A program made the position numbers and the translations under genes. Shown piece after piece: positions 1 to 64,000 of a DNA stretch of 64,000 nt (within the stretch, counting starts at the first letter, position 1; each line of letters opens with the position of its first letter). Below the pieces are notes generated by a model that was given only the letters and a program-made list of their open reading frames with translations, had not been told where the DNA came from and ran no database searches. This stretch comes from Devosia pacifica (GTDB taxonomy: Bacteria; Pseudomonadota; Alphaproteobacteria; Rhizobiales; Devosiaceae), in NCBI RefSeq assembly GCF_014652635.1, contig NZ_BMZE01000003.1, positions 186,001 to 250,000 of the forward strand, in the 5' to 3' direction.

Positions 1-2
1 CG

Positions 3-380
3 CACTGCCCGGATGTGTGCCCGACAACGCTCGGCGATACAGCCTACTGGCGAGATCGGCTGGACCTGTCGCAGGACGATCTGCGCGTCATCTTCGTCAC
101 CGTCGATCCGCAACGCGATACCCAGGAGCAGCTCGAAGGCTATCTCGCCGGCTGGGACGGCTCGGTCATCGGCCTGCGCGGCACCGAGGAGCAGACCGAG
201 GACATCAAATCGGCCTTTGGTGTCTTCTCGGAAAGGGTCGGAGACGGCGACGAGTACACCGTCAATCACACCGCCTCCGTCTTCATGATCGACGATGATG
301 GCAGCTTCGAAGGCACGATTGCCTATCAGGAAGATACCGAAACCGCGTTGGCCAAGATCGAGCGGCTGGTCGAGGGGTGA
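3..380 (+). CDS. SCO1/SenC-family copper chaperone (5' truncated by window)
   Basis: This is the C-terminal part of a SCO1/SenC/PrrC thioredoxin-fold protein, a family that delivers copper to the CuA centre of cytochrome c oxidase at the outer face of the inner membrane. The reading frame is open to the window edge. The first visible residues are HCPDVCP, which contain the CxxxC copper/redox pair of the family. They are followed by the typical IFVTVDPQRDT strand and a late NHTASVFMID segment carrying the conserved histidine ligand. The N-terminal membrane anchor lies outside the window. The stop overlaps the GTG start of the tlyA gene, so the two are probably co-transcribed. Family assignment is confident; which oxidase it serves cannot be told from here. 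Confidence 0.93.
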   Translation, partial: HCPDVCPTTLGDTAYWRDRLDLSQDDLRVIFVTVDPQRDTQEQLEGYLAGWDGSVIGLRGTEEQTEDIKSAFGVFSERVGDGDEYTVNHTASVFMIDDDGSFEGTIAYQEDTETALAKIERLVEG

Positions 381-1113
381 GCGAGCGGATCAGGCTTGAC
401 CAGGCGCTCGAGCAGCGCGGCCTTCTTGGGTCGCGTGCCCGCGCCCGCGATGCCGTCAAGCGCGGCACCGTCAAGGTCAACGGCATCCCCGCCAGCAAGC
501 CACACCAGCCCGTCGGGCCCGACGATGTCCTGACCCTCGATGATCCGGCGGCGCAGTATGTCTCGCGCGCGGTGCTGAAGCTGATTGCTGGCCTCGATGC
601 AGCGGGACTTTCGGATCTCGCCGGCTCGGTTTGCCTTGATGTCGGTGCCTCGACCGGCGGCTTCACCCAGGTGCTGCTGGAGCGCGGCGCATCGAAAGTC
701 TATGCCGTTGATGTCGGGCACGACCAGTTGCATCCCAATCTCCGCGCCGAACCTAGGGTTCTCAGCTTCGAGGGTACCAATGCGCGTGAGTTGACGCGCG
801 AGAACGTGCCCGATTCGATCGACCTGCTGGTCTGCGATATCAGCTTCGTGTCCGTCACCAAGGTGCTCGCAGCGCCGCTCTCGCTCTGCCGCGAAGGTGC
901 GCTGGCGATCATCCTGTTCAAGCCGCAATTCGAGGTTGGTCGCGACAATGTCGGTCGCGGCGGCATCGTCAGCGATCCCAATGCCATCGCCGAGGCGCTT
1001 GCGGCAATGACAGGCTTTGTCGAAGAGCTCGGCTGGCGGCGCCTTCATGCCCTCCCCTCCCCGATGGCAACAGCGAAACTGTCACAGTCTTTGTCTATGA
1101 TCGGATGGTCTGA
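377..1113 (+). CDS. tlyA: TlyA-family rRNA 2'-O-methyltransferase/hemolysin, with 3' frameshift
   Basis: TlyA proteins methylate ribose 2'-OH groups of 16S/23S rRNA. An N-terminal S4 RNA-binding domain (residues about 3-65) is followed by a class I SAM-binding methyltransferase domain (DVGASTGGFTQVL, about 88-100). The later CDISF and LFKPQFE motifs give the expected Asp and Lys. The GTG start overlaps the upstream stop (GTGA). The body reads well to the family's C-terminal LPSP motif near 1052-1063. There the reading frame departs: the expected continuation (DGNSE..., ending at the TGA at 1111-1113) lies in the -1 frame, while the original frame runs on to 1393. The stated end follows the family-like frame. 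Either a small deletion removed the normal C-terminus or the sequence has an error. The catalytic domain is otherwise complete. Confidence 0.8.
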
Positions 1114-1129
1114 ACCGTCAGGGTCGATC

Positions 1130-1393
1130 ATGCTGAGCTACCTGCTCACCCCGATGCTGGTCGTCATGTTTCTCGTCGGGCTGATCCTTGCGCCGACGCC
1201 GATCCCTATTGGTCTGCCGGTCATGGCTCTGGCGCTGGTCCTCCTGATCAGCACAAATCCCCAAGCCGCCAATCAGCTTCTGCTCTGGCGGCGGCGCTGG
1301 CCACGGCTCGATGCGGCTTTCCGCGCCATCGAGGATCGCGCCGGCCCGCGTCTCGGCGCAACGCTGCGACGAACACGGCCGCCGCGTCAGTAA
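1130..1393 (+). CDS. small two-helix membrane protein
   Basis: This encodes an 87-residue protein starting [10 protein letters not shown]. Two hydrophobic segments (about residues 4-20 and 28-43) are followed by a basic, arginine-rich tail, so it is probably an inner-membrane protein with a cytoplasmic C-terminus. It sits 16 bases after the family-like tlyA stop and, because of the tlyA frameshift, is also in frame with the long tlyA reading. It could therefore be translated separately or as the tail of a 338-residue fusion. No strong ribosome-binding site precedes the ATG. Its last 7 bases overlap the convergent end of aroC. No function can be assigned; a separate small gene is favoured because TlyA proteins normally have no membrane segments. 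Confidence 0.6.
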
Positions 1394-2493
1394 CCGATCG
1401 CGCCGTCGCGTCCGGTCTGGCCGCGATGCCGGAGCTTATGGTCGGCGAGGACACATGCCATCATCGCTTCACCAACAGGCACTGCGCGAATGCCGACACA
1501 CGGGTCGTGGCGCCCTTTGGTGACGACATCCGTGTCTTCGTTGCTAGTCGTCACCGTCTGGCGCGGCGTCAGAATCGATGAGGTCGGCTTTACCGCGAAG
1601 CGCACCACCACCGGATCACCGTTGGAGATACCGCCAAGGATGCCACCCGCCTGGTTTGACAGGAAATACGGCGTATCGGCACCGGCCCGCATCTGGTCGG
1701 CATTGTCGATTCCGGTCAGTTCCGCGGCATCGAACCCCGCCCCGATTTCGACAGCCTTCACGGCGTTGATCGACATCATCGCGGAGGCCAGGTCGGCGCT
1801 GAGCTTGCCATAGATAGGGGCGCCCCAGCCCACCGGCACATTCTCCGCAACCACCTCGATGACGGCTCCGACGGAGTTGCCCTGTTTGCGCACGTCATCA
1901 AGGTAGTCTGCCCATAGTGCCGCCGCCTTTGGATCGGCGCAGAAGAACGGGTTCTTGCCAACCTCGTCCCAATCGAAATTCGCATAATCGATCTTGTGCG
2001 GCCCGACCTGCACCAAACTTGCCCGAATGCTGACGCCGTCGACCACCTGTCGCGCCACAGCGCCTGCCGCAACGCGCGCCGCCGTCTCGCGGGCCGAACT
2101 GCGGCCGCCACCACGATAATCGCGCAGGCCGTATTTTTGGTGGTAGGTATAATCGGCGTGCCCCGGCCGGTATTTGTCGCGGATCTCCGAATAATCCTTC
2201 GAGCGCTGATCGATATTCTCGATCATCAGCGAGATCGGCGTGCCTGTCGTGCGGGGACCGTCGGTACGCTCATCTTCGAACACACCAGACAGGATCTTGA
2301 CCGCATCGGCTTCACGGCGCTGCGTCGTATATTTCGATTGCCCCGGCTTGCGCCGGTCGAGGTCGCGCTGGATCATCTCCTCGGTCAATGCGAGGCCGGC
2401 CGGGCAGCCATCAACGACGACACCAAGCGCAGGCCCGTGGCTTTCACCCCAGGTGGTGAAGCGGAACAGATGCCCGAAAGTATTGAATGACAT
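1387..2493 (-). CDS. aroC: chorismate synthase
   Basis: This encodes chorismate synthase, the last common step of the shikimate pathway (5-enolpyruvylshikimate 3-phosphate to chorismate), a reduced-FMN-dependent cytosolic enzyme. The N-terminus [20 protein letters not shown] is the family signature, with the conserved GESHG. Later family signatures are visible, including the RPGHADYTY block, the [18 protein letters not shown] block and the GGISNGDPV motif. The length of 368 residues is normal. An upstream in-frame extension was rejected because the family begins at MSFNTFG. The phosphatase gene lies just upstream on the same strand (20-base gap), suggesting a shared transcript. The 3' end converges with the small membrane gene. 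Confidence 0.97.
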
Positions 2494-2513
2494 CGCGTGT
2501 CTCCCTGGCGGCG

Positions 2514-3170
2514 CTAGTCCGCATCGCCCCATGTGTTCGCAGCGGAATACAGCGTCATTCGCTTGCTGGAAAAATGCGCCACGGCGCCCTGTGGCGGCGG
2601 CCAGTTTAGCACTTCGCCACGCGGCGCGCCCTCGACCAGATGCCGCAGCACACGCAGAATGCCACCATGCGCAACCACGACTGCGTGATGCGTCAGCACT
2701 TCGGCAAACTGCAGCAGCCGTACCGCGACATCGTCATAGTTCTCGCCGTTGTTCGGGCGAAAATGCCAATAGCTCTCGTCGCGATTACCGGGTGCAATCG
2801 CCATCTCCCGGTTGATCTCGGCGTGTAGTCGCCCCTCGAGATCGCCGAAGGAAATCTCGACAAGCCGCTTGTCGTAAATCACTGGTGGAAGATCGACGGA
2901 AAACGCTGCCCGCATTCGGTCCATAGTTTCACTGGCCCGGCTCAAAGGCGAAGCGAACCAGTTCAGCGATTGCGGGTCCACACCGTTGCGCTCGAACAGT
3001 TCGCGCAGCAACACGCCATTGCTGTCCGCCTGCTTGCGGCCAACATCGTTGAGCGGGATGTCTCGCGTGCCCTGATAGCGACGTTCGCGATTCCAGGACG
3101 TTTCGCCATGGCGCGCGAAGTAGAAGTCTGGCCATTCGGTGGCGGGCAAGGTTTCAGTCTGCACGTTCAT
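2514..3170 (-). CDS. histidine phosphatase (phosphoglycerate mutase superfamily)
   Basis: This is a cytosolic histidine-phosphatase-superfamily protein of about 218 residues. The catalytic ARHGETSWN motif (phospho-accepting histidine) is near the N-terminus. A conserved Arg lies in [10 protein letters not shown], the acid residue in the EISFGDLEG block, and the second histidine in [12 protein letters not shown]. Sequence alone does not tell whether it acts as a phosphoglycerate mutase or a broad phosphatase; the absence of a typical dPGM C-terminus favours phosphatase. The ATG at 3170 was chosen over the upstream one because GAGGAG lies 4 bases before it. It immediately precedes aroC on the same strand. 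Confidence 0.88.
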
Positions 3171-3289
3171 TCCACTCCTCGCCGTCACTGTCGTTCAGGC
3201 TGCTCCGATGGCGCCGGTTTTGGCACAGGGGGCGACAACCGGCAAGGTCGTGACTTGCGTTCGCACCGGGCGCGGCTATGTTCCGTTTC

Positions 3290-4702
3290 ATGAGCCAGGA
3301 TCCGTCACAGACCATTGCCCGCCTTGTCGAAACGCTCGGTTCGGATAGCGTAATCTCCGATGAAGCCGGCATGGCGAACTACCTCAACGAGCCGCGCAAG
3401 CGCTTTCACCAGAAGAGCCCGGCGATTGCAGTACCGAAGGATGTCGCGGCTGTTCAGGCGCTGGCCCGGCTTGCCAATGCCGAAGGCATTCCGCTGATCC
3501 CGCAAGGCGGCAATACAGGGCTTGTGGGCGCCCAGGTGCCGCTCTTCGGCAATGAAGTGATTGTCAGCCTGGCGCGCCTCGACCGCATCCGCGACATCAA
3601 TGCTGCTGCGGGCCACATGACGGCGGAAGCCGGCGCGATCCTTGAGAATGTCCATAAGGCGGCGGAAGCCGAAGGCGGCATGTTTCCGCTCTGGATCGCT
3701 TCGCAGGGGTCTGCACGCATTGGCGGTCTCCTGTCATCGAATGCCGGCGGGGTGAATGTCCTCGCCTATGGCAATGCGCGCGAGTTGTGTCTTGGCGTTG
3801 AAGCCGTCCTGGCCGATGGCCGCCTGTTCGAGGGCCTCAGCTCTCTCAAGAAGGACAATACCGGCTACGATCTCAAGGATCTGCTGGTCGGAGCCGAAGG
3901 CACGCTTGGCATCATCACCGCCGCGACCCTGAAGCTTTATCCGCTGCCACAGGCTTACGAGACGGCAATTGTCAGCCTTGAAAGCCCGGAAAAGGCGCTC
4001 GAGTTGTTCTACGCCATGCGCGACCGCGCCGGCTCGCGCCTCAATGCCTTCGAGATCGTGCCGTGGCTTGGTCTCGATTTCCAGTTGCGCCACGGGATGC
4101 TCGATCGCGACCCGACCGCAGACAAGTCGCCCTGGTATGCGCTGATTGAAGTGGCCCAGCCGAAAGGCGCCGAGGGCCATCTGCTGCAAGGCGGTCTCGA
4201 GGCAGCGTTTGAGCAAACCCTGATCACCAACGCAGTCGTCGCCGAATCCGAGGCCGAACGCACCCGGATGTGGGCATTCCGCGAGCAGATGTCGGAGTGC
4301 CAGTCGCGCGAAGGCGCCTCGATTAAGCATGACGTCTCGGTTCCGATCGCGGCCATTCCACAACTCATTCGCGATGGGTCACAGGCCGTCAAGCGGCTCG
4401 TCGAGGGCGTGCGCCCGATGCCGTTCGGGCATATGGGCGATGGCAATATCCACTTCAATTTCAGCCAGCCGGTCGGTGCCGATCCGAAGGCCTTCATGGC
4501 CGGCGCCGATCCGATACACGATGCCATCTATGAGACGGTGCTGGCGCTCGGCGGTTCGGTTTCTGCAGAACACGGCATCGGACAGTTGAAAACCGGGCTG
4601 CTGCGCAAGGTGAAAGACCCGGTGGCGCTTGAGATGATGCGCGCGATCAAGCTGGCGCTCGATCCCAACGGCATTCTCAACCCCGGCAAGGTGCTCGACT
4701 AG
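3290..4702 (+). CDS. FAD-linked D-2-hydroxyacid (D-2-hydroxyglutarate-type) dehydrogenase
   Basis: A flavoprotein of the VAO/GlcD/D2HGDH family that oxidises D-2-hydroxyacids such as D-lactate or D-2-hydroxyglutarate, passing electrons to a quinone or ETF. The N-terminal FAD-binding PCMH domain shows IPQGGNTGLVGAQV and, later, NAGGVNVLAYGN. The C-terminal FAD-oxidase domain shows GHMGDGNIHFN and AEHGIGQLK, the metal/substrate histidines of the family. The length of about 470 residues is typical of bacterial D2HGDH-like proteins. A second ATG 12 bases upstream (3278) is possible. Substrate cannot be fixed; an ETF-quinone oxidoreductase gene elsewhere in the window would suit an ETF-linked dehydrogenase. 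Confidence 0.92.
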   Translation: MSQDPSQTIARLVETLGSDSVISDEAGMANYLNEPRKRFHQKSPAIAVPKDVAAVQALARLANAEGIPLIPQGGNTGLVGAQVPLFGNEVIVSLARLDRIRDINAAAGHMTAEAGAILENVHKAAEAEGGMFPLWIASQGSARIGGLLSSNAGGVNVLAYGNARELCLGVEAVLADGRLFEGLSSLKKDNTGYDLKDLLVGAEGTLGIITAATLKLYPLPQAYETAIVSLESPEKALELFYAMRDRAGSRLNAFEIVPWLGLDFQLRHGMLDRDPTADKSPWYALIEVAQPKGAEGHLLQGGLEAAFEQTLITNAVVAESEAERTRMWAFREQMSECQSREGASIKHDVSVPIAAIPQLIRDGSQAVKRLVEGVRPMPFGHMGDGNIHFNFSQPVGADPKAFMAGADPIHDAIYETVLALGGSVSAEHGIGQLKTGLLRKVKDPVALEMMRAIKLALDPNGILNPGKVLD

Positions 4703-4777
4703 CCGCGCCGTTGTTGCCCACGGTCACCCCGATGTGCCTTCTTGATCGATGCCGGCAAAACCGCCATCTGTTGGCGC

Positions 4778-5338
4778 ATGCTAGACGATATCGAATTTCT
4801 CGACGATGCCACCCGCCCGGAAGGCCCGAAGCTTGAGGGCCTGACCGAGGAGCAGCGCCTGCCCGGCATGCATCTCAAGATGATCCACAATCATCTGCGT
4901 GAGAACATGCATGTGCTGCGTACGCTTCTTGATGAGGCGGCGCGCGGCGAAGTGCCCCCCGAAGAGGTCGAAGCGCGCACCAGCGATTTGACCATGATCA
5001 CCAATTACCGCCGTTTTGGCGCGTTGTGCGGCCGGCATTGCCAGATCGTCGAGATGCACCACTCGATCGAAGATGCTGCGATCTTCCCCGAACTCAGCAC
5101 CAAGAGCCAGGCGCTGCTGCGGGTCACGCAGCGGCTGATCGATGAGCACAAGATCGTCCATGAACTTCTGGTGCGACTGGTCAATGCGCTGGGCGATCTG
5201 GCGCGCGATTCCAACCCTGAAACCTTTGCTGCCGCGCGCGAAGTCTATGTGGCGCTCGAAAGGGTGCTGAATTCGCACCTCAACTACGAGGAAGACTCGA
5301 TCGGCGATGCGCTGGGCTATTACGGGGTCGGCGTCTAG
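4778..5338 (+). CDS. hemerythrin HHE-domain protein
   Basis: A helical hemerythrin-like protein of 186 residues, predicted to bind a non-haem diiron centre. Iron-ligand candidates are the HNHLREN helix, HHSIEDAAIFPEL (H-HxxxD/E type), DEHKIVHELL, and the terminal HLNYEEDS helix, spaced as in four-helix hemerythrins. Bacterial members act in oxygen, nitric oxide or iron sensing and Fe-S repair, but none of these can be assigned here. The ATG at 4778 is preferred to an in-frame TTG at 4742. No signal peptide is visible, so it is cytosolic. Its stop overlaps the convergent DUF1801 gene by four bases. Confidence 0.85.
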   Translation: MLDDIEFLDDATRPEGPKLEGLTEEQRLPGMHLKMIHNHLRENMHVLRTLLDEAARGEVPPEEVEARTSDLTMITNYRRFGALCGRHCQIVEMHHSIEDAAIFPELSTKSQALLRVTQRLIDEHKIVHELLVRLVNALGDLARDSNPETFAAAREVYVALERVLNSHLNYEEDSIGDALGYYGVGV

Positions 5339-5724
5339 CGCTTGCGCTTTTTCGTGCGGTTCAACGCAATCGCTTCCTGCACCAGAGCTGTCAGCGCGTC
5401 AGCATCGGGCGCCTCGTCCTCTCGAATATCGATGGCGCGGCGGGTATTACCCTCGAGGCTTGCGTTGAACAGCCCGGTCGGATCGGCAAGCGAGGCACCC
5501 TTGGCGAAGGTCAGCTTGATATAGGTTTTGTATCTCTCGCCGGTGCAGATAATGCCGTCGCACTCCCAGACCGGAACGCCGCGCCATTTCCAGGCCTCGG
5601 TCACCTCCGGATCGACCGACAGGATGATCTGACGAACACGCGCCAGCGCCTCGCCGCGCCAGTCATCGAGCGCTGCAATTCTCGCATCGATCTGTTGCGA
5701 AGCATCCATCTGGTCTTCAGCCAT
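5335..5724 (-). CDS. DUF1801 (YdhG-like) domain protein
   Basis: A small cytosolic protein of 129 residues in the DUF1801/YdhG-like fold, a family of unknown biochemistry. The characteristic features are the helical N-terminus, the EAWKWRGVPVW segment (aromatic/proline strand), and TYIKLTFAKGASL, matching the family's typical strand-loop. The C-terminus is very basic (NRTKKRKR). It lies 11 bases downstream of a second DUF1801 gene on the same strand and probably shares its transcript. An ATG one codon inside a GTG was taken as the start. Confidence 0.8.
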   Translation of the reverse strand: MAEDQMDASQQIDARIAALDDWRGEALARVRQIILSVDPEVTEAWKWRGVPVWECDGIICTGERYKTYIKLTFAKGASLADPTGLFNASLEGNTRRAIDIREDEAPDADALTALVQEAIALNRTKKRKR

Positions 5725-5735
5725 CACGCCCGCCC

Positions 5736-6170
5736 CTAAAGCTTTTCGCCCGGCAACTGGCTCGCCTGCCGCACCCAGTCCGAGAATTGCGCTTCATCCA
5801 GCGCGCCCTCATGAATGTCGTAGTAGCGCACAGCGGGATATTTCGAGGTTCCCTTCGGCTGCGGAACGAGTGCAGCGCCCTGAAAGAACGTCACCTTTAT
5901 GTACTTCGTCATGCAATGATAGCTGACAAACCAGCTGCCACGCTCGACGCCGTAAAACGGCGAGTTCCACTTCACCGCTTTCTCCACACCCGGCACCGCT
6001 TCAACGATCAAATCGTCGAGCCGCCGGCCGATTGCCTGCTTCCAGCCGGGCATCGCAGCAATATAGGCCGCAACCGGCGCCTCGCCGTAGCCCTTCGGGA
6101 TCTGCGGATTTCCGCCCGAAAGCAGTTTCGGTGCACTATCGACTTGGTTGATCGTTTCAGTCTCGCTCAT
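5736..6170 (-). CDS. DUF1801 (YdhG-like) domain protein, second copy
   Basis: This encodes a 144-residue DUF1801 protein. Family signals are the AIGRRLDDLIVEAVPGVEKAVKWNSPFYG block and the TKYIKVTFFQGAAL strand-loop, which aligns with the corresponding region of the neighbouring copy. The two are distant paralogues at best, with strong resemblance only over these motifs. The ATG at 6170 has GGAGGA a few bases upstream, so the long upstream extension of the frame was rejected. It follows the SRAP gene by 25 bases on the same strand, giving an SRAP-DUF1801-DUF1801 run. Function unknown. Confidence 0.8.
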   Translation of the reverse strand: MSETETINQVDSAPKLLSGGNPQIPKGYGEAPVAAYIAAMPGWKQAIGRRLDDLIVEAVPGVEKAVKWNSPFYGVERGSWFVSYHCMTKYIKVTFFQGAALVPQPKGTSKYPAVRYYDIHEGALDEAQFSDWVRQASQLPGEKL

Positions 6171-6195
6171 GCCATCCTCCCAATTCTGCAGTTCT

Positions 6196-6942
6196 TCAGA
6201 ACAGGTCGAGCTGTCCCCCCGCCGCCTTTTTCGGTTTTGCCTCCGGCTCGGCTTCGGGCGCTGCAGGCGGCTCGATGTCCACCGGCTTGATGAGGTCCGG
6301 ATCATCGAACTTGGCCGTGTTGACGCGGCGCGACACCGGATGAAATTTCAGCGCCCCCTCGGGCAGCGGCAGCGCCAGCTGGCGAGCCTCCGCCGCGCGG
6401 ATTTCGCGCACATCGAGCCAGCGGTCGATCTCATCACCACGGAGGATAGCCGGCATGCGGTCATGAATCTCTGACATCTGCCGGTTCGCTGGCACGGTGA
6501 TTGTCGCGACGGAATCGATCTCTTCGCCCTGCGGTCCCACCCACGTTGCATAGAGCCCCGCAAGCGCAATCGGCTGGTCGTCCGAGCGTGTGATGTAATA
6601 GGGCTGCTTGGTCCTGTCGGGTCCGGTGTGCCATTCATAATAGCCACTGGCAGGGACGATACAGCGGCCATGCTTGAGCACATCACGGAATGCCGGCTTT
6701 TCTTCCATTGTCTCCGCACGGGCGTTGACGAGAAGCGGAAACTCGCGTGGATCCTTCACCCAGCGCGGCACCAGGCCCCAGCGGGCAAAATGCACCTTCC
6801 GGTAGCCGGCATCCTCCCAGATCGCGACGATCGGCTGCGTTGGCGCAATATTGTAGCGCGGCACGATCTCGAGCTGGTTCAGGGTGCGGAACAGCTCCTG
6901 CATCTGCTCGGGCGGCAAGGTCGCTGCATATCGTCCACACAT
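6196..6942 (-). CDS. yedK: SRAP-family (YedK/HMCES) abasic-site crosslinking protein
   Basis: SOS-response-associated peptidase family protein (248 residues). The family shields abasic sites in single-stranded DNA by forming a thiazolidine crosslink through Cys2. The start MCGRY exposes Cys2 after Met removal. The conserved NARAET motif (Asn/Glu), CIVPASGYYEW, and HDRMPAIL (catalytic histidine) are all present. A proline/alanine-rich linker follows the core, and the protein ends in QLDLF, which resembles the bacterial beta-clamp-binding consensus (see findings). The upstream in-frame extension was rejected because it would bury Cys2. It is divergent from the Nudix gene. Confidence 0.95.
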   Translation of the reverse strand: MCGRYAATLPPEQMQELFRTLNQLEIVPRYNIAPTQPIVAIWEDAGYRKVHFARWGLVPRWVKDPREFPLLVNARAETMEEKPAFRDVLKHGRCIVPASGYYEWHTGPDRTKQPYYITRSDDQPIALAGLYATWVGPQGEEIDSVATITVPANRQMSEIHDRMPAILRGDEIDRWLDVREIRAAEARQLALPLPEGALKFHPVSRRVNTAKFDDPDLIKPVDIEPPAAPEAEPEAKPKKAAGGQLDLF

Positions 6943-6995
6943 CTGGCGCCTCCGTCTGATAAGCTCTTTTGATTGCAGCAACCGGAACGCCAAGG

Positions 6996-7409
6996 ATGCC
7001 GGAAACGTCCCCACGCCCCAACAGTGCCAGCCTGGGCCTCGTCAGCCAAGGCACAATTCTGCTGATCCAGCGGGCCCATGCCCCCTACCAGGGGTTATGG
7101 ACGTTCCCTGGCGGCCGTCTGGAGCCCGGCGAGACAGCCGCAGAGTGTGCTGCACGCGAGCTGTTCGAGGAAGTTGCGCTCATCGCGGAGGATCTGATGC
7201 CGGTCGAAACGCAATCTCTTGAAACCGACAAGGGCCACTTCACCTTGGCGGTGTTTGCCAGCACACGGTTCAGCGGAACCTTGAACCCGTCAAATGAGGT
7301 TCTGGACGCCCATTGGGTCGGGCTTTCGGATCTCGATCGGTATCAGACGACAGCCGATCTCGAGCTTGTCATCAAAAGGGCTTTCGCCGCCGTCGGCGAG
7401 ACGTGCTAG
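6996..7409 (+). CDS. Nudix hydrolase
   Basis: This encodes a 137-residue Nudix protein that would hydrolyse a nucleoside diphosphate linked to another group. The Nudix box is clear: GGRLEPGETAAECAARELFEEVAL, with the metal-binding REXXEE core intact and an alanine in place of the usual glycine near its end. The segment between the start and the box contains the expected LIQRAHAPYQGLWTFPGG strand. The start at 6996 (MPETSP) is more natural than an ATG 27 bases earlier. It is divergent from the SRAP gene and followed 9 bases later by the TIGR02301 gene. The substrate cannot be predicted. Confidence 0.9.
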   Translation: MPETSPRPNSASLGLVSQGTILLIQRAHAPYQGLWTFPGGRLEPGETAAECAARELFEEVALIAEDLMPVETQSLETDKGHFTLAVFASTRFSGTLNPSNEVLDAHWVGLSDLDRYQTTADLELVIKRAFAAVGETC

Positions 7410-7418
7410 AGCCATCAC

Positions 7419-7808
7419 ATGCCGTCATTCCCTATCTTCCGCGCAAAAATTCGACTCCTGGCTATGGTGCTGGCCAGCGCATTCCTGCTGCAGCCGGCGG
7501 CTGCCGTCGATCCGCCTTACCAGCCCCAGATGGAGCGGTTGTCCGAAATCATGGGCAGCCTGTATTTCTTGCAACCGCTCTGTGAGGCGGAAGGCGCCGA
7601 TTGGCGCGCGCAGATGGATGATCTGATCACCCTCGACAATCCCGATGATGACAGGCGGCAGCGTTTGGCAGGCGCTTTCAACGGCGGCTACGAGGCCTTT
7701 GCCCGCTTTCACCGTATCTGCACCCCCTCGGCCAGAGAGGCCTACAAGCGGCTTCTGGTCGAAGCGCAATCGCTGGCGCGGACCATACATGCGCGCTTCG
7801 CAGAGTAG
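7419..7808 (+). CDS. TIGR02301-family exported protein
   Basis: A 129-residue exported protein. An N-terminal signal peptide is visible (basic start, hydrophobic LLAMVLASAFLL, then AAAVD as the likely cleavage site). The mature part carries two conserved cysteines (PLCEAEG and RICTPSA), the GAFNGGYEAFARF motif, and a helical C-terminus, as in the alphaproteobacterial TIGR02301 family. Function is unknown; a periplasmic disulfide-bonded helical protein is likely. It follows the Nudix gene closely and is probably co-transcribed with it. Confidence 0.8.
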   Translation: MPSFPIFRAKIRLLAMVLASAFLLQPAAAVDPPYQPQMERLSEIMGSLYFLQPLCEAEGADWRAQMDDLITLDNPDDDRRQRLAGAFNGGYEAFARFHRICTPSAREAYKRLLVEAQSLARTIHARFAE

Positions 7809-7903
7809 CGACCACGCAAACGTTAATAAGTTCCGGGCCGGTCGTTAACCTTTCTCAGAATTCATGCGCGCGTCGCGCAACAAGAAGTGTTAACGCTCGC
7901 CCC

Positions 7904-8182
7904 ATGAGCATTTCCAAGTCCCAATTCATGCACTCCAGCCTCGACGGGCTGATCGAGCTCGAGCACGGTGAGCGGCAGATCGCGCTTGAATACCTCGCCG
8001 ACGCCTGGAACATGGCCGAGGACGATGGCGTCAACACGCGCTCGCTCGCGCATGCCTCGCTATTCGCGGCGCTCGCCACGTTCGTGCGCCTTTATGGCGA
8101 CGAGGCGACAGCGGAATTGCTGCACGATCTGCCGGACCGTATCCGGACCGGCGAGTACAATCTCGACAAGATCCTGCAATAG
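7904..8182 (+). CDS. conserved hypothetical small protein
   Basis: I do not recognise a family with certainty. The 92-residue product has no signal peptide or membrane segment and looks helical and acidic, with a central MAEDDGVNTRSLAHASLF stretch and a C-terminal YNLDKILQ. The ATG is preceded by an AT-richer spacer holding several GTTAA words (around 7821-7893), which may be promoter or regulator sites. Codon usage matches neighbouring genes. A cytosolic role is likely; nothing more can be inferred. Confidence 0.6.
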   Translation: MSISKSQFMHSSLDGLIELEHGERQIALEYLADAWNMAEDDGVNTRSLAHASLFAALATFVRLYGDEATAELLHDLPDRIRTGEYNLDKILQ

Positions 8183-8204
8183 GTAAGACCCGGTTCGCTC
8201 GGCT

Positions 8205-9539
8205 CTAGTGCTCGGAGCCGAGTGATTCGAGAAACCGCATCGGCTGTCCTCTACCTGACGTCACCAGTTCGCCCTGCCACATCACCGTCTTGCCGCGAAT
8301 GACGGTGCCGACAGGCCAGCCGGTTACGCTCACGCCGTCATAAGGGGTCCAGCCAGCTCTACTCGCGACCCAGTCATTCGTGATGGTTTCGCGGCGCTTG
8401 AGATCGACAATCGTCAGATCCGCATCGTAGCCGACAGCAATCCGGCCCTTGCCGGCAATTCCGAACAGGCGATTCGGGCCGGCGCTGGTCATGTCGACAA
8501 AGCGCTCGATGCTCATCCGCCCGGCGTTGACATGGTCGAGCATGACCGGCACCAGCGTCTGCACCCCAGTCATGCCTGAAGGCGATTGGGGATAGGGCTT
8601 GTCCTTTTCCTCGCGCGTGTGCGGGGCGTGATCCGAGCCGAGAATATCGGCCACCCCGTTATCGACACCGGCCCAGATGCCGCTGCGGTGAGCAGCGTCG
8701 CGCACTGGCGGGTTCATCTGCGCGTATGTGCCAAGCGTTTGATAAGCCGTCTCATCAAGCGTCAGATGGTGCGGCGTCACCTCGACCGAGGCGACGTCCT
8801 TGTGATCGGCCAGGAACACCATCTCCTCGGCTGTCGAAATGTGCAGCACGTGAATGCGCTTGCCGGTCTTGTGCGCCAGCGCAACCAGCCGGCGCGTCGA
8901 TTGCATCGCCGCCTCGGGATCGCGCCAGACGGGGTGCGACGACGGGTCTCCGTCAACACGCAGATCCTTGCGCGACTCGAGCCGATATTCATCTTCTGAG
9001 TGAAACGCCGCCCGGCGCGAGATGGCGTTGAGAATCGCCTCGACCCCGGCATCGTCCTTGACCAGCAGCGATCCGGTCGACGAGCCCATGAATACCTTGA
9101 CCCCGGCGCAGCCCGGCAGTCGCTCGAGCTGCGGCAGCTCGCCAACATTCTCGTGCGTGCCGCCGATATAAAAGGCGAAATCACAGTGCATCCGCCCGGT
9201 CGCGCGTCGGATTTTGTCCTCGAATGTCTCGCGGGTCACGGTGAGTGGTGTGGTGTTCGGCATTTCGAAAACGCCCGTGACACCGCCCATCACAGCGGAA
9301 AGCGAACCGGACTCCAGATCTTCCTTATGCTCGTTCCCCGGCTCTCGAAAGTGCACCTGCGTGTCGATCACACCCGGTAGAATGTGCAGTCCGGTGCAAT
9401 CCTCCGTCCTGTCGGCGCTGTCATCGGCAAGTGAACCGAGCGCACTGATCCGCCCACCCCTCACGCCGATATCGGCCCGGTGCTGGCCATCCTGGTTGAC
9501 CACGGTAGCATTCTTGAAAATCACGTCGTGGTGCGCCAT
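8205..9539 (-). CDS. pyrC: dihydroorotase (class I)
   Basis: Dihydroorotase cyclises N-carbamoyl-aspartate to dihydroorotate in pyrimidine synthesis. The 444-residue length fits the class I (bacterial amidohydrolase) type. The metal-binding VHFREPG motif is near residue 63, a candidate carbamylated lysine lies in GVKVFMG, histidine ligands are in HISTAEE and VTPHHL, and the catalytic Asp is in GSDHAPHTREEK. An allantoinase or hydantoinase alternative is less likely given the full DHOase motif set. No aspartate carbamoyltransferase gene is adjacent. It is divergent from ygfZ. Confidence 0.92.
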   Translation of the reverse strand: MAHHDVIFKNATVVNQDGQHRADIGVRGGRISALGSLADDSADRTEDCTGLHILPGVIDTQVHFREPGNEHKEDLESGSLSAVMGGVTGVFEMPNTTPLTVTRETFEDKIRRATGRMHCDFAFYIGGTHENVGELPQLERLPGCAGVKVFMGSSTGSLLVKDDAGVEAILNAISRRAAFHSEDEYRLESRKDLRVDGDPSSHPVWRDPEAAMQSTRRLVALAHKTGKRIHVLHISTAEEMVFLADHKDVASVEVTPHHLTLDETAYQTLGTYAQMNPPVRDAAHRSGIWAGVDNGVADILGSDHAPHTREEKDKPYPQSPSGMTGVQTLVPVMLDHVNAGRMSIERFVDMTSAGPNRLFGIAGKGRIAVGYDADLTIVDLKRRETITNDWVASRAGWTPYDGVSVTGWPVGTVIRGKTVMWQGELVTSGRGQPMRFLESLGSEH

Positions 9540-9617
9540 CTGTGTGCCCGTCCGCTGATTATTGAGTGCCTTCGCTTCTAGGCGGCACGGTCACTGCGGG
9601 CAAGCCGTGGAGGCCCG

Positions 9618-10439
9618 ATGACCCGACACCTCAGATCCGACCGTACCCTGTTCCGCTTCTCCGGTCCCGATGCCCATACCCTGCTCGAAGACGTTCTGAC
9701 TGGCCCCTTCAAGCCCGATGCTACTGAAGCTGCCTGGTGGGCTTTGCTCTCGCCGCAGGGCAAGATCCAGGCCGAAGGCCTCGCCGTCTGGCGTTACGAG
9801 GCTTGGTGGCTCGATGTATCGACCAGCGTTGCCGAGAACTTCTTCAAGCGCATGCGCATGTATAAACTGCGCGCCAAAGCGGAAATCGAAGATCTCAGCG
9901 AATCTCATCGGGTCGGCTGGTCGAGCGAACCTTGTGAGGGCAGCGTTCCCGATAATCGCGGCGGCGGGCTCGGCCATCACGTGCTGATCGCAGCCGAGAA
10001 CACCGAAGGCTGGGATACGGGCGAGGCCTATCATGAGCACCGGGCCAGCATCGGCATTGCCGAGTTGGGCCCCGATTTCGAGGCCGACTCGACCTTTCCT
10101 CACGATATCGCCATGGATCTTCTCGGCGGCATCGATTTCGCAAAGGGCTGCTATGTCGGTCAGGAAGTGGTCAGCCGCATGAAGCATCGTGGCACGGCGC
10201 GTCGTCGGCCGGTGCTGGTTTCAGGGATCGCTGAAGGCACCGCAGCCGGTACGTCCGTTGCGGCAGGCGGTCGGGATGCTGGTGCAATCGGCACGGTTCA
10301 TGGCGGCAAAGCCGTCGGCATTCTCCGTCTAGATCGCATCTCCGACGCGTCCGCCGCCGAGATCGATGGCAAGCCAGCCAGCCTCGCCCTGCCCGATTGG
10401 GCCGACTACAGGTTTGGCGAATCGGCGCCCACGGAATAG
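9618..10439 (+). CDS. ygfZ: folate-binding YgfZ/Iba57-family protein
   Basis: YgfZ/IBA57 proteins are GcvT-like, folate-binding factors needed for assembly or repair of certain Fe-S enzymes. The family hallmark KGCYVGQEVVSRMKHRG is clear, with the conserved cysteine. The N-terminal part shows the GcvT-like tetrahydrofolate-binding fold (RSDRTLFRFSGPDA, then LLSPQGKI). The length of 273 residues is typical. A GGAGG lies just before the ATG. It precedes the HD-domain gene by 35 bases on the same strand. Confident by motif. Confidence 0.93.
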   Translation: MTRHLRSDRTLFRFSGPDAHTLLEDVLTGPFKPDATEAAWWALLSPQGKIQAEGLAVWRYEAWWLDVSTSVAENFFKRMRMYKLRAKAEIEDLSESHRVGWSSEPCEGSVPDNRGGGLGHHVLIAAENTEGWDTGEAYHEHRASIGIAELGPDFEADSTFPHDIAMDLLGGIDFAKGCYVGQEVVSRMKHRGTARRRPVLVSGIAEGTAAGTSVAAGGRDAGAIGTVHGGKAVGILRLDRISDASAAEIDGKPASLALPDWADYRFGESAPTE

Positions 10440-10474
10440 CGTTCCCCGTCAGATCATCTTGGGGGCAAGAAACC

Positions 10475-11086
10475 ATGGCGCGTGCCGCGCATCGGGCATG
10501 GCAGCGTATGCTGTCTGGACGTCGACTGGACATTCTCGATCCTTCGCCACTCGACGTCGAGCTCAGCGATATTGCGCATGGCCTGGCGCGGGTTGCCCGC
10601 TGGAACGGGCAGACGCAGGGGGATTACCCGTTTTCAGTGGCCCAGCACTCGGTGCTGGTGCTGGAGCTGTTTCGCGCCGGTAGCGCTGGAGCTTCCGCCG
10701 AATCCTGTCTTCACGCGCTGCTGCACGATGCGCCGGAGTATGTGATGGGTGACATCATTTCCCCCTTCAAGGCGGCGATGGGCGGAAACTATCGCGATGT
10801 CGAGGAGCGGCTGCTAGGGGCGGTCCACCTGCGGTTCTCACTGCCCTCGGCGCCGGCGCCAGCCACTGCCCGCCAGATCAAGCGGGCCGATCGGGACGCA
10901 GCCTATTTCGAGGCGACGCATCTCGCCGGTTTCGCGCCGGAAGAAGCCCGGCGCTTTTTTGGCGAGCCCGATACCGCCCAGTTCGAACTTGATGGCTTTG
11001 ATACGCTGATCCGGCCATGGCCGACGCGTGAAGCACATGAGCGGTTCATCGCCGCATTCGAGTCGCTGGCGCAAGCAATCTCCTGA
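10475..11086 (+). CDS. HD-domain phosphohydrolase (YfbR-like)
   Basis: This is a 203-residue HD-superfamily metal-dependent phosphohydrolase resembling YfbR-type 5'-deoxynucleotidases. The metal-binding residues are visible in FSVAQHSVLVLEL (first His), HALLHDAPEYVMGDI (the HD pair), and a later RADRDAAYFEATHL segment. The ATG at 10475, preceded by a purine-rich GGGGGCAAG, was preferred over upstream in-frame codons overlapping ygfZ. It probably dephosphorylates nucleoside monophosphates or related molecules, but the substrate is not determined by sequence. Confidence 0.82.
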   Translation: MARAAHRAWQRMLSGRRLDILDPSPLDVELSDIAHGLARVARWNGQTQGDYPFSVAQHSVLVLELFRAGSAGASAESCLHALLHDAPEYVMGDIISPFKAAMGGNYRDVEERLLGAVHLRFSLPSAPAPATARQIKRADRDAAYFEATHLAGFAPEEARRFFGEPDTAQFELDGFDTLIRPWPTREAHERFIAAFESLAQAIS

Positions 11087-11099
11087 TCGTGCCCTTTGA

Positions 11100-11115
11100 G
11101 CGTTAAGGTTAACGC
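11100..11115. promoter_or_regulatory. GCGTTAA/TTAACGC inverted repeat
   Basis: Two perfect 7-base arms, GCGTTAA and TTAACGC, are separated by GG. The dyad lies between the HD-phosphohydrolase stop and the exported-protein start, about 90 bases upstream of the latter. It has the look of an operator half-site pair. A further GCGTTAAC occurs nearby at about 11157. It could also be chance in an AT-richer spacer. Confidence 0.35.
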
Positions 11116-11201
11116 AAGATGAACTTTGCCGTAGCCGCCCCGGCATGGTTGAGAATGCGTTAACAGCAGATCGAAAACGCATCAAAACGGGACAGGCGAG
11201 C

Positions 11202-11702
11202 ATGTTCAAACGACCAAGCACCTGGCTGGCCGGTGGCCTACTCGCCCTGGGCTCACTTCTGATCCAGCCTGTCATTTTCGCGCAGGAAGACGGGCGCGAC
11301 CGCGCCAACACGATCGATCCGATCGATCTGATTATTGCTGATGACCGCGCTTACCTGGTGCATCGCGAGCCGTGGGTCGATGAGACCGTGCAGAAGCGCG
11401 AAGTGGTCCGGAAAATTGGCTACGGCCGAAGCAGCTACGTCACCATCGACACCACCTCGACCGGCACATACTCGACCGATGGGCTCGTCTCCTCGCATGT
11501 TCAGTACCCAGGCATCGAGGTCGAGGATCTCGGCCATCCGATCTATTGGGTTGCCCGCTATCTCAGGGACGGAGCCTGGGTACGCCTGCCCTTCGCACGC
11601 AGTTCCTCGTTCGTCTATTACGACCGCAACGAGCGCATCGGCATAAGTTCACATCGTGGCGGCCCCACATGCGTGTGGACCAACAACCTTCGCGTGTGCT
11701 GA
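11202..11702 (+). CDS. exported hypothetical protein
   Basis: A 166-residue protein with a signal peptide (MFKRPSTWLAGG, a hydrophobic core, and cleavage near IFAQ). The mature part has no recognised domain; it is beta-rich in appearance, with a pair of late cysteines (PTCVWTNNLRVC) that could form a terminal disulfide. The start at 11202 is preceded by AGGCGAG. Upstream lies a GCGTTAA-GG-TTAACGC dyad (11100-11115) and a further GCGTTAAC at about 11157. The 3' end is embedded in a 21-base tandem duplication. Function unknown. Confidence 0.6.
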   Translation: MFKRPSTWLAGGLLALGSLLIQPVIFAQEDGRDRANTIDPIDLIIADDRAYLVHREPWVDETVQKREVVRKIGYGRSSYVTIDTTSTGTYSTDGLVSSHVQYPGIEVEDLGHPIYWVARYLRDGAWVRLPFARSSSFVYYDRNERIGISSHRGGPTCVWTNNLRVC

Positions 11703-11734
11703 GCGCTAGCCGACGTGTGCTGAGCGCTAGCCGA
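11693..11734. repeat. 21-bp perfect tandem duplication over convergent gene ends
   Basis: Positions 11693-11713 and 11714-11734 are identical 21-base copies. Each copy contains both the TGA that ends the exported-protein gene and the CTA (TAG on the minus strand) that ends the SleB gene. The first TGA (11700-11702) and the last CTA (11727-11729) are the ones used, so the duplication left both reading frames intact. A recent slippage event is likely. Confidence 0.95.
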
Positions 11735-12782
11735 ACAGCCAACCGGACTTGAACTTGTAGAAGACGTGGAGGCCGATCTGCGTCACCTTGTTCATGCGCG
11801 GGGCCCAGGCGGGTCGCACATAGGTTGCGTGGTAGTGCGTCGCGTCGTTGACCTCGGCGAGGTAGAGTTCGCCGTTGACCACCTTTTCCGCGATCTCCTC
11901 GGCCTGCGTCCACGACTTGCGGTCATTGATTGTCTCGGGGATGCCGTCACAGGCGAACGAGAACTGGCAGGCATTGCGGCGATGCTGGTTCTGGAAGACG
12001 ACGCCGCATATGGTCGAGGGATAGCGCCGGTCCTTGACGCGGTTCAAGACGACCTGGGCCACTGCCACCTGCCCGCGATAGATTTCACCGCGTGCCTCGA
12101 AATAAATCGCCGTCGCCAGGCACCACATTTCCTTTTCGCCGACGTTCATTGCTTCGCTGGTCAGGTAGCCGTCGCTTGCCGGCTCGTTAGCGCGGGCATA
12201 GGCGAGTTGTTCAGAAGCAATGGTGGGCAGCGGCATGTCGGGGTCCCGTGCTGCCTGGCGGATAGCGTCAAGCGCCGCTGCGCCCTTGCTGGTATCGATG
12301 GCGGCAATGGAAATGCGCGGCTCGTCCGCCTGCGCGTTGTCATCGGTCGCTGGGACTTCGACTGCAGATTGCGCGAGGGCGACGGAGTCTTCGCGAGCGG
12401 TCCGCAGCGCAGCGAGGCGCAACCGGACATCCTCAAAACCTCTGGCGAAATCGGCAATTTCGACGACCGGCTTGAAACGGTCTGTCTTTTCGGCGCGGTT
12501 CGGTCCGACAAAACTCCCTGATGTGAACAGGTGCCCCACCGAGCCGGTGATGATGGTGTCGCGGCCGGAATAGCTGAGACTTGCGATAGCCGTGCGCGGC
12601 TGCTCGACCTGCGGCAACTCGGCGACTTGCAGTTCCGATGCGGGACCAAGCGCCGATCCGGCCGAGGATAAATACCCTCCGACCGCCAGCACCGCCACAA
12701 AGAAGACGCCGGTCAGGGAATGGCGCTTGCGCAAGGGTCTGTCAGTCCGCCCAAGGGCGGCCGACCGGCTCTTTTTAGCCAT
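11727..12782 (-). CDS. SleB-type cell-wall hydrolase, exported
   Basis: This is a 351-residue envelope protein with a positively charged start, an N-terminal hydrophobic segment (VFFVAVLAVGGYL; signal anchor or signal peptide), and a low-complexity middle. The C-terminal domain (about residues 225-345) is a SleB/Hydrolase_2 cell-wall hydrolase. Its catalytic glutamate is in CLATAIYFEARGE, with AVAQVVLNRV and CQFSFACDG following. It is presumed to cleave peptidoglycan in the periplasm. In alphaproteobacteria such proteins are vegetative, not spore-related. The start MAKKSRS is preferred to an earlier in-frame codon. Confidence 0.87.
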   Translation of the reverse strand: MAKKSRSAALGRTDRPLRKRHSLTGVFFVAVLAVGGYLSSAGSALGPASELQVAELPQVEQPRTAIASLSYSGRDTIITGSVGHLFTSGSFVGPNRAEKTDRFKPVVEIADFARGFEDVRLRLAALRTAREDSVALAQSAVEVPATDDNAQADEPRISIAAIDTSKGAAALDAIRQAARDPDMPLPTIASEQLAYARANEPASDGYLTSEAMNVGEKEMWCLATAIYFEARGEIYRGQVAVAQVVLNRVKDRRYPSTICGVVFQNQHRRNACQFSFACDGIPETINDRKSWTQAEEIAEKVVNGELYLAEVNDATHYHATYVRPAWAPRMNKVTQIGLHVFYKFKSGWLFG

Positions 12783-12941
12783 GTACTCTACTCTACTCGA
12801 CGCAACTAACACTGCTCGGCACAAGTGACGCTAAAATGCCGACAATTCAGATCATGCGCGATTAGGGTTATTCGAGAGTAAACGGCGTGGCGTTTTGCGC
12901 GAATGCCCCCGCCGCAGCTTTCAAGAGCGTGTGAAACAGCC

Positions 12942-13487
12942 TCAGCGGCAGGCGGCCAGCGTCGGTGCGAGCCGCTCGTCGAGGTCGTCGACATCGAAGC
13001 GGACCGAAAGCGAGCGGTTATTGGCGGGGGTGACCCGAACGGACAGATTGTTCGTGCCCCGCAGCCATTGCAGGAAGATCTCGACCTCCTCGGTCGGCTC
13101 GATAATCAGCTCGCGTCCGTCGGGGCTCGGCGGCAGAGTCAGGGTCCGGTTTCGCGTCAGATCACGCGTGAACGTCACCCCGGTATTGCTGTTATTCGCC
13201 GTGAGCAGCGTGCCGGCGAACCTGAATCGCGTTTCCAGTTCACCATCATTGCAGGCTATGGTCATCGTCGCGCGCCCGCGTCCGCTCGGCTCGGCCGGGA
13301 TCAACTGCTCGGACTCGAGGATAAAGGCGGCATCATCGACAGGCGCGGCGCGGAACACCGAATCGTAGCAGGCCAGCCGCTCTTCATCATTACCGATTAG
13401 CGAGCACTCGGCCGGCGTTGGCTGAGAATACGCAGGTGCAGCCGTTAGCGTTGTCAGCAGAAGCGCTGCGAGGGCCCAGACTTTCAA
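12942..13487 (-). CDS. exported protein with NDEERLACYD motif (VasI-like)
   Basis: A 181-residue exported protein. The start is TTG; a clear signal peptide follows (LAALLLTTLTAAPAYS). The mature N-terminus shows a CSLIGNDEERLACYD motif seen in VasI/TagO-like and other periplasmic proteins, with a possible disulfide. The rest is beta-rich with repeated Asn/Thr stretches. No ATG is available in frame nearby, so TTG is the only reasonable start. It lies upstream of the SleB gene on the same strand (159 bases away). The VasI link is suggestive only; there is no type VI gene in the window. Confidence 0.6.
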   Translation of the reverse strand: MKVWALAALLLTTLTAAPAYSQPTPAECSLIGNDEERLACYDSVFRAAPVDDAAFILESEQLIPAEPSGRGRATMTIACNDGELETRFRFAGTLLTANNSNTGVTFTRDLTRNRTLTLPPSPDGRELIIEPTEEVEIFLQWLRGTNNLSVRVTPANNRSLSVRFDVDDLDERLAPTLAACR

Positions 13488-13520
13488 GAGTGATGGCCTT
13501 TCAACAGATTACCGGTTCAA

Positions 13521-15851
13521 TTATGCAGATGCCTGCGCGAGGGTCAGGCGCGCAATAGGTACACGATAGGGTGAACAGCTCACGTAATCGACGCCAAGTC
13601 GGCTGAAATAGGCGAGCGATTCCGGATCGCCGGCGTGTTCGCCGCAAATCCCGATCTTGAGGCCCGGATTACTCTCCCGGCCGCGCGCAATCGCCATCGT
13701 GATCATCTCCCCGACGCCTTTCTGATCGATCGAGACGAACGGGTCACGCTCATAGATGCCCTTGCGCTGATACGACGCAAGGAAAGTCGGGGCGTCGTCG
13801 CGCGAAATGCCGAAGGTCGTCTGGGTCAGATCGTTGGTGCCGAACGAGAAGAAATCCACCATATGGGCGATCTCGCCGGCCCGCAGGCAGGCACGCGGCA
13901 ATTCGATCATCGTGCCGAACGACAGGCTCGCCTGCTGCGAGCGCAACAGCCCGGAACTCTGCGCGATCGCCATGACCCGTTCGCGCACCCAGGCGACTTC
14001 GCTGGCGGTCGAAACGAAAGGCACCATGATCTCGACAGGGATCGTACGCCCGAGTTTTTCGCTGGCAGTCCGCGCCCCGGCCATCAGCGCCTGGATCTGC
14101 ATCTGCAGCACTTCCGGATAGGTGATCGCCAGCCGCACCCCACGATGCCCGAGCATCGGGTTGACCTCGGCAATGCGCTCGAGCCGCTGTCGCAAGGCCC
14201 GGACGGCGAGCCCGAGCGAGGCTGCCGTATCGTCGATATCCTCGTCGGTGCGCGGCAGGAACTCGTGCAGCGGCGGATCGAACAGGCGCACTGTCACTGG
14301 CCTGCCCTGCATCGTCGAGAACAGATCGGCATAGTCCCCGCTCTGGAAATCGACCAGCCCTTCGAGCGCCCGTGCCCGATCCGTCTCATCTTCTGACAGG
14401 ATCATGCGCCGCAGCGCCACCATCCGCTCGGTGCTGAAAAACATATGTTCGGAGCGCGCAAGGCCAATGCCCTCGGCACCGAAGTTGAGCGCCGTCTGTG
14501 CCGATTCCACCGTTTCGACATTGGTACGCACCGCAATCGTCCGGCTGGCGTCGGACCAGCCCAGCACGGTCCCCAGTGCACCGCCGATATTCGGCTGGCT
14601 GAGTGGCAGCATGCCGAGATAGACCGAGCCATCAGTGCCATCGATCGTCACAGGATCGCCCGTCCGCACATCCTTGTCGCCAATGCGGCAACTCAGTTCC
14701 ACCGCATTGACGGTGAGGTTGCGCACCCCGGCAACGCATGGCTTGCCGGTGATGCGCGCTATCACACCGGCGTGGCTGGTCATACCGCCACGGGCGGTGA
14801 GAATGCCGGTCGCCGCTTTCATGCCCTCGATATCGGCGGGGCCAGTCTCGTTGACGACGAGAATGCAGTGCTTGCCGCGGGCCCTCGTGCGCGCAGCATC
14901 CTCGGCGGAAAACACCACGACGCCGCTCGCTGCGCCCGGCGAGACGCCAAGCCCGGTGGCAATCGGCAAAGCGGTTTCCGCCGAACTCAGGCGCGGGTGA
15001 AGGATCTGACCAAGACTGCCGGGGTCGATACGATTGACGGCGTTCTGGCGCGTCCAGACGCCGGCATTGGCGCGCTCCACCGCGGCCTCGAGTTCGGCGC
15101 CAACGCTCGCCTGGATCGGGCGGGCAGAAAGAAACCTGACGCCACCGCGCTCGAGGGTGACGAGGCAGTTCATGTGCCGCCCCGCCTTGGCATCGAGCAG
15201 CGCCACGAGGTCAGAGCACTCATCTGGCAATTGCGGCAGCGGCGCGCGCCCGGTCGCCGCCGGCCCCAACGCACCGCTTGCCGGATCACGGGTCAGGAAC
15301 TCCGCCAATTCGTCATCGATATTGGCCTGCACCAGGACGATCTGGCGGGCACGATCATCGCTCGAGCGCTGACCATGCCAGGGGCCGCGCTCATAGCCAT
15401 AGGATTCGAACGCTTCCTTGATCGCCCGTCCCAAAGGGCGCGATGGATCAACGGAATCCCCTTCGCTTACTGGCGCAGGAATACCGGTGCGGGCGGGCAT
15501 CAGCCCGCCATTGTGAACAGGCGCTGAGGTTCGAACCACCAGTTGCGGCGCCTGCCCGTCCGCGCCGACGAGGCGAAACAGGCAGGAGACCCAATGCACG
15601 CGCAGGCGGTTGTCGCGCTTCATGCGCTGGTTCTGCAGCGCTTCCCATGCCGCGCGAGTGATCGCAATCGAGGGAACGGTCGGAAATCCGGCTTCCGAGA
15701 CGCGATAGATCCAGCGCGCCTTGCCGGCCAACAGCTTGAGCTGGCCCGACGACAGATTTGCCTTGCCCTTCGCCGGAGCGACCGCGAACATTTCCTGGGC
15801 GAGGCTCACACTGAAATCCTTGTGTCTTGCACGTTCGCCAATATGGCGCAT
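13521..15851 (-). CDS. PPDK-like PEP-utilizing protein with degenerate ATP-grasp domain
   Basis: The C-terminal half is clearly pyruvate phosphate dikinase (PPDK)-type: a swivelling phosphohistidine domain with [16 protein letters not shown] (His360), then a TIM-barrel PEP domain with [39 protein letters not shown] (catalytic Cys) and [11 protein letters not shown]. The N-terminal nucleotide domain is short. The phosphohistidine is about 95 residues earlier than the roughly 455 of characterised PPDK. The region normally reading DIEF...LQTR is here NCLVTLE...LSAR, so the acidic/Gln catalytic residues appear lost. The VVRTSA Arg and a KGKANL-like start remain. A second ATG at 15791 may be the true start. 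It may be a PPDK paralogue with altered phosphoryl donor or a regulatory pseudoenzyme. It starts divergently from ispH. Confidence 0.83.
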
Positions 15852-15910
15852 TCAACCGCTTACCGGCAACACGGCTTGACTTGCCGATAGGGAGAAAGCA
15901 TCTGAGCACT

Positions 15911-16882
15911 ATGCAGACACGCCCAAAGCTAGAGATTGTCCTGTGTGCCCCGCGCGGCTTCTGCGCCGGTGTGGACCGGGCTATCCAGATCGTCGAACTG
16001 GCGCTCAAGAAGTACGGTCCGCCGGTCTATGTGCGTCACGCGATCGTGCACAACAAATTTGTTGTCGAAGGGCTGGAAGCGCGCGGCGCCATCTTTGTCG
16101 AGGAACTGGACGAGATTCCGGAGACCGAGGCCCCGGTGGTGTTTTCCGCCCATGGCGTGCCGAAAAGCGTTCCCGCCGGCGCCAAGGCGCGCAACATGTT
16201 CTTTCTCGATGCAACCTGTCCGCTGGTCTCGAAGGTGCATGTCGAAGCGCGCCGCCATTTCGAGGACGGCCACGAGATCGTCTTGATCGGCCATGCCGGG
16301 CATCCCGAAGTCGTCGGCACGATGGGGCAATTGCCTGAGGGCGCGATCACTCTCGTCGAGAATGTCGCTGACGCCGAAGCGCTCGAGCCGAAAGACCCCG
16401 CCAATCTGGCCTTCGTGACCCAGACGACGCTCTCAGTCGATGACACGCGCGAAATCGTAACGGCGTTGCAGCGGCGTTTTCCGGGTATCAACAGCCCGCA
16501 CAAGGAAGACATCTGCTACGCGACGACGAACCGTCAGGAGGCGATCAAGGCGGTCGCGCCTGAGGTCGATGCCATGATCGTCGTGGGCTCGCCGCATTCG
16601 TCGAATTCGCAGCGCCTCGTTGAGGTGGCTTTGCGCTCCGGGTGTCCCACTGCAATGCTTGTCGATCGCGCCAACGAGATCGACTGGAGCCGCTACGGCG
16701 ATATTGCTTCCCTCGGCATCAGTGCCGGCGCCTCGGCACCCGAGAGCCTCGTCGAGGAGGTGATCACGGCGTTCTCCGAGCGGTATGAGGTCTCCGTCAC
16801 CACCCACGTTACGGCCGAGGAATCGATCGCCTTCAACGTCCCGCGCGTCTTGCGCGAACTCGCCGCCGAGGCCGGTCGTTGA
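15911..16882 (+). CDS. ispH: 4-hydroxy-3-methylbut-2-enyl diphosphate reductase
   Basis: IspH performs the last step of the MEP (non-mevalonate) isoprenoid pathway, reducing HMBPP to IPP and DMAPP with a [4Fe-4S] cluster. The three cluster cysteines are Cys18 ([11 protein letters not shown]), Cys103 ([11 protein letters not shown]) and Cys202 ([10 protein letters not shown]). The conserved AHGVP, TQTTLS and [10 protein letters not shown] motifs are present, and the length of 323 residues is normal. An upstream in-frame extension was rejected. The stop overlaps a TTG-started GNAT gene, and rnhA follows, forming a short operon. ispE and a polyprenyl synthase later in the window act in the same pathway. 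Confidence 0.97.
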
Positions 16883-17391
16883 CAAACGCGCCGCTGATAG
16901 AGACCGAGCGTCTCGCGCTCTATGGCTGGCGCGAAGATCAGTTGGAGGATCTGATCCGTCTGCATGGCTACCCGGAAGTCAGCCGCTTCCTGCGTTCGGA
17001 TGGCCTTCCATGGACACGCGAACAGTGCGAGACCGCCCTTGCGCTTTGGATGCAGCTTTACGAGACGCGGCGGCTCGGCAAACTGCGTATCGTGCGCAAG
17101 AGCGACGGCGTATTCATCGGACGGGCCGGCTTCGGCGTCTACAAGACCGGCGAGCCAGAGATCGGTTACGCCCTCCTGCCCGAACACTGGGGCAACGGCT
17201 ACGCCTACGAAGCCGCGTCCGGTCTCAGGGACTGGATTTTTTCTGAAACCGACGAGCCGCATTTCATCGGCTTTGCCGATACCAGAAATGCAGCATCTCT
17301 GGCCATTCTCGCGCGCATCGGCATGCGAAAGACGCATGTTGAAACAGAACAGGGGCTCGGCACCCAGTTTCACGTCCTCAACCGCCCATGA
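16879..17391 (+). CDS. GNAT N-acetyltransferase (RimJ/L type)
   Basis: This encodes a 170-residue GNAT of the Acetyltransf_3 (RimJ/RimL) type. Features are the [15 protein letters not shown]-terminus typical of the group, [20 protein letters not shown], and the acetyl-CoA-binding [15 protein letters not shown], followed by [13 protein letters not shown]. The TTG start overlaps the ispH stop as TTGA, and the stop overlaps rnhA as ATGA, so the three are translationally coupled. Acetyl acceptor unknown. Confidence 0.85.
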
Positions 17392-17822
17392 GTGCAGTCA
17401 TCATCCACACCGATGGCGCCTGCTCCGGCAATCCCGGCCCCGGCGGGTGGGGCGCGATCCTCGAATACGAGGGGCGTACCAGGGAGTTGAAGGGCGGCGC
17501 CAAGCTGACCACCAACAACCAGATGGAGCTGACAGCGGCAATTGAAGCGCTGCAAGCCCTCAAGCGCCCATGCACCGTCGAAATCCATACCGACAGCCAA
17601 TATCTGCGAAACGGCATCATGAGCTGGATACACGGCTGGAAACGCAATGGCTGGAAGACCGCCGCCAAAAAGCCGGTCAAGAATGTCGAACTCTGGCAGG
17701 CACTCGACGAGGCGCTCAAGACCCACGAAGTCTCTTGGCATTGGGTGAAGGGGCACGCCGGGCATGATCTCAACGAGCGCGCCGATGCACTCGCCAATGA
17801 GGGCATGGCGCCATTCAAATAG
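17388..17822 (+). CDS. rnhA: ribonuclease HI
   Basis: RNase HI removes RNA from RNA:DNA hybrids. The active-site acids are visible: Asp in [16 protein letters not shown] (about residue 9), Glu in [13 protein letters not shown], Asp in [11 protein letters not shown], and Asp in NERADALAN. The length of 144 residues is standard and the handle segment [12 protein letters not shown] is present. Its start overlaps the GNAT stop. A second ribonuclease H of type II lies at 43010-43729, so both RNase H classes occur in this window. Confidence 0.97.
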
Positions 17823-17832
17823 CTGATGGGAA

Positions 17833-18807
17833 TCAGCCTGCGCCGAACACGCCCTTCATCCGGTCGATAAGCGGGATCAACACATATTTCGCGAGAGGGA
17901 TGAGCGCCGCACCGATTGCAAGCGCCAATAGACCCGATGCCACGGCCCCGGTGACCCACGCAACGATGCTTGCAGCCTGTGGAACGGCGTCGGCAGCGCT
18001 ATGCTCCAGCGTCTCGATCGCGTGTTCGATGCCGGCAAAGCCGAAACTGGCGAGACCATGGACAATAATTCCTCCGCCGACCCAGAGCATTGCCGCAGTG
18101 CCAACCACCGTGAGCGCACGCATGAAGATCGGCATGGCGCGGACCAGCCAGCGCCCGAACGCGCGGCCAAAGCCGGTCAGGGCATTGCGCGCCATGAACA
18201 CCCCGAAATCGTCGGCCTTCACAATCAACGCCACGCTGCCATAGACGGCGACGGTGATGGCGATAGCCACCAACGCCAAGACCAGGAGTTGCGTGATGAA
18301 ATCGCCGGCTGGGATCTCGGCCAGCGTGATCGTCATGATCTCAGCCGAGAGTATGAAATCAGTCTGGATCGCGCCGGCGACCTTTTCTTCTTCTAGCGCG
18401 GCGGGGCTTACCGCCAATGCTTCCTTGCCGACATGCGCTTCCGAATGGTGCGGGAACAGCGATTCGGACACTTTCTCCGCGCCTTCGAAGGCCAGATAGG
18501 CGCCTCCAAGCATCAGCAGCGGCGAGATGAAGCCAGGCAGGAACAGGCTCAACAAGAGCGCAATGGGCAGCAGGATGACCAGCTTGTTGCGCACCGAGCC
18601 GATTGCGATCTTTCCGATAATCGGCAGTTCACGATCGGCGGAAAAGCCGTGAACATAGCTCGGGGCCACCGCCGCGTCGTCGATGACGGCACCAGCGGCC
18701 TTTGCGCCTGCCTTGGCCGCTTGGCCCGCGATATCATCGAGCGAGGCCGCCGCAACCTTGGCGAGCGCAGCCACATCGTCGAGCAGTGCCAGGAGGCCAA
18801 CGCTCAT
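17833..18807 (-). CDS. DUF808 (YedI-like) inner-membrane protein
   Basis: This is a 324-residue polytopic membrane protein of the DUF808/YedI family, whose biochemical role is unknown. The N-terminal GLLALLDDVAALAKVAAASLDDIA and the AVAPSYVHGFSADRELPII segments are family hallmarks. Several transmembrane helices follow (LVILLPIALLLSLFLPG, LLVLALVAIAITVAVYGS, etc.). The gene starts 5 bases after the glyS stop on the same strand and is probably co-transcribed with it. Confidence 0.88.
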   Translation of the reverse strand: MSVGLLALLDDVAALAKVAAASLDDIAGQAAKAGAKAAGAVIDDAAVAPSYVHGFSADRELPIIGKIAIGSVRNKLVILLPIALLLSLFLPGFISPLLMLGGAYLAFEGAEKVSESLFPHHSEAHVGKEALAVSPAALEEEKVAGAIQTDFILSAEIMTITLAEIPAGDFITQLLVLALVAIAITVAVYGSVALIVKADDFGVFMARNALTGFGRAFGRWLVRAMPIFMRALTVVGTAAMLWVGGGIIVHGLASFGFAGIEHAIETLEHSAADAVPQAASIVAWVTGAVASGLLALAIGAALIPLAKYVLIPLIDRMKGVFGAG

Positions 18808-18812
18808 AAAAC

Positions 18813-20837
18813 CTACCCAGCAATTCGGGAGAAGTCGGCGACCAGATGCATCGTGTCGCGAAGGCGCGCCAGAAGGTTCAGCCGGTTCTCACGAACGGCT
18901 GCATCGGCATCGTTCACCAGCACCTTGTCGAAGAACGCATCGACCGGCTGGCGCAGTGCCGACAAGGCGGTCACGGCGCCTGCATAGTCGTCCTGCGCCA
19001 AGCGGTCGGAGACGGTTTCGGCAGCGGCGCCTACGGCGTCAGCCAGCGCCACCTCTTCCGGCTCGCGCAAAGACGTCTTTTCGACGCTTCCGGGATACGA
19101 ACGGCCGTCCTTTTTCTCCTCGGCAACCAGGATGTTGACGGCGCGTCGATAGCCGGCAAGGAGGTTTTCACCATCTGCCGTGGCGAGCAGGTTGGACAGT
19201 GCTTCGACGCGCCTGGTAATCTCGAGGATATCGTTGCTGTCTTCGGCAATCACCGCGTCGACGAGATCGTGCCGTGCTCCGGCATCGCGCAGGCTCACCT
19301 TCAGCCGGTCGTGGAAGAAGGAGAGCAGTTCCGGTTCGACATCGAGCGGCAACCGTAGCCCGTTTTCGGTAACGATGCGGATCACGCCGAGCGCAGCGCG
19401 GCGCAGCGCAAACGGGTCGCGCGAGCCCGTCGGCTTTTCGTCAATCGCCCAGAACCCGGTCAGGAGATCGAGCTTGTCGGCAAGCGCGACAGCGATCGAG
19501 ACAGGCTCGGTCGGCACCCGGTCCGACGGGCCGAGTGGCTTGTAGTGCATCTCAATCGCCGTGGCGATCTCGGTCGGCTCGCCTTGCGCCGCCGCGTAAT
19601 AGCGTCCCATCAGGCCCTGTAGTTCAGGGAACTCGCCGACCATGCCGGTGACGAGATCGGCCTTGGCCAGCATCGCCGCACGTTTGGTGCGCTCGACATC
19701 AGCGCCGACCTGTGGGGCCAGTTCTCCCGCCAGCTTTACCAGGCGCTCGACGCGTACGAACTGCGTGCCAAGTTTTTGGTGAAACACCATGTCCTCAAGC
19801 TTGGGAAGACCGTGTTCCAGCGGGATCGCAAGGTCGTGCTTATAAAAGAACATCGCATCGCTCAGCCGCGCGCGGATGACGCGCTCATTGCCTGCGATGA
19901 TCGTCTGTCCGCCGTCCTCGGCAATTGTGTTGGACGTGATGATGAAGTTCGGCGCCAGCTTGCCGTCCGCGCCGCGCAGGCAGAAGCATTTCTGATTGGC
20001 GCGAATGGTCGCGATGATGACCTCTTCGGGCAGTTCGAGAAAGCGCGGATCGAACGACCCCATCATCACTACGGGCCACTCGACCAGACCGGCGACTTCT
20101 TCCAGAAGCCCCTCATCGGCGATGACACTCAGTCCCTGCGCGAACGCCAAGTGCTCGGCATCAGTGCGGATCGTGTCCTTGCGCCGGTCGAGATCGATCA
20201 CGACCTTGGCCCGCTCGAGCTCTGTCTGATAGTCGTCGAACCGGCGAATGCGGATCGCGTCGGGCGCGAGGAAACGGTGACCATAGGTGGTCTGCCCCGC
20301 CTTGAGTTCGCCCACCGTGAAATCGATGATCGCCGGGTCTTCGTTTTCCGGCCCGAAGGTTGCGGTAATGGCGCGCAACGGGCGCACCCAGTGCATGTCC
20401 CCACGGCCCCAGCGCATTGATTTCGCCCAGCTGAAGTCTCCGATGATCTTCGGCAGGATGGTTGCGAGCAGCGTTTCGGCATCGGCGCCGGGACGCTCGA
20501 TGGTCGCAACGTAGAAATCACCCTTTTTCGGGTCGCTCGTGACCTGGGCCTCATCGATTGAGTTGAGCCCCGCTGACCGCAGGAACCCCTCGACGGCCTT
20601 TTCCGGCGCGCCGACTTTCGGGCCCTTGCGCTCTTCACGCGTATCGGGAGACCGTGCCGGCACACCCGAGACCGTCAGCGCCAACCGTCGCGGCGTCACG
20701 AACGCGCGCGCACCCTCGTAGACGAGGCCGGCATCCACCATCGCATCGGTAACCGCCTTCATGAGGTCATCGGCGGCGCGGCGCTGGAAACGGGCGGGGA
20801 TTTCTTCCGAGAAGAGTTCGAGCAGCAGTTCGGGCAT
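18813..20837 (-). CDS. glyS: glycine--tRNA ligase beta subunit
   Basis: GlyS is the beta chain of the bacterial (alpha2beta2) glycyl-tRNA synthetase. The N-terminus [15 protein letters not shown] is the family signature, followed by the [11 protein letters not shown] motif. [29 protein letters not shown] is the conserved HD-like core, and the C-terminal region is the DALR anticodon-binding domain. The length of about 674 residues is normal. The codon at 20852 is an alternative start; 20837 fits the family better. The alpha subunit gene is about 5.6 kb upstream on the same strand, so the two are not adjacent. Confidence 0.96.
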
Positions 20838-20942
20838 GAAGAGAACCAGCATTCAGTGTGGGCACGCCTGCCTAGCAAGCGCGGCCCGCCAAGTCTACTG
20901 GACGTTGCCGGGCCGCCCTGCCTCACTTGCTGCTCGCCCGCG

Positions 20943-21221
20943 CTATTCAGCGCGCTCCGCCAGCCGCTGGTAGCGGCCGAGCCGGAAGAACTGAACTTCG
21001 CGCCACAGCCGTATCGTTGGCTTGGCCGCGAACAGGATCGAGCCGATCAGGAACAGCCACGTCGCCGGTATCTGCGTGCTGTCGAAAAAGAACAGGATAC
21101 TACCGACGACGAATGAGCCGGCGGCGCCGAAATCGACGACGGTGTACCAGAGTTCTGTCACGGCATATAGCCGCTGATGGTCCGGGGATTTGTTCCTGTG
21201 CCGGGGGTCAAACCAGCGCAT
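20943..21221 (-). CDS. YrhK-domain small membrane protein
   Basis: A 92-residue protein of the YrhK family. Two hydrophobic stretches are seen: DFGAAGSFVVGSILFFF and ATWLFLIGSILFAAKP, with the conserved YAVTELWYTVVDF and late PTIRLWREVQF motifs. It is likely an inner-membrane protein, with unknown function. It lies upstream of glyS on the same strand (about 105 bases), separated by a GC-rich spacer that could form a weak hairpin (GCGGCCCG...CGGGCCGC). Confidence 0.8.
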   Translation of the reverse strand: MRWFDPRHRNKSPDHQRLYAVTELWYTVVDFGAAGSFVVGSILFFFDSTQIPATWLFLIGSILFAAKPTIRLWREVQFFRLGRYQRLAERAE

Positions 21222-21270
21222 GTGCTATCTCCTGTCTTGTCGGTTCAAATGGTGCGAGGCCCACTGGTCG

Positions 21271-23166
21271 TCACCAGCCGCCGCCGCCACCGCCGCCGCC
21301 TCCGCCACCCGAGAAGCCGCCCCCACCAACGCCGGAAGACGAGGAGCTCGTCGGGGCGGCTGCCGCCATCGCCGAATTCAGCCCGGCGGCGGTCGCAGCC
21401 ATGCTTCCGGCAACGCGAGAGGGCGAATAGCTCCCTGTCCCGCTATACCAGCGCGGCCGATATTCGGCGCTGGCTCCCGTGTCGGAGGCCCGCGCCAACG
21501 CCGCGGAGAAATGCTCCGACCAGGGCTTTTCCACCCCGAGCGCGATGGCATAGGGCAAGAGTCGCTCAAACCGTTCCACCGTCATTGGCGGTTCGTCGCG
21601 CATGTTGAGGCGCTCCTTCTCGGCGGTCTCGAGATAAAGCTTCAGCCCGTCGATCTGATCCATGACCTTGCGGCCCTGTATCGTGGGTGCACGCATTAGC
21701 ACCACAAATGCCACGGTGATCGCAACGATCGAGAATGCCGCGACGACGGCATAGGAAAGATCAATGCCGCTGATCATGTCCGCCAGCATGCTGCTGAACT
21801 GAACGCCGATGACCACGGCCCACACGCTGACGAAAATCGTCGCCAGGCCGGGGCGTTCGATCATGTCGGCGACCACCGAGAAGAACACGCCGACAAACAC
21901 CCCGCCGACAAACGCGAAGATCAGCCATTCAAACGGCAAGTATCCGAGCCAAACCATGCCGGCGACGGCGGCGAGCGCCAGAACAATGCCGATGGTGGAA
22001 TAGAGCCAGTTGTTCTTGAAGAACATGTCGCGGCTTTCCTGCGCAATGGCACTGGTGAACTCGCCGCGCTTGGTCACCAGTGTCTTGCCGATCTTCTTGC
22101 CGATGACGACGCTGCGCCGCGAATTGATGAACCGGTAGAGCACCGCTTCTCCCGGCGGCAACTCACCCTCGGGCTGATCGCCCGTCACCCTGAGGGCGAT
22201 CTTGTCATCTGAATTGTCGACTGTGATCAGCCCCTTCACTCCGAGATTGAACGCCGCTGCGGTCAGCGCCAGCCAGCCGCCCTGCTTCCAGCCCCAGTTG
22301 TGCACATAGTGAACGAGAGCCGGCGAGAAGCCCTTGGGCGGGTGATAGAGCGGAATGATCGTGCCTTTCGGCGGGTCCCGGCCGACAGCGCTCCAACTGC
22401 TGAAGAAATAGGCGAGCACGGCCAAAACTGCCGCCAAAGGCAGGAGCAGGTCCTGCCGATCATAGAACCAGTAGAAGAGCTGCTGAGTACCATCGGGTCC
22501 GACAAGAACGCCCTTGTCGAAACTGACGGCAACGGTCAGGCCCTCGCGCGGCGCCAATGGACGCTGCGCTTCGAACAGCACCGTCCCATCGCCCTGCCGC
22601 GTTATATCGACCGACTGGTCGGTTGAGCCGCGCGGGCCGACAAACCCCGCTGTATCGAGAATTTCTGCCCCATCCGGCAGGTGCACCGTGGCTTCGGCAT
22701 TCTCGATGAAGAAATCCCAGTAGGTGCCGGTAGCATTCCAGTAGATCTCGTCATAGTCCGCAAAAAAGCGGCCCATACGGTCCATCGTATAGCGAATGAC
22801 GTAGCGGTGCGCTCCGGTGCCGATCCGCACATCCGGATCACCGATCCATAGCCGCATGACATCCTGCATGCGCTCCAGACGGAAATTTTCCGGCTCGCCG
22901 TCCCTCGTAACGCTCAGCACATCGATGGCGGAGCGCATCAGGTTACCGTCATCGTCGACCATGCTCAGCGGCACGTCGCGGAAGATGCCGCGCCGGATCT
23001 GCCGGCCCAGCGCGATGACCTCGATTGTCTCCACCACCTCGACCGAAGCATCGGGCCTCAGGGTGATGTCGCTGTGAAACTGTTGGATCTGTTCACGCTG
23101 CTGCGCCTGCAGCGGCTGCTGCAGGCAGACAAAGGCAACAATGGCGAAGAGCAGGCGGACAAGCAT
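21271..23166 (-). CDS. DUF2207-domain membrane protein with Gly-rich C-terminus
   Basis: A 631-residue envelope protein. An N-terminal signal peptide (LLFAIVAFVCLQ) precedes a DUF2207 extracytoplasmic domain (REQIQQFHSDITL; VETIEVIALGRQIRRGIFRDVPL). Then come several transmembrane segments around residues 245-270 and 395-490, and a cytoplasmic part. The protein ends in a glycine run (GVGGGGFSGGG...GW), a common trait of this family. It is immediately upstream of lemA's neighbour on the same strand: the LemA gene stop is 5 bases away, and LemA/DUF2207 pairing is a recurrent bacterial arrangement, suggesting a shared envelope role. Function unknown. Confidence 0.85.
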   Translation of the reverse strand: MLVRLLFAIVAFVCLQQPLQAQQREQIQQFHSDITLRPDASVEVVETIEVIALGRQIRRGIFRDVPLSMVDDDGNLMRSAIDVLSVTRDGEPENFRLERMQDVMRLWIGDPDVRIGTGAHRYVIRYTMDRMGRFFADYDEIYWNATGTYWDFFIENAEATVHLPDGAEILDTAGFVGPRGSTDQSVDITRQGDGTVLFEAQRPLAPREGLTVAVSFDKGVLVGPDGTQQLFYWFYDRQDLLLPLAAVLAVLAYFFSSWSAVGRDPPKGTIIPLYHPPKGFSPALVHYVHNWGWKQGGWLALTAAAFNLGVKGLITVDNSDDKIALRVTGDQPEGELPPGEAVLYRFINSRRSVVIGKKIGKTLVTKRGEFTSAIAQESRDMFFKNNWLYSTIGIVLALAAVAGMVWLGYLPFEWLIFAFVGGVFVGVFFSVVADMIERPGLATIFVSVWAVVIGVQFSSMLADMISGIDLSYAVVAAFSIVAITVAFVVLMRAPTIQGRKVMDQIDGLKLYLETAEKERLNMRDEPPMTVERFERLLPYAIALGVEKPWSEHFSAALARASDTGASAEYRPRWYSGTGSYSPSRVAGSMAATAAGLNSAMAAAAPTSSSSSGVGGGGFSGGGGGGGGGGGW

Positions 23167-23171
23167 GAGCG

Positions 23172-23729
23172 TCAGGAAAACTTCACGTCGGGAACGGCGC
23201 GTTCGGCTTCATCGTCGAGTTCGAAATACTCCGCCTTTTCGAATTTGAACATGTTGGCAACGATGTTCGAGGGCACCGACTCGACGGCGACGTTCAGGTT
23301 GCGCACCGCACCGTTATAATAGCGCCGAGCCATCTGGATCTCGTCTTCGAGCGAGCGCAGCGTGTCCTGAAATTCGAGAAAATTGGTGTTCGCCTTGAGG
23401 TCGGGATAGGCCTCGGCGACGGCAATCAACCTACCGAGCGCCGCAGACAGCATGCCTTCTGCCTGGGCGCGTTGAGCGGGTGAGGCGCCTTGCGCGGAGT
23501 GGGCCGCAGCGCGGGCATTGGTCACCGCCTCGAGCGTTTGGCGCTCATGGCTCATATAGCCTTTCACCGTCTCGAGCATGTTGGGAACCAGATCGGTGCG
23601 ACGCTTGAGCTGCACGTCGATCCCGGACCAGCCTTCCTCCACAAGTTGGCGCTTGCGTACCAAATCGTTGTAGAGCCAGATGGCGTAGACGACGAGGGCC
23701 ACGACAACGAGAAGAACGATCCATTCCAT
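23172..23729 (-). CDS. lemA: LemA-family protein
   Basis: This encodes a 185-residue LemA protein: an N-terminal transmembrane helix (WIVLLVVVALVVYAIW), then a long helical cytoplasmic or periplasmic domain with the family motifs YNDLVRKRQLVEEGWSGIDVQLKRR, DLVPNMLETVKGYM and NFLEFQDTLRSLEDEIQMARRYYN. The start at 23729 (MEWIV) was chosen over a long upstream frame because it begins at the helix. It is the first gene of a pair with the DUF2207 gene, 5 bases apart. Role unknown. Confidence 0.92.
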   Translation of the reverse strand: MEWIVLLVVVALVVYAIWLYNDLVRKRQLVEEGWSGIDVQLKRRTDLVPNMLETVKGYMSHERQTLEAVTNARAAAHSAQGASPAQRAQAEGMLSAALGRLIAVAEAYPDLKANTNFLEFQDTLRSLEDEIQMARRYYNGAVRNLNVAVESVPSNIVANMFKFEKAEYFELDDEAERAVPDVKFS

Positions 23730-23821
23730 GAGCTTCGTCCCAGTTCTTGAGCGGTCGCGCCGAACATTGCCACCGTTGCCGACAGCACACAACAACGACA
23801 ATTGCACCAGTTTTCGCCCCA

Positions 23822-24487
23822 ATGCGTGATAGTCGGGCAGTTGCGTGGGGCCAACGCGCATCCGCGTTGATCAAAGAGCGCCTCGCACTGCGCGCCGTAA
23901 CCGGCATTGAAGGTCTCAGGCTCTATCAGGCGCATGAGAAAAGCCGCATCGGCCAATTGCTGCAGGTCACCGGCATGCAGGCCAGTACGCCCTATTGGGC
24001 TTATTGCTGGGGCGGAGGGCTGGCGCTCGCACACCATATCGGATGCCACTCGGACCTGGTTGCCAACCGCCGAGTGCTCGATCTCGGCGCCGGGTCGGGA
24101 CTGGTCGGCATTGCCGCCTTCAAGGCCGGCGCCTCAACGGTTCTCGCCGCAGAGACTGACCCGCTCGGGCGCGTTGCGCTGGGCCTCAATGCGCATGCCA
24201 ACGCCTCCACCATCACGCTGCTCGATGGCGACCCGACACTTGGCCCACCGCCCCCAGTGGACCTGATTCTCGCCGGAGACGTCTTTTACGCAAAAGACAT
24301 TGCAAGCACGATGCTGGGTTGGCTTGCGCAATGCCGATCGGCGGGGATCGACGTAATAATCGGCGATCCAGGGCGCACCGATCTGCCTCTGTCCCGCCTC
24401 AGCGTCATCGCACGCTACGCGGTCGGTGATTTCGGTGTGAAGTCTTCAACAGACCGGCCGCACGCGGGTGTATATGGCCTCGACTGA
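23822..24487 (+). CDS. class I SAM-dependent methyltransferase (ETFB-methylase-like)
   Basis: This encodes a 221-residue Rossmann methyltransferase of the lysine/nicotinamide-N-methyltransferase-like group. Motif I is RVLDLGAGSGLVGIAAFKAG, with TVLAAETDPLGRVAL after it and a catalytic-type LAGDVFY later (DxFY). The ST-PYWAYCWGGGLALA segment resembles the ETF-beta lysine methyltransferase family. A substrate such as ETF-beta or another protein is possible but not shown. It is divergent from lemA and convergent with the hypothetical membrane gene downstream. Confidence 0.82.
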   Translation: MRDSRAVAWGQRASALIKERLALRAVTGIEGLRLYQAHEKSRIGQLLQVTGMQASTPYWAYCWGGGLALAHHIGCHSDLVANRRVLDLGAGSGLVGIAAFKAGASTVLAAETDPLGRVALGLNAHANASTITLLDGDPTLGPPPPVDLILAGDVFYAKDIASTMLGWLAQCRSAGIDVIIGDPGRTDLPLSRLSVIARYAVGDFGVKSSTDRPHAGVYGLD

Positions 24488-24492
24488 GCGCT

Positions 24493-25056
24493 CTACGCAG
24501 CACCGAGCAGCGATGCGGGCGGGTCCCTTGGATCAAATCGCTTCGCTCTGCCCTTGCGCACGCTGCGCCAAACGAGCGGCACCGCAACGATTGCAATGAT
24601 AATGGCGGGAATACCGGAGAGGTTGATTGACGCGACCTCTTCAAGGATGACCAACACCAGGACCAGAGCTACCCCCAGATAGATCAGCCCGACGCTCAGC
24701 CACATGATCCAAAGGCCAGTGCTGCCAGCGATGAACCTGATATCGTTTCTGTGCTCCAGCCGGTGCAGCAGCGCGCGGACAAACGCAGAATATCCCGTGC
24801 GTCTGTCCTCGAATGCTCCAAGGCTCACATAGTGCTGGGACCGAAATTTGAGCGGTTTGTGCCCGTGGGATTTGATCGTGCACTGATAGGCGGTGCCGTT
24901 CGGTGAGACGTAGTCGATCAGTCTGAGGCTGGTGATGGCGTCAAAGGCAAGTGAGCCGCTTTTCTCGCCCGCCTGCCAGTCGATACCGGTCGGCGTCAGC
25001 GTGTAGCGCGCCTCCTTGTCAGTCAGCCCGTTCCTGGCCTGATACTGCATCGACAT
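24493..25056 (-). CDS. hypothetical two-helix membrane protein, copy A
   Basis: A 187-residue protein of a family I do not recognise. The N-terminal cytoplasmic part (YQARNGLTD, TLTPTGIDWQAGE, SLRLIDYVSPNG, YQCTIKSHG) is followed by two hydrophobic helices (about 114-136 and 147-160) and a basic end (RSVRKGRAKRFDPRDPP). It is a close paralogue of the gene at 25276-25860, sharing the YQARNGLT start, the TLTPTGIDW motif, the FIAGST-LW-MW helix entry, and the FDPRDPP end. Between the two lies the remnant of a GNAT gene. The Arg/Gly-rich tail after the second helix suggests a cytoplasmic C-terminus. Function unknown. Confidence 0.7.
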   Translation of the reverse strand: MSMQYQARNGLTDKEARYTLTPTGIDWQAGEKSGSLAFDAITSLRLIDYVSPNGTAYQCTIKSHGHKPLKFRSQHYVSLGAFEDRRTGYSAFVRALLHRLEHRNDIRFIAGSTGLWIMWLSVGLIYLGVALVLVLVILEEVASINLSGIPAIIIAIVAVPLVWRSVRKGRAKRFDPRDPPASLLGAA

Positions 25057-25133
25057 GCCCGATTGCCCTCATGCACGTGCAGCATAGGAGCGACGATACC
25101 GGCTCGCGAGGTGTTTTAGCTCACTCACATGTA

Positions 25134-25245
25134 CTAAGCGGTCAGGCGAAACATCCGCCAATCAGATCCATCAAGCAAAGCCTGCGATCTCATCCTCATG
25201 CCTGGTGAGATAAGACGTGTGCCAGAAGCGGTCGAAAAAACCGTA
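25134..25245 (-). pseudogene. decayed GNAT acetyltransferase remnant
   Basis: Two fragments of a GNAT gene survive between paralogues A and B. On the minus strand, 25201-25245 reads YGFFDRFWHTSYLTR, matching [15 protein letters not shown] of the intact GNAT at 25928-26464. Positions 25134-25172 read DGSDWRMFRLTA and a stop, matching [12 protein letters not shown] and stop. The fragments are in different frames, separated by 28 bases instead of about 300, so an internal deletion with frameshift destroyed the gene. Confidence 0.85.
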
Positions 25246-25275
25246 TGACGCTAATGGCGGGGCAGATGCTGGCGT

Positions 25276-25860
25276 CTACAAGCTGGCCTGGTGATCGCTC
25301 GCTGCGACGCCCAGGAGCTTTTCCGGCGGATCGCGCGGATCGAAGCGGCTGGCGTAGCCCTTGCGCACGCTGCGCCATGCCAGCGGTAGGGCAGTGGCGA
25401 CGACGAAGAGAGCCGGAATACCGGACTCGCTGATCGACATCATGTCGTCGAAGATGACCAGCACCAGTATCAGGACGAGGCCCAAGTTGAGGACGAGAAC
25501 GCCGATCCACATCATCCACAGCGCGGTGCTGCCAGCGATGAACTTGATGTCGTCGCGGTCGGCAAGACGGCTCAACAGTTCGCGCACGAAGGCGGCGTAT
25601 TGCAAGCGCCGGTCCTCGTAGGCACCTAGGCTGCGGTAATGCTGAGACCGCAACTGCAGCTTTTGGCCATTGGAACGAATAGTGCATTGGTACGTGGTGC
25701 CGCCCGGCGAGGCGTACCTGATCAGTCTAAGGCTCACGATATCGGCATAGGACATGGAGCCCCGCCGCTCTCCCATCCACCAGTCAATGCCGGTTGGCGT
25801 CAGAGTGTAGCTCTTGATTTGCTCAGTCAGGCCGTTCCTTGCCTGGTACTGATTGGACAT
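25276..25860 (-). CDS. hypothetical two-helix membrane protein, copy B
   Basis: This is a 194-residue paralogue of copy A, about 50% identical by eye over its length. The shared features are MSNQYQARNGLTE, SYTLTPTGIDWWMGE, IVSLRLIRYASPGGTTYQC, the LRSQHYRSLGAYEDRR motif, two helices (ALWMMWIGVLVLNLGLVLIL and the IPALFVVATALPLAW region), and FDPRDPPEKLL. The start at 25860 (MSNQY) was preferred to an earlier codon at 25884 because both copies then begin alike. It is preceded on the same strand by the intact GNAT gene and followed by the GNAT remnant. Function unknown. Confidence 0.7.
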   Translation of the reverse strand: MSNQYQARNGLTEQIKSYTLTPTGIDWWMGERRGSMSYADIVSLRLIRYASPGGTTYQCTIRSNGQKLQLRSQHYRSLGAYEDRRLQYAAFVRELLSRLADRDDIKFIAGSTALWMMWIGVLVLNLGLVLILVLVIFDDMMSISESGIPALFVVATALPLAWRSVRKGYASRFDPRDPPEKLLGVAASDHQASL

Positions 25861-25927
25861 GCTGCGTCCTCGTGACCGCCGCAAGCATAAAAGCCTTGGC
25901 GGTGCATGCGCGAGGCAGCCATTTGTA

Positions 25928-26464
25928 CTAGCCCGTCATCCGGAACAATCGCCAATCAGCGCCGTCATATGCGACCGGTTCAGACACCGCCGAAAACGGC
26001 TCCAGCGCCTTTTGCCAGAAATTCAGCGCGGGTGCGTTCTCCATCAGGACCGGCACGTGCCAGCGGCCCGGATGCGCCTCGAAGATTTCCTTGACCGCCC
26101 GACTGCCAAATCCCGTCCTGCGATAGGGCCGCATGACGAAGAATTCTGCCATGAACCAGCAGTCCTCTTCATCCGTCAGCGGACAACCGCGTTTGACGAG
26201 AGCAAAGCCTCGAAGCTCGCCATCGCGCTGCAGCAGATAGGGCGTGTGCCAGAACGCCTCGAGAAACTCGTAGTCGTAAAGGCCATCGGCACCGAAGGGC
26301 GTGTGCCAGAACGCCTCGAGAAACTCGTAGTCGTAAAGGCCATCGGCACCGATCGGAAAATCGACAACTGCGGCGAGATCGTAGAGGTAGAGCTGAATGA
26401 GGCGCGCAACGAGCGGCTTGTCGCGGTCGGATGCGCGTCTCAGAAGGTTCGGATCACTCCGCAC
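25928..26464 (-). CDS. GNAT N-acetyltransferase with internal duplication
   Basis: This GNAT has ALVKRGC, an [18 protein letters not shown] acetyl-CoA-binding loop (motif A, R-R-TGFG type), and a C-terminal [12 protein letters not shown]. About 19 residues, [19 protein letters not shown], occur twice in tandem because of a 57-bp DNA duplication, placing an extra helix-like insertion before the core. A GTG at 26464 is the preferred start: it overlaps the glyQ stop in the style of neighbouring genes. The frame also extends further upstream to 26515, deeper into glyQ. Substrate unknown; the insertion may impair activity. Confidence 0.75.
26239..26352. repeat. 57-bp perfect tandem duplication inside GNAT gene
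   Basis: Positions 26239-26295 and 26296-26352 are identical over 57 bases, a multiple of three, so the reading frame is kept. It adds 19 residues. The identity of the copies implies a recent event. The paralogous remnant at 25134-25245 is too short to show whether its ancestor had the repeat. Confidence 0.95.
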
Positions 26465-27377
26465 CGCCGCCAGCCGTTTGCAGCCATGCCTCGCCGCAGG
26501 CTTTCGCCAATTCACGGATCCTGAGGATATAGCTTTGCCGCTCCGTCACCGAAATGACGCCGCGCGCATCAAGCATGTTGAAATTGTGCGAGGCCTTAAT
26601 CACCTGCTCATAGGCAGGCACCGCCATCGTCTGGCGATTGCCCTCTTTGCCTTTCTCGAGGATTGCCCGGCACTCGTTTTCGGCATCGGTGAAGTGCCGG
26701 AACAGGATCTCGGTCTCAGCGACTTCAAAATTGTACTTCGAGAACTCCTGCTCGTTCTGCAGGAACACATCGCCATAGCTGACACGATTTTCGCCGGTGC
26801 CGCCATTGAAGTTGAGATCGTAGACATTCTCGACGCCCTGGACATACATCGCAAGGCGCTCGAGACCGTATGTGATCTCACCGGGCACGGGCGAGCATTC
26901 AAAGCCCGCCACCTGCTGGAAATAGGTGAACTGGCTGACTTCCATGCCATCACACCAGCATTCCCACCCGAGCCCCCAGGCGCCCAGCGTCGGGCTTTCC
27001 CAGTCGTCCTCGACGAACCGGATATCGTGCATTTTCGCATCAAGCCCGATCGCCGCGAGGGACTGCAGATACAGATCCTGGATATTGGCCGGGGACGGCT
27101 TCAAAATCACCTGGAACTGATAATAGTGCTGCAGTCGGTTGGGGTTCTCGCCATAGCGGCCGTCGGTCGGGCGGCGCGACGGCTGCACATAGGCTGCGTG
27201 CCAGGGGTTTGGGCCCAGCGCCCTCAGGGTCGTCGCAGTGTGAAAGGTTCCCGCACCCATCTGCATGTCGTAAGGCTGCAGGATCACACAGCCCTGCTCC
27301 GCCCAGAAATTCTGCAGCGTCAGGATCAACCCCTGAAACGAGTTCTTGGGGTCCATGTGGGGCTTTATAGTGCTCAT
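26454..27377 (-). CDS. glyQ: glycine--tRNA ligase alpha subunit
   Basis: GlyQ carries the catalytic core of the bacterial two-subunit glycyl-tRNA synthetase. Signatures are [58 protein letters not shown] and the FEVILKP-like [10 protein letters not shown], followed by [17 protein letters not shown] and VCDGMEV-like [14 protein letters not shown]. The length is 307 residues. The beta subunit, usually nearby, is 5.6 kb downstream, with LemA/DUF2207 and the GNAT module between. Its stop overlaps the downstream GNAT gene. Confidence 0.97.
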
Positions 27378-27467
27378 CGATGCGGTCCGGCTGTAGATGC
27401 GCGCGGACCGTAGTGTCGCACCGTGAAGCGGTCAACTGCTCTCGCACCGGAGGCAAGAGAATAGGCC

Positions 27468-28343
27468 ATGCTTGCGCCTGACCATGAAGAGAATGTCATT
27501 CTGCGCCGGTTCGGCCTGTCGCAGGCAAGGCTCATTGGCGAAGGTGGCGAGGCGCGTGTCTTCGCCCTCGATGAAAACCGCGTTCTTCGAATTGCGCGTC
27601 CCGGAGCAAGCATGGACTCGCTTCGCCAGAGACAGGGTTTGGCTGCCGAGATCGCAAAGTCCGCACATCACCTTCCCTTCGCCACGCCGCATATCGAGAC
27701 GGTCGAGGAGGTGGAAGGACGTGCGGTCGCGGTGGAACGCAGATTGGCCGGCGTGCCGCTGGCGCACCTGTTCGAGACGATCGAGGGACGGCAGCGGGAA
27801 GCTGTGCTCACGTCCTACCTCGATGCAAGTGCGGCGATCCAGACGATTATACCTGACAGACCATATGTCGGCGAGCTCGGTGGCGGACACCCGGTGCGGG
27901 CAGACAGCTACCAGCAGTACCTGGGAAAGAAGCTGGAGGCTATTCGCGCCGAGGCTCCCGAGACGTTCTTCGCCGCGCTTGGACCGGACATCGTCGACGC
28001 GCTGCCTGATTGCGACGCACCGGCCCTTGTTCATTTTGATATGTTTGCGGGCAATGTCCTGATCGCCGACGGACGCGTCAGCGCCGTTCTCGACTTCGGC
28101 GAGACGACCCTTATCGCCGATCCCGCGCTCGAATCGTGGTCAGTTGTTGCCTATCTCGATCCGCAGATTTCACCGAATGCTCGACCGGCTGACAGGGCGC
28201 TCGCAATGGCGTGGCTCGAACGGCGCGGCCTTGCAGCGGCCTATCCGGCGGCTCGGCGGTTCATCGCCGCTGCATGGACGCATGCCCATGATGATCCTGC
28301 CGTCATGGCTTGGTGCCGGTCGATCTTAATCGAGGGCCGCTAG
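27468..28343 (+). CDS. aminoglycoside phosphotransferase-family kinase-like protein
   Basis: This encodes a 291-residue APH-fold phosphotransferase. The catalytic Brenner-type loop is LVHFDMFAGNVLIADGRV (His-x-Asp and Asn), followed by the metal-binding AVLDFGETTLIADP (D of DFG). The N-terminal glycine loop (GEGGEARVFAL) and a lysine-poor RVLRIARP strand are visible. It is cytosolic. Such genes often phosphorylate small amines or sugars and not antibiotics; no resistance role should be inferred. It is convergent with the small membrane gene, overlapping by four bases. Confidence 0.82.
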   Translation: MLAPDHEENVILRRFGLSQARLIGEGGEARVFALDENRVLRIARPGASMDSLRQRQGLAAEIAKSAHHLPFATPHIETVEEVEGRAVAVERRLAGVPLAHLFETIEGRQREAVLTSYLDASAAIQTIIPDRPYVGELGGGHPVRADSYQQYLGKKLEAIRAEAPETFFAALGPDIVDALPDCDAPALVHFDMFAGNVLIADGRVSAVLDFGETTLIADPALESWSVVAYLDPQISPNARPADRALAMAWLERRGLAAAYPAARRFIAAAWTHAHDDPAVMAWCRSILIEGR

Positions 28344-28588
28344 CGACGGTCGTCCTCTTGATTCTTGTTACGGTCTTCCGGGCGATACGTGCCATCATCA
28401 CTCCGCTTGAGGTCGATGACATCCGGCCGCTGACGCTCGCGCAGGTCGCGGGCACGGCGACGCGCCTTGTCTTCTTCATCGAGCGATTTGAACTGGCTGG
28501 TCCAGTCCCGCCAGATTCGGCGCGCGCCGAAAAAGATCATCAAGCCGATGACGCCGACAACGATCAGGCGCAGAAGCACTGCCGACAT
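28340..28588 (-). CDS. small single-helix membrane protein downstream of S49 peptidase
   Basis: An 82-residue protein with one N-terminal transmembrane helix (LLRLIVVGVIGLMIFFGA) and a charged cytoplasmic tail rich in Asp/Arg/Lys. The start at 28588 is two bases after the S49 peptidase stop, indicating co-translation; the long upstream frame was rejected because it lies inside the peptidase gene. The tail motif DGTYRPEDR is seen in small proteins of the order next to this peptidase. Function unknown. Confidence 0.75.
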   Translation of the reverse strand: MSAVLLRLIVVGVIGLMIFFGARRIWRDWTSQFKSLDEEDKARRRARDLRERQRPDVIDLKRSDDGTYRPEDRNKNQEDDRR

Positions 28589-28590
28589 GG

Positions 28591-29436
28591 CTAAAGCCCC
28601 AGCCGCGCCCAGTATGCGCGATCTTCCACCGCGCTGTTGACGTCGGCTATGGCCTCGCGCGCCGAAAAACCGAACCGCGGAAGGTTGAGCAGCCCCCGCT
28701 TCGGCTCGATCACCCGGGTGCGCACCGTCTTGCCAAAGCGGGTACGCAGCGTTTCGTGCAGATCCCCTAGATGGTCGACGAGCCCGAGCTTGATCCCACG
28801 TACGCCGGTCCACCATTCGCCGGTGAACAACTCGTCGTCAGGTGCTTTCAGCCGATCGCCGCGGCGCTGCTTTACATGATCGATAAAGACCTGATGGATA
28901 TCGAGCTCGAAGCCCTTGATCCGCTCAACGTCTTCAGCCTTTTCTGGAAGGAAGGGATCGAGCGTCGACTTGTTTCGGCCGGCGGTGTGCACCCGGCGTT
29001 CGACACCAAGCTTGGCGATGGCATCGACAAAGCCGAACGTCGCCATGATCACGCCGATCGAGCCGACGATGGAGGATGGGTCGGCGATGATCTCGTCGCC
29101 AGCGACGGCGATGAAGTAGCCGCCAGAGGCCGCAGCATCCTCGACGAACACCAGCACCGGCTTGTTGTGTTCGTTGGCCAGATCGCGAATGCGCTTCGAA
29201 ATCAGCCGCGATTGCACCGGAGAGCCGCCCGGCGAATTGACGATGATCGCGACAGCCGGGGCCGACTTCATCGCAAAAGCGCGTTTCAGCAATGGCGCCA
29301 CGGTCGCAAGGTTCAGCCGTCCCGGGCGTTGTTCCGCAGCGATCACGCCATGTAGCCGGACCACCGGCACCACCGGTCCTTCGCGCTTGAAGATCCGCCG
29401 GATGGTGTTGCCGAACCCCGTCGACTTTGACGCCAT
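28591..29436 (-). CDS. S49 family signal-peptide-peptidase-like serine protease (SppA/SohB)
   Basis: A 281-residue peptidase of family S49 (SppA/SohB), which degrades membrane-bound or leftover signal peptides. The catalytic serine is in AASGGYFIAVA and the lysine-bearing segment is expected around the SSIVGSIGVIMATFG motif region. NSPGGSPVQSRLIS, the oxyanion loop, is conserved. There is no clear N-terminal transmembrane anchor, unlike E. coli SppA, and the length is that of the short SohB/archaeal type. The small membrane gene follows with no gap, and glyQ and glyS are on the same strand. Confidence 0.9.
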   Translation of the reverse strand: MASKSTGFGNTIRRIFKREGPVVPVVRLHGVIAAEQRPGRLNLATVAPLLKRAFAMKSAPAVAIIVNSPGGSPVQSRLISKRIRDLANEHNKPVLVFVEDAAASGGYFIAVAGDEIIADPSSIVGSIGVIMATFGFVDAIAKLGVERRVHTAGRNKSTLDPFLPEKAEDVERIKGFELDIHQVFIDHVKQRRGDRLKAPDDELFTGEWWTGVRGIKLGLVDHLGDLHETLRTRFGKTVRTRVIEPKRGLLNLPRFGFSAREAIADVNSAVEDRAYWARLGL

Positions 29437-29483
29437 ATCGCTCCCTTTCGTGTTTCGGCAGATTTAGGGGGTTGTCGGGGCAA

Positions 29484-30266
29484 TTACCAGTCGAGCCGGG
29501 CTTCACCGCGAAAGATTGCCTCGAACTCGGGCATGAACGCCCGTCCCTCACGGGCGTGAAGGTAACGTGGTGTTAACATCCGAAGCGGTGCGCGTGAGCC
29601 TTTTCGGGCCCGGACCAGGATCCTCGTCGCATCCGCTTCCGGGCGCGGCGAAAGCGGCAACAGGCAGATGGCGCCGAAGCGCTGATCGAAGGCGCTGATC
29701 AGCGGCACCAGCCCCGCCGCCGGATAGATGAAGACGATTTCGCCGCCCGCCGCCGCGCATGTCGCCGCCGCCCGAACCCAAAGATCAAGCGCTTCAGCGG
29801 CCATATGTCGCGCATCGGCGCGCGCCGCTCCCGCCCGCGTTCCGGCCGCCTCATCGAAGAATGGCGGATTGGCGATCACCCGCGAAAACGCGTCCGGCTC
29901 GAGCCCTGCGGCCTGCCGATCCCGGCCTCTGGCGCAGACATCGACGCAGATTGCCTCGGCACGGGTGGAAAAACCGTTACGTGCGAGATTCTTGTGGGTC
30001 AGCGGCAGGATCGCCTCGTCGCGTTCCGCCAGCAGCGCGCTCAGCGACGAATTGTGATGCATCGCAACGAGGCTGGCTGTGCCAACACCGGCGCCGAGGT
30101 CCAGCAGACGCCCCTTCCCTGCCCCGACTGCCGCACCAAGGAGGACGCTATCGAGCCCGGCACGAAAGCCCTTCGCGGGCTGCAAGACGGCCAGCCGACC
30201 GCCGAGAAACGCATCCTCGGTCGGCTCTAGACGTTTTACAAAGTCTTCAGCGTGGTCTAGGGACAT
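29484..30266 (-). CDS. TrmN6-like N6-adenine methyltransferase
   Basis: This is a 260-residue class I methyltransferase of the type that modifies A37 of tRNA-Val (TrmN6/YfiC) or related rRNA/tRNA adenines. The SAM loop is LLDLGAGVGTASLVAM, and the N6-adenine catalytic motif NPPFFDE is clear. The N-terminal AFLGGRLAVLQPAKGFRAGLDSVLL segment is typical of this group. The target nucleotide is inferred from family resemblance. It lies upstream of the S49 gene on the same strand and is divergent from the polyprenyl synthase gene. Confidence 0.85.
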   Translation of the reverse strand: MSLDHAEDFVKRLEPTEDAFLGGRLAVLQPAKGFRAGLDSVLLGAAVGAGKGRLLDLGAGVGTASLVAMHHNSSLSALLAERDEAILPLTHKNLARNGFSTRAEAICVDVCARGRDRQAAGLEPDAFSRVIANPPFFDEAAGTRAGAARADARHMAAEALDLWVRAAATCAAAGGEIVFIYPAAGLVPLISAFDQRFGAICLLPLSPRPEADATRILVRARKGSRAPLRMLTPRYLHAREGRAFMPEFEAIFRGEARLDW

Positions 30267-30360
30267 CGCACCTATCGGGCGTGTGGCATCCCTTATCTAG
30301 CGCCACCCACGGTCCGGCCTCAACCCGGATCGACACGACCCGCTCGAACGAGAGGACTTG

Positions 30361-31377
30361 ATGGCGGTTTCGGTTCATCACCAGCAGCAAGAGACGGACG
30401 GCAATGCCATCGAGCAGTTGATCGCCGCGACGCGCGAGGACATGGACAATGTCAACACGCTGATCCTCGAGCGCGCGCATTCGCATGTCGACATGGTCCC
30501 CGAACTGGCCCGCTATCTCATTGAAAGCGGTGGCAAGCGCCTGCGTCCGATGCTGACGGTCGCGGCGGCGCGGATGTTCGGCAATAGCGGTGGCTCAGCC
30601 GTGCGGTTCGCCGCGGCCGTTGAGTTCATGCACAACGCCACGCTGCTGCATGACGACGTGGTGGATGAAAGCGACATGCGCCGCGGCCGGCCCGCTGCAC
30701 GGATGGTGTGGGGCAACAAGGCCTCGATCCTTGTCGGCGATTTCCTGCTTGGCCAGGCCTTCATGATGATGGTCGAAACCCGTGACGTCGGCGCCCTGGC
30801 TGTGCTGGCCGCAGCCTCTGCCGCAATGGCTGAAGGCGAGGTTTTCCAACTCGCGAAAACCAAGGACCTCGATACGACGCCCGAGGATTATGCCGAGGTC
30901 ATTCGCGCCAAGACGGCAGTGCTCTTTCGTGCTGCGTGCGAGGTCGGCGCCATGGCCGGAGGCGCGGACGAGGCCGGGCGCGAGGCGCTGTCGCGCTATG
31001 GCCTGGAATTGGGCACCGCCTTCCAGCTCGTCGACGACGTTCTCGATTATGGCGGCCAGAGCGGCACGCTCGGCAAGAACGTCGGGGACGATCTGCGTGA
31101 AGGCAAGATGACCTTGCCGATCATTCTGGCGCTTTCCGATGCCACGCCTGCCGAACACCAGACGATCGCCAACACGCTCGGCAAGGCCGATGCCAGCGAG
31201 TTCGAGGTGCAGCAGGTCGTCACGATCCTGACGCGCTACGACACGTTGAGCCGCACCCTGAGCAAAGCGCACGAGCACGCGCAGGCTGCAATCGAAGCGC
31301 TCGGGGGGCTTGCGGACTCCTCGATGAAATCGATTCTCGCCCGCGTCGTCGAGCACAGCGTCAGCCGCGCCTACTAA
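30361..31377 (+). CDS. all-trans polyprenyl diphosphate synthase (octa/decaprenyl)
   Basis: This encodes a 338-residue trans-prenyltransferase that elongates farnesyl diphosphate with IPP to make the ubiquinone side chain. The first Asp-rich motif, LLHDDVVDESD, and the second, LVDDVLDYGG, bind Mg2+-diphosphate. GGKRLRPML binds IPP. The residues before the first Asp motif lack bulky aromatics near position -5, consistent with a long-chain product. Alphaproteobacteria of this group usually make Q10, so decaprenyl is likely but not shown. ATG at 30361 is chosen over the adjacent TTG; GAGAGGA precedes. It converges on ispE, sharing four bases. Confidence 0.92.
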   Translation: MAVSVHHQQQETDGNAIEQLIAATREDMDNVNTLILERAHSHVDMVPELARYLIESGGKRLRPMLTVAAARMFGNSGGSAVRFAAAVEFMHNATLLHDDVVDESDMRRGRPAARMVWGNKASILVGDFLLGQAFMMMVETRDVGALAVLAAASAAMAEGEVFQLAKTKDLDTTPEDYAEVIRAKTAVLFRAACEVGAMAGGADEAGREALSRYGLELGTAFQLVDDVLDYGGQSGTLGKNVGDDLREGKMTLPIILALSDATPAEHQTIANTLGKADASEFEVQQVVTILTRYDTLSRTLSKAHEHAQAAIEALGGLADSSMKSILARVVEHSVSRAY

Positions 31378-32258
31378 GCCTCGGGCTGGATCAACGGCGC
31401 CGCCGCGACCCAATAGTCCGGCCACAACGCGCGTAGTTCGTGTGCTGCCTGATGCGCTTGGGCGCTAGAGCCAAAAACCCCGAACACCGTCGCGCCGGAA
31501 CCGGACATGCGCGCCAGCATGCAGCCGGGAGATCCAGCGATCCGTTCGGTGATGGCGCCGATCTGCGGCACCAATTCCATCGCGGGAGGCTGCAGATCGT
31601 TGCGTGTCTCGGTCAGCCAAAGCGCAAGCTGAACAGGACGATCCATCGCCTCGGGCAACGCTGGAAGTGGCGGGTTGTCTCGCGACAGGAGCTTTCGGAA
31701 TACCTCGCCGGTCGGCACCTCGATCAAAGGGTTGACGAGCACCACGCTGGCCTTCGGAAAGCTCTGCAAAGGCTCCAGAATCTCTCCCGCACCGCGTGCC
31801 AGAAGCGGCGCTGACACCAGGCAGGCCGGCACGTCAGCACCAATCTGCGCTGCAAGATCAAGCAGGCCATCGAGGGGAACCTCGCCTGAACTCGCATCGC
31901 GCAGCAAGCGCAAGGCCGCGGCTGCATCAGCGGAACCGCCGCCAAGACCCGCCGCGACCGGCAGGTTCTTCGCCAGCGTAAACGCCATCGGTCCTGGCGC
32001 GATGGACGGCCAGCGCTCGCGAAAGCCAGCCACCGCGCGAAGAACCAAATTGTTCGGCCCGGCAGTGAGGCCGGTGCCAAACGGTCCGGTGATCGCAAGA
32101 CTGTCGTTTTCAGCCGGCACCGCTCGCAATTCATCGCCGATCTCGGCAAAGACCATCAGGCTTTCGAGCTCGTGATAGCCGTCCTTGCGCTGTCCCACCA
32201 CATGAAGGGCCAGATTGATCTTGGCAGGCGCGGCCTGAAGCATTTCGCGTGAGAACAC
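31374..32258 (-). CDS. ispE: 4-(cytidine 5'-diphospho)-2-C-methyl-D-erythritol kinase
   Basis: IspE phosphorylates CDP-ME in the MEP pathway (GHMP kinase fold). Motifs: PAKINLALHVVGQRKDGYHEL at the N-terminus, the GHMP ATP loop PVAAGLGGGSADAAA, and the C-terminal MSGSGATVFGVF. The length is 294 residues. The GTG at 32258 has GGAGG about nine bases upstream; an in-frame ATG at 32243 is the alternative. It is 5 bases after the TPR gene stop and probably co-transcribed with it. Same pathway as ispH at 15911. Confidence 0.95.
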   Translation of the reverse strand: MFSREMLQAAPAKINLALHVVGQRKDGYHELESLMVFAEIGDELRAVPAENDSLAITGPFGTGLTAGPNNLVLRAVAGFRERWPSIAPGPMAFTLAKNLPVAAGLGGGSADAAAALRLLRDASSGEVPLDGLLDLAAQIGADVPACLVSAPLLARGAGEILEPLQSFPKASVVLVNPLIEVPTGEVFRKLLSRDNPPLPALPEAMDRPVQLALWLTETRNDLQPPAMELVPQIGAITERIAGSPGCMLARMSGSGATVFGVFGSSAQAHQAAHELRALWPDYWVAAAPLIQPEA

Positions 32259-32262
32259 GCGC

Positions 32263-34002
32263 TCAGACCTCCGGCAACGGCTCGTCGTCCTCCTCGGCCA
32301 CCGGGTCAGTGGACGTTTCCTCGGTCAGCCCGTTCTCGAGCTTGGGCGCCACGCGCTCGCTGACATTACCTTCTTCATCGACGGATGCCGCGATGTTCCA
32401 CTGAAACCGCGCTTCGTCGCGACGGCCGGCCTTCCAGTAGGCGTCACCCAGATGGTCGTTGATCTCGGGATCGTTCGGCATCAGCTGTACGGCGCGTTCG
32501 AGCGTCGCAACGGCCTCCTCGATCCGGCCGAGCCGATAAAACGCCCAGCCGAGGCTATCGACGATATAGCCATCGCGTGGCTGTGCAGCGACCGCTGTTT
32601 CGATCATGCCGAGCGCCCGATTGAGATGCATGCCCATATCCACCCAGCTATAACCGAGATAGTTGAGCACCTGCGGCTGATCCGGATTGAGTTCGAGCGC
32701 CTTGAGGAAATCGTCCTCGGCGGCTTGCCAGTTGTCGTTGCGCTCATGCGCGATACCGCGCACGTAATAGAAGCGCCAATCCGCCGGGCTCTCGCCTCCG
32801 CTCAGTTCAAGAGCCTTGGTGTAAGCGTTCGCGGCCTCGGAATATTGCTCGTCATAGCGCAGGATGTCGCCAAGAACGGAAACGGCGTCGAGATCTTCGG
32901 GGTTTGTGGCAACGATGTTGCCGAGGCGGCGCAGCGCCTCTTCACGTTCGCCCATAGCATCGAGATTCTGCGCCACGCGCACGACGGCGGTCGGCTTCAT
33001 CTCCGAGGTTGCAGAGATAGCATTATAGACTTCGTTGGCAGCTTCGCGGCGCCCGGCTTCATCGAAAAGCTGCCCCAGAGCCAGCGACAGGACATCGGCC
33101 GATGAATCGAGGTAGAGACCGAGCCGCAAATAGATCAGGGCCAGATCGCGGCTGCCATCGCGCGCTAAGGCAACGCCGATGCCGTGGAACATCTCTGCCG
33201 CACCGATCTGAACGTTCGCCGCGAACACGCCGGGACGCTGGCCACGCTCGATCATTTCCGCAACATTGCGCACGACAGGATGCGTCAGCCCCTGGTTGAA
33301 ATACGCGTCAATCACCTGCTGTGCTTCGTCGAATTGACCGGCATTGGCGAGGACACGGGCATAGACCTCGACGATTCGGGCGACATACGGCTCGTTCTCG
33401 TAGGCCTCCCCGGCAAGTCGGATGGCCTTGTCCTGGTCCCCGGATGCCTCGGCAATCAACGCGCGGTGGAATACCAGGAAGTCAGCGAGCCCGGTTTCCC
33501 CGAGCGTCACGAGTAGCTGATCTGCTTCGTCGGCGCGGTCCATGCCCACCAGCGCCCAGGCACGCATCAACGTGCCGGTGATGGCAGTAAAGCTGTCCTG
33601 GCTCATGCCGGCGAGCCGTTGGCTGGCGGCGGAATAGCGACGTTCCTTGAGCGCTTCGGCCGCTACCACCAACTGCGCGAGCTGGTTGGCATTATCAAGC
33701 GTAAGCAGGTGTTTCGCGGTTGCGGCGGCGCGTCCGATCTGGCCATCTACCGCCTGACCGATGAAGGCGCGCTCCACCAGTATCGGGTCATCCCACGCGG
33801 CTTCCGCTGCCGCCGTCAGGTAGCGCGAAGCCTCGGCGGTGCGAAGATCCGAGAGCGCCTGCTGGCCAGCGACGTAGTTGCCGGTGACGGATTGCTGATA
33901 AAGCGGCAGGAATTCTCGGTCGCCACTCTGGGCAAAAGCGCTTGTCGCGCCGAAGAGCAGAAGGGAAGCGGCTACGGGGCGCAGCAATTGGCCGAAGGTC
34001 AT
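32263..34002 (-). CDS. exported tetratricopeptide-repeat protein
   Basis: A 579-residue periplasmic or membrane-tethered protein. A signal peptide (RPVAASLLLFGATSAFAQ) starts it. Many TPR-like helix pairs follow, for example AAEDDFLKALELNPDQPQVLNYLGY, EAVATLERAVQLMPNDPEINDHLGDAYWKAG and others; the C-terminus is acidic (EEDDEPLPEV). This fits a scaffold for protein-protein contacts. ATG at 34002 is preferred to GTG at 34008. It precedes ispE in the same direction with a 4-base gap, and follows a 124-base spacer after ETF-QO in which nothing distinctive was seen. Confidence 0.9.
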   Translation of the reverse strand: MTFGQLLRPVAASLLLFGATSAFAQSGDREFLPLYQQSVTGNYVAGQQALSDLRTAEASRYLTAAAEAAWDDPILVERAFIGQAVDGQIGRAAATAKHLLTLDNANQLAQLVVAAEALKERRYSAASQRLAGMSQDSFTAITGTLMRAWALVGMDRADEADQLLVTLGETGLADFLVFHRALIAEASGDQDKAIRLAGEAYENEPYVARIVEVYARVLANAGQFDEAQQVIDAYFNQGLTHPVVRNVAEMIERGQRPGVFAANVQIGAAEMFHGIGVALARDGSRDLALIYLRLGLYLDSSADVLSLALGQLFDEAGRREAANEVYNAISATSEMKPTAVVRVAQNLDAMGEREEALRRLGNIVATNPEDLDAVSVLGDILRYDEQYSEAANAYTKALELSGGESPADWRFYYVRGIAHERNDNWQAAEDDFLKALELNPDQPQVLNYLGYSWVDMGMHLNRALGMIETAVAAQPRDGYIVDSLGWAFYRLGRIEEAVATLERAVQLMPNDPEINDHLGDAYWKAGRRDEARFQWNIAASVDEEGNVSERVAPKLENGLTEETSTDPVAEEDDEPLPEV

Positions 34003-34126
34003 GTGCACGTGTAATGTCTCTCCCTAGAATGGCGACTGCGCGACGCTCTCGCGCGCGGTCACGACAGTGGCCAGAAGATGGGCCATTTTGCGGCCATCTC
34101 GCAAGTGCATGGCGTACCCGTTGCGG

Positions 34127-35779
34127 TCACATTCCGCTGTAGTTCGGCCCGCTGCCACCTTCAGGCGGCACCCAGGCGATGTTTTGCGCCGGATCCTTGA
34201 TGTCGCACGTCTTGCAGTGGACGCAGTTTGCCGCGTGGATACGGAAGACCTTTTTCCCATCGGTTTCGCCGATTTCGTAGACGCCCGCGGGGCAATAGAG
34301 GGGCGCCGGCTCGCCATAGATCGGCAGATTGTGCTCGATTGGAACCGTCGGATCGTCGAGCCGCAAATGTACCGGCTGGTCCTCGTCATGCGAAATGTTG
34401 GCGAGGTGTACGGAGGCCGAGCGGTCTCTGGTGAGAACGCCATCGCCCCGCTCATAGGAAAGCGGCTCCACCTCGGAAAGCGGCTTCAGCGCCGCGAAAT
34501 CCGGCTTGTTGTGGCTCAGGGTTCCGAGAGGAGACGCGCCGAACAGCGCCTGGCTCCACAACTCCATGCCGGACAACGCAACCCCCAGACGGGTTCCGAA
34601 GCGTGACCACAGTGGCTTGACGTTGCGCACCGGTTTCAGTTCGGCGGCGATGCCGGTTTCCATCACCCGGTCCTCGAGCCTGTCGATTTCATCGTGCTGG
34701 CGCCCATCGGCGATGGCGGCGCCGACGGCATCTGCCGTGGCGATGCCGGAGAACATTGCATTATGGATGGCCTTGAGGCGCGGCGCATTGAGGAAACCCG
34801 CAGAACATCCCATCAGCGCCCCGCCCGGGAAGGCGAGCTTTGGGATGGACTGCCAGCCCCCAGAGGTCAGCGCACGCGCGCCATATGAAATGCACTCGCC
34901 GCCGTCGAGCATGCCTTCAAGCCTCGGGTGCTTCTTGAACCGCTGAAACTCGTCGAAGGGAGAGAGCGTGGGATTTTCGTAGTCGAGATGAACCACAAGC
35001 CCGACGTAGAGCTGGTTGTTCTCGGCATGATAGACAAACCCTCCGCCCGAAGTTTTGTCGTCGAGCGGATAGCCGAGGTAGTGCTCGACGCGCCCGAGCT
35101 CGTGGCGGGTATCATCAACCTGCCAGATCTCCTTGATGCCCAGCCCGTATTTTTGCGGCGCCCTGCCCGCTGCGAGATCAAACCGCTCGATCACCATTTT
35201 GGCAAGGGATCCGCGCGCGCCTTCGCCGAGAAGCGTGTAGCGCGCCTCAATGCCAACCCCTTGGGCGTAGCCGTCCTTCGGGTTGCCGGCCTGGTCGACG
35301 CCGAGATCGCCGGTGATGACACCGGTCACCGCGCCCTCTGGCGAGGTCAGCACATCGACCGCAGCGGTCATTGGAAAGATATCGACCCCAAGCTCGGCCG
35401 CCTGCTCGCCGAGCCACTGGCACAGCCGGCCAAGGCTGATGATCAGCGCGTTTCTCGTTTTCATCTGCGGCGGCAGTATTTGATGCGGAAACGCAAAGGC
35501 CTTGCTGGGGGTGAGATAGAACATCTCATCGCGTGTCACATCCGGGCCGACGGGCGGATTGCGCTGGCGCCAATCCGGAAACAACGCCGCAAGACCCGCC
35601 GGGTCCATCACCGCGCCCGAGAGCACGTGACCGCCGATCTCTGCGGCTTTTTCGAGCACCGTAACCGAAAGCTCCGGCGATTTCTGCTTGAGCCTAATGG
35701 CGGCGGCAAGACCTGCAGGGCCTGCCCCGACAATCACAACATCGGTTTGCAGCATCTCGCGCTCGGCCGCGTCGGTCAT
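34127..35779 (-). CDS. electron-transfer-flavoprotein:ubiquinone oxidoreductase
   Basis: ETF-QO transfers electrons from ETF, reduced by acyl-CoA and other dehydrogenases, to ubiquinone at the inner membrane. The N-terminal FAD-binding motif is DVVIVGAGPAGLAAAIRL, followed by GGHVLSGAVMDP. The C-terminus carries the 4Fe-4S ferredoxin-like cysteines (CPAGVYE, ANCVHCKTCDIKDP) and the hallmark ending GGSGPNYSGM. The length is about 550 residues. The start at 35779 has AGGAGCAGGAA just upstream; the longer frame was rejected. It is divergent from the UDG gene. Confidence 0.96.
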   Translation of the reverse strand: MTDAAEREMLQTDVVIVGAGPAGLAAAIRLKQKSPELSVTVLEKAAEIGGHVLSGAVMDPAGLAALFPDWRQRNPPVGPDVTRDEMFYLTPSKAFAFPHQILPPQMKTRNALIISLGRLCQWLGEQAAELGVDIFPMTAAVDVLTSPEGAVTGVITGDLGVDQAGNPKDGYAQGVGIEARYTLLGEGARGSLAKMVIERFDLAAGRAPQKYGLGIKEIWQVDDTRHELGRVEHYLGYPLDDKTSGGGFVYHAENNQLYVGLVVHLDYENPTLSPFDEFQRFKKHPRLEGMLDGGECISYGARALTSGGWQSIPKLAFPGGALMGCSAGFLNAPRLKAIHNAMFSGIATADAVGAAIADGRQHDEIDRLEDRVMETGIAAELKPVRNVKPLWSRFGTRLGVALSGMELWSQALFGASPLGTLSHNKPDFAALKPLSEVEPLSYERGDGVLTRDRSASVHLANISHDEDQPVHLRLDDPTVPIEHNLPIYGEPAPLYCPAGVYEIGETDGKKVFRIHAANCVHCKTCDIKDPAQNIAWVPPEGGSGPNYSGM

Positions 35780-35846
35780 GCCGTTCCTGCTCCTTGCAAA
35801 GCGGCTGTGACTGGCCGCGAGGGTGGGCATGTGACATAACAAACTC

Positions 35847-36680
35847 ATGCCGGCCAACCAAACCCTCAATCGCGATCAACTGCTCTCGGTGCTGGAATGG
35901 TACAGCGCCGCAGGGGTCGATACGGCAATCGGGGAAGAGCCGGTCGACCGCTTTGCGCAGCAACGCCAGGCTGTCGAAGCGGCTCTCAAGCCGCGACAGC
36001 GCGCAGAAAGCGCGCCTGCGGCGACGCCACCCGTGCCGGCCAGCGATCCTTCGATGAGTTCAGATCCGGCTGAAGCGCGCGCCCTCGCCAAGGATTGCGC
36101 AACTCTCGAGGCGCTGGAGGCGACGCTCGAGGCCTATGATGGGTGCGGGCTCAAGCGCCGCGCCACGCAACTCGTCTTTGCGGACGGCAACCCCAATGCC
36201 GAGATCATGCTGATCGGCGAAGCACCGGGCGCGGAAGAAGACCGGCAGGGCAAACCGTTCGTCGGGCGCTCCGGCCAGTTGCTCGACCGCATGCTCGCTG
36301 CCATCGGCCTCGATCGAAGCAGCGTTTATATCTGCAACACCGTGCCGTGGCGGCCACCCGGCAACCGCACCCCGACCCCGGAAGAAATGGCGTTGTGCCT
36401 GCCATTCATCAATCGCCAGGTAGAACTGGTAGCACCGCGACTGATCGTGACGCTCGGAGGGCCTGCGATGAAGACCGTGTTCGATACCAGTGAGGGCATC
36501 CTCAAGCGCCGTGGGCACTGGGCCAACATCACTGTCGGCTCTCATCAGGCCGAGGCGATGCCGACCCTCCATCCGGCCTATCTGTTGCGAACACCCGGCG
36601 CCAAGCATCAGGCATGGCGCGACATGCTCTCGCTCAAGGCCAAGATGCGTGAACTCGGCATGAAAGCACCGCACGATTGA
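35847..36680 (+). CDS. family-4-type uracil-DNA glycosylase
   Basis: A 277-residue protein. After a variable proline-rich N-terminus (about 1-90), it shows the family-4 uracil-DNA glycosylase motifs: [24 protein letters not shown] (active-site loop) and [13 protein letters not shown] (second loop). The Fe-S cluster cysteines include the DGCGLK region, [12 protein letters not shown] and MALCLPF. Only one Cys is visible where characterised thermophile enzymes have a CxxC pair, so cluster binding may differ. It would remove uracil from DNA. It is divergent from ETF-QO and followed by the MFS gene. Confidence 0.9.
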
Positions 36681-36760
36681 TTTGAGGTTCAGCTTGACCG
36701 GCAGCGCGACGCACAGCAGTGTCGCTATATCTGGTTCGTTCAGGTTCTCGTTTCATACCA

Positions 36761-38170
36761 ATGGCTTCAGTGATAAAGATTTATGCCCTGTTCCTGGGCT
36801 CCGCCCTCCTCATGTTCGGGGGCGGCCTGCAGGGGCTGCTTCTCTCCGTGCGTGGCGCGGAAGAAGGGTTTTCGCTGTTGGCGCTGGGCCTCATCGGCAC
36901 CGGATGGTCCGTCGGCTTCGTTGCCGGTTCCATCACCGTGCCGATGGTGGTGCGACAGGTGGGGCATATCCGGGCCTTCTCGGTCATGGCAGCCATTGGC
37001 ACCATCACCATCCTTCTGAACCTGCTGTGGATCAACGACGTCAGCTGGATCGTCCTGCGTGCGCTGTCCGGGTTCTGCTTTGCCGGCGCGGCGATGATCG
37101 TCGAGAGCTGGCTGAACGAAGTGGCGGACAACCGCAGCCGCGGCACGATCTTTTCGATCTATGTGACCATCAACATGGCCGCCTCGACCATGGGGCAGAT
37201 CGCCATGTCGGTAACGGGAACGGCCGGATACCTGCCATTCGTCATCGGCGCCATAAGCTTTATCTGTGCGGTGATGCCGACGGCGCTGACCTCGAGCCCG
37301 CAGCCCAAGCCGATCTCGTCGGCAAAGCTTGATCTTCGCCTGCTCTATCGCACCTCGCCTGCTGCGGCTATCGCGGCGTTCTCCGTAGGCATGGCGAACG
37401 GAGCGTTCGGCACGCTCGCGCCCGTTTATGGTTATGAGCAGGGGTTCGACGCGGCGGGCATCGCCTTTTTGTTCGCGATCACGGCAATTCTCGGTGCCGT
37501 TGCACAGATCCCTGTCGGCCGTCTCTCGGACCGCATCGACCGGCGTATCGTGCTGATCGCCATGAGTGGCCTCGCGGCGTTGGTGGGGGCCCTGCTCTTG
37601 CTGATCAACCCCACCCAGGGCGCGCTGATGTTCGTGCTGTTCGCGGCCTACGGCTTTGCTGCCAACCCGATCTATGCTGTCGCGGTCGCGCATGCCAACG
37701 ATTTCGCCGAGGATGGCAATTTCGCCCGTATCGCCGGCAGCATGCTTTTAATCCTTGGCACCGGGCTCGCGATCGGACCGGCTGTTGCCTCTATGGCGAT
37801 GGGCATGTTCGGGCCGGTGGCTCTGTTCTCCATAACCATGGTATTTCATACGATCCTGGCCGTTGCCGCCTACTTGCGCATGCGGGTGCGGACTGCCAAG
37901 GATGCCTCGGAACGCGAACCGTTCCAGCCGATGACGATTCCGCGCGGCGGAAGCCCGGAAACGTTCATGCTCGATCCGCGAAGCGAGCAGAGTGCCGATG
38001 CCGAAAGCACTACCGAGGCAACAGGCGATGACCCGGTGGCTGATGGAGCGGAACCCGATACCTACCTGGCTGATCCGCCAGCCGACCCCGAAGCCTCCAC
38101 TGCCCCCGAGGCAGAGCCGGAAGACAAGGACCAAACCAATGTTCAAGAGCGCCCGCAATCCGGATCGTGA
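36761..38170 (+). CDS. MFS transporter with acidic C-terminal tail
   Basis: A 469-residue major facilitator superfamily transporter with about 12 helices. Typical MFS signatures include GRLSDRIDRRIVLI (the loop motif between helices) and the LRALSGFCFAGAAMIVESWLNE motif of the group. The N-terminus starts at MASVIK. A long acidic tail after residue 380 (PADPEAS, EPEDKDQ) is cytoplasmic. Substrate unknown. The start of moaB lies inside the tail, overlapping by 32 bases, so the two are coupled. Confidence 0.88.
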   Translation: MASVIKIYALFLGSALLMFGGGLQGLLLSVRGAEEGFSLLALGLIGTGWSVGFVAGSITVPMVVRQVGHIRAFSVMAAIGTITILLNLLWINDVSWIVLRALSGFCFAGAAMIVESWLNEVADNRSRGTIFSIYVTINMAASTMGQIAMSVTGTAGYLPFVIGAISFICAVMPTALTSSPQPKPISSAKLDLRLLYRTSPAAAIAAFSVGMANGAFGTLAPVYGYEQGFDAAGIAFLFAITAILGAVAQIPVGRLSDRIDRRIVLIAMSGLAALVGALLLLINPTQGALMFVLFAAYGFAANPIYAVAVAHANDFAEDGNFARIAGSMLLILGTGLAIGPAVASMAMGMFGPVALFSITMVFHTILAVAAYLRMRVRTAKDASEREPFQPMTIPRGGSPETFMLDPRSEQSADAESTTEATGDDPVADGAEPDTYLADPPADPEASTAPEAEPEDKDQTNVQERPQSGS

Positions 38171-38675
38171 GTTCGTCGCTCTCGGCATCGGCGTCATCGC
38201 GGTGTCCGATACCCGTACCATCGAGACAGATACCAGTGGTGCCTTGCTGGTCGAATTGCTCGAGGCGGATGGGCATCGGTGCGTGGGGCGCCAGGTCGTC
38301 CCGGATGACAAACAGGCGATCAGGGCAGCGGTTCAGTCACTCGTCACGCAAGATGATGTTAACGTCGTGCTAACCACAGGTGGCACCGGCTTTTCGGGAC
38401 GTGACGTGACTCCAGAGGCCATCGAGCCGCTGTTCGACAAGCGCATGGACGGCTTTTCGGTGCTGTTTCACCAGTACTCGGCAACGACTATCGGCACCTC
38501 GTCACTACAAAGCCGCGCGACCGCCGGCCTGATCGACACGACGTTCGTATTCTGCCTGCCCGGCTCGCGCGGCGCCTGTCGTGATGCATGGGAGGGCATT
38601 CTCTCCCAGCAGCTCGATTACCGTCACTCCCCCTGCAACTTCGTCGAACTGATGCCGAGACTGACCGAAAGATAA
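38139..38675 (+). CDS. moaB: molybdenum cofactor biosynthesis protein B
   Basis: A MoaB/Mog-family molybdopterin biosynthesis protein of 178 residues. The family pattern is VIAVSDTRTIETDTSG, VVLTTGGTGFSGRDVTPEA and LPGSRGACRDAWE. The start ATG lies inside the end of the MFS gene and is preceded by AAGGA; a longer frame would extend further into the transporter. The overlap of 32 bases implies translational coupling. MoaB is thought to act on molybdopterin adenylation, but its role in MoaA/MogA-containing genomes is often redundant. Confidence 0.93.
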   Translation: MFKSARNPDREFVALGIGVIAVSDTRTIETDTSGALLVELLEADGHRCVGRQVVPDDKQAIRAAVQSLVTQDDVNVVLTTGGTGFSGRDVTPEAIEPLFDKRMDGFSVLFHQYSATTIGTSSLQSRATAGLIDTTFVFCLPGSRGACRDAWEGILSQQLDYRHSPCNFVELMPRLTER

Positions 38676-38682
38676 CGCCGGC

Positions 38683-39402
38683 ATGCGCTCGGCTTTCGGG
38701 TGGGGCGGCAACACCCGATGCGCACCGATCTGGGGGGCGCCGGTATCGCTTGGTCTGCACGGCGCAGCAATCACTGTCCTGGGCCTGGCGCAGGCGACAC
38801 AACCCGAGCCGCCACGGCCAGTGCGCAGCATTGCTGTCGAGATCCTGAGTGAGAGCCAGTTCCTGAGCCGGACAACACCGGTGGCGCCGCAGGTGAGCCA
38901 GCCGGACGCCCCGGATCTCGTTGCTCAACCGGAAGCAGCCAAGGATGAAGCACTCTCGCCCAGAACGGCTAAAGAGATAGCAGCCGCGCCCTCCGGCGAG
39001 CCCGAGATGATTTCAGCCGACCAGTTCTACGCATCCGCTGTTCTGAACAATTCGGCCAATACCGAGGTCATCAATAACCTGCCGCTCCTCGCACCAAGCG
39101 AACAAACCGTCCAATTATGCAACATCGAGGCTATCGAACAGGTCAATGCCAGCGAGTCGGCACTCGAAGCCGATATCGTGGTGGGCTACGCCTACGGTGA
39201 GATTCTCGTCGACGACACCACGGTCGAAGTCGATGGCGGGGCACTGCGTAGCGAGCGGGAATGGTATCATTTCCGCTTTCGCTGCGAGGTTGCCCCTGAC
39301 AGGCGCAGCGTCAGCCATTTCGAGTATGCCATCGGCGAACAGATCCCTCACGAGGAGTGGGATAGCCACTACCTCAATTCCAACGACGACTTTCTCGATT
39401 GA
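38683..39402 (+). CDS. DUF930-domain exported/anchored protein
   Basis: A 239-residue protein following moaB by 7 bases. An N-terminal hydrophobic segment (APVSLGLHGAAITVLGLA) is followed by a Pro/Ala-rich stretch and a DUF930 domain with cysteines in VQLCNIEAIEQ and FRCEVAPD. Its C-terminus is acidic (NSNDDFLD). DUF930 proteins are known only from alphaproteobacteria and have no defined function; a periplasmic role is likely from the anchor. Codon usage matches the surroundings. Confidence 0.8.
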   Translation: MRSAFGWGGNTRCAPIWGAPVSLGLHGAAITVLGLAQATQPEPPRPVRSIAVEILSESQFLSRTTPVAPQVSQPDAPDLVAQPEAAKDEALSPRTAKEIAAAPSGEPEMISADQFYASAVLNNSANTEVINNLPLLAPSEQTVQLCNIEAIEQVNASESALEADIVVGYAYGEILVDDTTVEVDGGALRSEREWYHFRFRCEVAPDRRSVSHFEYAIGEQIPHEEWDSHYLNSNDDFLD

Positions 39403-39495
39403 GAACGCTGTTCTTGTTTTGTTCCGTCCTAAGCACTACATTGTTCTCGTTGTTCGCGGAGACGATTCGCCTCCGGTCGCGCAGGGAGAACGCAG

Positions 39496-40644
39496 ATGCC
39501 AGCCTTTCACGCTCCGTCTTTCGAGACCCTCGAAAAGCTCAGCCGCAGCCGTGACGCGGATCTGGCGCGGCGCGAGCTGGTTGACCCGTCACGCAATCGT
39601 GGCCGTGGCGTACAGTCGAATGGCGCTGGACGATTCGAAACGCATACCCGCGAACGCTTCGATGATGGCTGGTCGATGCCGGAGCCGCTGCCGATCTTCG
39701 AAACGATCGAGCATAATGAGCGCGCCCGCACGATTATCACGCGCAACGAAAGCCCGGATATCGGGTTCGACCGATCGATCAATGCCTATCGCGGCTGTGA
39801 GCACGGGTGCTCTTATTGCTTTGCGCGCCCGACCCACGCCTATCTCGGGCATTCTGCCGGCATCGAGTTTGAGCGCGACATCTACGTCAAGACCAATGCT
39901 GTCGAAGCCTTGCGCGCCGAGCTCGGCGCAAAGGGCTATAAATGCCGCCCGATCGCCATGGGCACGAATACCGACCCCTACCAGCCGGTTGAACGCAAGC
40001 ACCGGCTGACCAGGCAGATCCTCGAAGTCCTTCGGGAAACCAAGCATCCGGTCACGATCACCACGAAATCGGCGCTGGTCGTGCGCGACCTCGATATTCT
40101 GTCCGAGATGGCTCGGGACGGACTGGCCAAGGTTGCGATCTCCATTACTTCTATGGACAACAAGCTGAGCCGCAAGATGGAGCCTCGCGCGTCGAGCCCG
40201 GCGCGGCGGCTCGAGGCAATCCGCCTGTTGAGCGAGGCCGGCGTGCCCACGATGGTAATGGCCGCGCCGATGATCCCGGCGATCAACGACATGGAACTCG
40301 AACGCATTCTCGATGCGGCGGCGGCGCAAGGCGCAAGCGCTGCGGGGATGATCCTCGTCAGGTTGCCCAACGAGGTACGCGATCTTTTTCGGGAATGGCT
40401 GCTTCGGCACTTCCCGGACCGGGTGCGGCATGTGCTTTCGCTGATCAGAGACACCAGAAGCGGACGCGACAACGATCCGCGCTTCGGCTCACGGATGCGC
40501 GGTGAGGGGCCGTATGCGGCCTTGCTGCAGCAACGTTTCGAGCTTGCCCGGGAGCGCTACTGCCTCAACGAGCGGCTGTCGGCACCGCGTACCGACCTGT
40601 TCGAGGCACCGCGGCTGGAGAGCGCGCAGATGAGCCTGTTCTAA
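39496..40644 (+). CDS. PA0069-type radical SAM protein
   Basis: This is a 382-residue radical SAM protein of the PA0069 family, which resembles spore photoproduct lyase-like (SplB) enzymes. The 4Fe-4S motif is CEHGCSYC (Cys101, Cys105, Cys108). NAYRGCEHGC, GTNTDPYQP and SITSMDNKLSRKMEPRA are family hallmarks. The RBS GGGAGAA is about six bases from the ATG. The protein ends in QMSLF, which resembles a beta-clamp-binding motif (see findings). A DNA-repair role is possible by analogy but unproven. Confidence 0.92.
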   Translation: MPAFHAPSFETLEKLSRSRDADLARRELVDPSRNRGRGVQSNGAGRFETHTRERFDDGWSMPEPLPIFETIEHNERARTIITRNESPDIGFDRSINAYRGCEHGCSYCFARPTHAYLGHSAGIEFERDIYVKTNAVEALRAELGAKGYKCRPIAMGTNTDPYQPVERKHRLTRQILEVLRETKHPVTITTKSALVVRDLDILSEMARDGLAKVAISITSMDNKLSRKMEPRASSPARRLEAIRLLSEAGVPTMVMAAPMIPAINDMELERILDAAAAQGASAAGMILVRLPNEVRDLFREWLLRHFPDRVRHVLSLIRDTRSGRDNDPRFGSRMRGEGPYAALLQQRFELARERYCLNERLSAPRTDLFEAPRLESAQMSLF

Positions 40645-40859
40645 GCGCTTTCAAGTCGAATTGGTTAAGCCCTTATTGCGGATAAGTTTTATCTGGAGCC
40701 CCGCGGTCGCTCTGTTGAGAGTTGCAAGATAGTTCTCGCCTCGCCAACCCCCGTCAGACGCTTAGTGCTCCTGCACTATACTTTTTTCATTTTGACAATT
40801 TTACTTGCTGCGTCATCCATCCTCTGCCTTACTTGCTTCCTGGATGGGGAGTACGACAG

Positions 40860-42335
40860 ATGCTGAGACAGATCCGGGTTCTGGGGGTCGCGGCCCTCAC
40901 CAGCGCTTTGCTTTGCGGCACCGCCTTCGCCGATCACATGACCGGCGTCTTCGTGGACACCAAGAACGGGACCTCGTTCATAGATCTCGTGCAGTCCGGC
41001 AATTTCCTGGAAGGCCAGATCACCGGCGATGCAGTGGGATATCTCTATGCCCAGCAGGTTGGTCAGGATGCCGCTGAAGGAATGATCAATATCAACAGCC
41101 GCGGCGAGATGCCCGTTGAGATCATGCTAGATGGCGAGTTTCTTGATGTGACTGTTTATTCTCCCTTGGAGACCGTCACGATAGAATTCATCAACGTCGA
41201 GTACGCAGCGTCAGCGCCAGCGGAAACAGAGGCCGACGATGTCGAGCAAACCGATCCTCGAGACGATCAGCAGGATGAGCCTGAAGTCGATCAGCAGAAT
41301 ACTTTGTCTGATGACACAGAAGATGCCGAAGAGACCGATGACGGTCCTCCCCCTGTCCCGACGCAAGCAAGCTATTATTATGTTGGTGATGGCGCCCAAC
41401 AGGGGCCGGTTTCTATCGAGGAGTTGACCTCGCTTATCGAAGAGGGCACGGTCAGCGCTGATACACTGGTGTGGAAGCGCGGCGAAGCCGATTGGGCTGA
41501 ACTCGAGACCCTGCCGGAGCTTGCCGAACTCATCCCGCCGCCCGTCCAGTACTACGTCGCCATAGACGGCGCCCAGCAGGGACCGATGCCTGCAGAGGAC
41601 GTGGCCCGCATGATAGAGGCCGGAGAAATAGGCCGCGATACGCTCGGATGGACGAGTGGAATGGCCGATTGGATGGCCTTCTCGCAGATCGAGGCTTTTG
41701 CCGATGCGTTTGGAGGTCCGGAGGTCGTCTCGCAGGATGACGAGCATTCGACCCCGGAGGCTGAAGACGCTGGTCACGGCGATGATGATCATTCCCACGA
41801 GAACGAGATGGGGGAGCCCAACGAGGATGACCCACCCTCTCGATCAGAGGACGAGGCAGACGCCGAAGCCGGACTCGACGCGTTGCTGAGCCAGGTGCGG
41901 GAAGAGTACAGTGTTCCCGAAAACGTCGCTCAGCCCTTCGATGCGTGCATGACGCGGGGCCTCGATGCACTGTCCGCCGAAGATACGGCCATGGTCAGTT
42001 CCGGCAGCTTCGGCGAGGACGACCAGTGGGACGCGCTTTTTGACAACTATCCAGGGCTATCCGAGGCCCTCAACAGCTGCGTCGACCGCTATGGCCAGGA
42101 GACCATACGGACGGCACTTCCCGACGGTCGCATGCTCATTGTATCCGGCAATGGCGAAATGGCGAGCAGTGAAGACGGTGACGCCCGCTCTGTTTCGGTT
42201 GACGGCAAGACGGTCCGCTATGCCGATGAAACCCTGACGATTGACGGCGAGAGTGTTGAATACCCGGCGTTCGAGTACGTCCTCGAGGTCACGTTCGCCC
42301 CCGATGGCAGTTACGAACTCGAAGCGGACGGCTAA
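40860..42335 (+). CDS. exported protein with two GYF_2 domains
   Basis: This encodes a 491-residue acidic protein. A signal peptide is clear (GVAALTSALLCGTAFAD). An N-terminal domain of about 100 residues is followed by a low-complexity acidic linker and two tandem GYF_2 (DUF4339) modules: YYYVGDGAQQGPVSIEEL and YYVAIDGAQQGPMPAEDV, each ending with a Trp-rich DTL-W-G-ADW segment. A His/Asp/Glu-rich stretch (GHGDDDHSHENE) and a C-terminal domain with two cysteines follow. ATG 40860 has a GGGGAG just upstream. GYF_2 modules usually bind peptides in the cytoplasm, so export is unusual. Function unknown. Confidence 0.72.
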   Translation: MLRQIRVLGVAALTSALLCGTAFADHMTGVFVDTKNGTSFIDLVQSGNFLEGQITGDAVGYLYAQQVGQDAAEGMININSRGEMPVEIMLDGEFLDVTVYSPLETVTIEFINVEYAASAPAETEADDVEQTDPRDDQQDEPEVDQQNTLSDDTEDAEETDDGPPPVPTQASYYYVGDGAQQGPVSIEELTSLIEEGTVSADTLVWKRGEADWAELETLPELAELIPPPVQYYVAIDGAQQGPMPAEDVARMIEAGEIGRDTLGWTSGMADWMAFSQIEAFADAFGGPEVVSQDDEHSTPEAEDAGHGDDDHSHENEMGEPNEDDPPSRSEDEADAEAGLDALLSQVREEYSVPENVAQPFDACMTRGLDALSAEDTAMVSSGSFGEDDQWDALFDNYPGLSEALNSCVDRYGQETIRTALPDGRMLIVSGNGEMASSEDGDARSVSVDGKTVRYADETLTIDGESVEYPAFEYVLEVTFAPDGSYELEADG

Positions 42336-42931
42336 TCGTAGGTGGACAGACGCCTTGCATAGGCCTGCATGAAGTCGATCGAGGCGATCACGCCATGCAT
42401 AGAAAACTCGACGGATTGATGTGAGTCTGCCTCGCCGACCGGTATAAGCATCGTGGCACGCGCCTTATCGCGCATGGCATCCAGCAGCACATCGAGTTTT
42501 TCGACATTACTGACGAAGAACTGATTGCTGGTGTTGTAACGCGTTTCCAGATCGCCCCCGAAAGCGAACTGCATTGGCACGCTGTCGCTGAAACGTAATG
42601 TCAGCGGGCGGGTCTGGTCGAGCGTTGAGCCCTCTGTCGGTGCGAAGGTAAACGCCACATCGAGATCCCCATCGAGCCGGTCGAGGATCAGAGTGATCTT
42701 ATAGGCTGGCAGACCCGCGGCGTTGAGCTGCTGGCTTCCGGTAGAGGCAAAGCATGACGTGCCGTAATAGCCGGTTTCGCCCTCGACAATTTCATCGGGA
42801 CAGGCTGCCAACCAGTCGCGATTGTATTCACGCCACTCTCCAAATGAGTGATGGAAAGGCTCTGCTGAAGCGGCGGCCGGAAATAGCAGCAGCAGACTCA
42901 GGCAGATAGACATGCGCAGCGACAGGGTCAT
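42332..42931 (-). CDS. exported hypothetical protein (IalB-like?)
   Basis: A 199-residue exported protein: signal peptide SICLSLLLLFPAAASA, then a beta-rich mature part with two cysteines (AACPDE and TSCFAST). The phrase ...SFGEWREYNRDWLAAC recalls the IalB/invasion-associated locus B domain (W-x-x-x-C), but the match is weak and I do not assign it. The stop overlaps the GYF_2 gene by 4 bases (convergent), and the start is divergent from rnhB. Function unknown. Confidence 0.6.
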   Translation of the reverse strand: MTLSLRMSICLSLLLLFPAAASAEPFHHSFGEWREYNRDWLAACPDEIVEGETGYYGTSCFASTGSQQLNAAGLPAYKITLILDRLDGDLDVAFTFAPTEGSTLDQTRPLTLRFSDSVPMQFAFGGDLETRYNTSNQFFVSNVEKLDVLLDAMRDKARATMLIPVGEADSHQSVEFSMHGVIASIDFMQAYARRLSTYD

Positions 42932-43009
42932 GCCGGCCTCGGCTCGTTGTGATTGCGCAAGTCTATATCAGGCCTTGCCGTTTTGGCAGGCTGCTTGCAG
43001 GTTCGTGAC

Positions 43010-43729
43010 ATGCTTAGTGATTCCATCGATACCGTCGGCCCGACTTTTGCGCATGAGGCCGCAGCACTCGCTTCAGGTGCGCGGGTGGTTGCCGGCGTCG
43101 ATGAAGCGGGCCGCGGGCCGCTCGCCGGGCCGGTGGTGGTCGCGGCAGTGGTGCTCGATCCGGCAAACATTCCCATCGGGCTCGATGATTCAAAAAAGCT
43201 GACGGAAGACCGGCGCGAGGCGCTGTTCGAGGACATTATTCGCTCGGCCAGCTATGCCATCGTGACCGCCCCGCCTTCGATCATTCTTGCGCGAAATATT
43301 CGCGGGGCAACCTTATGGGCGATGGCGGAGGCGGTGCACCGTTTGCCGCGCGTGCCGGGCCGGGTGCTTGTCGATGGCCGCGATATTCCGCCCGACTTGC
43401 CCTGCGAAGGGCTTGCCCTGGTGTCCGGCGATGCGCGCAGCGTTTCAATTGCAGCAGCTTCTATCCTTGCCAAGGTCACGCGCGACAGGATGTGCAGGAT
43501 CATGGATTGCGACGCGCCTGATTTCGGCTTTGCAAGCCATAAGGGCTATTCGAGCCCCGCGCATATGACTGCGCTGAACACGCACGGACCCTGCCGGCAC
43601 CATCGCGCCGCATTCGCCCCGGTTGCTGCCGCCCGCCTGTCACGCACGGTGACGGTCGAAGAGAGCCAGGGTGGGCTGGACTTGGCGATCGAGGAAACGC
43701 TCGAGATCAGGGTGCGTGAAGCCTCTTAA
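43010..43729 (+). CDS. rnhB: ribonuclease HII
   Basis: RNase HII incises at single ribonucleotides in DNA. The signature is AGVDEAGRGPLAGPVVVAAVVL (catalytic Asp/Glu), with the later acidic residues in VLVDGRD, SVSIAAASILAKVTRD and HKGYSS. The start at 43010 is preferred to a longer frame that overlaps the divergent gene. It precedes ccrM by 84 bases, in the same direction, as in other alphaproteobacteria. Confidence 0.95.
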   Translation: MLSDSIDTVGPTFAHEAAALASGARVVAGVDEAGRGPLAGPVVVAAVVLDPANIPIGLDDSKKLTEDRREALFEDIIRSASYAIVTAPPSIILARNIRGATLWAMAEAVHRLPRVPGRVLVDGRDIPPDLPCEGLALVSGDARSVSIAAASILAKVTRDRMCRIMDCDAPDFGFASHKGYSSPAHMTALNTHGPCRHHRAAFAPVAAARLSRTVTVEESQGGLDLAIEETLEIRVREAS

Positions 43730-43749
43730 CGAAGCGCTCACCATTTGAA

Positions 43750-43758
43750 TTAAATGCG

Positions 43759-43764
<6 letters not shown>
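43750..43764 (+). promoter_or_regulatory. CtrA-type binding site upstream of ccrM
   Basis: The sequence TTAA, seven bases, TTAA occupies 43750-43764, an exact match to the CtrA binding consensus of Caulobacter and relatives. It is 50 bases before the ccrM start. In Caulobacter, ccrM is a direct CtrA target, so cell-cycle control is likely here by homology. Confidence 0.75.
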
Positions 43765-44947
<1,183 letters not shown>

Positions 44948-44977
44948 TCCCGACCTCCAATCAGTCAGGCATTTTAT

Positions 44978-45007
44978 CGCCGGCCCTTAGTGGCCGGCGT
45001 TTTTTTT
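44978..45007 (+). terminator. Rho-independent terminator of ccrM
   Basis: A perfect 8-bp GC stem (CGCCGGCC / GGCCGGCG) with a 6-base CTTAGT loop is followed by eight T residues. It lies 30 bases downstream of the ccrM stop and just before the convergent mutY stop, so it ends ccrM transcription. Confidence 0.93.
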
Positions 45008-45009
45008 GG

Positions 45010-46065
45010 TCAATCGAGCGCCTGAGCGAGGACTTTCCTGAACAAAGACGGCAGCGCCTCCGAGCGCGCGTCGCGTGGATCGCTCCACCAGCCATCAGTG
45101 AGCTGCGAACGATCATCAAGAACAGTGCGCCAGACTTCGAGCTCAAGCCTGAAATGCGTGAAGACGTGCACAACGCGTCCGCTCGGGTGCCAGTCGGCCT
45201 CGATTGGATAGCCAGGGCCCGTCGGTTCCGGCAACCACTCGCTGGTCGGAACCTCGGTCATTGCGGCAAGAAGGCCGGTATCGGGTCTGGTGCGCAGATA
45301 CACATCACCGTCGCGATCACAGATGACGTAGGCGTGCCCGTAGCGCACGGGTCGCTCTGCCTTGGCCGGCCTGACGGGATAAGCCGTCGGTTCACTCTGA
45401 GCGGCAGCACAGCAGTCGGGCTGCAACGGACACAGCGTGCACAGTGCGGTGCGGGGCGCGCAGATGGTTGCACCGAGGTCCATCATCGCCTGCGCGAAGT
45501 CCCCTGCCCTTGCCGGCACCGCGCGTTGCAATTCGCGCCGCAACAATGGTTTGGCATCGCGGACCGGGGTTTCGAGCGCCAGATAGCGGGCAAGGACACG
45601 TTCGACATTGCCATCGAGAACCGCGACGGGCTCATCATGGCAGATGGCAGCTATCGCCGCGCTGGTATAGGCGCCAATTCCGGGGAGCTTCATCAATGCC
45701 GCAGCATTGTCCGGAAAAACGCCCTGATGCTCGTCTACGACCACCTGTGCACAGGCATGCAGGTTCCGCGCGCGCGCGTAATAGCCGAGCCCTGCCCACT
45801 CGACGAGCACCGCCTCGCGCGGGGCGGCGGCGAGCGCTTCGACGCTCGGCCAGAGTTCAAGGAAGCGCAGATAGTAGCGCGTTGCAGCGCCGATGGTTGT
45901 CTGCTGCAGCATCACTTCGCTGAGCCAGACCCTATAGGGGTCGGGTCTCACGCCCTGCCGCCGAGCCTCGGGCGAAACTCTCCAGGCAAGCGTGCGGGCG
46001 TGCCGATCGTACCAGTCGAGGACACTGGTGGAATTTATCGCAGGTGGTTGAGAGGCATCCGTCAT
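45010..46065 (-). CDS. mutY: A/G-specific adenine DNA glycosylase
   Basis: MutY removes adenine opposite 8-oxoguanine. Motifs: SEVMLQQTTI with the catalytic Glu, the helix-hairpin-helix LPGIGAYTSAAIAAI and VLDGNVERVLARYL (catalytic Asp), the Fe-S cluster loop CAPRTALCTLCPLQPDC, and a C-terminal Nudix-like domain that recognises 8-oxoG. ATG at 46065 is taken as the start; an adjacent in-frame ATG at 46068 is equally possible. It is convergent with ccrM and divergent from DUF721. Confidence 0.96.
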   Translation of the reverse strand: MTDASQPPAINSTSVLDWYDRHARTLAWRVSPEARRQGVRPDPYRVWLSEVMLQQTTIGAATRYYLRFLELWPSVEALAAAPREAVLVEWAGLGYYARARNLHACAQVVVDEHQGVFPDNAAALMKLPGIGAYTSAAIAAICHDEPVAVLDGNVERVLARYLALETPVRDAKPLLRRELQRAVPARAGDFAQAMMDLGATICAPRTALCTLCPLQPDCCAAAQSEPTAYPVRPAKAERPVRYGHAYVICDRDGDVYLRTRPDTGLLAAMTEVPTSEWLPEPTGPGYPIEADWHPSGRVVHVFTHFRLELEVWRTVLDDRSQLTDGWWSDPRDARSEALPSLFRKVLAQALD

Positions 46066-46154
46066 CATCGCGGATGTGATCCAGACGGGCGGCGAATGCA
46101 AGCGCTCTCGCCAGCGTCTAGGCGCGGATCGAGCGGAATGCTAGAGGAGTGGCG

Positions 46155-46667
46155 ATGAGCAAGGCCCCAAAACAGATCAAGCGGCGCAACAAGGCGGTGG
46201 GCGTTGCAGAAGCGCTCGGCGGCGTGCTCGATCCGGCGCTGAAAAAGCGCGGCTTCGCCAGCCGGGACCTTCTTGAACACTGGGTCAGTATTGCGCCGCC
46301 TCCGTATGATCAGGTTTGCAGGCCGGACCGTCTGAGCTGGCCGCGCGGCGAACGCAGCGCTGAAGGAGCGACGCTCGTTCTGTGCTGCGCCGATGGGCAC
46401 GGACTGGCCGTGGCGCATGACGGCGCGCGCATAGCGGCTGCCGTAAACCGTTACTTCGGGTATGTGCTTGTGCGCGAAGTGCGGCTGTCGGCGGCGCCGT
46501 TCATGCCGCATTCAAGTGACGGCGCCAAAACTGCAGAGGGTCCGAGCAGCGAGATCCGCGCCGCGGTGGGCCGAATGGTCGATGCGATTGAGGATGAAGG
46601 CCTGCGCGAAGCCTTGAGGCGGCTGGGGCATAACGTCATGACGAATGAAAAGTCGACACGCCGCTGA
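46155..46667 (+). CDS. DUF721 (DciA-like) protein
   Basis: A 171-residue protein of the DUF721 family, related to DciA helicase-loading factors. Features: QIKRRNKAVGVAEALGGVLDPALKKRGF and LLEHWVSIA, then a KH-like core (GATLVLCCADGHGLAVAHDGARIAAAVNRYFG) and a late helical tail. GAGGAG lies six bases before the ATG, so an in-frame GTG six bases upstream was not chosen. It is divergent from mutY and followed by dsbA, the conserved order in this group. Confidence 0.85.
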   Translation: MSKAPKQIKRRNKAVGVAEALGGVLDPALKKRGFASRDLLEHWVSIAPPPYDQVCRPDRLSWPRGERSAEGATLVLCCADGHGLAVAHDGARIAAAVNRYFGYVLVREVRLSAAPFMPHSSDGAKTAEGPSSEIRAAVGRMVDAIEDEGLREALRRLGHNVMTNEKSTRR

Positions 46668-46669
46668 TC

Positions 46670-46687
46670 GTTCACCCCTGTGTGAAC
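46670..46687. promoter_or_regulatory. GTTCAC/GTGAAC inverted repeat
   Basis: Perfect 6-base arms GTTCAC and GTGAAC are separated by 6 bases, just after the DUF721 stop and about 70 bases upstream of the DsbA start. It may be an operator or weak stem. Short arms make chance possible. Confidence 0.3.
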
Positions 46688-46753
46688 AGTGTGCCTACTT
46701 GCGGACACCATGACCACGTGTAGTGTCCCGTCAAACAAAATGGAGCGTTACCC

Positions 46754-47401
46754 GTGAAGCTTACCCGTCGACACACCCTGGCCCTCGGGGCTGCCGCCAC
46801 CGCGATTGGTCTTGTTGGACTGCCGGCAGTTCAGGCCGCGGAAGGCGATGTTGTCAACCAGGACGCGCTGATGAACCCAGCGGGGGGCCTGTCGGATCAT
46901 GTGCTCGGGGAGGAAGACGCTCCCGTCACCATCATCGAATATGCCTCGCCGACGTGCCCGCATTGCGCGAGCTTTCACAACGAGGTCTACCCGCAGCTCA
47001 AGGAGCAGTACATCGACACCGGCGAGGTGAAGCTTATCGTACGCCCGTTCGTGCGCAACGTGCTCGATGCTGCGATCTTCATGCTGGCCGAGGCCGCGGG
47101 CGAGGACAGCTACCACAACGTCATCGAGACCTATTTCAACACCCAGATGACCTGGGCCACCTCGGAAGCGCCACGCGATGCGATCTTCGAGATCGCTCAG
47201 GACCTCGGGTTTACCCAGGAAAGCTTCGACGCTGCCTTGACGAATCAGGAGCTGTTCGTCGCCATGGAAGCCATGCGCGAGCAGGCGCTCAATGATTTCG
47301 GGCTTGAGGGCACACCGACCTTCTATATCAACGGCAAGACCCTGAGCGGAGGCAAGACGCTTGAGCAACTCACGGCGGAAATCGACCCGCTGCTCAACTG
47401 A
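46754..47401 (+). CDS. DsbA-family thiol oxidoreductase, exported
   Basis: A 215-residue periplasmic DsbA-type thioredoxin protein. The N-terminus TRRHTLALGAAATAIGLVG has a twin-arginine-like start and a hydrophobic core ending near VQAAE. The active-site pair is PTCPHCASF (Cys68, Cys71), and the cis-Pro region is EGTPTFYINGK. The start is GTG, preceded by GGAG. It is immediately upstream of smc, a conserved arrangement in Hyphomicrobiales; the export route (Tat or Sec) is inferred. Confidence 0.9.
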   Translation: MKLTRRHTLALGAAATAIGLVGLPAVQAAEGDVVNQDALMNPAGGLSDHVLGEEDAPVTIIEYASPTCPHCASFHNEVYPQLKEQYIDTGEVKLIVRPFVRNVLDAAIFMLAEAAGEDSYHNVIETYFNTQMTWATSEAPRDAIFEIAQDLGFTQESFDAALTNQELFVAMEAMREQALNDFGLEGTPTFYINGKTLSGGKTLEQLTAEIDPLLN

Positions 47402-47446
47402 TCGGGTGCCGGTCACCGGCACGCGTCCTCTTGCGTCGTCCTATTG

Positions 47447-47471
47447 CACCCCGGTGTCCTGCACCGGGGTG
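47447..47471 (+). terminator. hairpin downstream of dsbA gene, possible terminator
   Basis: A perfect 10-bp stem (CACCCCGGTG / CACCGGGGTG) with a 5-base loop is followed by TGTGCTTTT. A second short stem, GTGCCGG/CCGGCAC, is at 47406-47422. The run of T is short, so termination may be partial; smc begins 38 bases later. Confidence 0.5.
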
Positions 47472-47509
47472 TGTGCTTTTCCGGCCATGCGAACGCGCGA
47501 GGCCGGCGC

Positions 47510-50500
47510 ATGAAGTTCCTGCGGCTCAAACTTGTCGGGTTCAAATCCTTCTGCGACCAGACTGAGCTTGTCACCGAGCCGGGGCTGACGGGGATCGTTG
47601 GCCCTAATGGCTGCGGCAAGTCCAATCTCGTCGAAGCCATGCGCTGGGTGATGGGCGAGAGTTCGTATAAGGCGATGCGCGCATCCGGGATGGACGACGT
47701 GATCTTTGCCGGGGCGGCGAGGCGGCCGGCGCGCAATTCCGCCGAAGTCACGCTGGTTCTCGACAATACGGACAGGACAGCACCGGCCGCTCTCAATAAT
47801 GCCGACATTCTGGAAGTAACGCGCCGCATCGAGCGCGAGGCCGGCTCGGTTTATCGCGTCAATGGCCGCGAGGTGCGGGCGCGCGACGTGCAGCTGCTGT
47901 TTGCGGACGCCTCGACGGGCGCGCATTCCCCGGCACTTGTACGGCAAGGGCAGATCGGTGAATTGATCGCCGCCAAACCGACGCAACGGCGCGCGCTGCT
48001 TGAAGAAGCTGCAGGCATTTCAGGGCTTCATTCGCGCCGGCACGAGGCGGAATTGCGCCTGCGGGCAGCGGAACAGAACCTCGAGCGGGTCGATGATCTG
48101 GTGGCGCAACTGGAGCGCCAACTTGAGGCGCTGAAGCGCCAGGCGCGGCTCGCTGTGCGTTACCGCTCTCTCTCGGGCGACATAAGACGTGCCGAAGCGA
48201 CGCTTTATCATATCCGCTGGGTTGCGGCGCGCGCCGCCGAGAAGGAAGCCGAAGCCGAGCAGGCGCGGCTGATCCGCGAGCTGGCCGACGCCACCCATAC
48301 CGAGCGTATGGCACAGCAGCAGGCCGAGGCGGCGGACTCGAAACTGCTGCCTTTACGCGAGCAGGAGGCTGCGGCCGCGGCCGCATTGCAGCGCCTGACC
48401 ATACTCGCCGAACAGCTCGAGGCCGATCGGCGCACTGCCGAGCGCACGCGCGCAGACCTCGAAACCCGACTGAAGCAGCTCAGCACCGACAGCGAGCGGG
48501 ACCGCGCCCTCGTCAGTGACGCCAACGAGACACTGCAGCGGCTGGCTGAGGAGCAAACGCATTTGCTGGCTGAAGCCGCAAGAGACGAAGCCGCTATTAC
48601 CGAGGCCGACACGAATGCGGCGCAGGCTGGTGAGCGGGTCGACGCCGCAGACGCAGCAGCCCAGGCTGCGATGGACGCGGCGGCGCAGGCGCGTGCGCAA
48701 CGTCAGCAGGCTGAGCGCAACGCGGCTGACGCCGAACGACACGTGGCAAGGCTGCGTGAACAGCTGGCAAGGATGGAGCGCGAGGCCGCGAGGGTGGCGG
48801 ATAGCAAAGGCGTCGAAGCACAATTGGCGGAAAAGGGCCGTGCACTCGAGGCGCGCCGGACGGAAGGCGCTGAAACGGAGCGCCTGGCGCTCGCAGCCGA
48901 GGACGCGAGTGCTGCCGCCCAGAGCCGGCTCGATGAAACAAGACCACGTCTCGAAGCGGCGCAGGCAGAACTAACCCGCCTTGAGGCCGAGGCGGCAACA
49001 CTGGCTAAGCTTCTTGATGTTGGGACTTCGCTATGGCCCGCGATCGCTGACGAACTTGATGTGGAGCCTGGGTACGAGACCGCGCTCGGCGCTGCTCTTG
49101 GGGATGATCTCGAAGCCTCGGCGGATGCGGGGGCACCGCTACACTGGTCCGAAGCGCTTGATGCCTCCGATGACGCGGCGCTGCCACAGGGCGCCGAACC
49201 GCTCTCGCGCTACGTGTCCGGCAGTCCTTTGCTCAAGCGGCGGCTCGATCAGATCGGACTGATCGACAAGGTGGACGGGCCGGGTCTGTTGCAGGCGCTG
49301 AAGCCCGGCCAGAGGCTTGTGACCCTGGCCGGCGACATGTGGCGCTGGGATGGGTTCATCGCGGCGGCGGATGCGCCGAGTGCTGCCGCCCAGAGGCTGG
49401 CGCAACGCAACCGCCTCTCCGAACTCGACGAGGAGTGCGCGCGCATGCGCGCCGAGCGCAACAATTGGCGGCGCCAGGTGGACGATCTGAAGGCGACGCT
49501 TGAAGCCGCGCGGGCTGAGGAAAAAGCGTCGCGCGATCGTTGGCGCACCGCACAACACGCCATCGGCAAAGCACAGACAGAGCTCGAGGCGGCGCAGCGC
49601 GCTATGAACGCGCTCGAGAGCCGGCGCATCGCGCAAGAAGAGGCGCGGCATCGCCTCAGTGAGCAATTGGCCGAGGCAGAGCGTAGCGAGCACTCCGCCA
49701 GAACGGCGCTCTCGGAGGTGCCGGAGACGGAAGCCCTCCGAAAGACGGCAGAAGCGTTGAGAACGGAACTCGAGGAATTGCGCACACAGGCGGAAAATGC
49801 GCGCCAGACGCTCAACTCCCGACGCTCGACCGCGGAGGCGCGACGCAATCGACTGCACCAGATAGAGCGCGAACTTGAAGCCGCCACCAAGCGTGCAGCG
49901 GATGCCAGCGCGCATCTCGGTACGCTTGAGGACCGAGCCAATGATCTTCGAGGCCAGCTTACGGCGCTGACCGAAGCACCGGACAGCTTCATGGACCAGC
50001 GCAAGGCGCTCGAAGAGCAGATCGAGCAGGCGCGGATTGCTCACAAGAGCGCTTCCGACTCGCTGTCGCATGCGCAGTCGCAATTGCGCCAGACCGGTTC
50101 CGACCTCAGGGCGGCAACCGATGCTGTCGCTAACACCCGCGTCGCCCTGGGGCGCGTCGAAGAACGGATGAAGGCCGCAATCCTGCAACGCCAGACTATC
50201 GAGAAGCAGGTTGGAGAAGCGCTTGGCGTATCGGCACATCGTACGCTCGAGATTGCCGGCATCAAACCGGAAGAGGCACTTCCGCAGGAGACCGCGACAG
50301 CGCAGAAACTTGAGCGATTGCGGGCCGAGCGCGAGCGGCTGGGCGGCGTCAATCTTTCAGCCGAGCGGGAAGTCGAGGAAACCTCGGAGCGGCTCGACAC
50401 GATGGTACGGGATCGCGACGACCTGATCGCGGCGATCGCAAAGCTGCGGCATGGTATTCAGACACTGAACAAAGAGGCGCGGGCGCGGCTGTCCGCGGCC

Positions 50501-50965
50501 TTCGAGCAGGTGAACGGGCATTTCCAGGATCTGTTCACAACGCTGTTCGGCGGTGGGCAGGCCGAACTCAGGTTTGTCGATAGTGACGATCCACTCGCGG
50601 CGGGGGTCGAGATCTTCGCGTGCCCGCCCGGCAAGAAGCCGCAGATCATGACGCTGCTGTCCGGTGGTGAGCAGGCGCTGACGGCCATGAGCCTGATTTT
50701 CGCCGTGTTCCTCACAAACCCGGCGCCGATCTGCGTTCTCGACGAGGTCGATGCGCCACTCGATGATGCGAATGTCGAGCGGTTCTGCGCGTTGCTCGAC
50801 TCCATGCGACGACGCACCAATACGCGTTTTCTGGCGGTCACCCACAATCCGATCACCATGAGCCGGATGGACAGGCTATTCGGCGTGACCCAGGCCGAAC
50901 GCGGCGTCAGTCAGCTGGTTTCTGTCGATCTCAGCACCGCAGAATCCTTTCGAGAGGCAAGTTGA
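47510..50965 (+). CDS. smc: chromosome segregation ATPase SMC
   Basis: This encodes bacterial SMC, 1151 residues, the ATPase that organises and segregates the chromosome. Walker A is GPNGCGKSN (about residues 31-39). Two long coiled-coil arms rich in Ala/Glu/Arg surround a hinge, near residues 500-620. The C-terminal signature is LLSGGEQALTAMSLIFAVF followed by Walker B ICVLDEVDAPLDDANV. The start at 47510 (MKFLRLKLVGFKSFC) is the family N-terminus; a longer frame was rejected. scpA and scpB are not in the window. Confidence 0.97.
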   Translation: MKFLRLKLVGFKSFCDQTELVTEPGLTGIVGPNGCGKSNLVEAMRWVMGESSYKAMRASGMDDVIFAGAARRPARNSAEVTLVLDNTDRTAPAALNNADILEVTRRIEREAGSVYRVNGREVRARDVQLLFADASTGAHSPALVRQGQIGELIAAKPTQRRALLEEAAGISGLHSRRHEAELRLRAAEQNLERVDDLVAQLERQLEALKRQARLAVRYRSLSGDIRRAEATLYHIRWVAARAAEKEAEAEQARLIRELADATHTERMAQQQAEAADSKLLPLREQEAAAAAALQRLTILAEQLEADRRTAERTRADLETRLKQLSTDSERDRALVSDANETLQRLAEEQTHLLAEAARDEAAITEADTNAAQAGERVDAADAAAQAAMDAAAQARAQRQQAERNAADAERHVARLREQLARMEREAARVADSKGVEAQLAEKGRALEARRTEGAETERLALAAEDASAAAQSRLDETRPRLEAAQAELTRLEAEAATLAKLLDVGTSLWPAIADELDVEPGYETALGAALGDDLEASADAGAPLHWSEALDASDDAALPQGAEPLSRYVSGSPLLKRRLDQIGLIDKVDGPGLLQALKPGQRLVTLAGDMWRWDGFIAAADAPSAAAQRLAQRNRLSELDEECARMRAERNNWRRQVDDLKATLEAARAEEKASRDRWRTAQHAIGKAQTELEAAQRAMNALESRRIAQEEARHRLSEQLAEAERSEHSARTALSEVPETEALRKTAEALRTELEELRTQAENARQTLNSRRSTAEARRNRLHQIERELEAATKRAADASAHLGTLEDRANDLRGQLTALTEAPDSFMDQRKALEEQIEQARIAHKSASDSLSHAQSQLRQTGSDLRAATDAVANTRVALGRVEERMKAAILQRQTIEKQVGEALGVSAHRTLEIAGIKPEEALPQETATAQKLERLRAERERLGGVNLSAEREVEETSERLDTMVRDRDDLIAAIAKLRHGIQTLNKEARARLSAAFEQVNGHFQDLFTTLFGGGQAELRFVDSDDPLAAGVEIFACPPGKKPQIMTLLSGGEQALTAMSLIFAVFLTNPAPICVLDEVDAPLDDANVERFCALLDSMRRRTNTRFLAVTHNPITMSRMDRLFGVTQAERGVSQLVSVDLSTAESFREAS

Positions 50966-51007
50966 TCGGCCCGGGAAGTGCTGACACCTTGCCGCACCCG
51001 GGCCGAT
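50965..51007. other. long inverted repeat at smc 3' end
   Basis: Perfect 11-base arms, ATCGGCCCGGG (50965-50975) and CCCGGGCCGAT (50997-51007), are separated by 21 bases. The first arm overlaps the smc stop. A stem-loop here could protect or terminate the smc transcript. There is no T-run, so it is not a typical intrinsic terminator. Confidence 0.6.
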
Positions 51008-51055
51008 ACTGAAAACCTCTAGCATTGTCAGTTAGTTAGACGTTCACACGGCGGC

Positions 51056-51084
51056 TTGACACCCTCCTGACGCCCCCTTATGTT
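51056..51084 (+). promoter_or_regulatory. sigma70-like promoter of the F0 operon
   Basis: A perfect -35 box TTGACA (51056-51061) and a -10-like TATGTT (51079-51084) are 17 bases apart. The atpI start is about 65 bases downstream. The spacing and -35 match are strong; the -10 matches 4 of 6. Confidence 0.65.
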
Positions 51085-51148
51085 GCGCGCGATCCAAAAA
51101 GGCGGCTCGGAAACCGAGTTAGCTGCCGGACGAGGAGCCAAGCGGTAC

Positions 51149-51553
51149 ATGAACGAACCGCGTGACACCGAAGGTTCTGGCGAGCGCGCCAAGGGAGTGA
51201 CGGGCGACCTCGAGTCGCGTATCGCTTCCGCAAGACGGAGCCGCGAGGCAGGCGACAACAGATCGTCTGCGCGCAGTTCGGGGGAGATGACTGGTCTGGC
51301 GCGCGGGTTGCGCATCGGGTCCGAGTTCGTCGCAGCGATCCTGGTGGGTGCGGGGCTAGGCTACCTCATCGACCTGGGTCTAGGGTCAAGCCCCTGGGGC
51401 ATGCTCATCCTGTTTGCGATGGGTTTTGCCGCTGGAATACTGAACGTCATCCGCGCGGTGACAGAAATGAACGCCGCCGCGCCTGTTGCGCCGCCGGGAA
51501 CCGGTACGGGACCTGACGACAAGACGGGCAAAGAGCGGAATGAGACTAGATGA
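51149..51553 (+). CDS. atpI: ATP synthase protein I (AtpI-like)
   Basis: A 134-residue AtpI-type protein, first gene of the F0 operon. The N-terminal third is hydrophilic (many Arg/Ser/Glu); two hydrophobic segments follow (FVAAILVGAGLGYLIDLGLG and GMLILFAMGFAAGILNVI), and the end is charged. AtpI helps c-ring assembly or Mg2+ uptake in other bacteria. GAGGAG precedes the ATG at a suitable distance. It precedes atpB by 21 bases. Confidence 0.87.
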   Translation: MNEPRDTEGSGERAKGVTGDLESRIASARRSREAGDNRSSARSSGEMTGLARGLRIGSEFVAAILVGAGLGYLIDLGLGSSPWGMLILFAMGFAAGILNVIRAVTEMNAAAPVAPPGTGTGPDDKTGKERNETR

Positions 51554-51574
51554 CGTCGAGCAAGGGGCGGACAC

Positions 51575-52351
51575 TTGGCTGGTACTGATCCTATCCACCA
51601 GTTTGTCATTGAAGACATTTTCCCGATCGCCACGATCGGCGGGGATGGTACCGAGGGCAGCGGGCTGCACTTCGCGTTCACCAATTCCGCGCTGTTCATG
51701 GTGGCGACGGTCGCCATCACGTTCCTTTATCTGGTCCTGTCCAGCAGTCAGAAGCGCCTGGTACCGAACCGGCTGCAGCTGACATCGGAGCTATTATACG
51801 AGTTCGTGGCCAATATGGTGCGAGGCAGCGCCGGCACCGAGGGGATGAAGTTCTTCCCGCTGGTGTTCTCGCTGTTCACCTTCGTGCTGGTCGGCAACAT
51901 GCTCGGCATGATCCCGTACTTCTTCACGATCACCAGCCACATCATCGTCACCTTCGCGCTGTCGATGCTGGTTTTCCTCACCGTCATCATCTACGGCTTC
52001 ATCAAGAACGGCCCGAAGTTCCTCGGCCTGTTCGTGCCCGCTGGCGTTCCCGGCTACATCCTGCCGATCGTGACACCGATCGAGATTATCTCGTTTCTCT
52101 CGCGTCCGATCAGCCTGTCGGTTCGTCTGTTTGGCAACATTCTTGCCGGTCACATCACCCTCAAGGTGTTCACCGGTTTCGTCGTCACCATGATCCCGAT
52201 CGGGTTCTTTGGTGCCGCCGGCTCGATCCTGCCGCTTCTGATGGGCATTGCCCTGACCGGCCTCGAGTTCCTGGTTGCAGCAGTCCAGGCCTATGTCTTT
52301 GCGGTCCTGACCTGCATGTACCTCAACGATGCGATCCATCCGTCGCATTAA
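51575..52351 (+). CDS. atpB: ATP synthase F0 subunit a
   Basis: Subunit a forms the proton half-channels of F0. The N-terminus [18 protein letters not shown] and the [19 protein letters not shown] motif with the essential Arg are clear; the C-terminal helix includes the conserved [20 protein letters not shown]. It has about six transmembrane helices and 258 residues. The start is TTG, with AAGGGG upstream; other alphaproteobacterial AtpB proteins begin with a similar DPIHQF sequence, supporting this start. Between it and atpE lie 68 bases. Confidence 0.95.
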
Positions 52352-52419
52352 TCTCAACCGCAAGATCAGGGCGGGTGTTCCGCCTGACAACCCGCTCAAA
52401 GCTCTGAAAGGACTACAAA

Positions 52420-52647
52420 ATGGAAGCTGAAGCCGCAAAGTTCATCGGTGCCGGTATTGCTTGTTTCGGCATGGCCGGTGCTGCTATCGGCGTTGCCAAC
52501 ATCTTCGGCAACTTCCTCTCTGGCGCACTGCGCAATCCGTCGGCCGCATCCGGCCAGTTCGGTAACCTGATTTTCGGGTTCGCCGTGACGGAAGCTCTCG
52601 GCATCTTCTCGTTCCTGATCGCCCTGATCCTGCTGTTCGTCGCCTAA
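52420..52647 (+). CDS. atpE: ATP synthase F0 subunit c
   Basis: Subunit c is the proton-carrying ring subunit. It is a 75-residue two-helix hairpin: [20 protein letters not shown], the polar loop LRNPSAA, then [19 protein letters not shown]. The proton-binding residue is Glu58. An RBS (GAAAGGAC) precedes the ATG. Glutamate instead of sodium-specific residues fits a proton-driven enzyme. Confidence 0.97.
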
Positions 52648-52658
52648 TTGAGTATCTC

Positions 52659-52682
52659 GCGGTGGCCGCATGCGGCCACCGC
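52659..52682. other. 24-bp perfect palindrome between atpE and atpF'
   Basis: The 24 bases form a perfect palindrome around GCATGC. It lies 11 bases after the atpE stop. A stem-loop here could stabilise the atpE mRNA or reduce read-through, helping c to be made in excess over b and b'. It lacks a T-run, so it is not an intrinsic terminator. Confidence 0.7.
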
Positions 52683-52729
52683 CCCTGCCCCGCCGCATGG
52701 CCGGGCATTTGCATTCATGGGATCCTGTA

Positions 52730-53332
52730 ATGGCCAGCGAAGCGACAGAAGCCGAAACACCAACCGAAGAGAACCTCGACGCGGCCGTTGACGCCACGCA
52801 TGGTGGCTCGGTGGGTGAAACGCATGCCGCCACTGAAGACCATGGTGGCACGTTTCCGCCGTTCGATCCGGCCACCTTCCCCTCTCAGCTACTATGGCTG
52901 GCGATAACCTTCGCCGCCCTCTACCTGCTGATGAGCCGTATCGCGCTGCCGCAGATCGGCGGCGTGATTGCCGACAGACGCGCTCGCGTCGACGCCGACC
53001 TCAAGGCTGCGGACGAGTCCCGTCGCAAGACGGATGCCGCAATCGCCGCCTATGAGGAGGCCTTGGCCAGCGCCCGTGCGAAAGCCCAGGGGATCGCTAA
53101 CGAGACCCGCGAGTCGATCCAGGCCGATCTCGCCAGCAAGCGCGCAGCAGTGGAAGCCGACCTTTCGGAAAAGCTCACCGCCGCCGAGGCTCGCATTGCC
53201 GAGACCAAGGCCCAGGCGCTCTCTCATGTCGACGAGATTGCTGCCGAAACCGCTCAGGCAGTTGCCAGCCAGCTGATTGGCGATGTGCCGCAAGAGCAGG
53301 CTCAGGCCGCTGTTTCCCGCGTGAAGGAGTAA
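52730..53332 (+). CDS. atpF': ATP synthase F0 subunit b'
   Basis: A 200-residue peripheral-stalk subunit. An acidic N-terminus (about 50 residues) is followed by a single helix LLWLAITFAALYLLMS and a long coiled coil rich in Ala/Glu/Arg. It differs from the b subunit next door by its long N-terminal extension and is the usual second b chain (b') of alphaproteobacteria. The ATG at 52730 was chosen because the upstream frame begins in the palindrome region. It is followed by atpF after 4 bases. Confidence 0.9.
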   Translation: MASEATEAETPTEENLDAAVDATHGGSVGETHAATEDHGGTFPPFDPATFPSQLLWLAITFAALYLLMSRIALPQIGGVIADRRARVDADLKAADESRRKTDAAIAAYEEALASARAKAQGIANETRESIQADLASKRAAVEADLSEKLTAAEARIAETKAQALSHVDEIAAETAQAVASQLIGDVPQEQAQAAVSRVKE

Positions 53333-53336
53333 GTCG

Positions 53337-53825
53337 ATGCCAGAATGGATGGATAATACATTCTGGGCGATGGTCGCCCTCGTCCTGTTCCTTGCCCTGC
53401 TCGCTTTCTTTGGCGTGTTCGGGTCGATCGGCAAGATGCTCGACAAGCGCATCAAACAGATCGAGGACGAACTCGAGGAAGCTCGTCGCCTGCGCGAAGA
53501 AGCAGCAGGTCTGCTGGCCGAATACGAGCAGAAGCGTGCTTCGGCCGAAAAAGAGGCCGAAGAGATCGTCACCAACGCCAAGGCTGATGCCGAGCGGATG
53601 ACGGACGACGCTCAGACTGCACTGCAAGATCTCGTTGCGCGCCGTACCCGCGCGGTCGAGGATCGCATTGCCCAGGCAGAGAGCCAGGCAGTGGCTGACG
53701 TGCGTGCGCGTTCGGCTGACCTTGCGATTGAGGCGGCTCGGGCAATCCTGCAGGAAGAAGTGCCAAAGCGGGGCGATGTTTTGATCGACCAAGCGATCCA
53801 GGATGTAGGCAAGCGCCTCAATTAG
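53337..53825 (+). CDS. atpF: ATP synthase F0 subunit b
   Basis: This is the canonical b subunit: an N-terminal membrane helix (FWAMVALVLFLALLAFFGVF) followed by a charged coiled coil (DKRIKQIEDELEEARRLREEAA) linking F0 to F1. It is 162 residues. A GGAG overlaps the b' stop region upstream of the ATG, so the two b genes are translated together. A terminator follows; F1 genes are not in the window. Confidence 0.95.
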   Translation: MPEWMDNTFWAMVALVLFLALLAFFGVFGSIGKMLDKRIKQIEDELEEARRLREEAAGLLAEYEQKRASAEKEAEEIVTNAKADAERMTDDAQTALQDLVARRTRAVEDRIAQAESQAVADVRARSADLAIEAARAILQEEVPKRGDVLIDQAIQDVGKRLN

Positions 53826-53851
53826 GCGTATAGAAAATGCGATATGCATGA

Positions 53852-53882
53852 AGGCGGGCTCAGTGGGCCCGCCTCTTTTTTT
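53852..53882 (+). terminator. Rho-independent terminator of the F0 operon
   Basis: An 8-bp GC-rich stem (AGGCGGGC / GCCCGCCT) with a 7-base loop is followed by a C and seven T residues. It lies 26 bases after the atpF stop. It ends the atpI-B-E-F'-F transcript. Confidence 0.93.
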
Positions 53883-53893
53883 GTGAGGCAGCA

Positions 53894-54871
53894 ATGGGAA
53901 CGGCTCCGAACGAGAGCGATGCCGCTTCAGCCGCAAGGGATATTACCGGCAGGACACCCGCCAGCGTCCGACGCTTCGGCACGGGCTCAGGACACTATGT
54001 CTTTGAGGTGTTATTCGAAGATAGTGCACCGATCGTCATCCGGATGGGAGCGCCAGAACGCAGGGTGGCGCTTTCCGAGGGCGTAAAACTCCACAGTCAG
54101 CTCGTTGCTCATGGCGTGCCGCTGCCCGCCATCATCGGTCATGCCTTCGAGGCAGATTGGCCGTTTGTTGCGATGGAGCGGGTTGCCGGCACTGATCTGC
54201 AATATGTCCTCCATGCCCTGAGCTATGAACAACTGCGATCCATCGCCGCGCATGTGGCAGATGCCCAGACAGCGACAGCGCGCGTCGGTGTCTCGCAGCG
54301 CTATGGCTTTTCTGCGAGCGGTAAGGCAGCGCCGCATACGCGATGGTCGGATGTCGTCGCCGCCAGCCTGTCTCGCTCGCGCAGGCGCCTCGAAGCAAAT
54401 GGTGTTTTTGAGGTTGAGACCATCGTCGCGCCGCTCGAAAGCCTTCTCGACGCACTTCGTGTGGAGCTTGATGCTCTACCGGCAACGCCTTTCCTCCACG
54501 ACACCACCACGCGCAACGTGCTCATCGACGCCGAGGGCCGGTTCTCGGGTATTGTCGATGTCGATGATCTCTGCTTCGGCGATCCGCGCTACGCGCCGGC
54601 GCTCACTAGTGCAGTCATCAGGGCATATGGCGGGCCTCTGAGTTATATCGACGCCTGGATGGGGGCCGCTGGGCACGCGGACGATATCATCTTCAGGTTT
54701 TATGTCGCGCTGTTCGTCGCCGATCTGATGGCGGAGCAAGGCATGGCGTTCAATGGCAATGAAGGGCCGCGTGATCCGCAACGCGAAAGCCGCCTGCTGG
54801 AAACGTTCCAGCAGGCTCTGACGATTGTTACTCGGCAGCTTGGGCGCGGGCGTCGTCCGGCTCCCAGGTAA
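53894..54871 (+). CDS. aminoglycoside phosphotransferase-family kinase-like protein
   Basis: A 325-residue APH-fold protein. The catalytic loop is PFLHDTTTRNVLID (H-D...N) followed by the metal-binding GIVDVDDLCFGDP. The N-lobe shows GTGSGHYVFEVLFED and PIVIRMG with an Arg in place of the usual Lys. A C-terminal helical domain follows. It is probably a small-molecule kinase; no resistance role is implied. It starts 11 bases after the F0 terminator and converges on gcvPB, overlapping by 44 bases. Confidence 0.82.
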   Translation: MGTAPNESDAASAARDITGRTPASVRRFGTGSGHYVFEVLFEDSAPIVIRMGAPERRVALSEGVKLHSQLVAHGVPLPAIIGHAFEADWPFVAMERVAGTDLQYVLHALSYEQLRSIAAHVADAQTATARVGVSQRYGFSASGKAAPHTRWSDVVAASLSRSRRRLEANGVFEVETIVAPLESLLDALRVELDALPATPFLHDTTTRNVLIDAEGRFSGIVDVDDLCFGDPRYAPALTSAVIRAYGGPLSYIDAWMGAAGHADDIIFRFYVALFVADLMAEQGMAFNGNEGPRDPQRESRLLETFQQALTIVTRQLGRGRRPAPR

Positions 54872-56378
54872 GGATCGGCTGGCGTGCTGCGCGAGTTTCA
54901 TCGAGGCGACGCCGAGGGGCCGTATACGGAGCCCCCGAAAAGCGCTCGGTGTTGCCATCGCGCGCATCATTGGCAAGGTCGCGCATCACGTCACAGAAGG
55001 CATCCAGCGTTTGCTTGCTCTCGGACTCGGTAGGCTCGACCAGCATCGCGCCGTGCACCACCAGCGGGAAATACATCGTCATCGGATGGAAGCCCTCATC
55101 GATGAGCGCTTTGGCGAAATCGAGCGTTGAAACGCCGGTGCTTTCGAAGAAGCGATCGTCGAACAGAACCTCGTGCATTGCGTGGTGATCAGGGAACGAG
55201 ACGGTGACCACATCCGCAAGTCGTGCCTTGATGTAGTTGGCGTTGAGAACCGCGTCCTTGGCCGCTTGCGCGAGGCCATCGCCGCCGTGGCTGAGCATGT
55301 AGGTCAGAGCACGCACATACATGCCCATCTGTCCCTGAAAGGCGGTGATACGCTCAAGCGACTGCGCCTCCGCGTGCTCGACAAGATCGAGGCTGCCATC
55401 GGCATTTCGCCGCACGAACGGCACCGGCGCGAACGGGGCAAGCGCCTCGGATAGCACGACCGGCCCTGCCCCCGGGCCACCGCCGCCATGCGGCGTCGAA
55501 AAGGTTTTGTGCAGATTGATGTGCATGGCGTCTATGCCGAGATCACCGGGACGCACCACGCCCATTATGGCGTTGAAATTGGCGCCATCGCAGTAAAAGA
55601 ACGCACCGGCATTGTGAACCGCTTCTGCAATCGCAACCACATCCGGCTCGAACAGGCCACACGTGTTGGGATTGGTAAGCATGATCGCAGCCACATCAGG
55701 ACTCAGCGCCTCGCGGACAGCAGCGACGTCGACGGTGCCATCTTCACGTGCTGGAATCGCCTTCACGCTGTAGCCGAGAAACGCCGCCGTCGCGGGGTTC
55801 GTGCCATGCGCGCTCTCCGGCACCAGAACAATTTTGCGGTGCGCTTCGCCACGCGCTTCCTGAGCGGCCTTGATCGTCATCATGCCCAGCAACTCGCCAT
55901 GAGCGCCGGCCTTCGGTGTGAGGGCGACGGCAGATGTATTGGTCAGGGTGAGCAGCCAATGGCTCAGCTCTTCCATCACTGCCAAGGCACCCTGCACAGT
56001 GGATTTCGGCTGCAGCGGATGCAGATCAGCAAAGCCGGGCAGCCGCGCCATCTTCTCGTTAAGGCGCGGATTGTGCTTCATGGTGCACGAGCCGAGCGGA
56101 TAGAAGCCGGCATCGATCGAATGGTTGAGCCGCGACAAGCGCACATAGTGGCGCATAGCCTCGGGCTCGGTAAGACCGGCCAGATCAAGCGGTGCAGTGC
56201 GCTCGAAGCCGCCGAGGCGAGCAGTCGAGATTTCCGCGTCCGGCAGGTCTACACCTGAGTGCTCGGTGTCACCGATCTCGAACAGAAGCGGCTCATCGGG
56301 TAGCAGCGCGGCGCCGTTGGCGGCGAGAGTGGAAGGCGTTCCGGCACCGGTGGGGCGCCCCCTGGTGTTCATGCTCAT
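54828..56378 (-). CDS. gcvPB: glycine dehydrogenase (decarboxylating) subunit 2
   Basis: GcvPB is the PLP-bearing half of the two-subunit glycine decarboxylase P-protein. The PLP-lysine is in NLHKTFSTPHGGGGPGAGP. SARLGGFER-like STARLGGFERTAP, HSIDAGFYPLGSCTMKHNP and SHWLLTLTN are conserved. The 516-residue length is typical of the split form. A GGAG lies upstream of the ATG at 56378, which overlaps the gcvPA stop by 4 bases. It is the last gene of the gcvT-H-PA-PB operon. Confidence 0.95.
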   Translation of the reverse strand: MSMNTRGRPTGAGTPSTLAANGAALLPDEPLLFEIGDTEHSGVDLPDAEISTARLGGFERTAPLDLAGLTEPEAMRHYVRLSRLNHSIDAGFYPLGSCTMKHNPRLNEKMARLPGFADLHPLQPKSTVQGALAVMEELSHWLLTLTNTSAVALTPKAGAHGELLGMMTIKAAQEARGEAHRKIVLVPESAHGTNPATAAFLGYSVKAIPAREDGTVDVAAVREALSPDVAAIMLTNPNTCGLFEPDVVAIAEAVHNAGAFFYCDGANFNAIMGVVRPGDLGIDAMHINLHKTFSTPHGGGGPGAGPVVLSEALAPFAPVPFVRRNADGSLDLVEHAEAQSLERITAFQGQMGMYVRALTYMLSHGGDGLAQAAKDAVLNANYIKARLADVVTVSFPDHHAMHEVLFDDRFFESTGVSTLDFAKALIDEGFHPMTMYFPLVVHGAMLVEPTESESKQTLDAFCDVMRDLANDARDGNTERFSGAPYTAPRRRLDETRAARQPILTWEPDDARAQAAE

Positions 56379-57718
56379 GCCAGCGTCTCCTTCAGAGCGG
56401 CGCAAAGGGCTTCGATGTCAGCATCCGAGGTGAGTTCCGTCGCGGCGAGAATGAGCAGGTTGTTGACCTGATCATCGTCCGGAACCAGCCGCGATGCGGG
56501 AACCCCGGCCAGAATGCCCCTCTGCGCCAACGCATCGACAACGCCGGAAGCCGGGCGATCGAGCCGTATTGTCATCTCGTTGAAGAACGTCTTGTTCAAC
56601 AGCTCTACACCATCGATTTGCTCGAGCGCATCGGCCAGCGCACAAGCGCGTGCATGGTTCAGCCGGGCGAGCCGTGTGAACCCGGCGGCTCCAAGCAGAG
56701 ACAGATGAATTGAGAACGCCAGCGCGCAAAGCCCGGAATTGGTGCAGATGTTGGACGTGGCCTTTTCACGTCGGATATGCTGTTCACGCGTCGATAAGGT
56801 CAGCACATAGCCACGCTTGCCCTGCGCATCGACAGTCTCTCCACAGATACGGCCCGGCATCTGACGGATAAATTTCTGCCGCGTCGCCATCAGTCCGACA
56901 TAGGGGCCGCCGAAATTGAGCGCGTTGCCAATCGACTGCCCTTCGCAGACAACGATATCGGCACCGAGTGCGCCGGGCGCTTCGAGGACGCCGAGCGACA
57001 CGACTTCCGTCACCACGGCGATCAGCAGGCCACCGACGGCGTGCACCGCCTCAGCCGCGCGCTTCAGGTCGCGTAGATGCCCGTAAAAGTCCGGGGTCTG
57101 GACGACGATGGCTGCGGTGTCCTCGTCGATACGATCAAGGAGATCGCCCTGCCCGCTTGGTGAAGCCGACAGGCACACGAGATCATCATCGTCACGCAGA
57201 TAACCACGCACCACATCGCGATAGTGTGGATGAAGCCCACCGGACAGCAGCACCTTGCTGCGCCTCGTCAGCCGGCGCGCCATCAGCACCGCTTCCGCCG
57301 TGCCGGTCGAGCCATCGTACAGCGACGCGTTTGCCACTTCCATGCCGGTGATGCGCGCCACCTGAGTCTGGAACTCGAACAGCATCTGCAGGGTGCCCTG
57401 CGAGATTTCCGGCTGATATGGCGTATAGGCAGTCAACCATTCCGAGCGCTGAATGAGATGATCGACGCTCGCTGGCACATGATGCCGGTAGGCCCCGGCA
57501 CCGAGGAAGAACGGCCCATCGCCGGCCGCGTGGTTCCGCCCGGCCAGCTGGCGCATATGCGCCTCAACAAGATATTCCGGGCTGTGCGGCGGCAGCTCGA
57601 GCGGCCTCTTGGCGACCAGATCTTCGGGCACTGCGCCGAATAGCGCTTCGATAGAATCAACGCCGATGACGCCGAGCATTTCGGCGCGCTCGGCCTCGGA
57701 ATGCGGGAGGTAGCGCAT
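56375..57718 (-). CDS. gcvPA: glycine dehydrogenase (decarboxylating) subunit 1
   Basis: GcvPA pairs with GcvPB to decarboxylate glycine and pass the aminomethyl group to GcvH. Signatures: MRYLPHSEAERAEMLGVIGV, SIEALFGAVPEDL, FLGAGAYRHHVPASVDHL, TAYTPYQPEISQGTLQMLFEFQ and VANASLYDGSTGTAEAVLMA. The 447-residue length is normal. Its start is 12 bases downstream of the gcvH stop, and the stop overlaps gcvPB. Confidence 0.96.
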   Translation of the reverse strand: MRYLPHSEAERAEMLGVIGVDSIEALFGAVPEDLVAKRPLELPPHSPEYLVEAHMRQLAGRNHAAGDGPFFLGAGAYRHHVPASVDHLIQRSEWLTAYTPYQPEISQGTLQMLFEFQTQVARITGMEVANASLYDGSTGTAEAVLMARRLTRRSKVLLSGGLHPHYRDVVRGYLRDDDDLVCLSASPSGQGDLLDRIDEDTAAIVVQTPDFYGHLRDLKRAAEAVHAVGGLLIAVVTEVVSLGVLEAPGALGADIVVCEGQSIGNALNFGGPYVGLMATRQKFIRQMPGRICGETVDAQGKRGYVLTLSTREQHIRREKATSNICTNSGLCALAFSIHLSLLGAAGFTRLARLNHARACALADALEQIDGVELLNKTFFNEMTIRLDRPASGVVDALAQRGILAGVPASRLVPDDDQVNNLLILAATELTSDADIEALCAALKETLA

Positions 57719-57730
57719 GATGTCAGGGTC

Positions 57731-58096
57731 CTACTTCGCGTGTTCGGCGTACGCGGCTTCGTCCATGAGGGTTTCGAGCTCAGCGTGATCGCGGACGGTC
57801 AGCTTGAACAGCCATCCAGCACCAGCAGGATCCTGGTTGATCAGCCCCGGCTCTCCGCTGAGCGCCGCATTGACCTCGGTGACGGTGCCAGACAGCGGCG
57901 CATAAATTTCAGAGGCGGCCTTGACCGATTCCACCACCGCAGCCTCATCTCCCTTGCTGAGTTCACGGCCAACTTCAGGCAGCTCCACGAAGACGACATC
58001 GCCAAGCTGGTCCTGCGCGAACACAGTGATACCGACAGTGCCGGTGTCGCCATCGACGGTCACGTATTCATGGTCTTCAGTAAATTTGGTGGTCAT
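57731..58096 (-). CDS. gcvH: glycine cleavage system H protein
   Basis: GcvH carries the lipoyl group that shuttles the methylamine between P, T and L proteins. The lipoyl-lysine is Lys59 in [12 protein letters not shown]. It is 121 residues, with the HEYVTV start and the [16 protein letters not shown]-terminal part typical of H proteins. Its ATG overlaps the gcvT stop (ATGA). The L protein is not in the window. Confidence 0.97.
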
Positions 58097-59280
58097 GCGG
58101 CTGGTCCCTGAGGCTTTGTCTTGGAGTTGCGAACGTAACGGTGCGGTACGAATGGGGTTTCAACGACGGTGGCAGGCTGCACGCGGCCACGCAGCAGCAC
58201 CTGCAGCGCTGTGCCTGGATCGCTCATATGTTCCGGGACGAAACCCAGCGCGATGGCGCGGCCGAGAGATGGTGAGAACCCGCCGCTGGTGACGACGCCG
58301 ATCTTGTTACCCTCGGGATCTAGGATTTCGGCGCCCTCACGGGCCGGTGCCCCTTCGATATGAAGTCCGATGCGAACTCTCTCGGGGCCTTCAGTGCGCT
58401 CACGCAGGATGCGCTCCGCCCCCGGAAAATCTGCCGCTTCACGCCGACGCTTCGAGACGGCAAAGCCGAGCCCTGCCTCGATCGGTGAGGTGGTGGCATC
58501 GAGATCATGCCCATAGAGCGGCAAACCCGCCTCCAATCGCAGACTGTCACGCGCGCCAAGGCCAACCGGCTTCACACGCTCGTCGGCAGCGAGTTGGTCC
58601 CACAAGGCTCCGGCCGCGCTGGCGGGCACCAGCATCTCGAATCCGTCCTCGCCGGTGTATCCGGACCGCGCAATGCGGATGACTTCGCCATCGAACGAGA
58701 CGAGAGCGTGGTTCATGAAAGAGAGCTGCGCCGCCTGCGGCATCAAGTCGGCAATCACCTCGGCTGCCGAAGGGCCTTGCAGAGCGATAAGCGCCTGATC
58801 GTCGGCGCGCTCCAGCTTCGCGGCCGCACCGAGCGCTTTGCCGATGCGCTCGAAATCCGCGTCTTTCGTTGCGGCATTGACGACAATGTAGAGCATGCCG
58901 CTGGCATCGCCCGCCGGCGGGCGCGCGATCATCAGATCGTCGAGGATACCGCCGGTTTCATCGAGCAGAAGCGTGTAGCGCACCTGCCCCGGCTTCAGCC
59001 CGGCGATATCACCGCAAACCAGCGGCTCAACAAGTGTGCTGATAGCGTGATGATCCTGATCGGCATCGCCCGTGGGGCTGCCAAGCGCCACGAAGGCCGG
59101 CCCCATGTGGGAGACATCGAACAGACCAGCGCTTTGCCGCGTCCACTTATGTTCGGCAATGATGCCTTCATACTGAACCGGTAGCGCATAGCCTGCAAAA
59201 TCGACCAGGCGCGCCTTGGCAGCGACGTGCTGATCATAGAGCGGCGTACGAAGAAGATCGGTATCTTGGCGTTCGGCCAT
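58093..59280 (-). CDS. gcvT: aminomethyltransferase (glycine cleavage T protein)
   Basis: GcvT moves the methylene to tetrahydrofolate and releases ammonia. Motifs: [24 protein letters not shown], the folate-binding [47 protein letters not shown] and [18 protein letters not shown]. It is 395 residues. The ATG at 59280 (MAERQ) is favoured over an upstream codon. A tandem glycine riboswitch covers its leader, so it is the first gene of a glycine-responsive operon. Confidence 0.96.
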
Positions 59281-59332
59281 GAACTCGTTCCGGACATGAG
59301 GTGGCAATGCATGCATCAGGATGCACGCGCCC

Positions 59333-59521
59333 CCTCTGTCCTCTCACCTGAGAGATTTCCCGGCGTTCACCGGTTGCTCCTTCGGTGGGACGACACTCGC
59401 GCGTCATCCGCTTTCCAGAGTTCATTCCTGTCCGGCCCTAGCCGGACACTGCGGTCCTTTTGCCTGAGAGTTTCCGGGGCGGTTGCTCCTTCGGCGCCGG
59501 CCTAAGCCGATCTCTCCCGCA
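59333..59521 (-). promoter_or_regulatory. tandem glycine riboswitch upstream of gcvT
   Basis: On the minus strand two aptamers of the glycine (gcvT) type occur in series. Aptamer 1 (about 59520-59448) has GCGGGAGAGA, the GCCGAAGGAGCAA core and ACTCTCAGGCAAAAGGAC. Aptamer 2 (about 59421-59333) has ACTCTGGAAAG, CACCGAAGGAGCAA and ATCTCTCAGGTGAGAGGAC. The two are joined by a short linker. This matches the classic cooperative glycine riboswitch that turns on gcv genes when glycine is high. The expression platform is between 59333 and 59281. Confidence 0.97.
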
Positions 59522-59530
59522 GTCCTTTGC

Positions 59531-59559
59531 ACCATGCGCAGAATCTGCGCTGCAGTCAA
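59531..59559 (-). promoter_or_regulatory. putative promoter of the gcv operon with dyad
   Basis: A TTGACT -35-like box (59559-59554) lies 17 bases from a weak CATGGT -10 (59536-59531), just before the riboswitch. The spacer contains a perfect palindrome GCGCAGA-A-TCTGCGC (59536-59550), possibly an operator. The -10 match is poor, so this is tentative. Confidence 0.4.
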
Positions 59560-59568
59560 TTGCCCGGA

Positions 59569-60162
59569 TCAGCCGCGCGTATCGAACCCGACCCAGATGG
59601 TGATGCTCTCGCCGCCAAGATAGGGAATATTGACGTTCTCCACCACCTTGAGGAATTCGCCGGAATTGCCAGCGACGGAAACGGGAATGTCGTATTTCTC
59701 GGTGAAGACGGCCTGCCCATTGCGCTCGACGGCAAAGCGGACTGGCGCCGTCACCTGCGACTGCGAGCCCTGAGGACCGAGAAGGATTCGGCCCGATGCC
59801 CCCATGGTCACCTGGATCTGCCCGTTCGAGGCCACGCAGTTGCGGCTGACCTCGTCGATCACGCCCTGGTACTGAAGCTGACTTGCAACCCCGACATTAT
59901 TGCCGGAGTAACGGAACATGGCTTCGCCACCCTGGCGGACCTTGATCGGCGGGCATTCGGTGGCGATTGCAGGCAAGGCATTGGCCTGGGCCGCCGCTAT
60001 CTGTTGCTGGCTCGGCGTCGCATTGGCAAGATTGGCGTCGGCGGTCGAATTGCCACCGCCAAACATCGAGCCCATCGAGCAGCCTGCAAGCGCGCTTGCT
60101 ACAGCGACTGCCGAGAGGCCGCGCGCGATCCGTGGCCAGGTGAAAATGGTCGTCGGATGCAT
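59569..60162 (-). CDS. outer-membrane or inner-membrane lipoprotein, hypothetical
   Basis: A 197-residue lipoprotein. A lipobox (VAVASALAGCS) follows a positively charged signal sequence; the mature start is CSMGSMFGGGN. The rest has an N-terminal low-complexity linker and a beta-rich domain with two more cysteines (ATECPPIKV, NCVASNG) and a final YDIPVSV, VENVNIPYLGGESIT segment. The ATG at 60162 (MHPTT) has AGAGGG upstream. It lies 17 bases downstream of the peroxiredoxin stop and before the gcv promoter region. Function unknown. Confidence 0.72.
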   Translation of the reverse strand: MHPTTIFTWPRIARGLSAVAVASALAGCSMGSMFGGGNSTADANLANATPSQQQIAAAQANALPAIATECPPIKVRQGGEAMFRYSGNNVGVASQLQYQGVIDEVSRNCVASNGQIQVTMGASGRILLGPQGSQSQVTAPVRFAVERNGQAVFTEKYDIPVSVAGNSGEFLKVVENVNIPYLGGESITIWVGFDTRG

Positions 60163-60179
60163 AAATCGTACCCTCTTGA

Positions 60180-60671
60180 TCAAGCGCGCGCTGCTTCGAG
60201 CGCAATCAGAATAGCCTGCGCGCCGCTACCCGTCACGCCTCGCGCTTCTTCAACAAACAGATGTTTCACGACGCCATCCTCAAGGATCATCGCGGCGCGC
60301 GTGAATCGCGTTCCCATACCGCCGGTAGACATGTCGCGCGCAAGACCGGTCGCCTCGGCGAGTTCTGCATTGCCATCAGCGAGGAACGCGATGTCTGAGG
60401 CATCAGAGGCCTGCGCCCATGCCTTGAGCACATGTGCATCGTTGACGCTTGCGCACACGATCCGATCGACACCAGCGGCGCGCAGTTTCGAGGCATTGTC
60501 GACAAAGCTGGTCAGATGTTGCTGGTGGCAGGTGGGCGTGAACGCACCTGGAACCGTAAAGAGCACAACGCAGCCATCACCAAGTACAGTATGCGTCGAG
60601 GTTTCCTCGATCTCGCCGCCCGAAACAAGGCGGGTAGGCAAGTCGGGGATTGATTGTCCAGTTTCGATCAT
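60180..60671 (-). CDS. peroxiredoxin (Prx5-type)
   Basis: A 163-residue peroxiredoxin with the AhpC/TSA-like thioredoxin fold. The peroxidatic Cys is Cys48 in VPGAFTPTC (Prx5/AhpE-like). Family motifs are LPTRLVSGGE at the N-terminus and DMSTGGMGTRFTRAAMILEDG. It reduces hydroperoxides in the cytosol. Only one clearly catalytic cysteine is visible; another in VCASVND is the buried type. It is followed by the lipoprotein gene after a 17-base gap. Confidence 0.9.
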   Translation of the reverse strand: MIETGQSIPDLPTRLVSGGEIEETSTHTVLGDGCVVLFTVPGAFTPTCHQQHLTSFVDNASKLRAAGVDRIVCASVNDAHVLKAWAQASDASDIAFLADGNAELAEATGLARDMSTGGMGTRFTRAAMILEDGVVKHLFVEEARGVTGSGAQAILIALEAARA

Positions 60672-60775
60672 GCGGTCCGCTCTACTCCGAGGCGCGCCAG
60701 TTTTGGCGGAAATTGACTAAAACCCGATCGTGTTGTCGATATGCGGCTATCAGATGGCATGCAAGGCGTTGTGGA

Positions 60776-61570
60776 TCAATCGGTGGAAAGTCTGGTGCGG
60801 TAGCGATATGGGCCGTTCGACGTATCGAAATCGATGTTGATTTCAGTGCCCAGAAGGTCGGGCCGTCCGGCATCAAGGATTTCTACCGTTATTAGATCCC
60901 CTGCCTTCGATGCGGGGCCAAACAGCGGCTCACCATCGGCTACGCTGACGAGCATGCTGGAAACTTCGATCGCCGGATCTTGCACCCGCAGCGTTAGCGC
61001 ATTCGTTTCTGCATCATAAGCCTCGAGTTCGACAGGCGGCGTTGCGCCGTCCCACAAGATCGGCTCGTCCGCCAAAGCCTGACGAATGCGCAGCGCATTT
61101 CCGGGATCGGCCAGGCCATCAAGAGCCAGATCGAAATCCGCCATGACCGGCATGCACACTTCCGAGCAGATACCGAGTTGCACCGCGAGTGAAAGGCCGG
61201 TCACGCCTTCCGGAACAGAGACTGTCATCGGCACCATCACTGCACCACGATAGATGTAATCGACATAGCCCGAGATCGTCGCAACCTCCGGGTGTGGCCA
61301 GTGAATGAATTTGATCGTGGCGCCGCCCTCGGAGAGGGCAAATTCTGGGGCAAGGCCGGTTTCTCCGGGAATGCGCCAATATGTGTGCATCTCCGACGGC
61401 ATGCGCAGTTCCAGAGCCACCTGCGTTTCGCCAGCCGTGATCGTGCCGGCGCCAACCACGCGCGTTTCAACGCCCGGGGCAATTTCTTGCCAGGGCGTTT
61501 CAGACGCTGATGCCAGGCTCGGCAGCAGCAAGGCGGCTATGGTGGACAGAACTGACGCGGTTCGGATCAT
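60776..61570 (-). CDS. exported DsbD N-terminal-domain-like protein
   Basis: A 264-residue exported protein: signal peptide LSTIAALLLPSLASA, then a domain resembling the N-terminal DsbD/ScsB beta-sandwich. The redox-like pair GICSEVCMPV (CxxxC) is in place, with SEMHTYWRIPGETG before it and PHPEVATISGYVDYIYRG. No membrane transporter domain follows, so it is a stand-alone version. It would act on periplasmic thiols. It is divergent from yqgE. Confidence 0.8.
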   Translation of the reverse strand: MIRTASVLSTIAALLLPSLASASETPWQEIAPGVETRVVGAGTITAGETQVALELRMPSEMHTYWRIPGETGLAPEFALSEGGATIKFIHWPHPEVATISGYVDYIYRGAVMVPMTVSVPEGVTGLSLAVQLGICSEVCMPVMADFDLALDGLADPGNALRIRQALADEPILWDGATPPVELEAYDAETNALTLRVQDPAIEVSSMLVSVADGEPLFGPASKAGDLITVEILDAGRPDLLGTEINIDFDTSNGPYRYRTRLSTD

Positions 61571-61698
61571 GGTGCGTTATTAGCGCAGCATATGGTGAAC
61601 AAATAGCTTCGCGTAGATCAGCGCTTCGTGAATTGCGGTGACAAAGCCGTGCGCGCCAACATCTTGGCAGCGTGAGGCGCAGACCCTACTATCAGGAT

Positions 61699-62274
61699 AT
61701 GAGCACACTTGAAGGCCAATTCCTGGTGGCGATGCCGGATATGATGGACGAGCGCTTCGCGGAGAGCGTGATCTATCTGGTCGGGCACGGCGAAGACGGC
61801 GCGATGGGGCTGGTGGTGAATCAGAGCGTGCCGGAGATGGAGTTCGGGGACGTTCTCGACGAGCTCAATCTTGGTGATCCGGACATGCTGATCAGGCTGC
61901 CGGACTCAATCAGGGGACGGCAGGTGGTGCGCGGCGGACCGGTTGAGCAAGGCCGGGGGTTTGTGCTGCATTCTTCCGACTATGCCAGCGAGAACACCTT
62001 CCCGGCCGCAAACGATATCTGCCTGACGGCAACGCTCGATATCCTCAAGGCCATGGCGTTTGGGCCGGCGCCGCGGGCCTCGCTGTTCGCACTGGGGTGC
62101 TGCGGCTGGAGTGCCGGCCAGCTGGAAGAGGAAATTCTGGCCAATGGCTGGCTGACTGTACCCTATTCCCGAGACTTGCTGTTCGATGTGCCGCTGCACA
62201 AGCGCTATACAGCAGCGCTCGACAGTCTCAACATCTCGCGCGCCAGCCTCAGTTCCGAAGCTGGTCACGCCTGA
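61699..62274 (+). CDS. YqgE/AlgH-family protein
   Basis: This encodes a 191-residue YqgE/AlgH protein. The family pattern is clear: LEGQFLVAMPDMMDERFAESVIYLVGHGEDGAMGLVVNQ, RQVVRGGPVEQGRGFVLHS, and FALGCCGWSAGQLEEEILANGWL. YqgE proteins are conserved in Gram-negative bacteria and lack a settled function. The start at 61699 (MSTLEGQ) is the family start; an upstream GTG was rejected. It is convergent with the GGDEF/EAL gene. Confidence 0.93.
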   Translation: MSTLEGQFLVAMPDMMDERFAESVIYLVGHGEDGAMGLVVNQSVPEMEFGDVLDELNLGDPDMLIRLPDSIRGRQVVRGGPVEQGRGFVLHSSDYASENTFPAANDICLTATLDILKAMAFGPAPRASLFALGCCGWSAGQLEEEILANGWLTVPYSRDLLFDVPLHKRYTAALDSLNISRASLSSEAGHA

Positions 62275-62277
62275 CCG

Positions 62278-64000
62278 TTAGCTCTTACGCGCTGCCTGCG
62301 CCGCGATAAATTTGCTGAACTCGCTGGCCGGCATGGCGCTGCCAAAGGCATGGCCCTGTGCCAGGCGGCAGTTGAGTTCGCGCAGTCGATCAACTTCCTC
62401 GGTGGTTTCAACACCTTCGGCGATGACAGAAAGATCGAGCTCGTTGGCGAGCGCCACGATCGAACGGATGATCGGACCCTGTGTAAAGGAGCCGCCCGTG
62501 GTTTCGTTGATCTGCACGAAATCGGCGGGGATCTTGATCGTATCGACCGGGAAGCGATGCAGGTAGCTGAGCGATGAGTGGCCGGTGCCGAAATCATCAA
62601 GGGCAAGACCCAATCCAAGAGCCTTGAGAGCTTCGAGCATGTAGACGGAATGCTCGGGATTGGTCATCACCTGAGATTCCGTCAGTTCCAGCTTCATGTG
62701 ACGGACTGCGCCGTGGTTCTCGCCGACCATTGTGCGGATATCGTTGAGAAGCGTTTCGCTGGTCAGCTGATTGGGCGACAGGTTGACCGACACGAAGAAC
62801 TCCTCGGGCAGGTCCGGAACCGCCGCCAGCCAGTCTGCGGTGTGGTAGATCGCCTGCTCGAAGGCAATTCGTCCGAGCTGGTCGATCAGCCCTGCACGCT
62901 CCGCAAGGCGCACGAATTCCGAGGGCGCCACGGCGCCACGGGTCGGGTGGTTCCAGCGCATCAGAGCTTCAGCACCGGCGATCCTGCCCGAGACGATGTC
63001 CATGATCGGCTGGAACTCGACCTGCAGCTCGCCCTGGTTCATACCGCGCTGCAGATCTTCCTCATTGGCGCGATTATAGGCGCTGATCGAGCGCGCCGAG
63101 GCACGATACGCCTCGATGCGATCGCCGCCGAGCCGCTTTGCGTAGTACATCGCAAGCTCTGCATCGCGCAGCACATCCTCGGCACTGGCGGGATTGGAAT
63201 CGTAAACCGTCACGCCTATCGAGGCCGAGAGGGTCAGATCGCGCTCACCAAAATTGAACGGGGCCTTGAGCGCCTTGCGGATCTGCTCGGCAACTTCAGC
63301 GATCTTGTTGGCGGCCTGATCCGATGCAAGCACCACCGCGAACTGATCGCCTCCGAGCCGCGCAACCGTATCGAGCGGGCGCATGTTGCGTGAGATCCGG
63401 CGCGAAATCGCCAAGAGCACGCTATCACCGGCAGAGTGCCCGATGCGTTCCTCGAGCTCCATGAAGCGATCGATATCGATCAGCAGCACGGCCGGCGCCA
63501 CGCCGCCCTGCGAGCGGGCGCGCGCCAGTGCCGCATCAAGGCGATCCAGGAACAGTTGCCGATTGGGAAGGCCGGTCAGACTGTCATGCACGGCATCATG
63601 GAGAAGGCGTTCACGCGCGGCGCGATCTTCGGTGACGTCCTGAAGCGTGCCGACAATGCGGTTGGCCTGGCCATCGCCGCCCACAACAGGTTTCACCCGC
63701 ATGCGGAACGAGCGATAGCTGCCATCATGACAGGCCAGCCGGATATCATTTGAAATCTTGCCGCGGCGGAGTTCGACGAGGGTGTCAAAAGCCGTGCGGA
63801 AACGATCACGATCTTCCGGGTGCACCCGATCAAGCCAGCGCTTGATGGCGCCACGCAAGGCGCCGCGCTTTTCGCCGAGCCGTGTCGCCAGTTCTTCCGA
63901 GACGGTCACCCGATCCCGCTCGATATTCCAATCAAAGACGAAATCGCCAGAGCCGGTGAGCGCCAATGCCCGTCGCTCGACTTCCGACAAGGCTCCGATC
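62278..64000 (-). CDS. PAS-GGDEF-EAL cyclic-di-GMP protein (5' end beyond window)
   Basis: A c-di-GMP signalling protein whose frame is open to the window edge, so the N-terminus is missing. A PAS-type segment (DRVTVSEELATRLGEKRG, DGSYRSFRMRVKPV) precedes a GGDEF domain with degenerate active site RLGGDQFAVVLA. A full EAL domain follows: AEALMRWNHP, VSVNLSPNQL, KLELTESQVM, DDFGTGHSSLSY and IAEGVETTEE. The EAL motifs look catalytically complete, so it is probably a phosphodiesterase; cyclase activity is doubtful. The first visible in-frame codon (TTG) at 63990 is not assumed to be the start. Confidence 0.88.
   Translation of the reverse strand, partial: IGALSEVERRALALTGSGDFVFDWNIERDRVTVSEELATRLGEKRGALRGAIKRWLDRVHPEDRDRFRTAFDTLVELRRGKISNDIRLACHDGSYRSFRMRVKPVVGGDGQANRIVGTLQDVTEDRAARERLLHDAVHDSLTGLPNRQLFLDRLDAALARARSQGGVAPAVLLIDIDRFMELEERIGHSAGDSVLLAISRRISRNMRPLDTVARLGGDQFAVVLASDQAANKIAEVAEQIRKALKAPFNFGERDLTLSASIGVTVYDSNPASAEDVLRDAELAMYYAKRLGGDRIEAYRASARSISAYNRANEEDLQRGMNQGELQVEFQPIMDIVSGRIAGAEALMRWNHPTRGAVAPSEFVRLAERAGLIDQLGRIAFEQAIYHTADWLAAVPDLPEEFFVSVNLSPNQLTSETLLNDIRTMVGENHGAVRHMKLELTESQVMTNPEHSVYMLEALKALGLGLALDDFGTGHSSLSYLHRFPVDTIKIPADFVQINETTGGSFTQGPIIRSIVALANELDLSVIAEGVETTEEVDRLRELNCRLAQGHAFGSAMPASEFSKFIAAQAARKS

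Follow-up and report, generated by a model that had tools for sequence, protein, structure and literature searches.

A conserved beta-clamp-binding-like motif at the C-terminus of the SRAP protein of Devosia pacifica and its relatives

The window analysed here is a stretch of 64,000 nucleotides from Devosia pacifica (contig NZ_BMZE01000003.1, positions 186,001 to 250,000 of the forward strand), and positions are counted from its first letter. It contains a gene of the SRAP family whose product ends in a short peptide resembling those that bind the bacterial sliding clamp, and a radical SAM gene whose product has a similar end. The features that concern us are listed below.

6196..6942, minus strand: SRAP protein gene (YedK/HMCES family), 248 aa plus stop, identified from its translation, PF02586 and the nearest solved structures
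6937..6942, minus strand: Met1-Cys2, start of the SRAP catalytic core, from the alignment, with the role of Cys2 taken from PMC10250235
6214..6279, minus strand: Pro/Ala/Lys-rich linker, residues 222-243, from the translation and AlphaFold
6199..6213, minus strand: putative C-terminal clamp-binding motif QLDLF, residues 244-248, from the sequence, its conservation and the consensus of PMC11139829
5736..6170, minus strand: DUF1801 gene (PF08818, 57 bits), with a chosen start 25 nt after the SRAP stop
5335..5727, minus strand: second DUF1801 gene (PF08818, 77 bits)
39410-39424: exact GTTCN7GTTC LexA-type box upstream of the radical SAM gene, among 3 exact sites in the whole window
39496-40644, plus strand: PA0069-family radical SAM protein (NF033668, 528 bits)
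40627-40641, plus strand: terminal clamp motif QMSLF of the radical SAM protein, followed by the stop, from the sequence

The translation of positions 6196-6942 on the minus strand gives a protein of 248 aa, MCGRYAATLPPEQ...IKPVDIEPPAAPEAEPEAKPKKAAGGQLDLF, followed by a stop. The SRAP profile (PF02586) matches its residues 1-209 with 240.2 bits (cut-off 27.1) over profile positions 1-213 of 214, and this gene is the only one that it matches in the 4.0 Mb genome. In a profile search of genome contigs the closest named relatives belong to Devosia, and both E. coli YedK and human HMCES are among the nearest solved structures. M1, C2, G3, R4, N73 and H160 are invariant in 35 aligned SRAPs and E103 is kept in at least 90% of them; the roles of the Asn, Glu, His and Arg4 in the active site would be those described in work on YedK. 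The SRAP domain is followed by approximately 22 residues rich in Pro, Ala, Glu and Lys and then by QLDLF (6213-6199), directly after which comes the stop codon (6198-6196). The translation thus confirms, with exact coordinates, the original prediction of a SRAP protein that ends in QLDLF after a Pro/Ala-rich linker. An AlphaFold model built on the 35-sequence alignment has a confident core (mean pLDDT of 92.9), block means that fall from 82 to 73 and 57 over residues 221-248, and no secondary structure after residue 218. In the predicted model the tail is disordered, and the terminal motif would therefore be accessible.

The canonical clamp motif is described as Q-phi-x-[LM][FL] in a review on the clamp (PMC11139829), according to which peptides with Gly or Ala at position 2 bind less tightly and the carboxylate at the end of Pol IV makes contact with Arg152 of the clamp. 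QLDLF matches this consensus, as had been proposed for it, and has been the strongest beta-clamp-binding peptide in several studies. The DnaN encoded in the same genome aligns end to end with solved clamps. Its pocket segments were read directly against a published list of residues. This DnaN keeps RYYLNG, TDGHRL, FPDYERV, FNARYLL and MPMRV, in which the pocket residues given in PMC11139829 lie, and a cognate clamp with what appears from its sequence to be an intact peptide pocket is thus present in the genome. The DinB of this genome, named from its IMS domain, ends in EQLSLAL, a hexameric clamp motif, and a terminal clamp motif is absent from its second Y-family polymerase (L309).

The conservation of the tail was studied in 290 SRAP loci obtained from the contig profile search and from draws at the level of the family, order, class and phylum. 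Six of them could not be parsed (L269, L284, L285, L287, L289, L290) and three were duplicates, leaving 281 distinct complete proteins. The motif was called canonical when Q[LMIVF]x[LM][FL] lay at most 2 aa from the end, and relaxed in the form Q..[LMF][FLI]. Among the Devosiaceae-type SRAPs, which are distinct proteins and include one titled Phyllobacteriaceae (L011), 51/53 carry the canonical and 51/53 the relaxed motif, in the form Q[LM][DS]LF and behind a variable linker. Twenty further best copies from Devosiaceae, none identical to the first set, give 17/20 canonical and 19/20 relaxed. In the rest of the order the motif is canonical in 42/90 and relaxed in 74/90 of the best-scoring copies, which represent 90 of the 177 matching genomes of the order (a total that includes 7 from the family) and lean to high scores. 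The figures for the rest of the class are 11/69 and 33/69, again for best-scoring copies that lean to high scores (70 loci, L255 being a second copy, from 69 of 103 class genomes with a match). The phylum draw gives 5/42 canonical and 18/42 relaxed, in a set that includes 21 genomes of the window's own order and class; outside the class the motif is canonical in 2/21 and relaxed in 4/21, from two families. A further 27 loci from the contig search comprise 22 from other named phyla, one without a named phylum and four Hyphomicrobiales, and two of them carry the motif, in both the canonical and the relaxed count: a Melainabacteria locus, the only one among the 22 of other named phyla, and the locus without a phylum name (L053). 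The four distant Hyphomicrobiales sequences (Ancylobacter, Rhizobium), which belong to the window's own order, lack it (0/4). The motif was also considered as a general feature of SRAP proteins, a reading that is rejected since 21/22 sequences of other named phyla and the YedK chain 2icu_A are without it.

All 51 Devosiaceae-type tails share the Q, L4 and F5, with only L or M at position 2 and only D or S at position 3. Their synonymous codons vary (two codons for Q, five for L4 and two for F) while the residues are constant, which indicates that it is the amino acids of the motif that are held. The linker varies in sequence and also in length, from 15 to 31 aa with a median of 22 when counted from a chosen landmark that fitted 50/68 canonical Devosiaceae rows. 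A constant motif beside a varying linker is the pattern expected under selection on a short linear motif. The two Devosiaceae-type exceptions are Devosia loci (L022 and L026) whose SRAP frame is shifted near or before the tail. They encode RLDLF and QLDLF, each followed by a stop, in another reading frame, and so have the appearance of frameshifts, either of the gene or of the assembly. Their interpretation as plain losses of the motif is rejected, as the tail codons persist out of frame.

The commonest tail forms in 316 rows are QLDLF (46), QMDLF (29), QGSLF (24), QLSLF (9) and QMSLF (7). Many relatives end in QGSLF or QPRLI, and these lineages may bind the clamp more weakly, given the loss of affinity described for Gly or Ala at position 2 (PMC11139829). 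The substitutions in the SRAP motif follow the preferences described there for clamp motifs. In a FastTree phylogeny of the 316 SRAPs (L026 was left out), no fewer than 33 changes are required for the relaxed motif, present in 197/316 rows, and 26 for the canonical motif. The motif has thus been gained and/or lost many times; the tree has many weak branches, and these counts do not tell gain from loss.

When the last 30 residues are shuffled, the canonical motif appears at rates of 0.0001-0.0005 (0.0004 for the Devosiaceae-type proteins) and the relaxed one at 0.0009-0.0034, and judging by the orthologous sequences its terminal position is beyond chance. Among the tails of other ORFs it is found in 6/560, four of which are SRAPs missed by the filter; one of the remaining 2/556 is the radical SAM protein of the same window. 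Genome-wide, a DNA pattern for Q-x-x-[LF]-F-stop in which the second codon is NTN (TGG also passes) has 14 sites versus 10 for the reversed control, and the pattern as a whole is thus not clearly enriched. The sites with a true stop end seven frames, of 282 (SRAP), 404 (radical SAM), 195, 62, 54, 43 and 11 codons. The frames of 195 and 62 codons, measured stop to stop, end in QLALF and QLGLF before their stops, and their ends were located by the same scan:

C2:12190-12207 (L298) and C2:1110864-1110881 (L301): QLALF and QLGLF frame ends, respectively

The motif was found in 0/16 parsed secondary SRAP paralogues of Devosiaceae (20 were taken and four were not parsed). It is also missing from the viral SRAPs, where 80 of 121 confirmed loci were kept and the tail occurs in 0/73 distinct proteins, as well as from a phage SRAP match (L293; the other phage match, L292, was not parsed). 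A viral origin or spread of the tailed SRAP is rejected on this basis, in a sample that is narrow because many of its members are Bacillus-phage-like by length and identity.

Several explanations of the tail may be envisaged. The one that we favour, and consider highly probable from the sequences, is that an otherwise ordinary SRAP shield for abasic sites carries at its C-terminus, on a flexible tether of approximately 20-25 residues, a motif for binding the beta clamp, by which it would be attached to the sliding clamp. Alternatively, a short hydrophobic peptide at the extreme C-terminus of a flexible linker could serve as a signal for degradation or for an adaptor, through which a protease such as one of the ClpXP type would remove the shield. 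Degrons do occur at extreme C-termini and SRAP crosslinks need removal. Nevertheless, neither the Gln nor the Phe ever varies in the 51 Devosiaceae-type tails, the common forms (QLDLF, QMDLF, QLSLF, QMSLL, QFDLF, QIDLF) fit the clamp consensus, and some homologues have an extra residue after the motif (QGSLFD, QFDLFS) that a strict C-terminal degron should not tolerate; a degradation signal thus seems very unlikely.

It is more unlikely still that the tail folds back on the SRAP core and acts in cis, controlling access to DNA or the reversal of the crosslink. Such a role could be expected of a conserved tail on a DNA-binding domain, yet the pLDDT falls and secondary structure is absent over the last 30 residues of the model, and the length of the linker varies. 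The least probable explanation in our view is chance or shared ancestry, a neutral tail having been inherited within one clade. The motif does cluster on the tree (33 changes for 197/316 rows in its relaxed form) and close relatives share the tail. Against this, the adjoining linker varies while the five codons of the motif are held at the protein level only, shuffled tails reproduce it at a rate of 0.0004, and tails of this kind turn up again elsewhere in the order and in the class, in two families of the phylum beyond the class (4/21), in the Melainabacteria locus and in L053. The original prediction also held that the tail recruits the protein to the replication clamp. At the level of sequence this receives support from the close homologues, where the motif is conserved, being near-invariant in Devosiaceae at the exact C-terminus behind a variable linker.

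A mechanism for the favoured clamp-tethered shield can be proposed from the chemistry of the family. In HMCES, Met1 is removed and Cys2 forms a thiazolidine with the ring-opened abasic site (PMC10250235), and the SRAP crosslink protects the abasic site from translesion synthesis or AP endonucleases (PMC8041192). The SRAP core of the Devosia protein, with Cys2 exposed after the removal of Met1, would crosslink an abasic site in single-stranded DNA as established for HMCES and YedK. The QLDLF tail, with its free carboxylate, would insert into the peptide pocket of DnaN. This tethering could keep the shield at replication forks, primer-template junctions and gaps, where the clamp is loaded, and an abasic site exposed in the template might then be crosslinked in time to forestall its cleavage, or its copying by a translesion polymerase that uses the same pocket. 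Since DinB would use that same DnaN pocket, the SRAP tail may compete with it, and a tethered SRAP would favour shielding over translesion copying. Given that the clamp-like tag is strongly conserved in close relatives, it is probably the clamp that brings the shield to DNA. With the motif, the shield and translesion polymerases would contend for a single pocket, and mutants of the tail only would separate functions while leaving the chemistry intact.

The regulation of the gene was considered as well. No LexA-type box (GTTCN7GTTC with at most one mismatch) lies nearer to the SRAP gene in the window than position 10441, and across loci with at least 300 nt of upstream sequence the exact box is found within 300 nt upstream in 1/143. 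SOS (LexA) control of this SRAP is rejected on these grounds, and in this lineage SRAP apparently stands outside the LexA regulon. A constitutive SRAP delivered by the clamp would fit the absence of the box. The DUF1801 gene at 5736..6170 is a possible operon partner. On the other side, a NUDIX hydrolase gene (6969-7409, plus strand) is divergent from the SRAP gene, and its listed start overlaps the longest possible upstream SRAP frame. Further along the window, the ORF at 35847-36680 (plus strand) resembles by eye a family 4/5 uracil-DNA glycosylase, an enzyme that could generate abasic sites.

The PA0069-family radical SAM protein of the window has its own record of conservation. A search for its orthologues matched 70 of 81 order genomes. 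Among the best 30 loci (L310-L339, this one included), 26/30 have the canonical motif at most 2 aa from the C-terminus, and in the remaining four QLSLF, QLDFF, QLSLF or QLDLF lies 4-10 aa from it. An exact GTTCN7GTTC box is present in the 900 nt before the motif in 29/30 of these best loci. Its sequence and its box suggest a radical SAM enzyme that is under SOS control and tethered to the clamp. No literature on PA0069 together with radical SAM was found among open-licence PMC papers.

Clamp-type tails are also found on SRAPs of haloarchaeal plasmids. Their loci are the following.

L291, L340-L347 and L471-L475: haloarchaeal plasmid SRAP loci with PIP-like Q[ST]x[LF]xEF ends

A search of plasmids gave 59 records matching at 1e-60, from which 16 loci were taken, two of them without an intact SRAP. 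Most of the proteins examined end in QSGLGEF plus 2-3 residues, and more distant ones in QSGLDEFSSR, QSGLDEFF..., QTDFEEFA or QSDLGEFA. The pattern Q..[LF]..F lies near the end in 14/14 intact haloarchaeal SRAPs, 13/14 having at most 9 residues after the motif and the fourteenth (L472, QSGLDEF plus 10 residues) being counted by eye. The PIP-like pattern appears in shuffled tails at 0.0032 and in 1/316 bacterial SRAPs. It resembles the haloarchaeal PIP box, given as QxxLxxFx in a review on Haloferax (PMC7776575). Over the domain these proteins are approximately 64-79% identical to the query of the search, and in 5/9 of the stretches examined a Cdc6/Cdc18-family gene adjoins the SRAP gene. Since the haloarchaeal sequences are related to each other, their PIP-like tail is suggestive and not a proof. 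It occupies the same place as the terminal motif of the Devosia SRAP, but it is a PIP-like Q[ST]x[LF]xEF suited to PCNA, whereas the Devosia motif is of the DnaN type.

HMCES is reported (Mohni et al. 2019) to have a C-terminal extension with a PCNA-binding motif. The PIP box of HMCES would bind PCNA, a different clamp and a different motif from DnaN and QLDLF. Taken with the haloarchaeal ends, this reported PIP box suggests a repeated and independent acquisition of clamp tethers by SRAP, and the convergence with the eukaryotic SRAP that the original prediction had put forward gains support from these sequences. We lean slightly towards a recurrent design, in which clamp tethering would have arisen independently with the motif of the local clamp: the DnaN motif in alphaproteobacteria (sporadic elsewhere), the PIP-like end in haloarchaea and the reported PIP box in HMCES. 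If the haloarchaeal tail is real, SRAP recruitment to the clamp would have evolved more than once. If the recurrent design is true, clamp delivery would be part of SRAP function in many organisms and E. coli YedK would have lost the tether or never had it.

SRAP proteins have been linked by gene neighbourhood to translesion polymerase operons (PMC3765255), in a paper whose main text has the word clamp 0 times, and the main text of the clamp review (PMC11139829) has 0 occurrences of yedk, srap or hmces. No prior report of a clamp motif in YedK/SRAP, or of a link to DnaN, was found among the matches listed from open-licence PMC papers. Both SRAP and the clamp motif are known; it is their combination that appears to be new.

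Compared with known systems, the Devosia protein shares its SRAP domain with human HMCES and with E. coli YedK, and the active-site positions Cys2, Asn, Glu and His of the latter are conserved in the aligned SRAPs. Unlike the Devosia SRAP, the YedK chain 2icu_A ends with the domain (its last residues being ...LIQPV) and has neither a linker nor a terminal motif. The tailless E. coli protein leaves unanswered how a bacterial SRAP reaches abasic sites at forks, for which the conserved motif would be a direct answer in alphaproteobacteria. The tail of the Devosia protein is like those of Pol II, Pol IV and Pol III alpha, which bear pentameric or hexameric C-terminal clamp motifs (PMC11139829). 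The clients of the clamp motif are polymerases in that case, whereas here the client would be a covalent shield of abasic sites.
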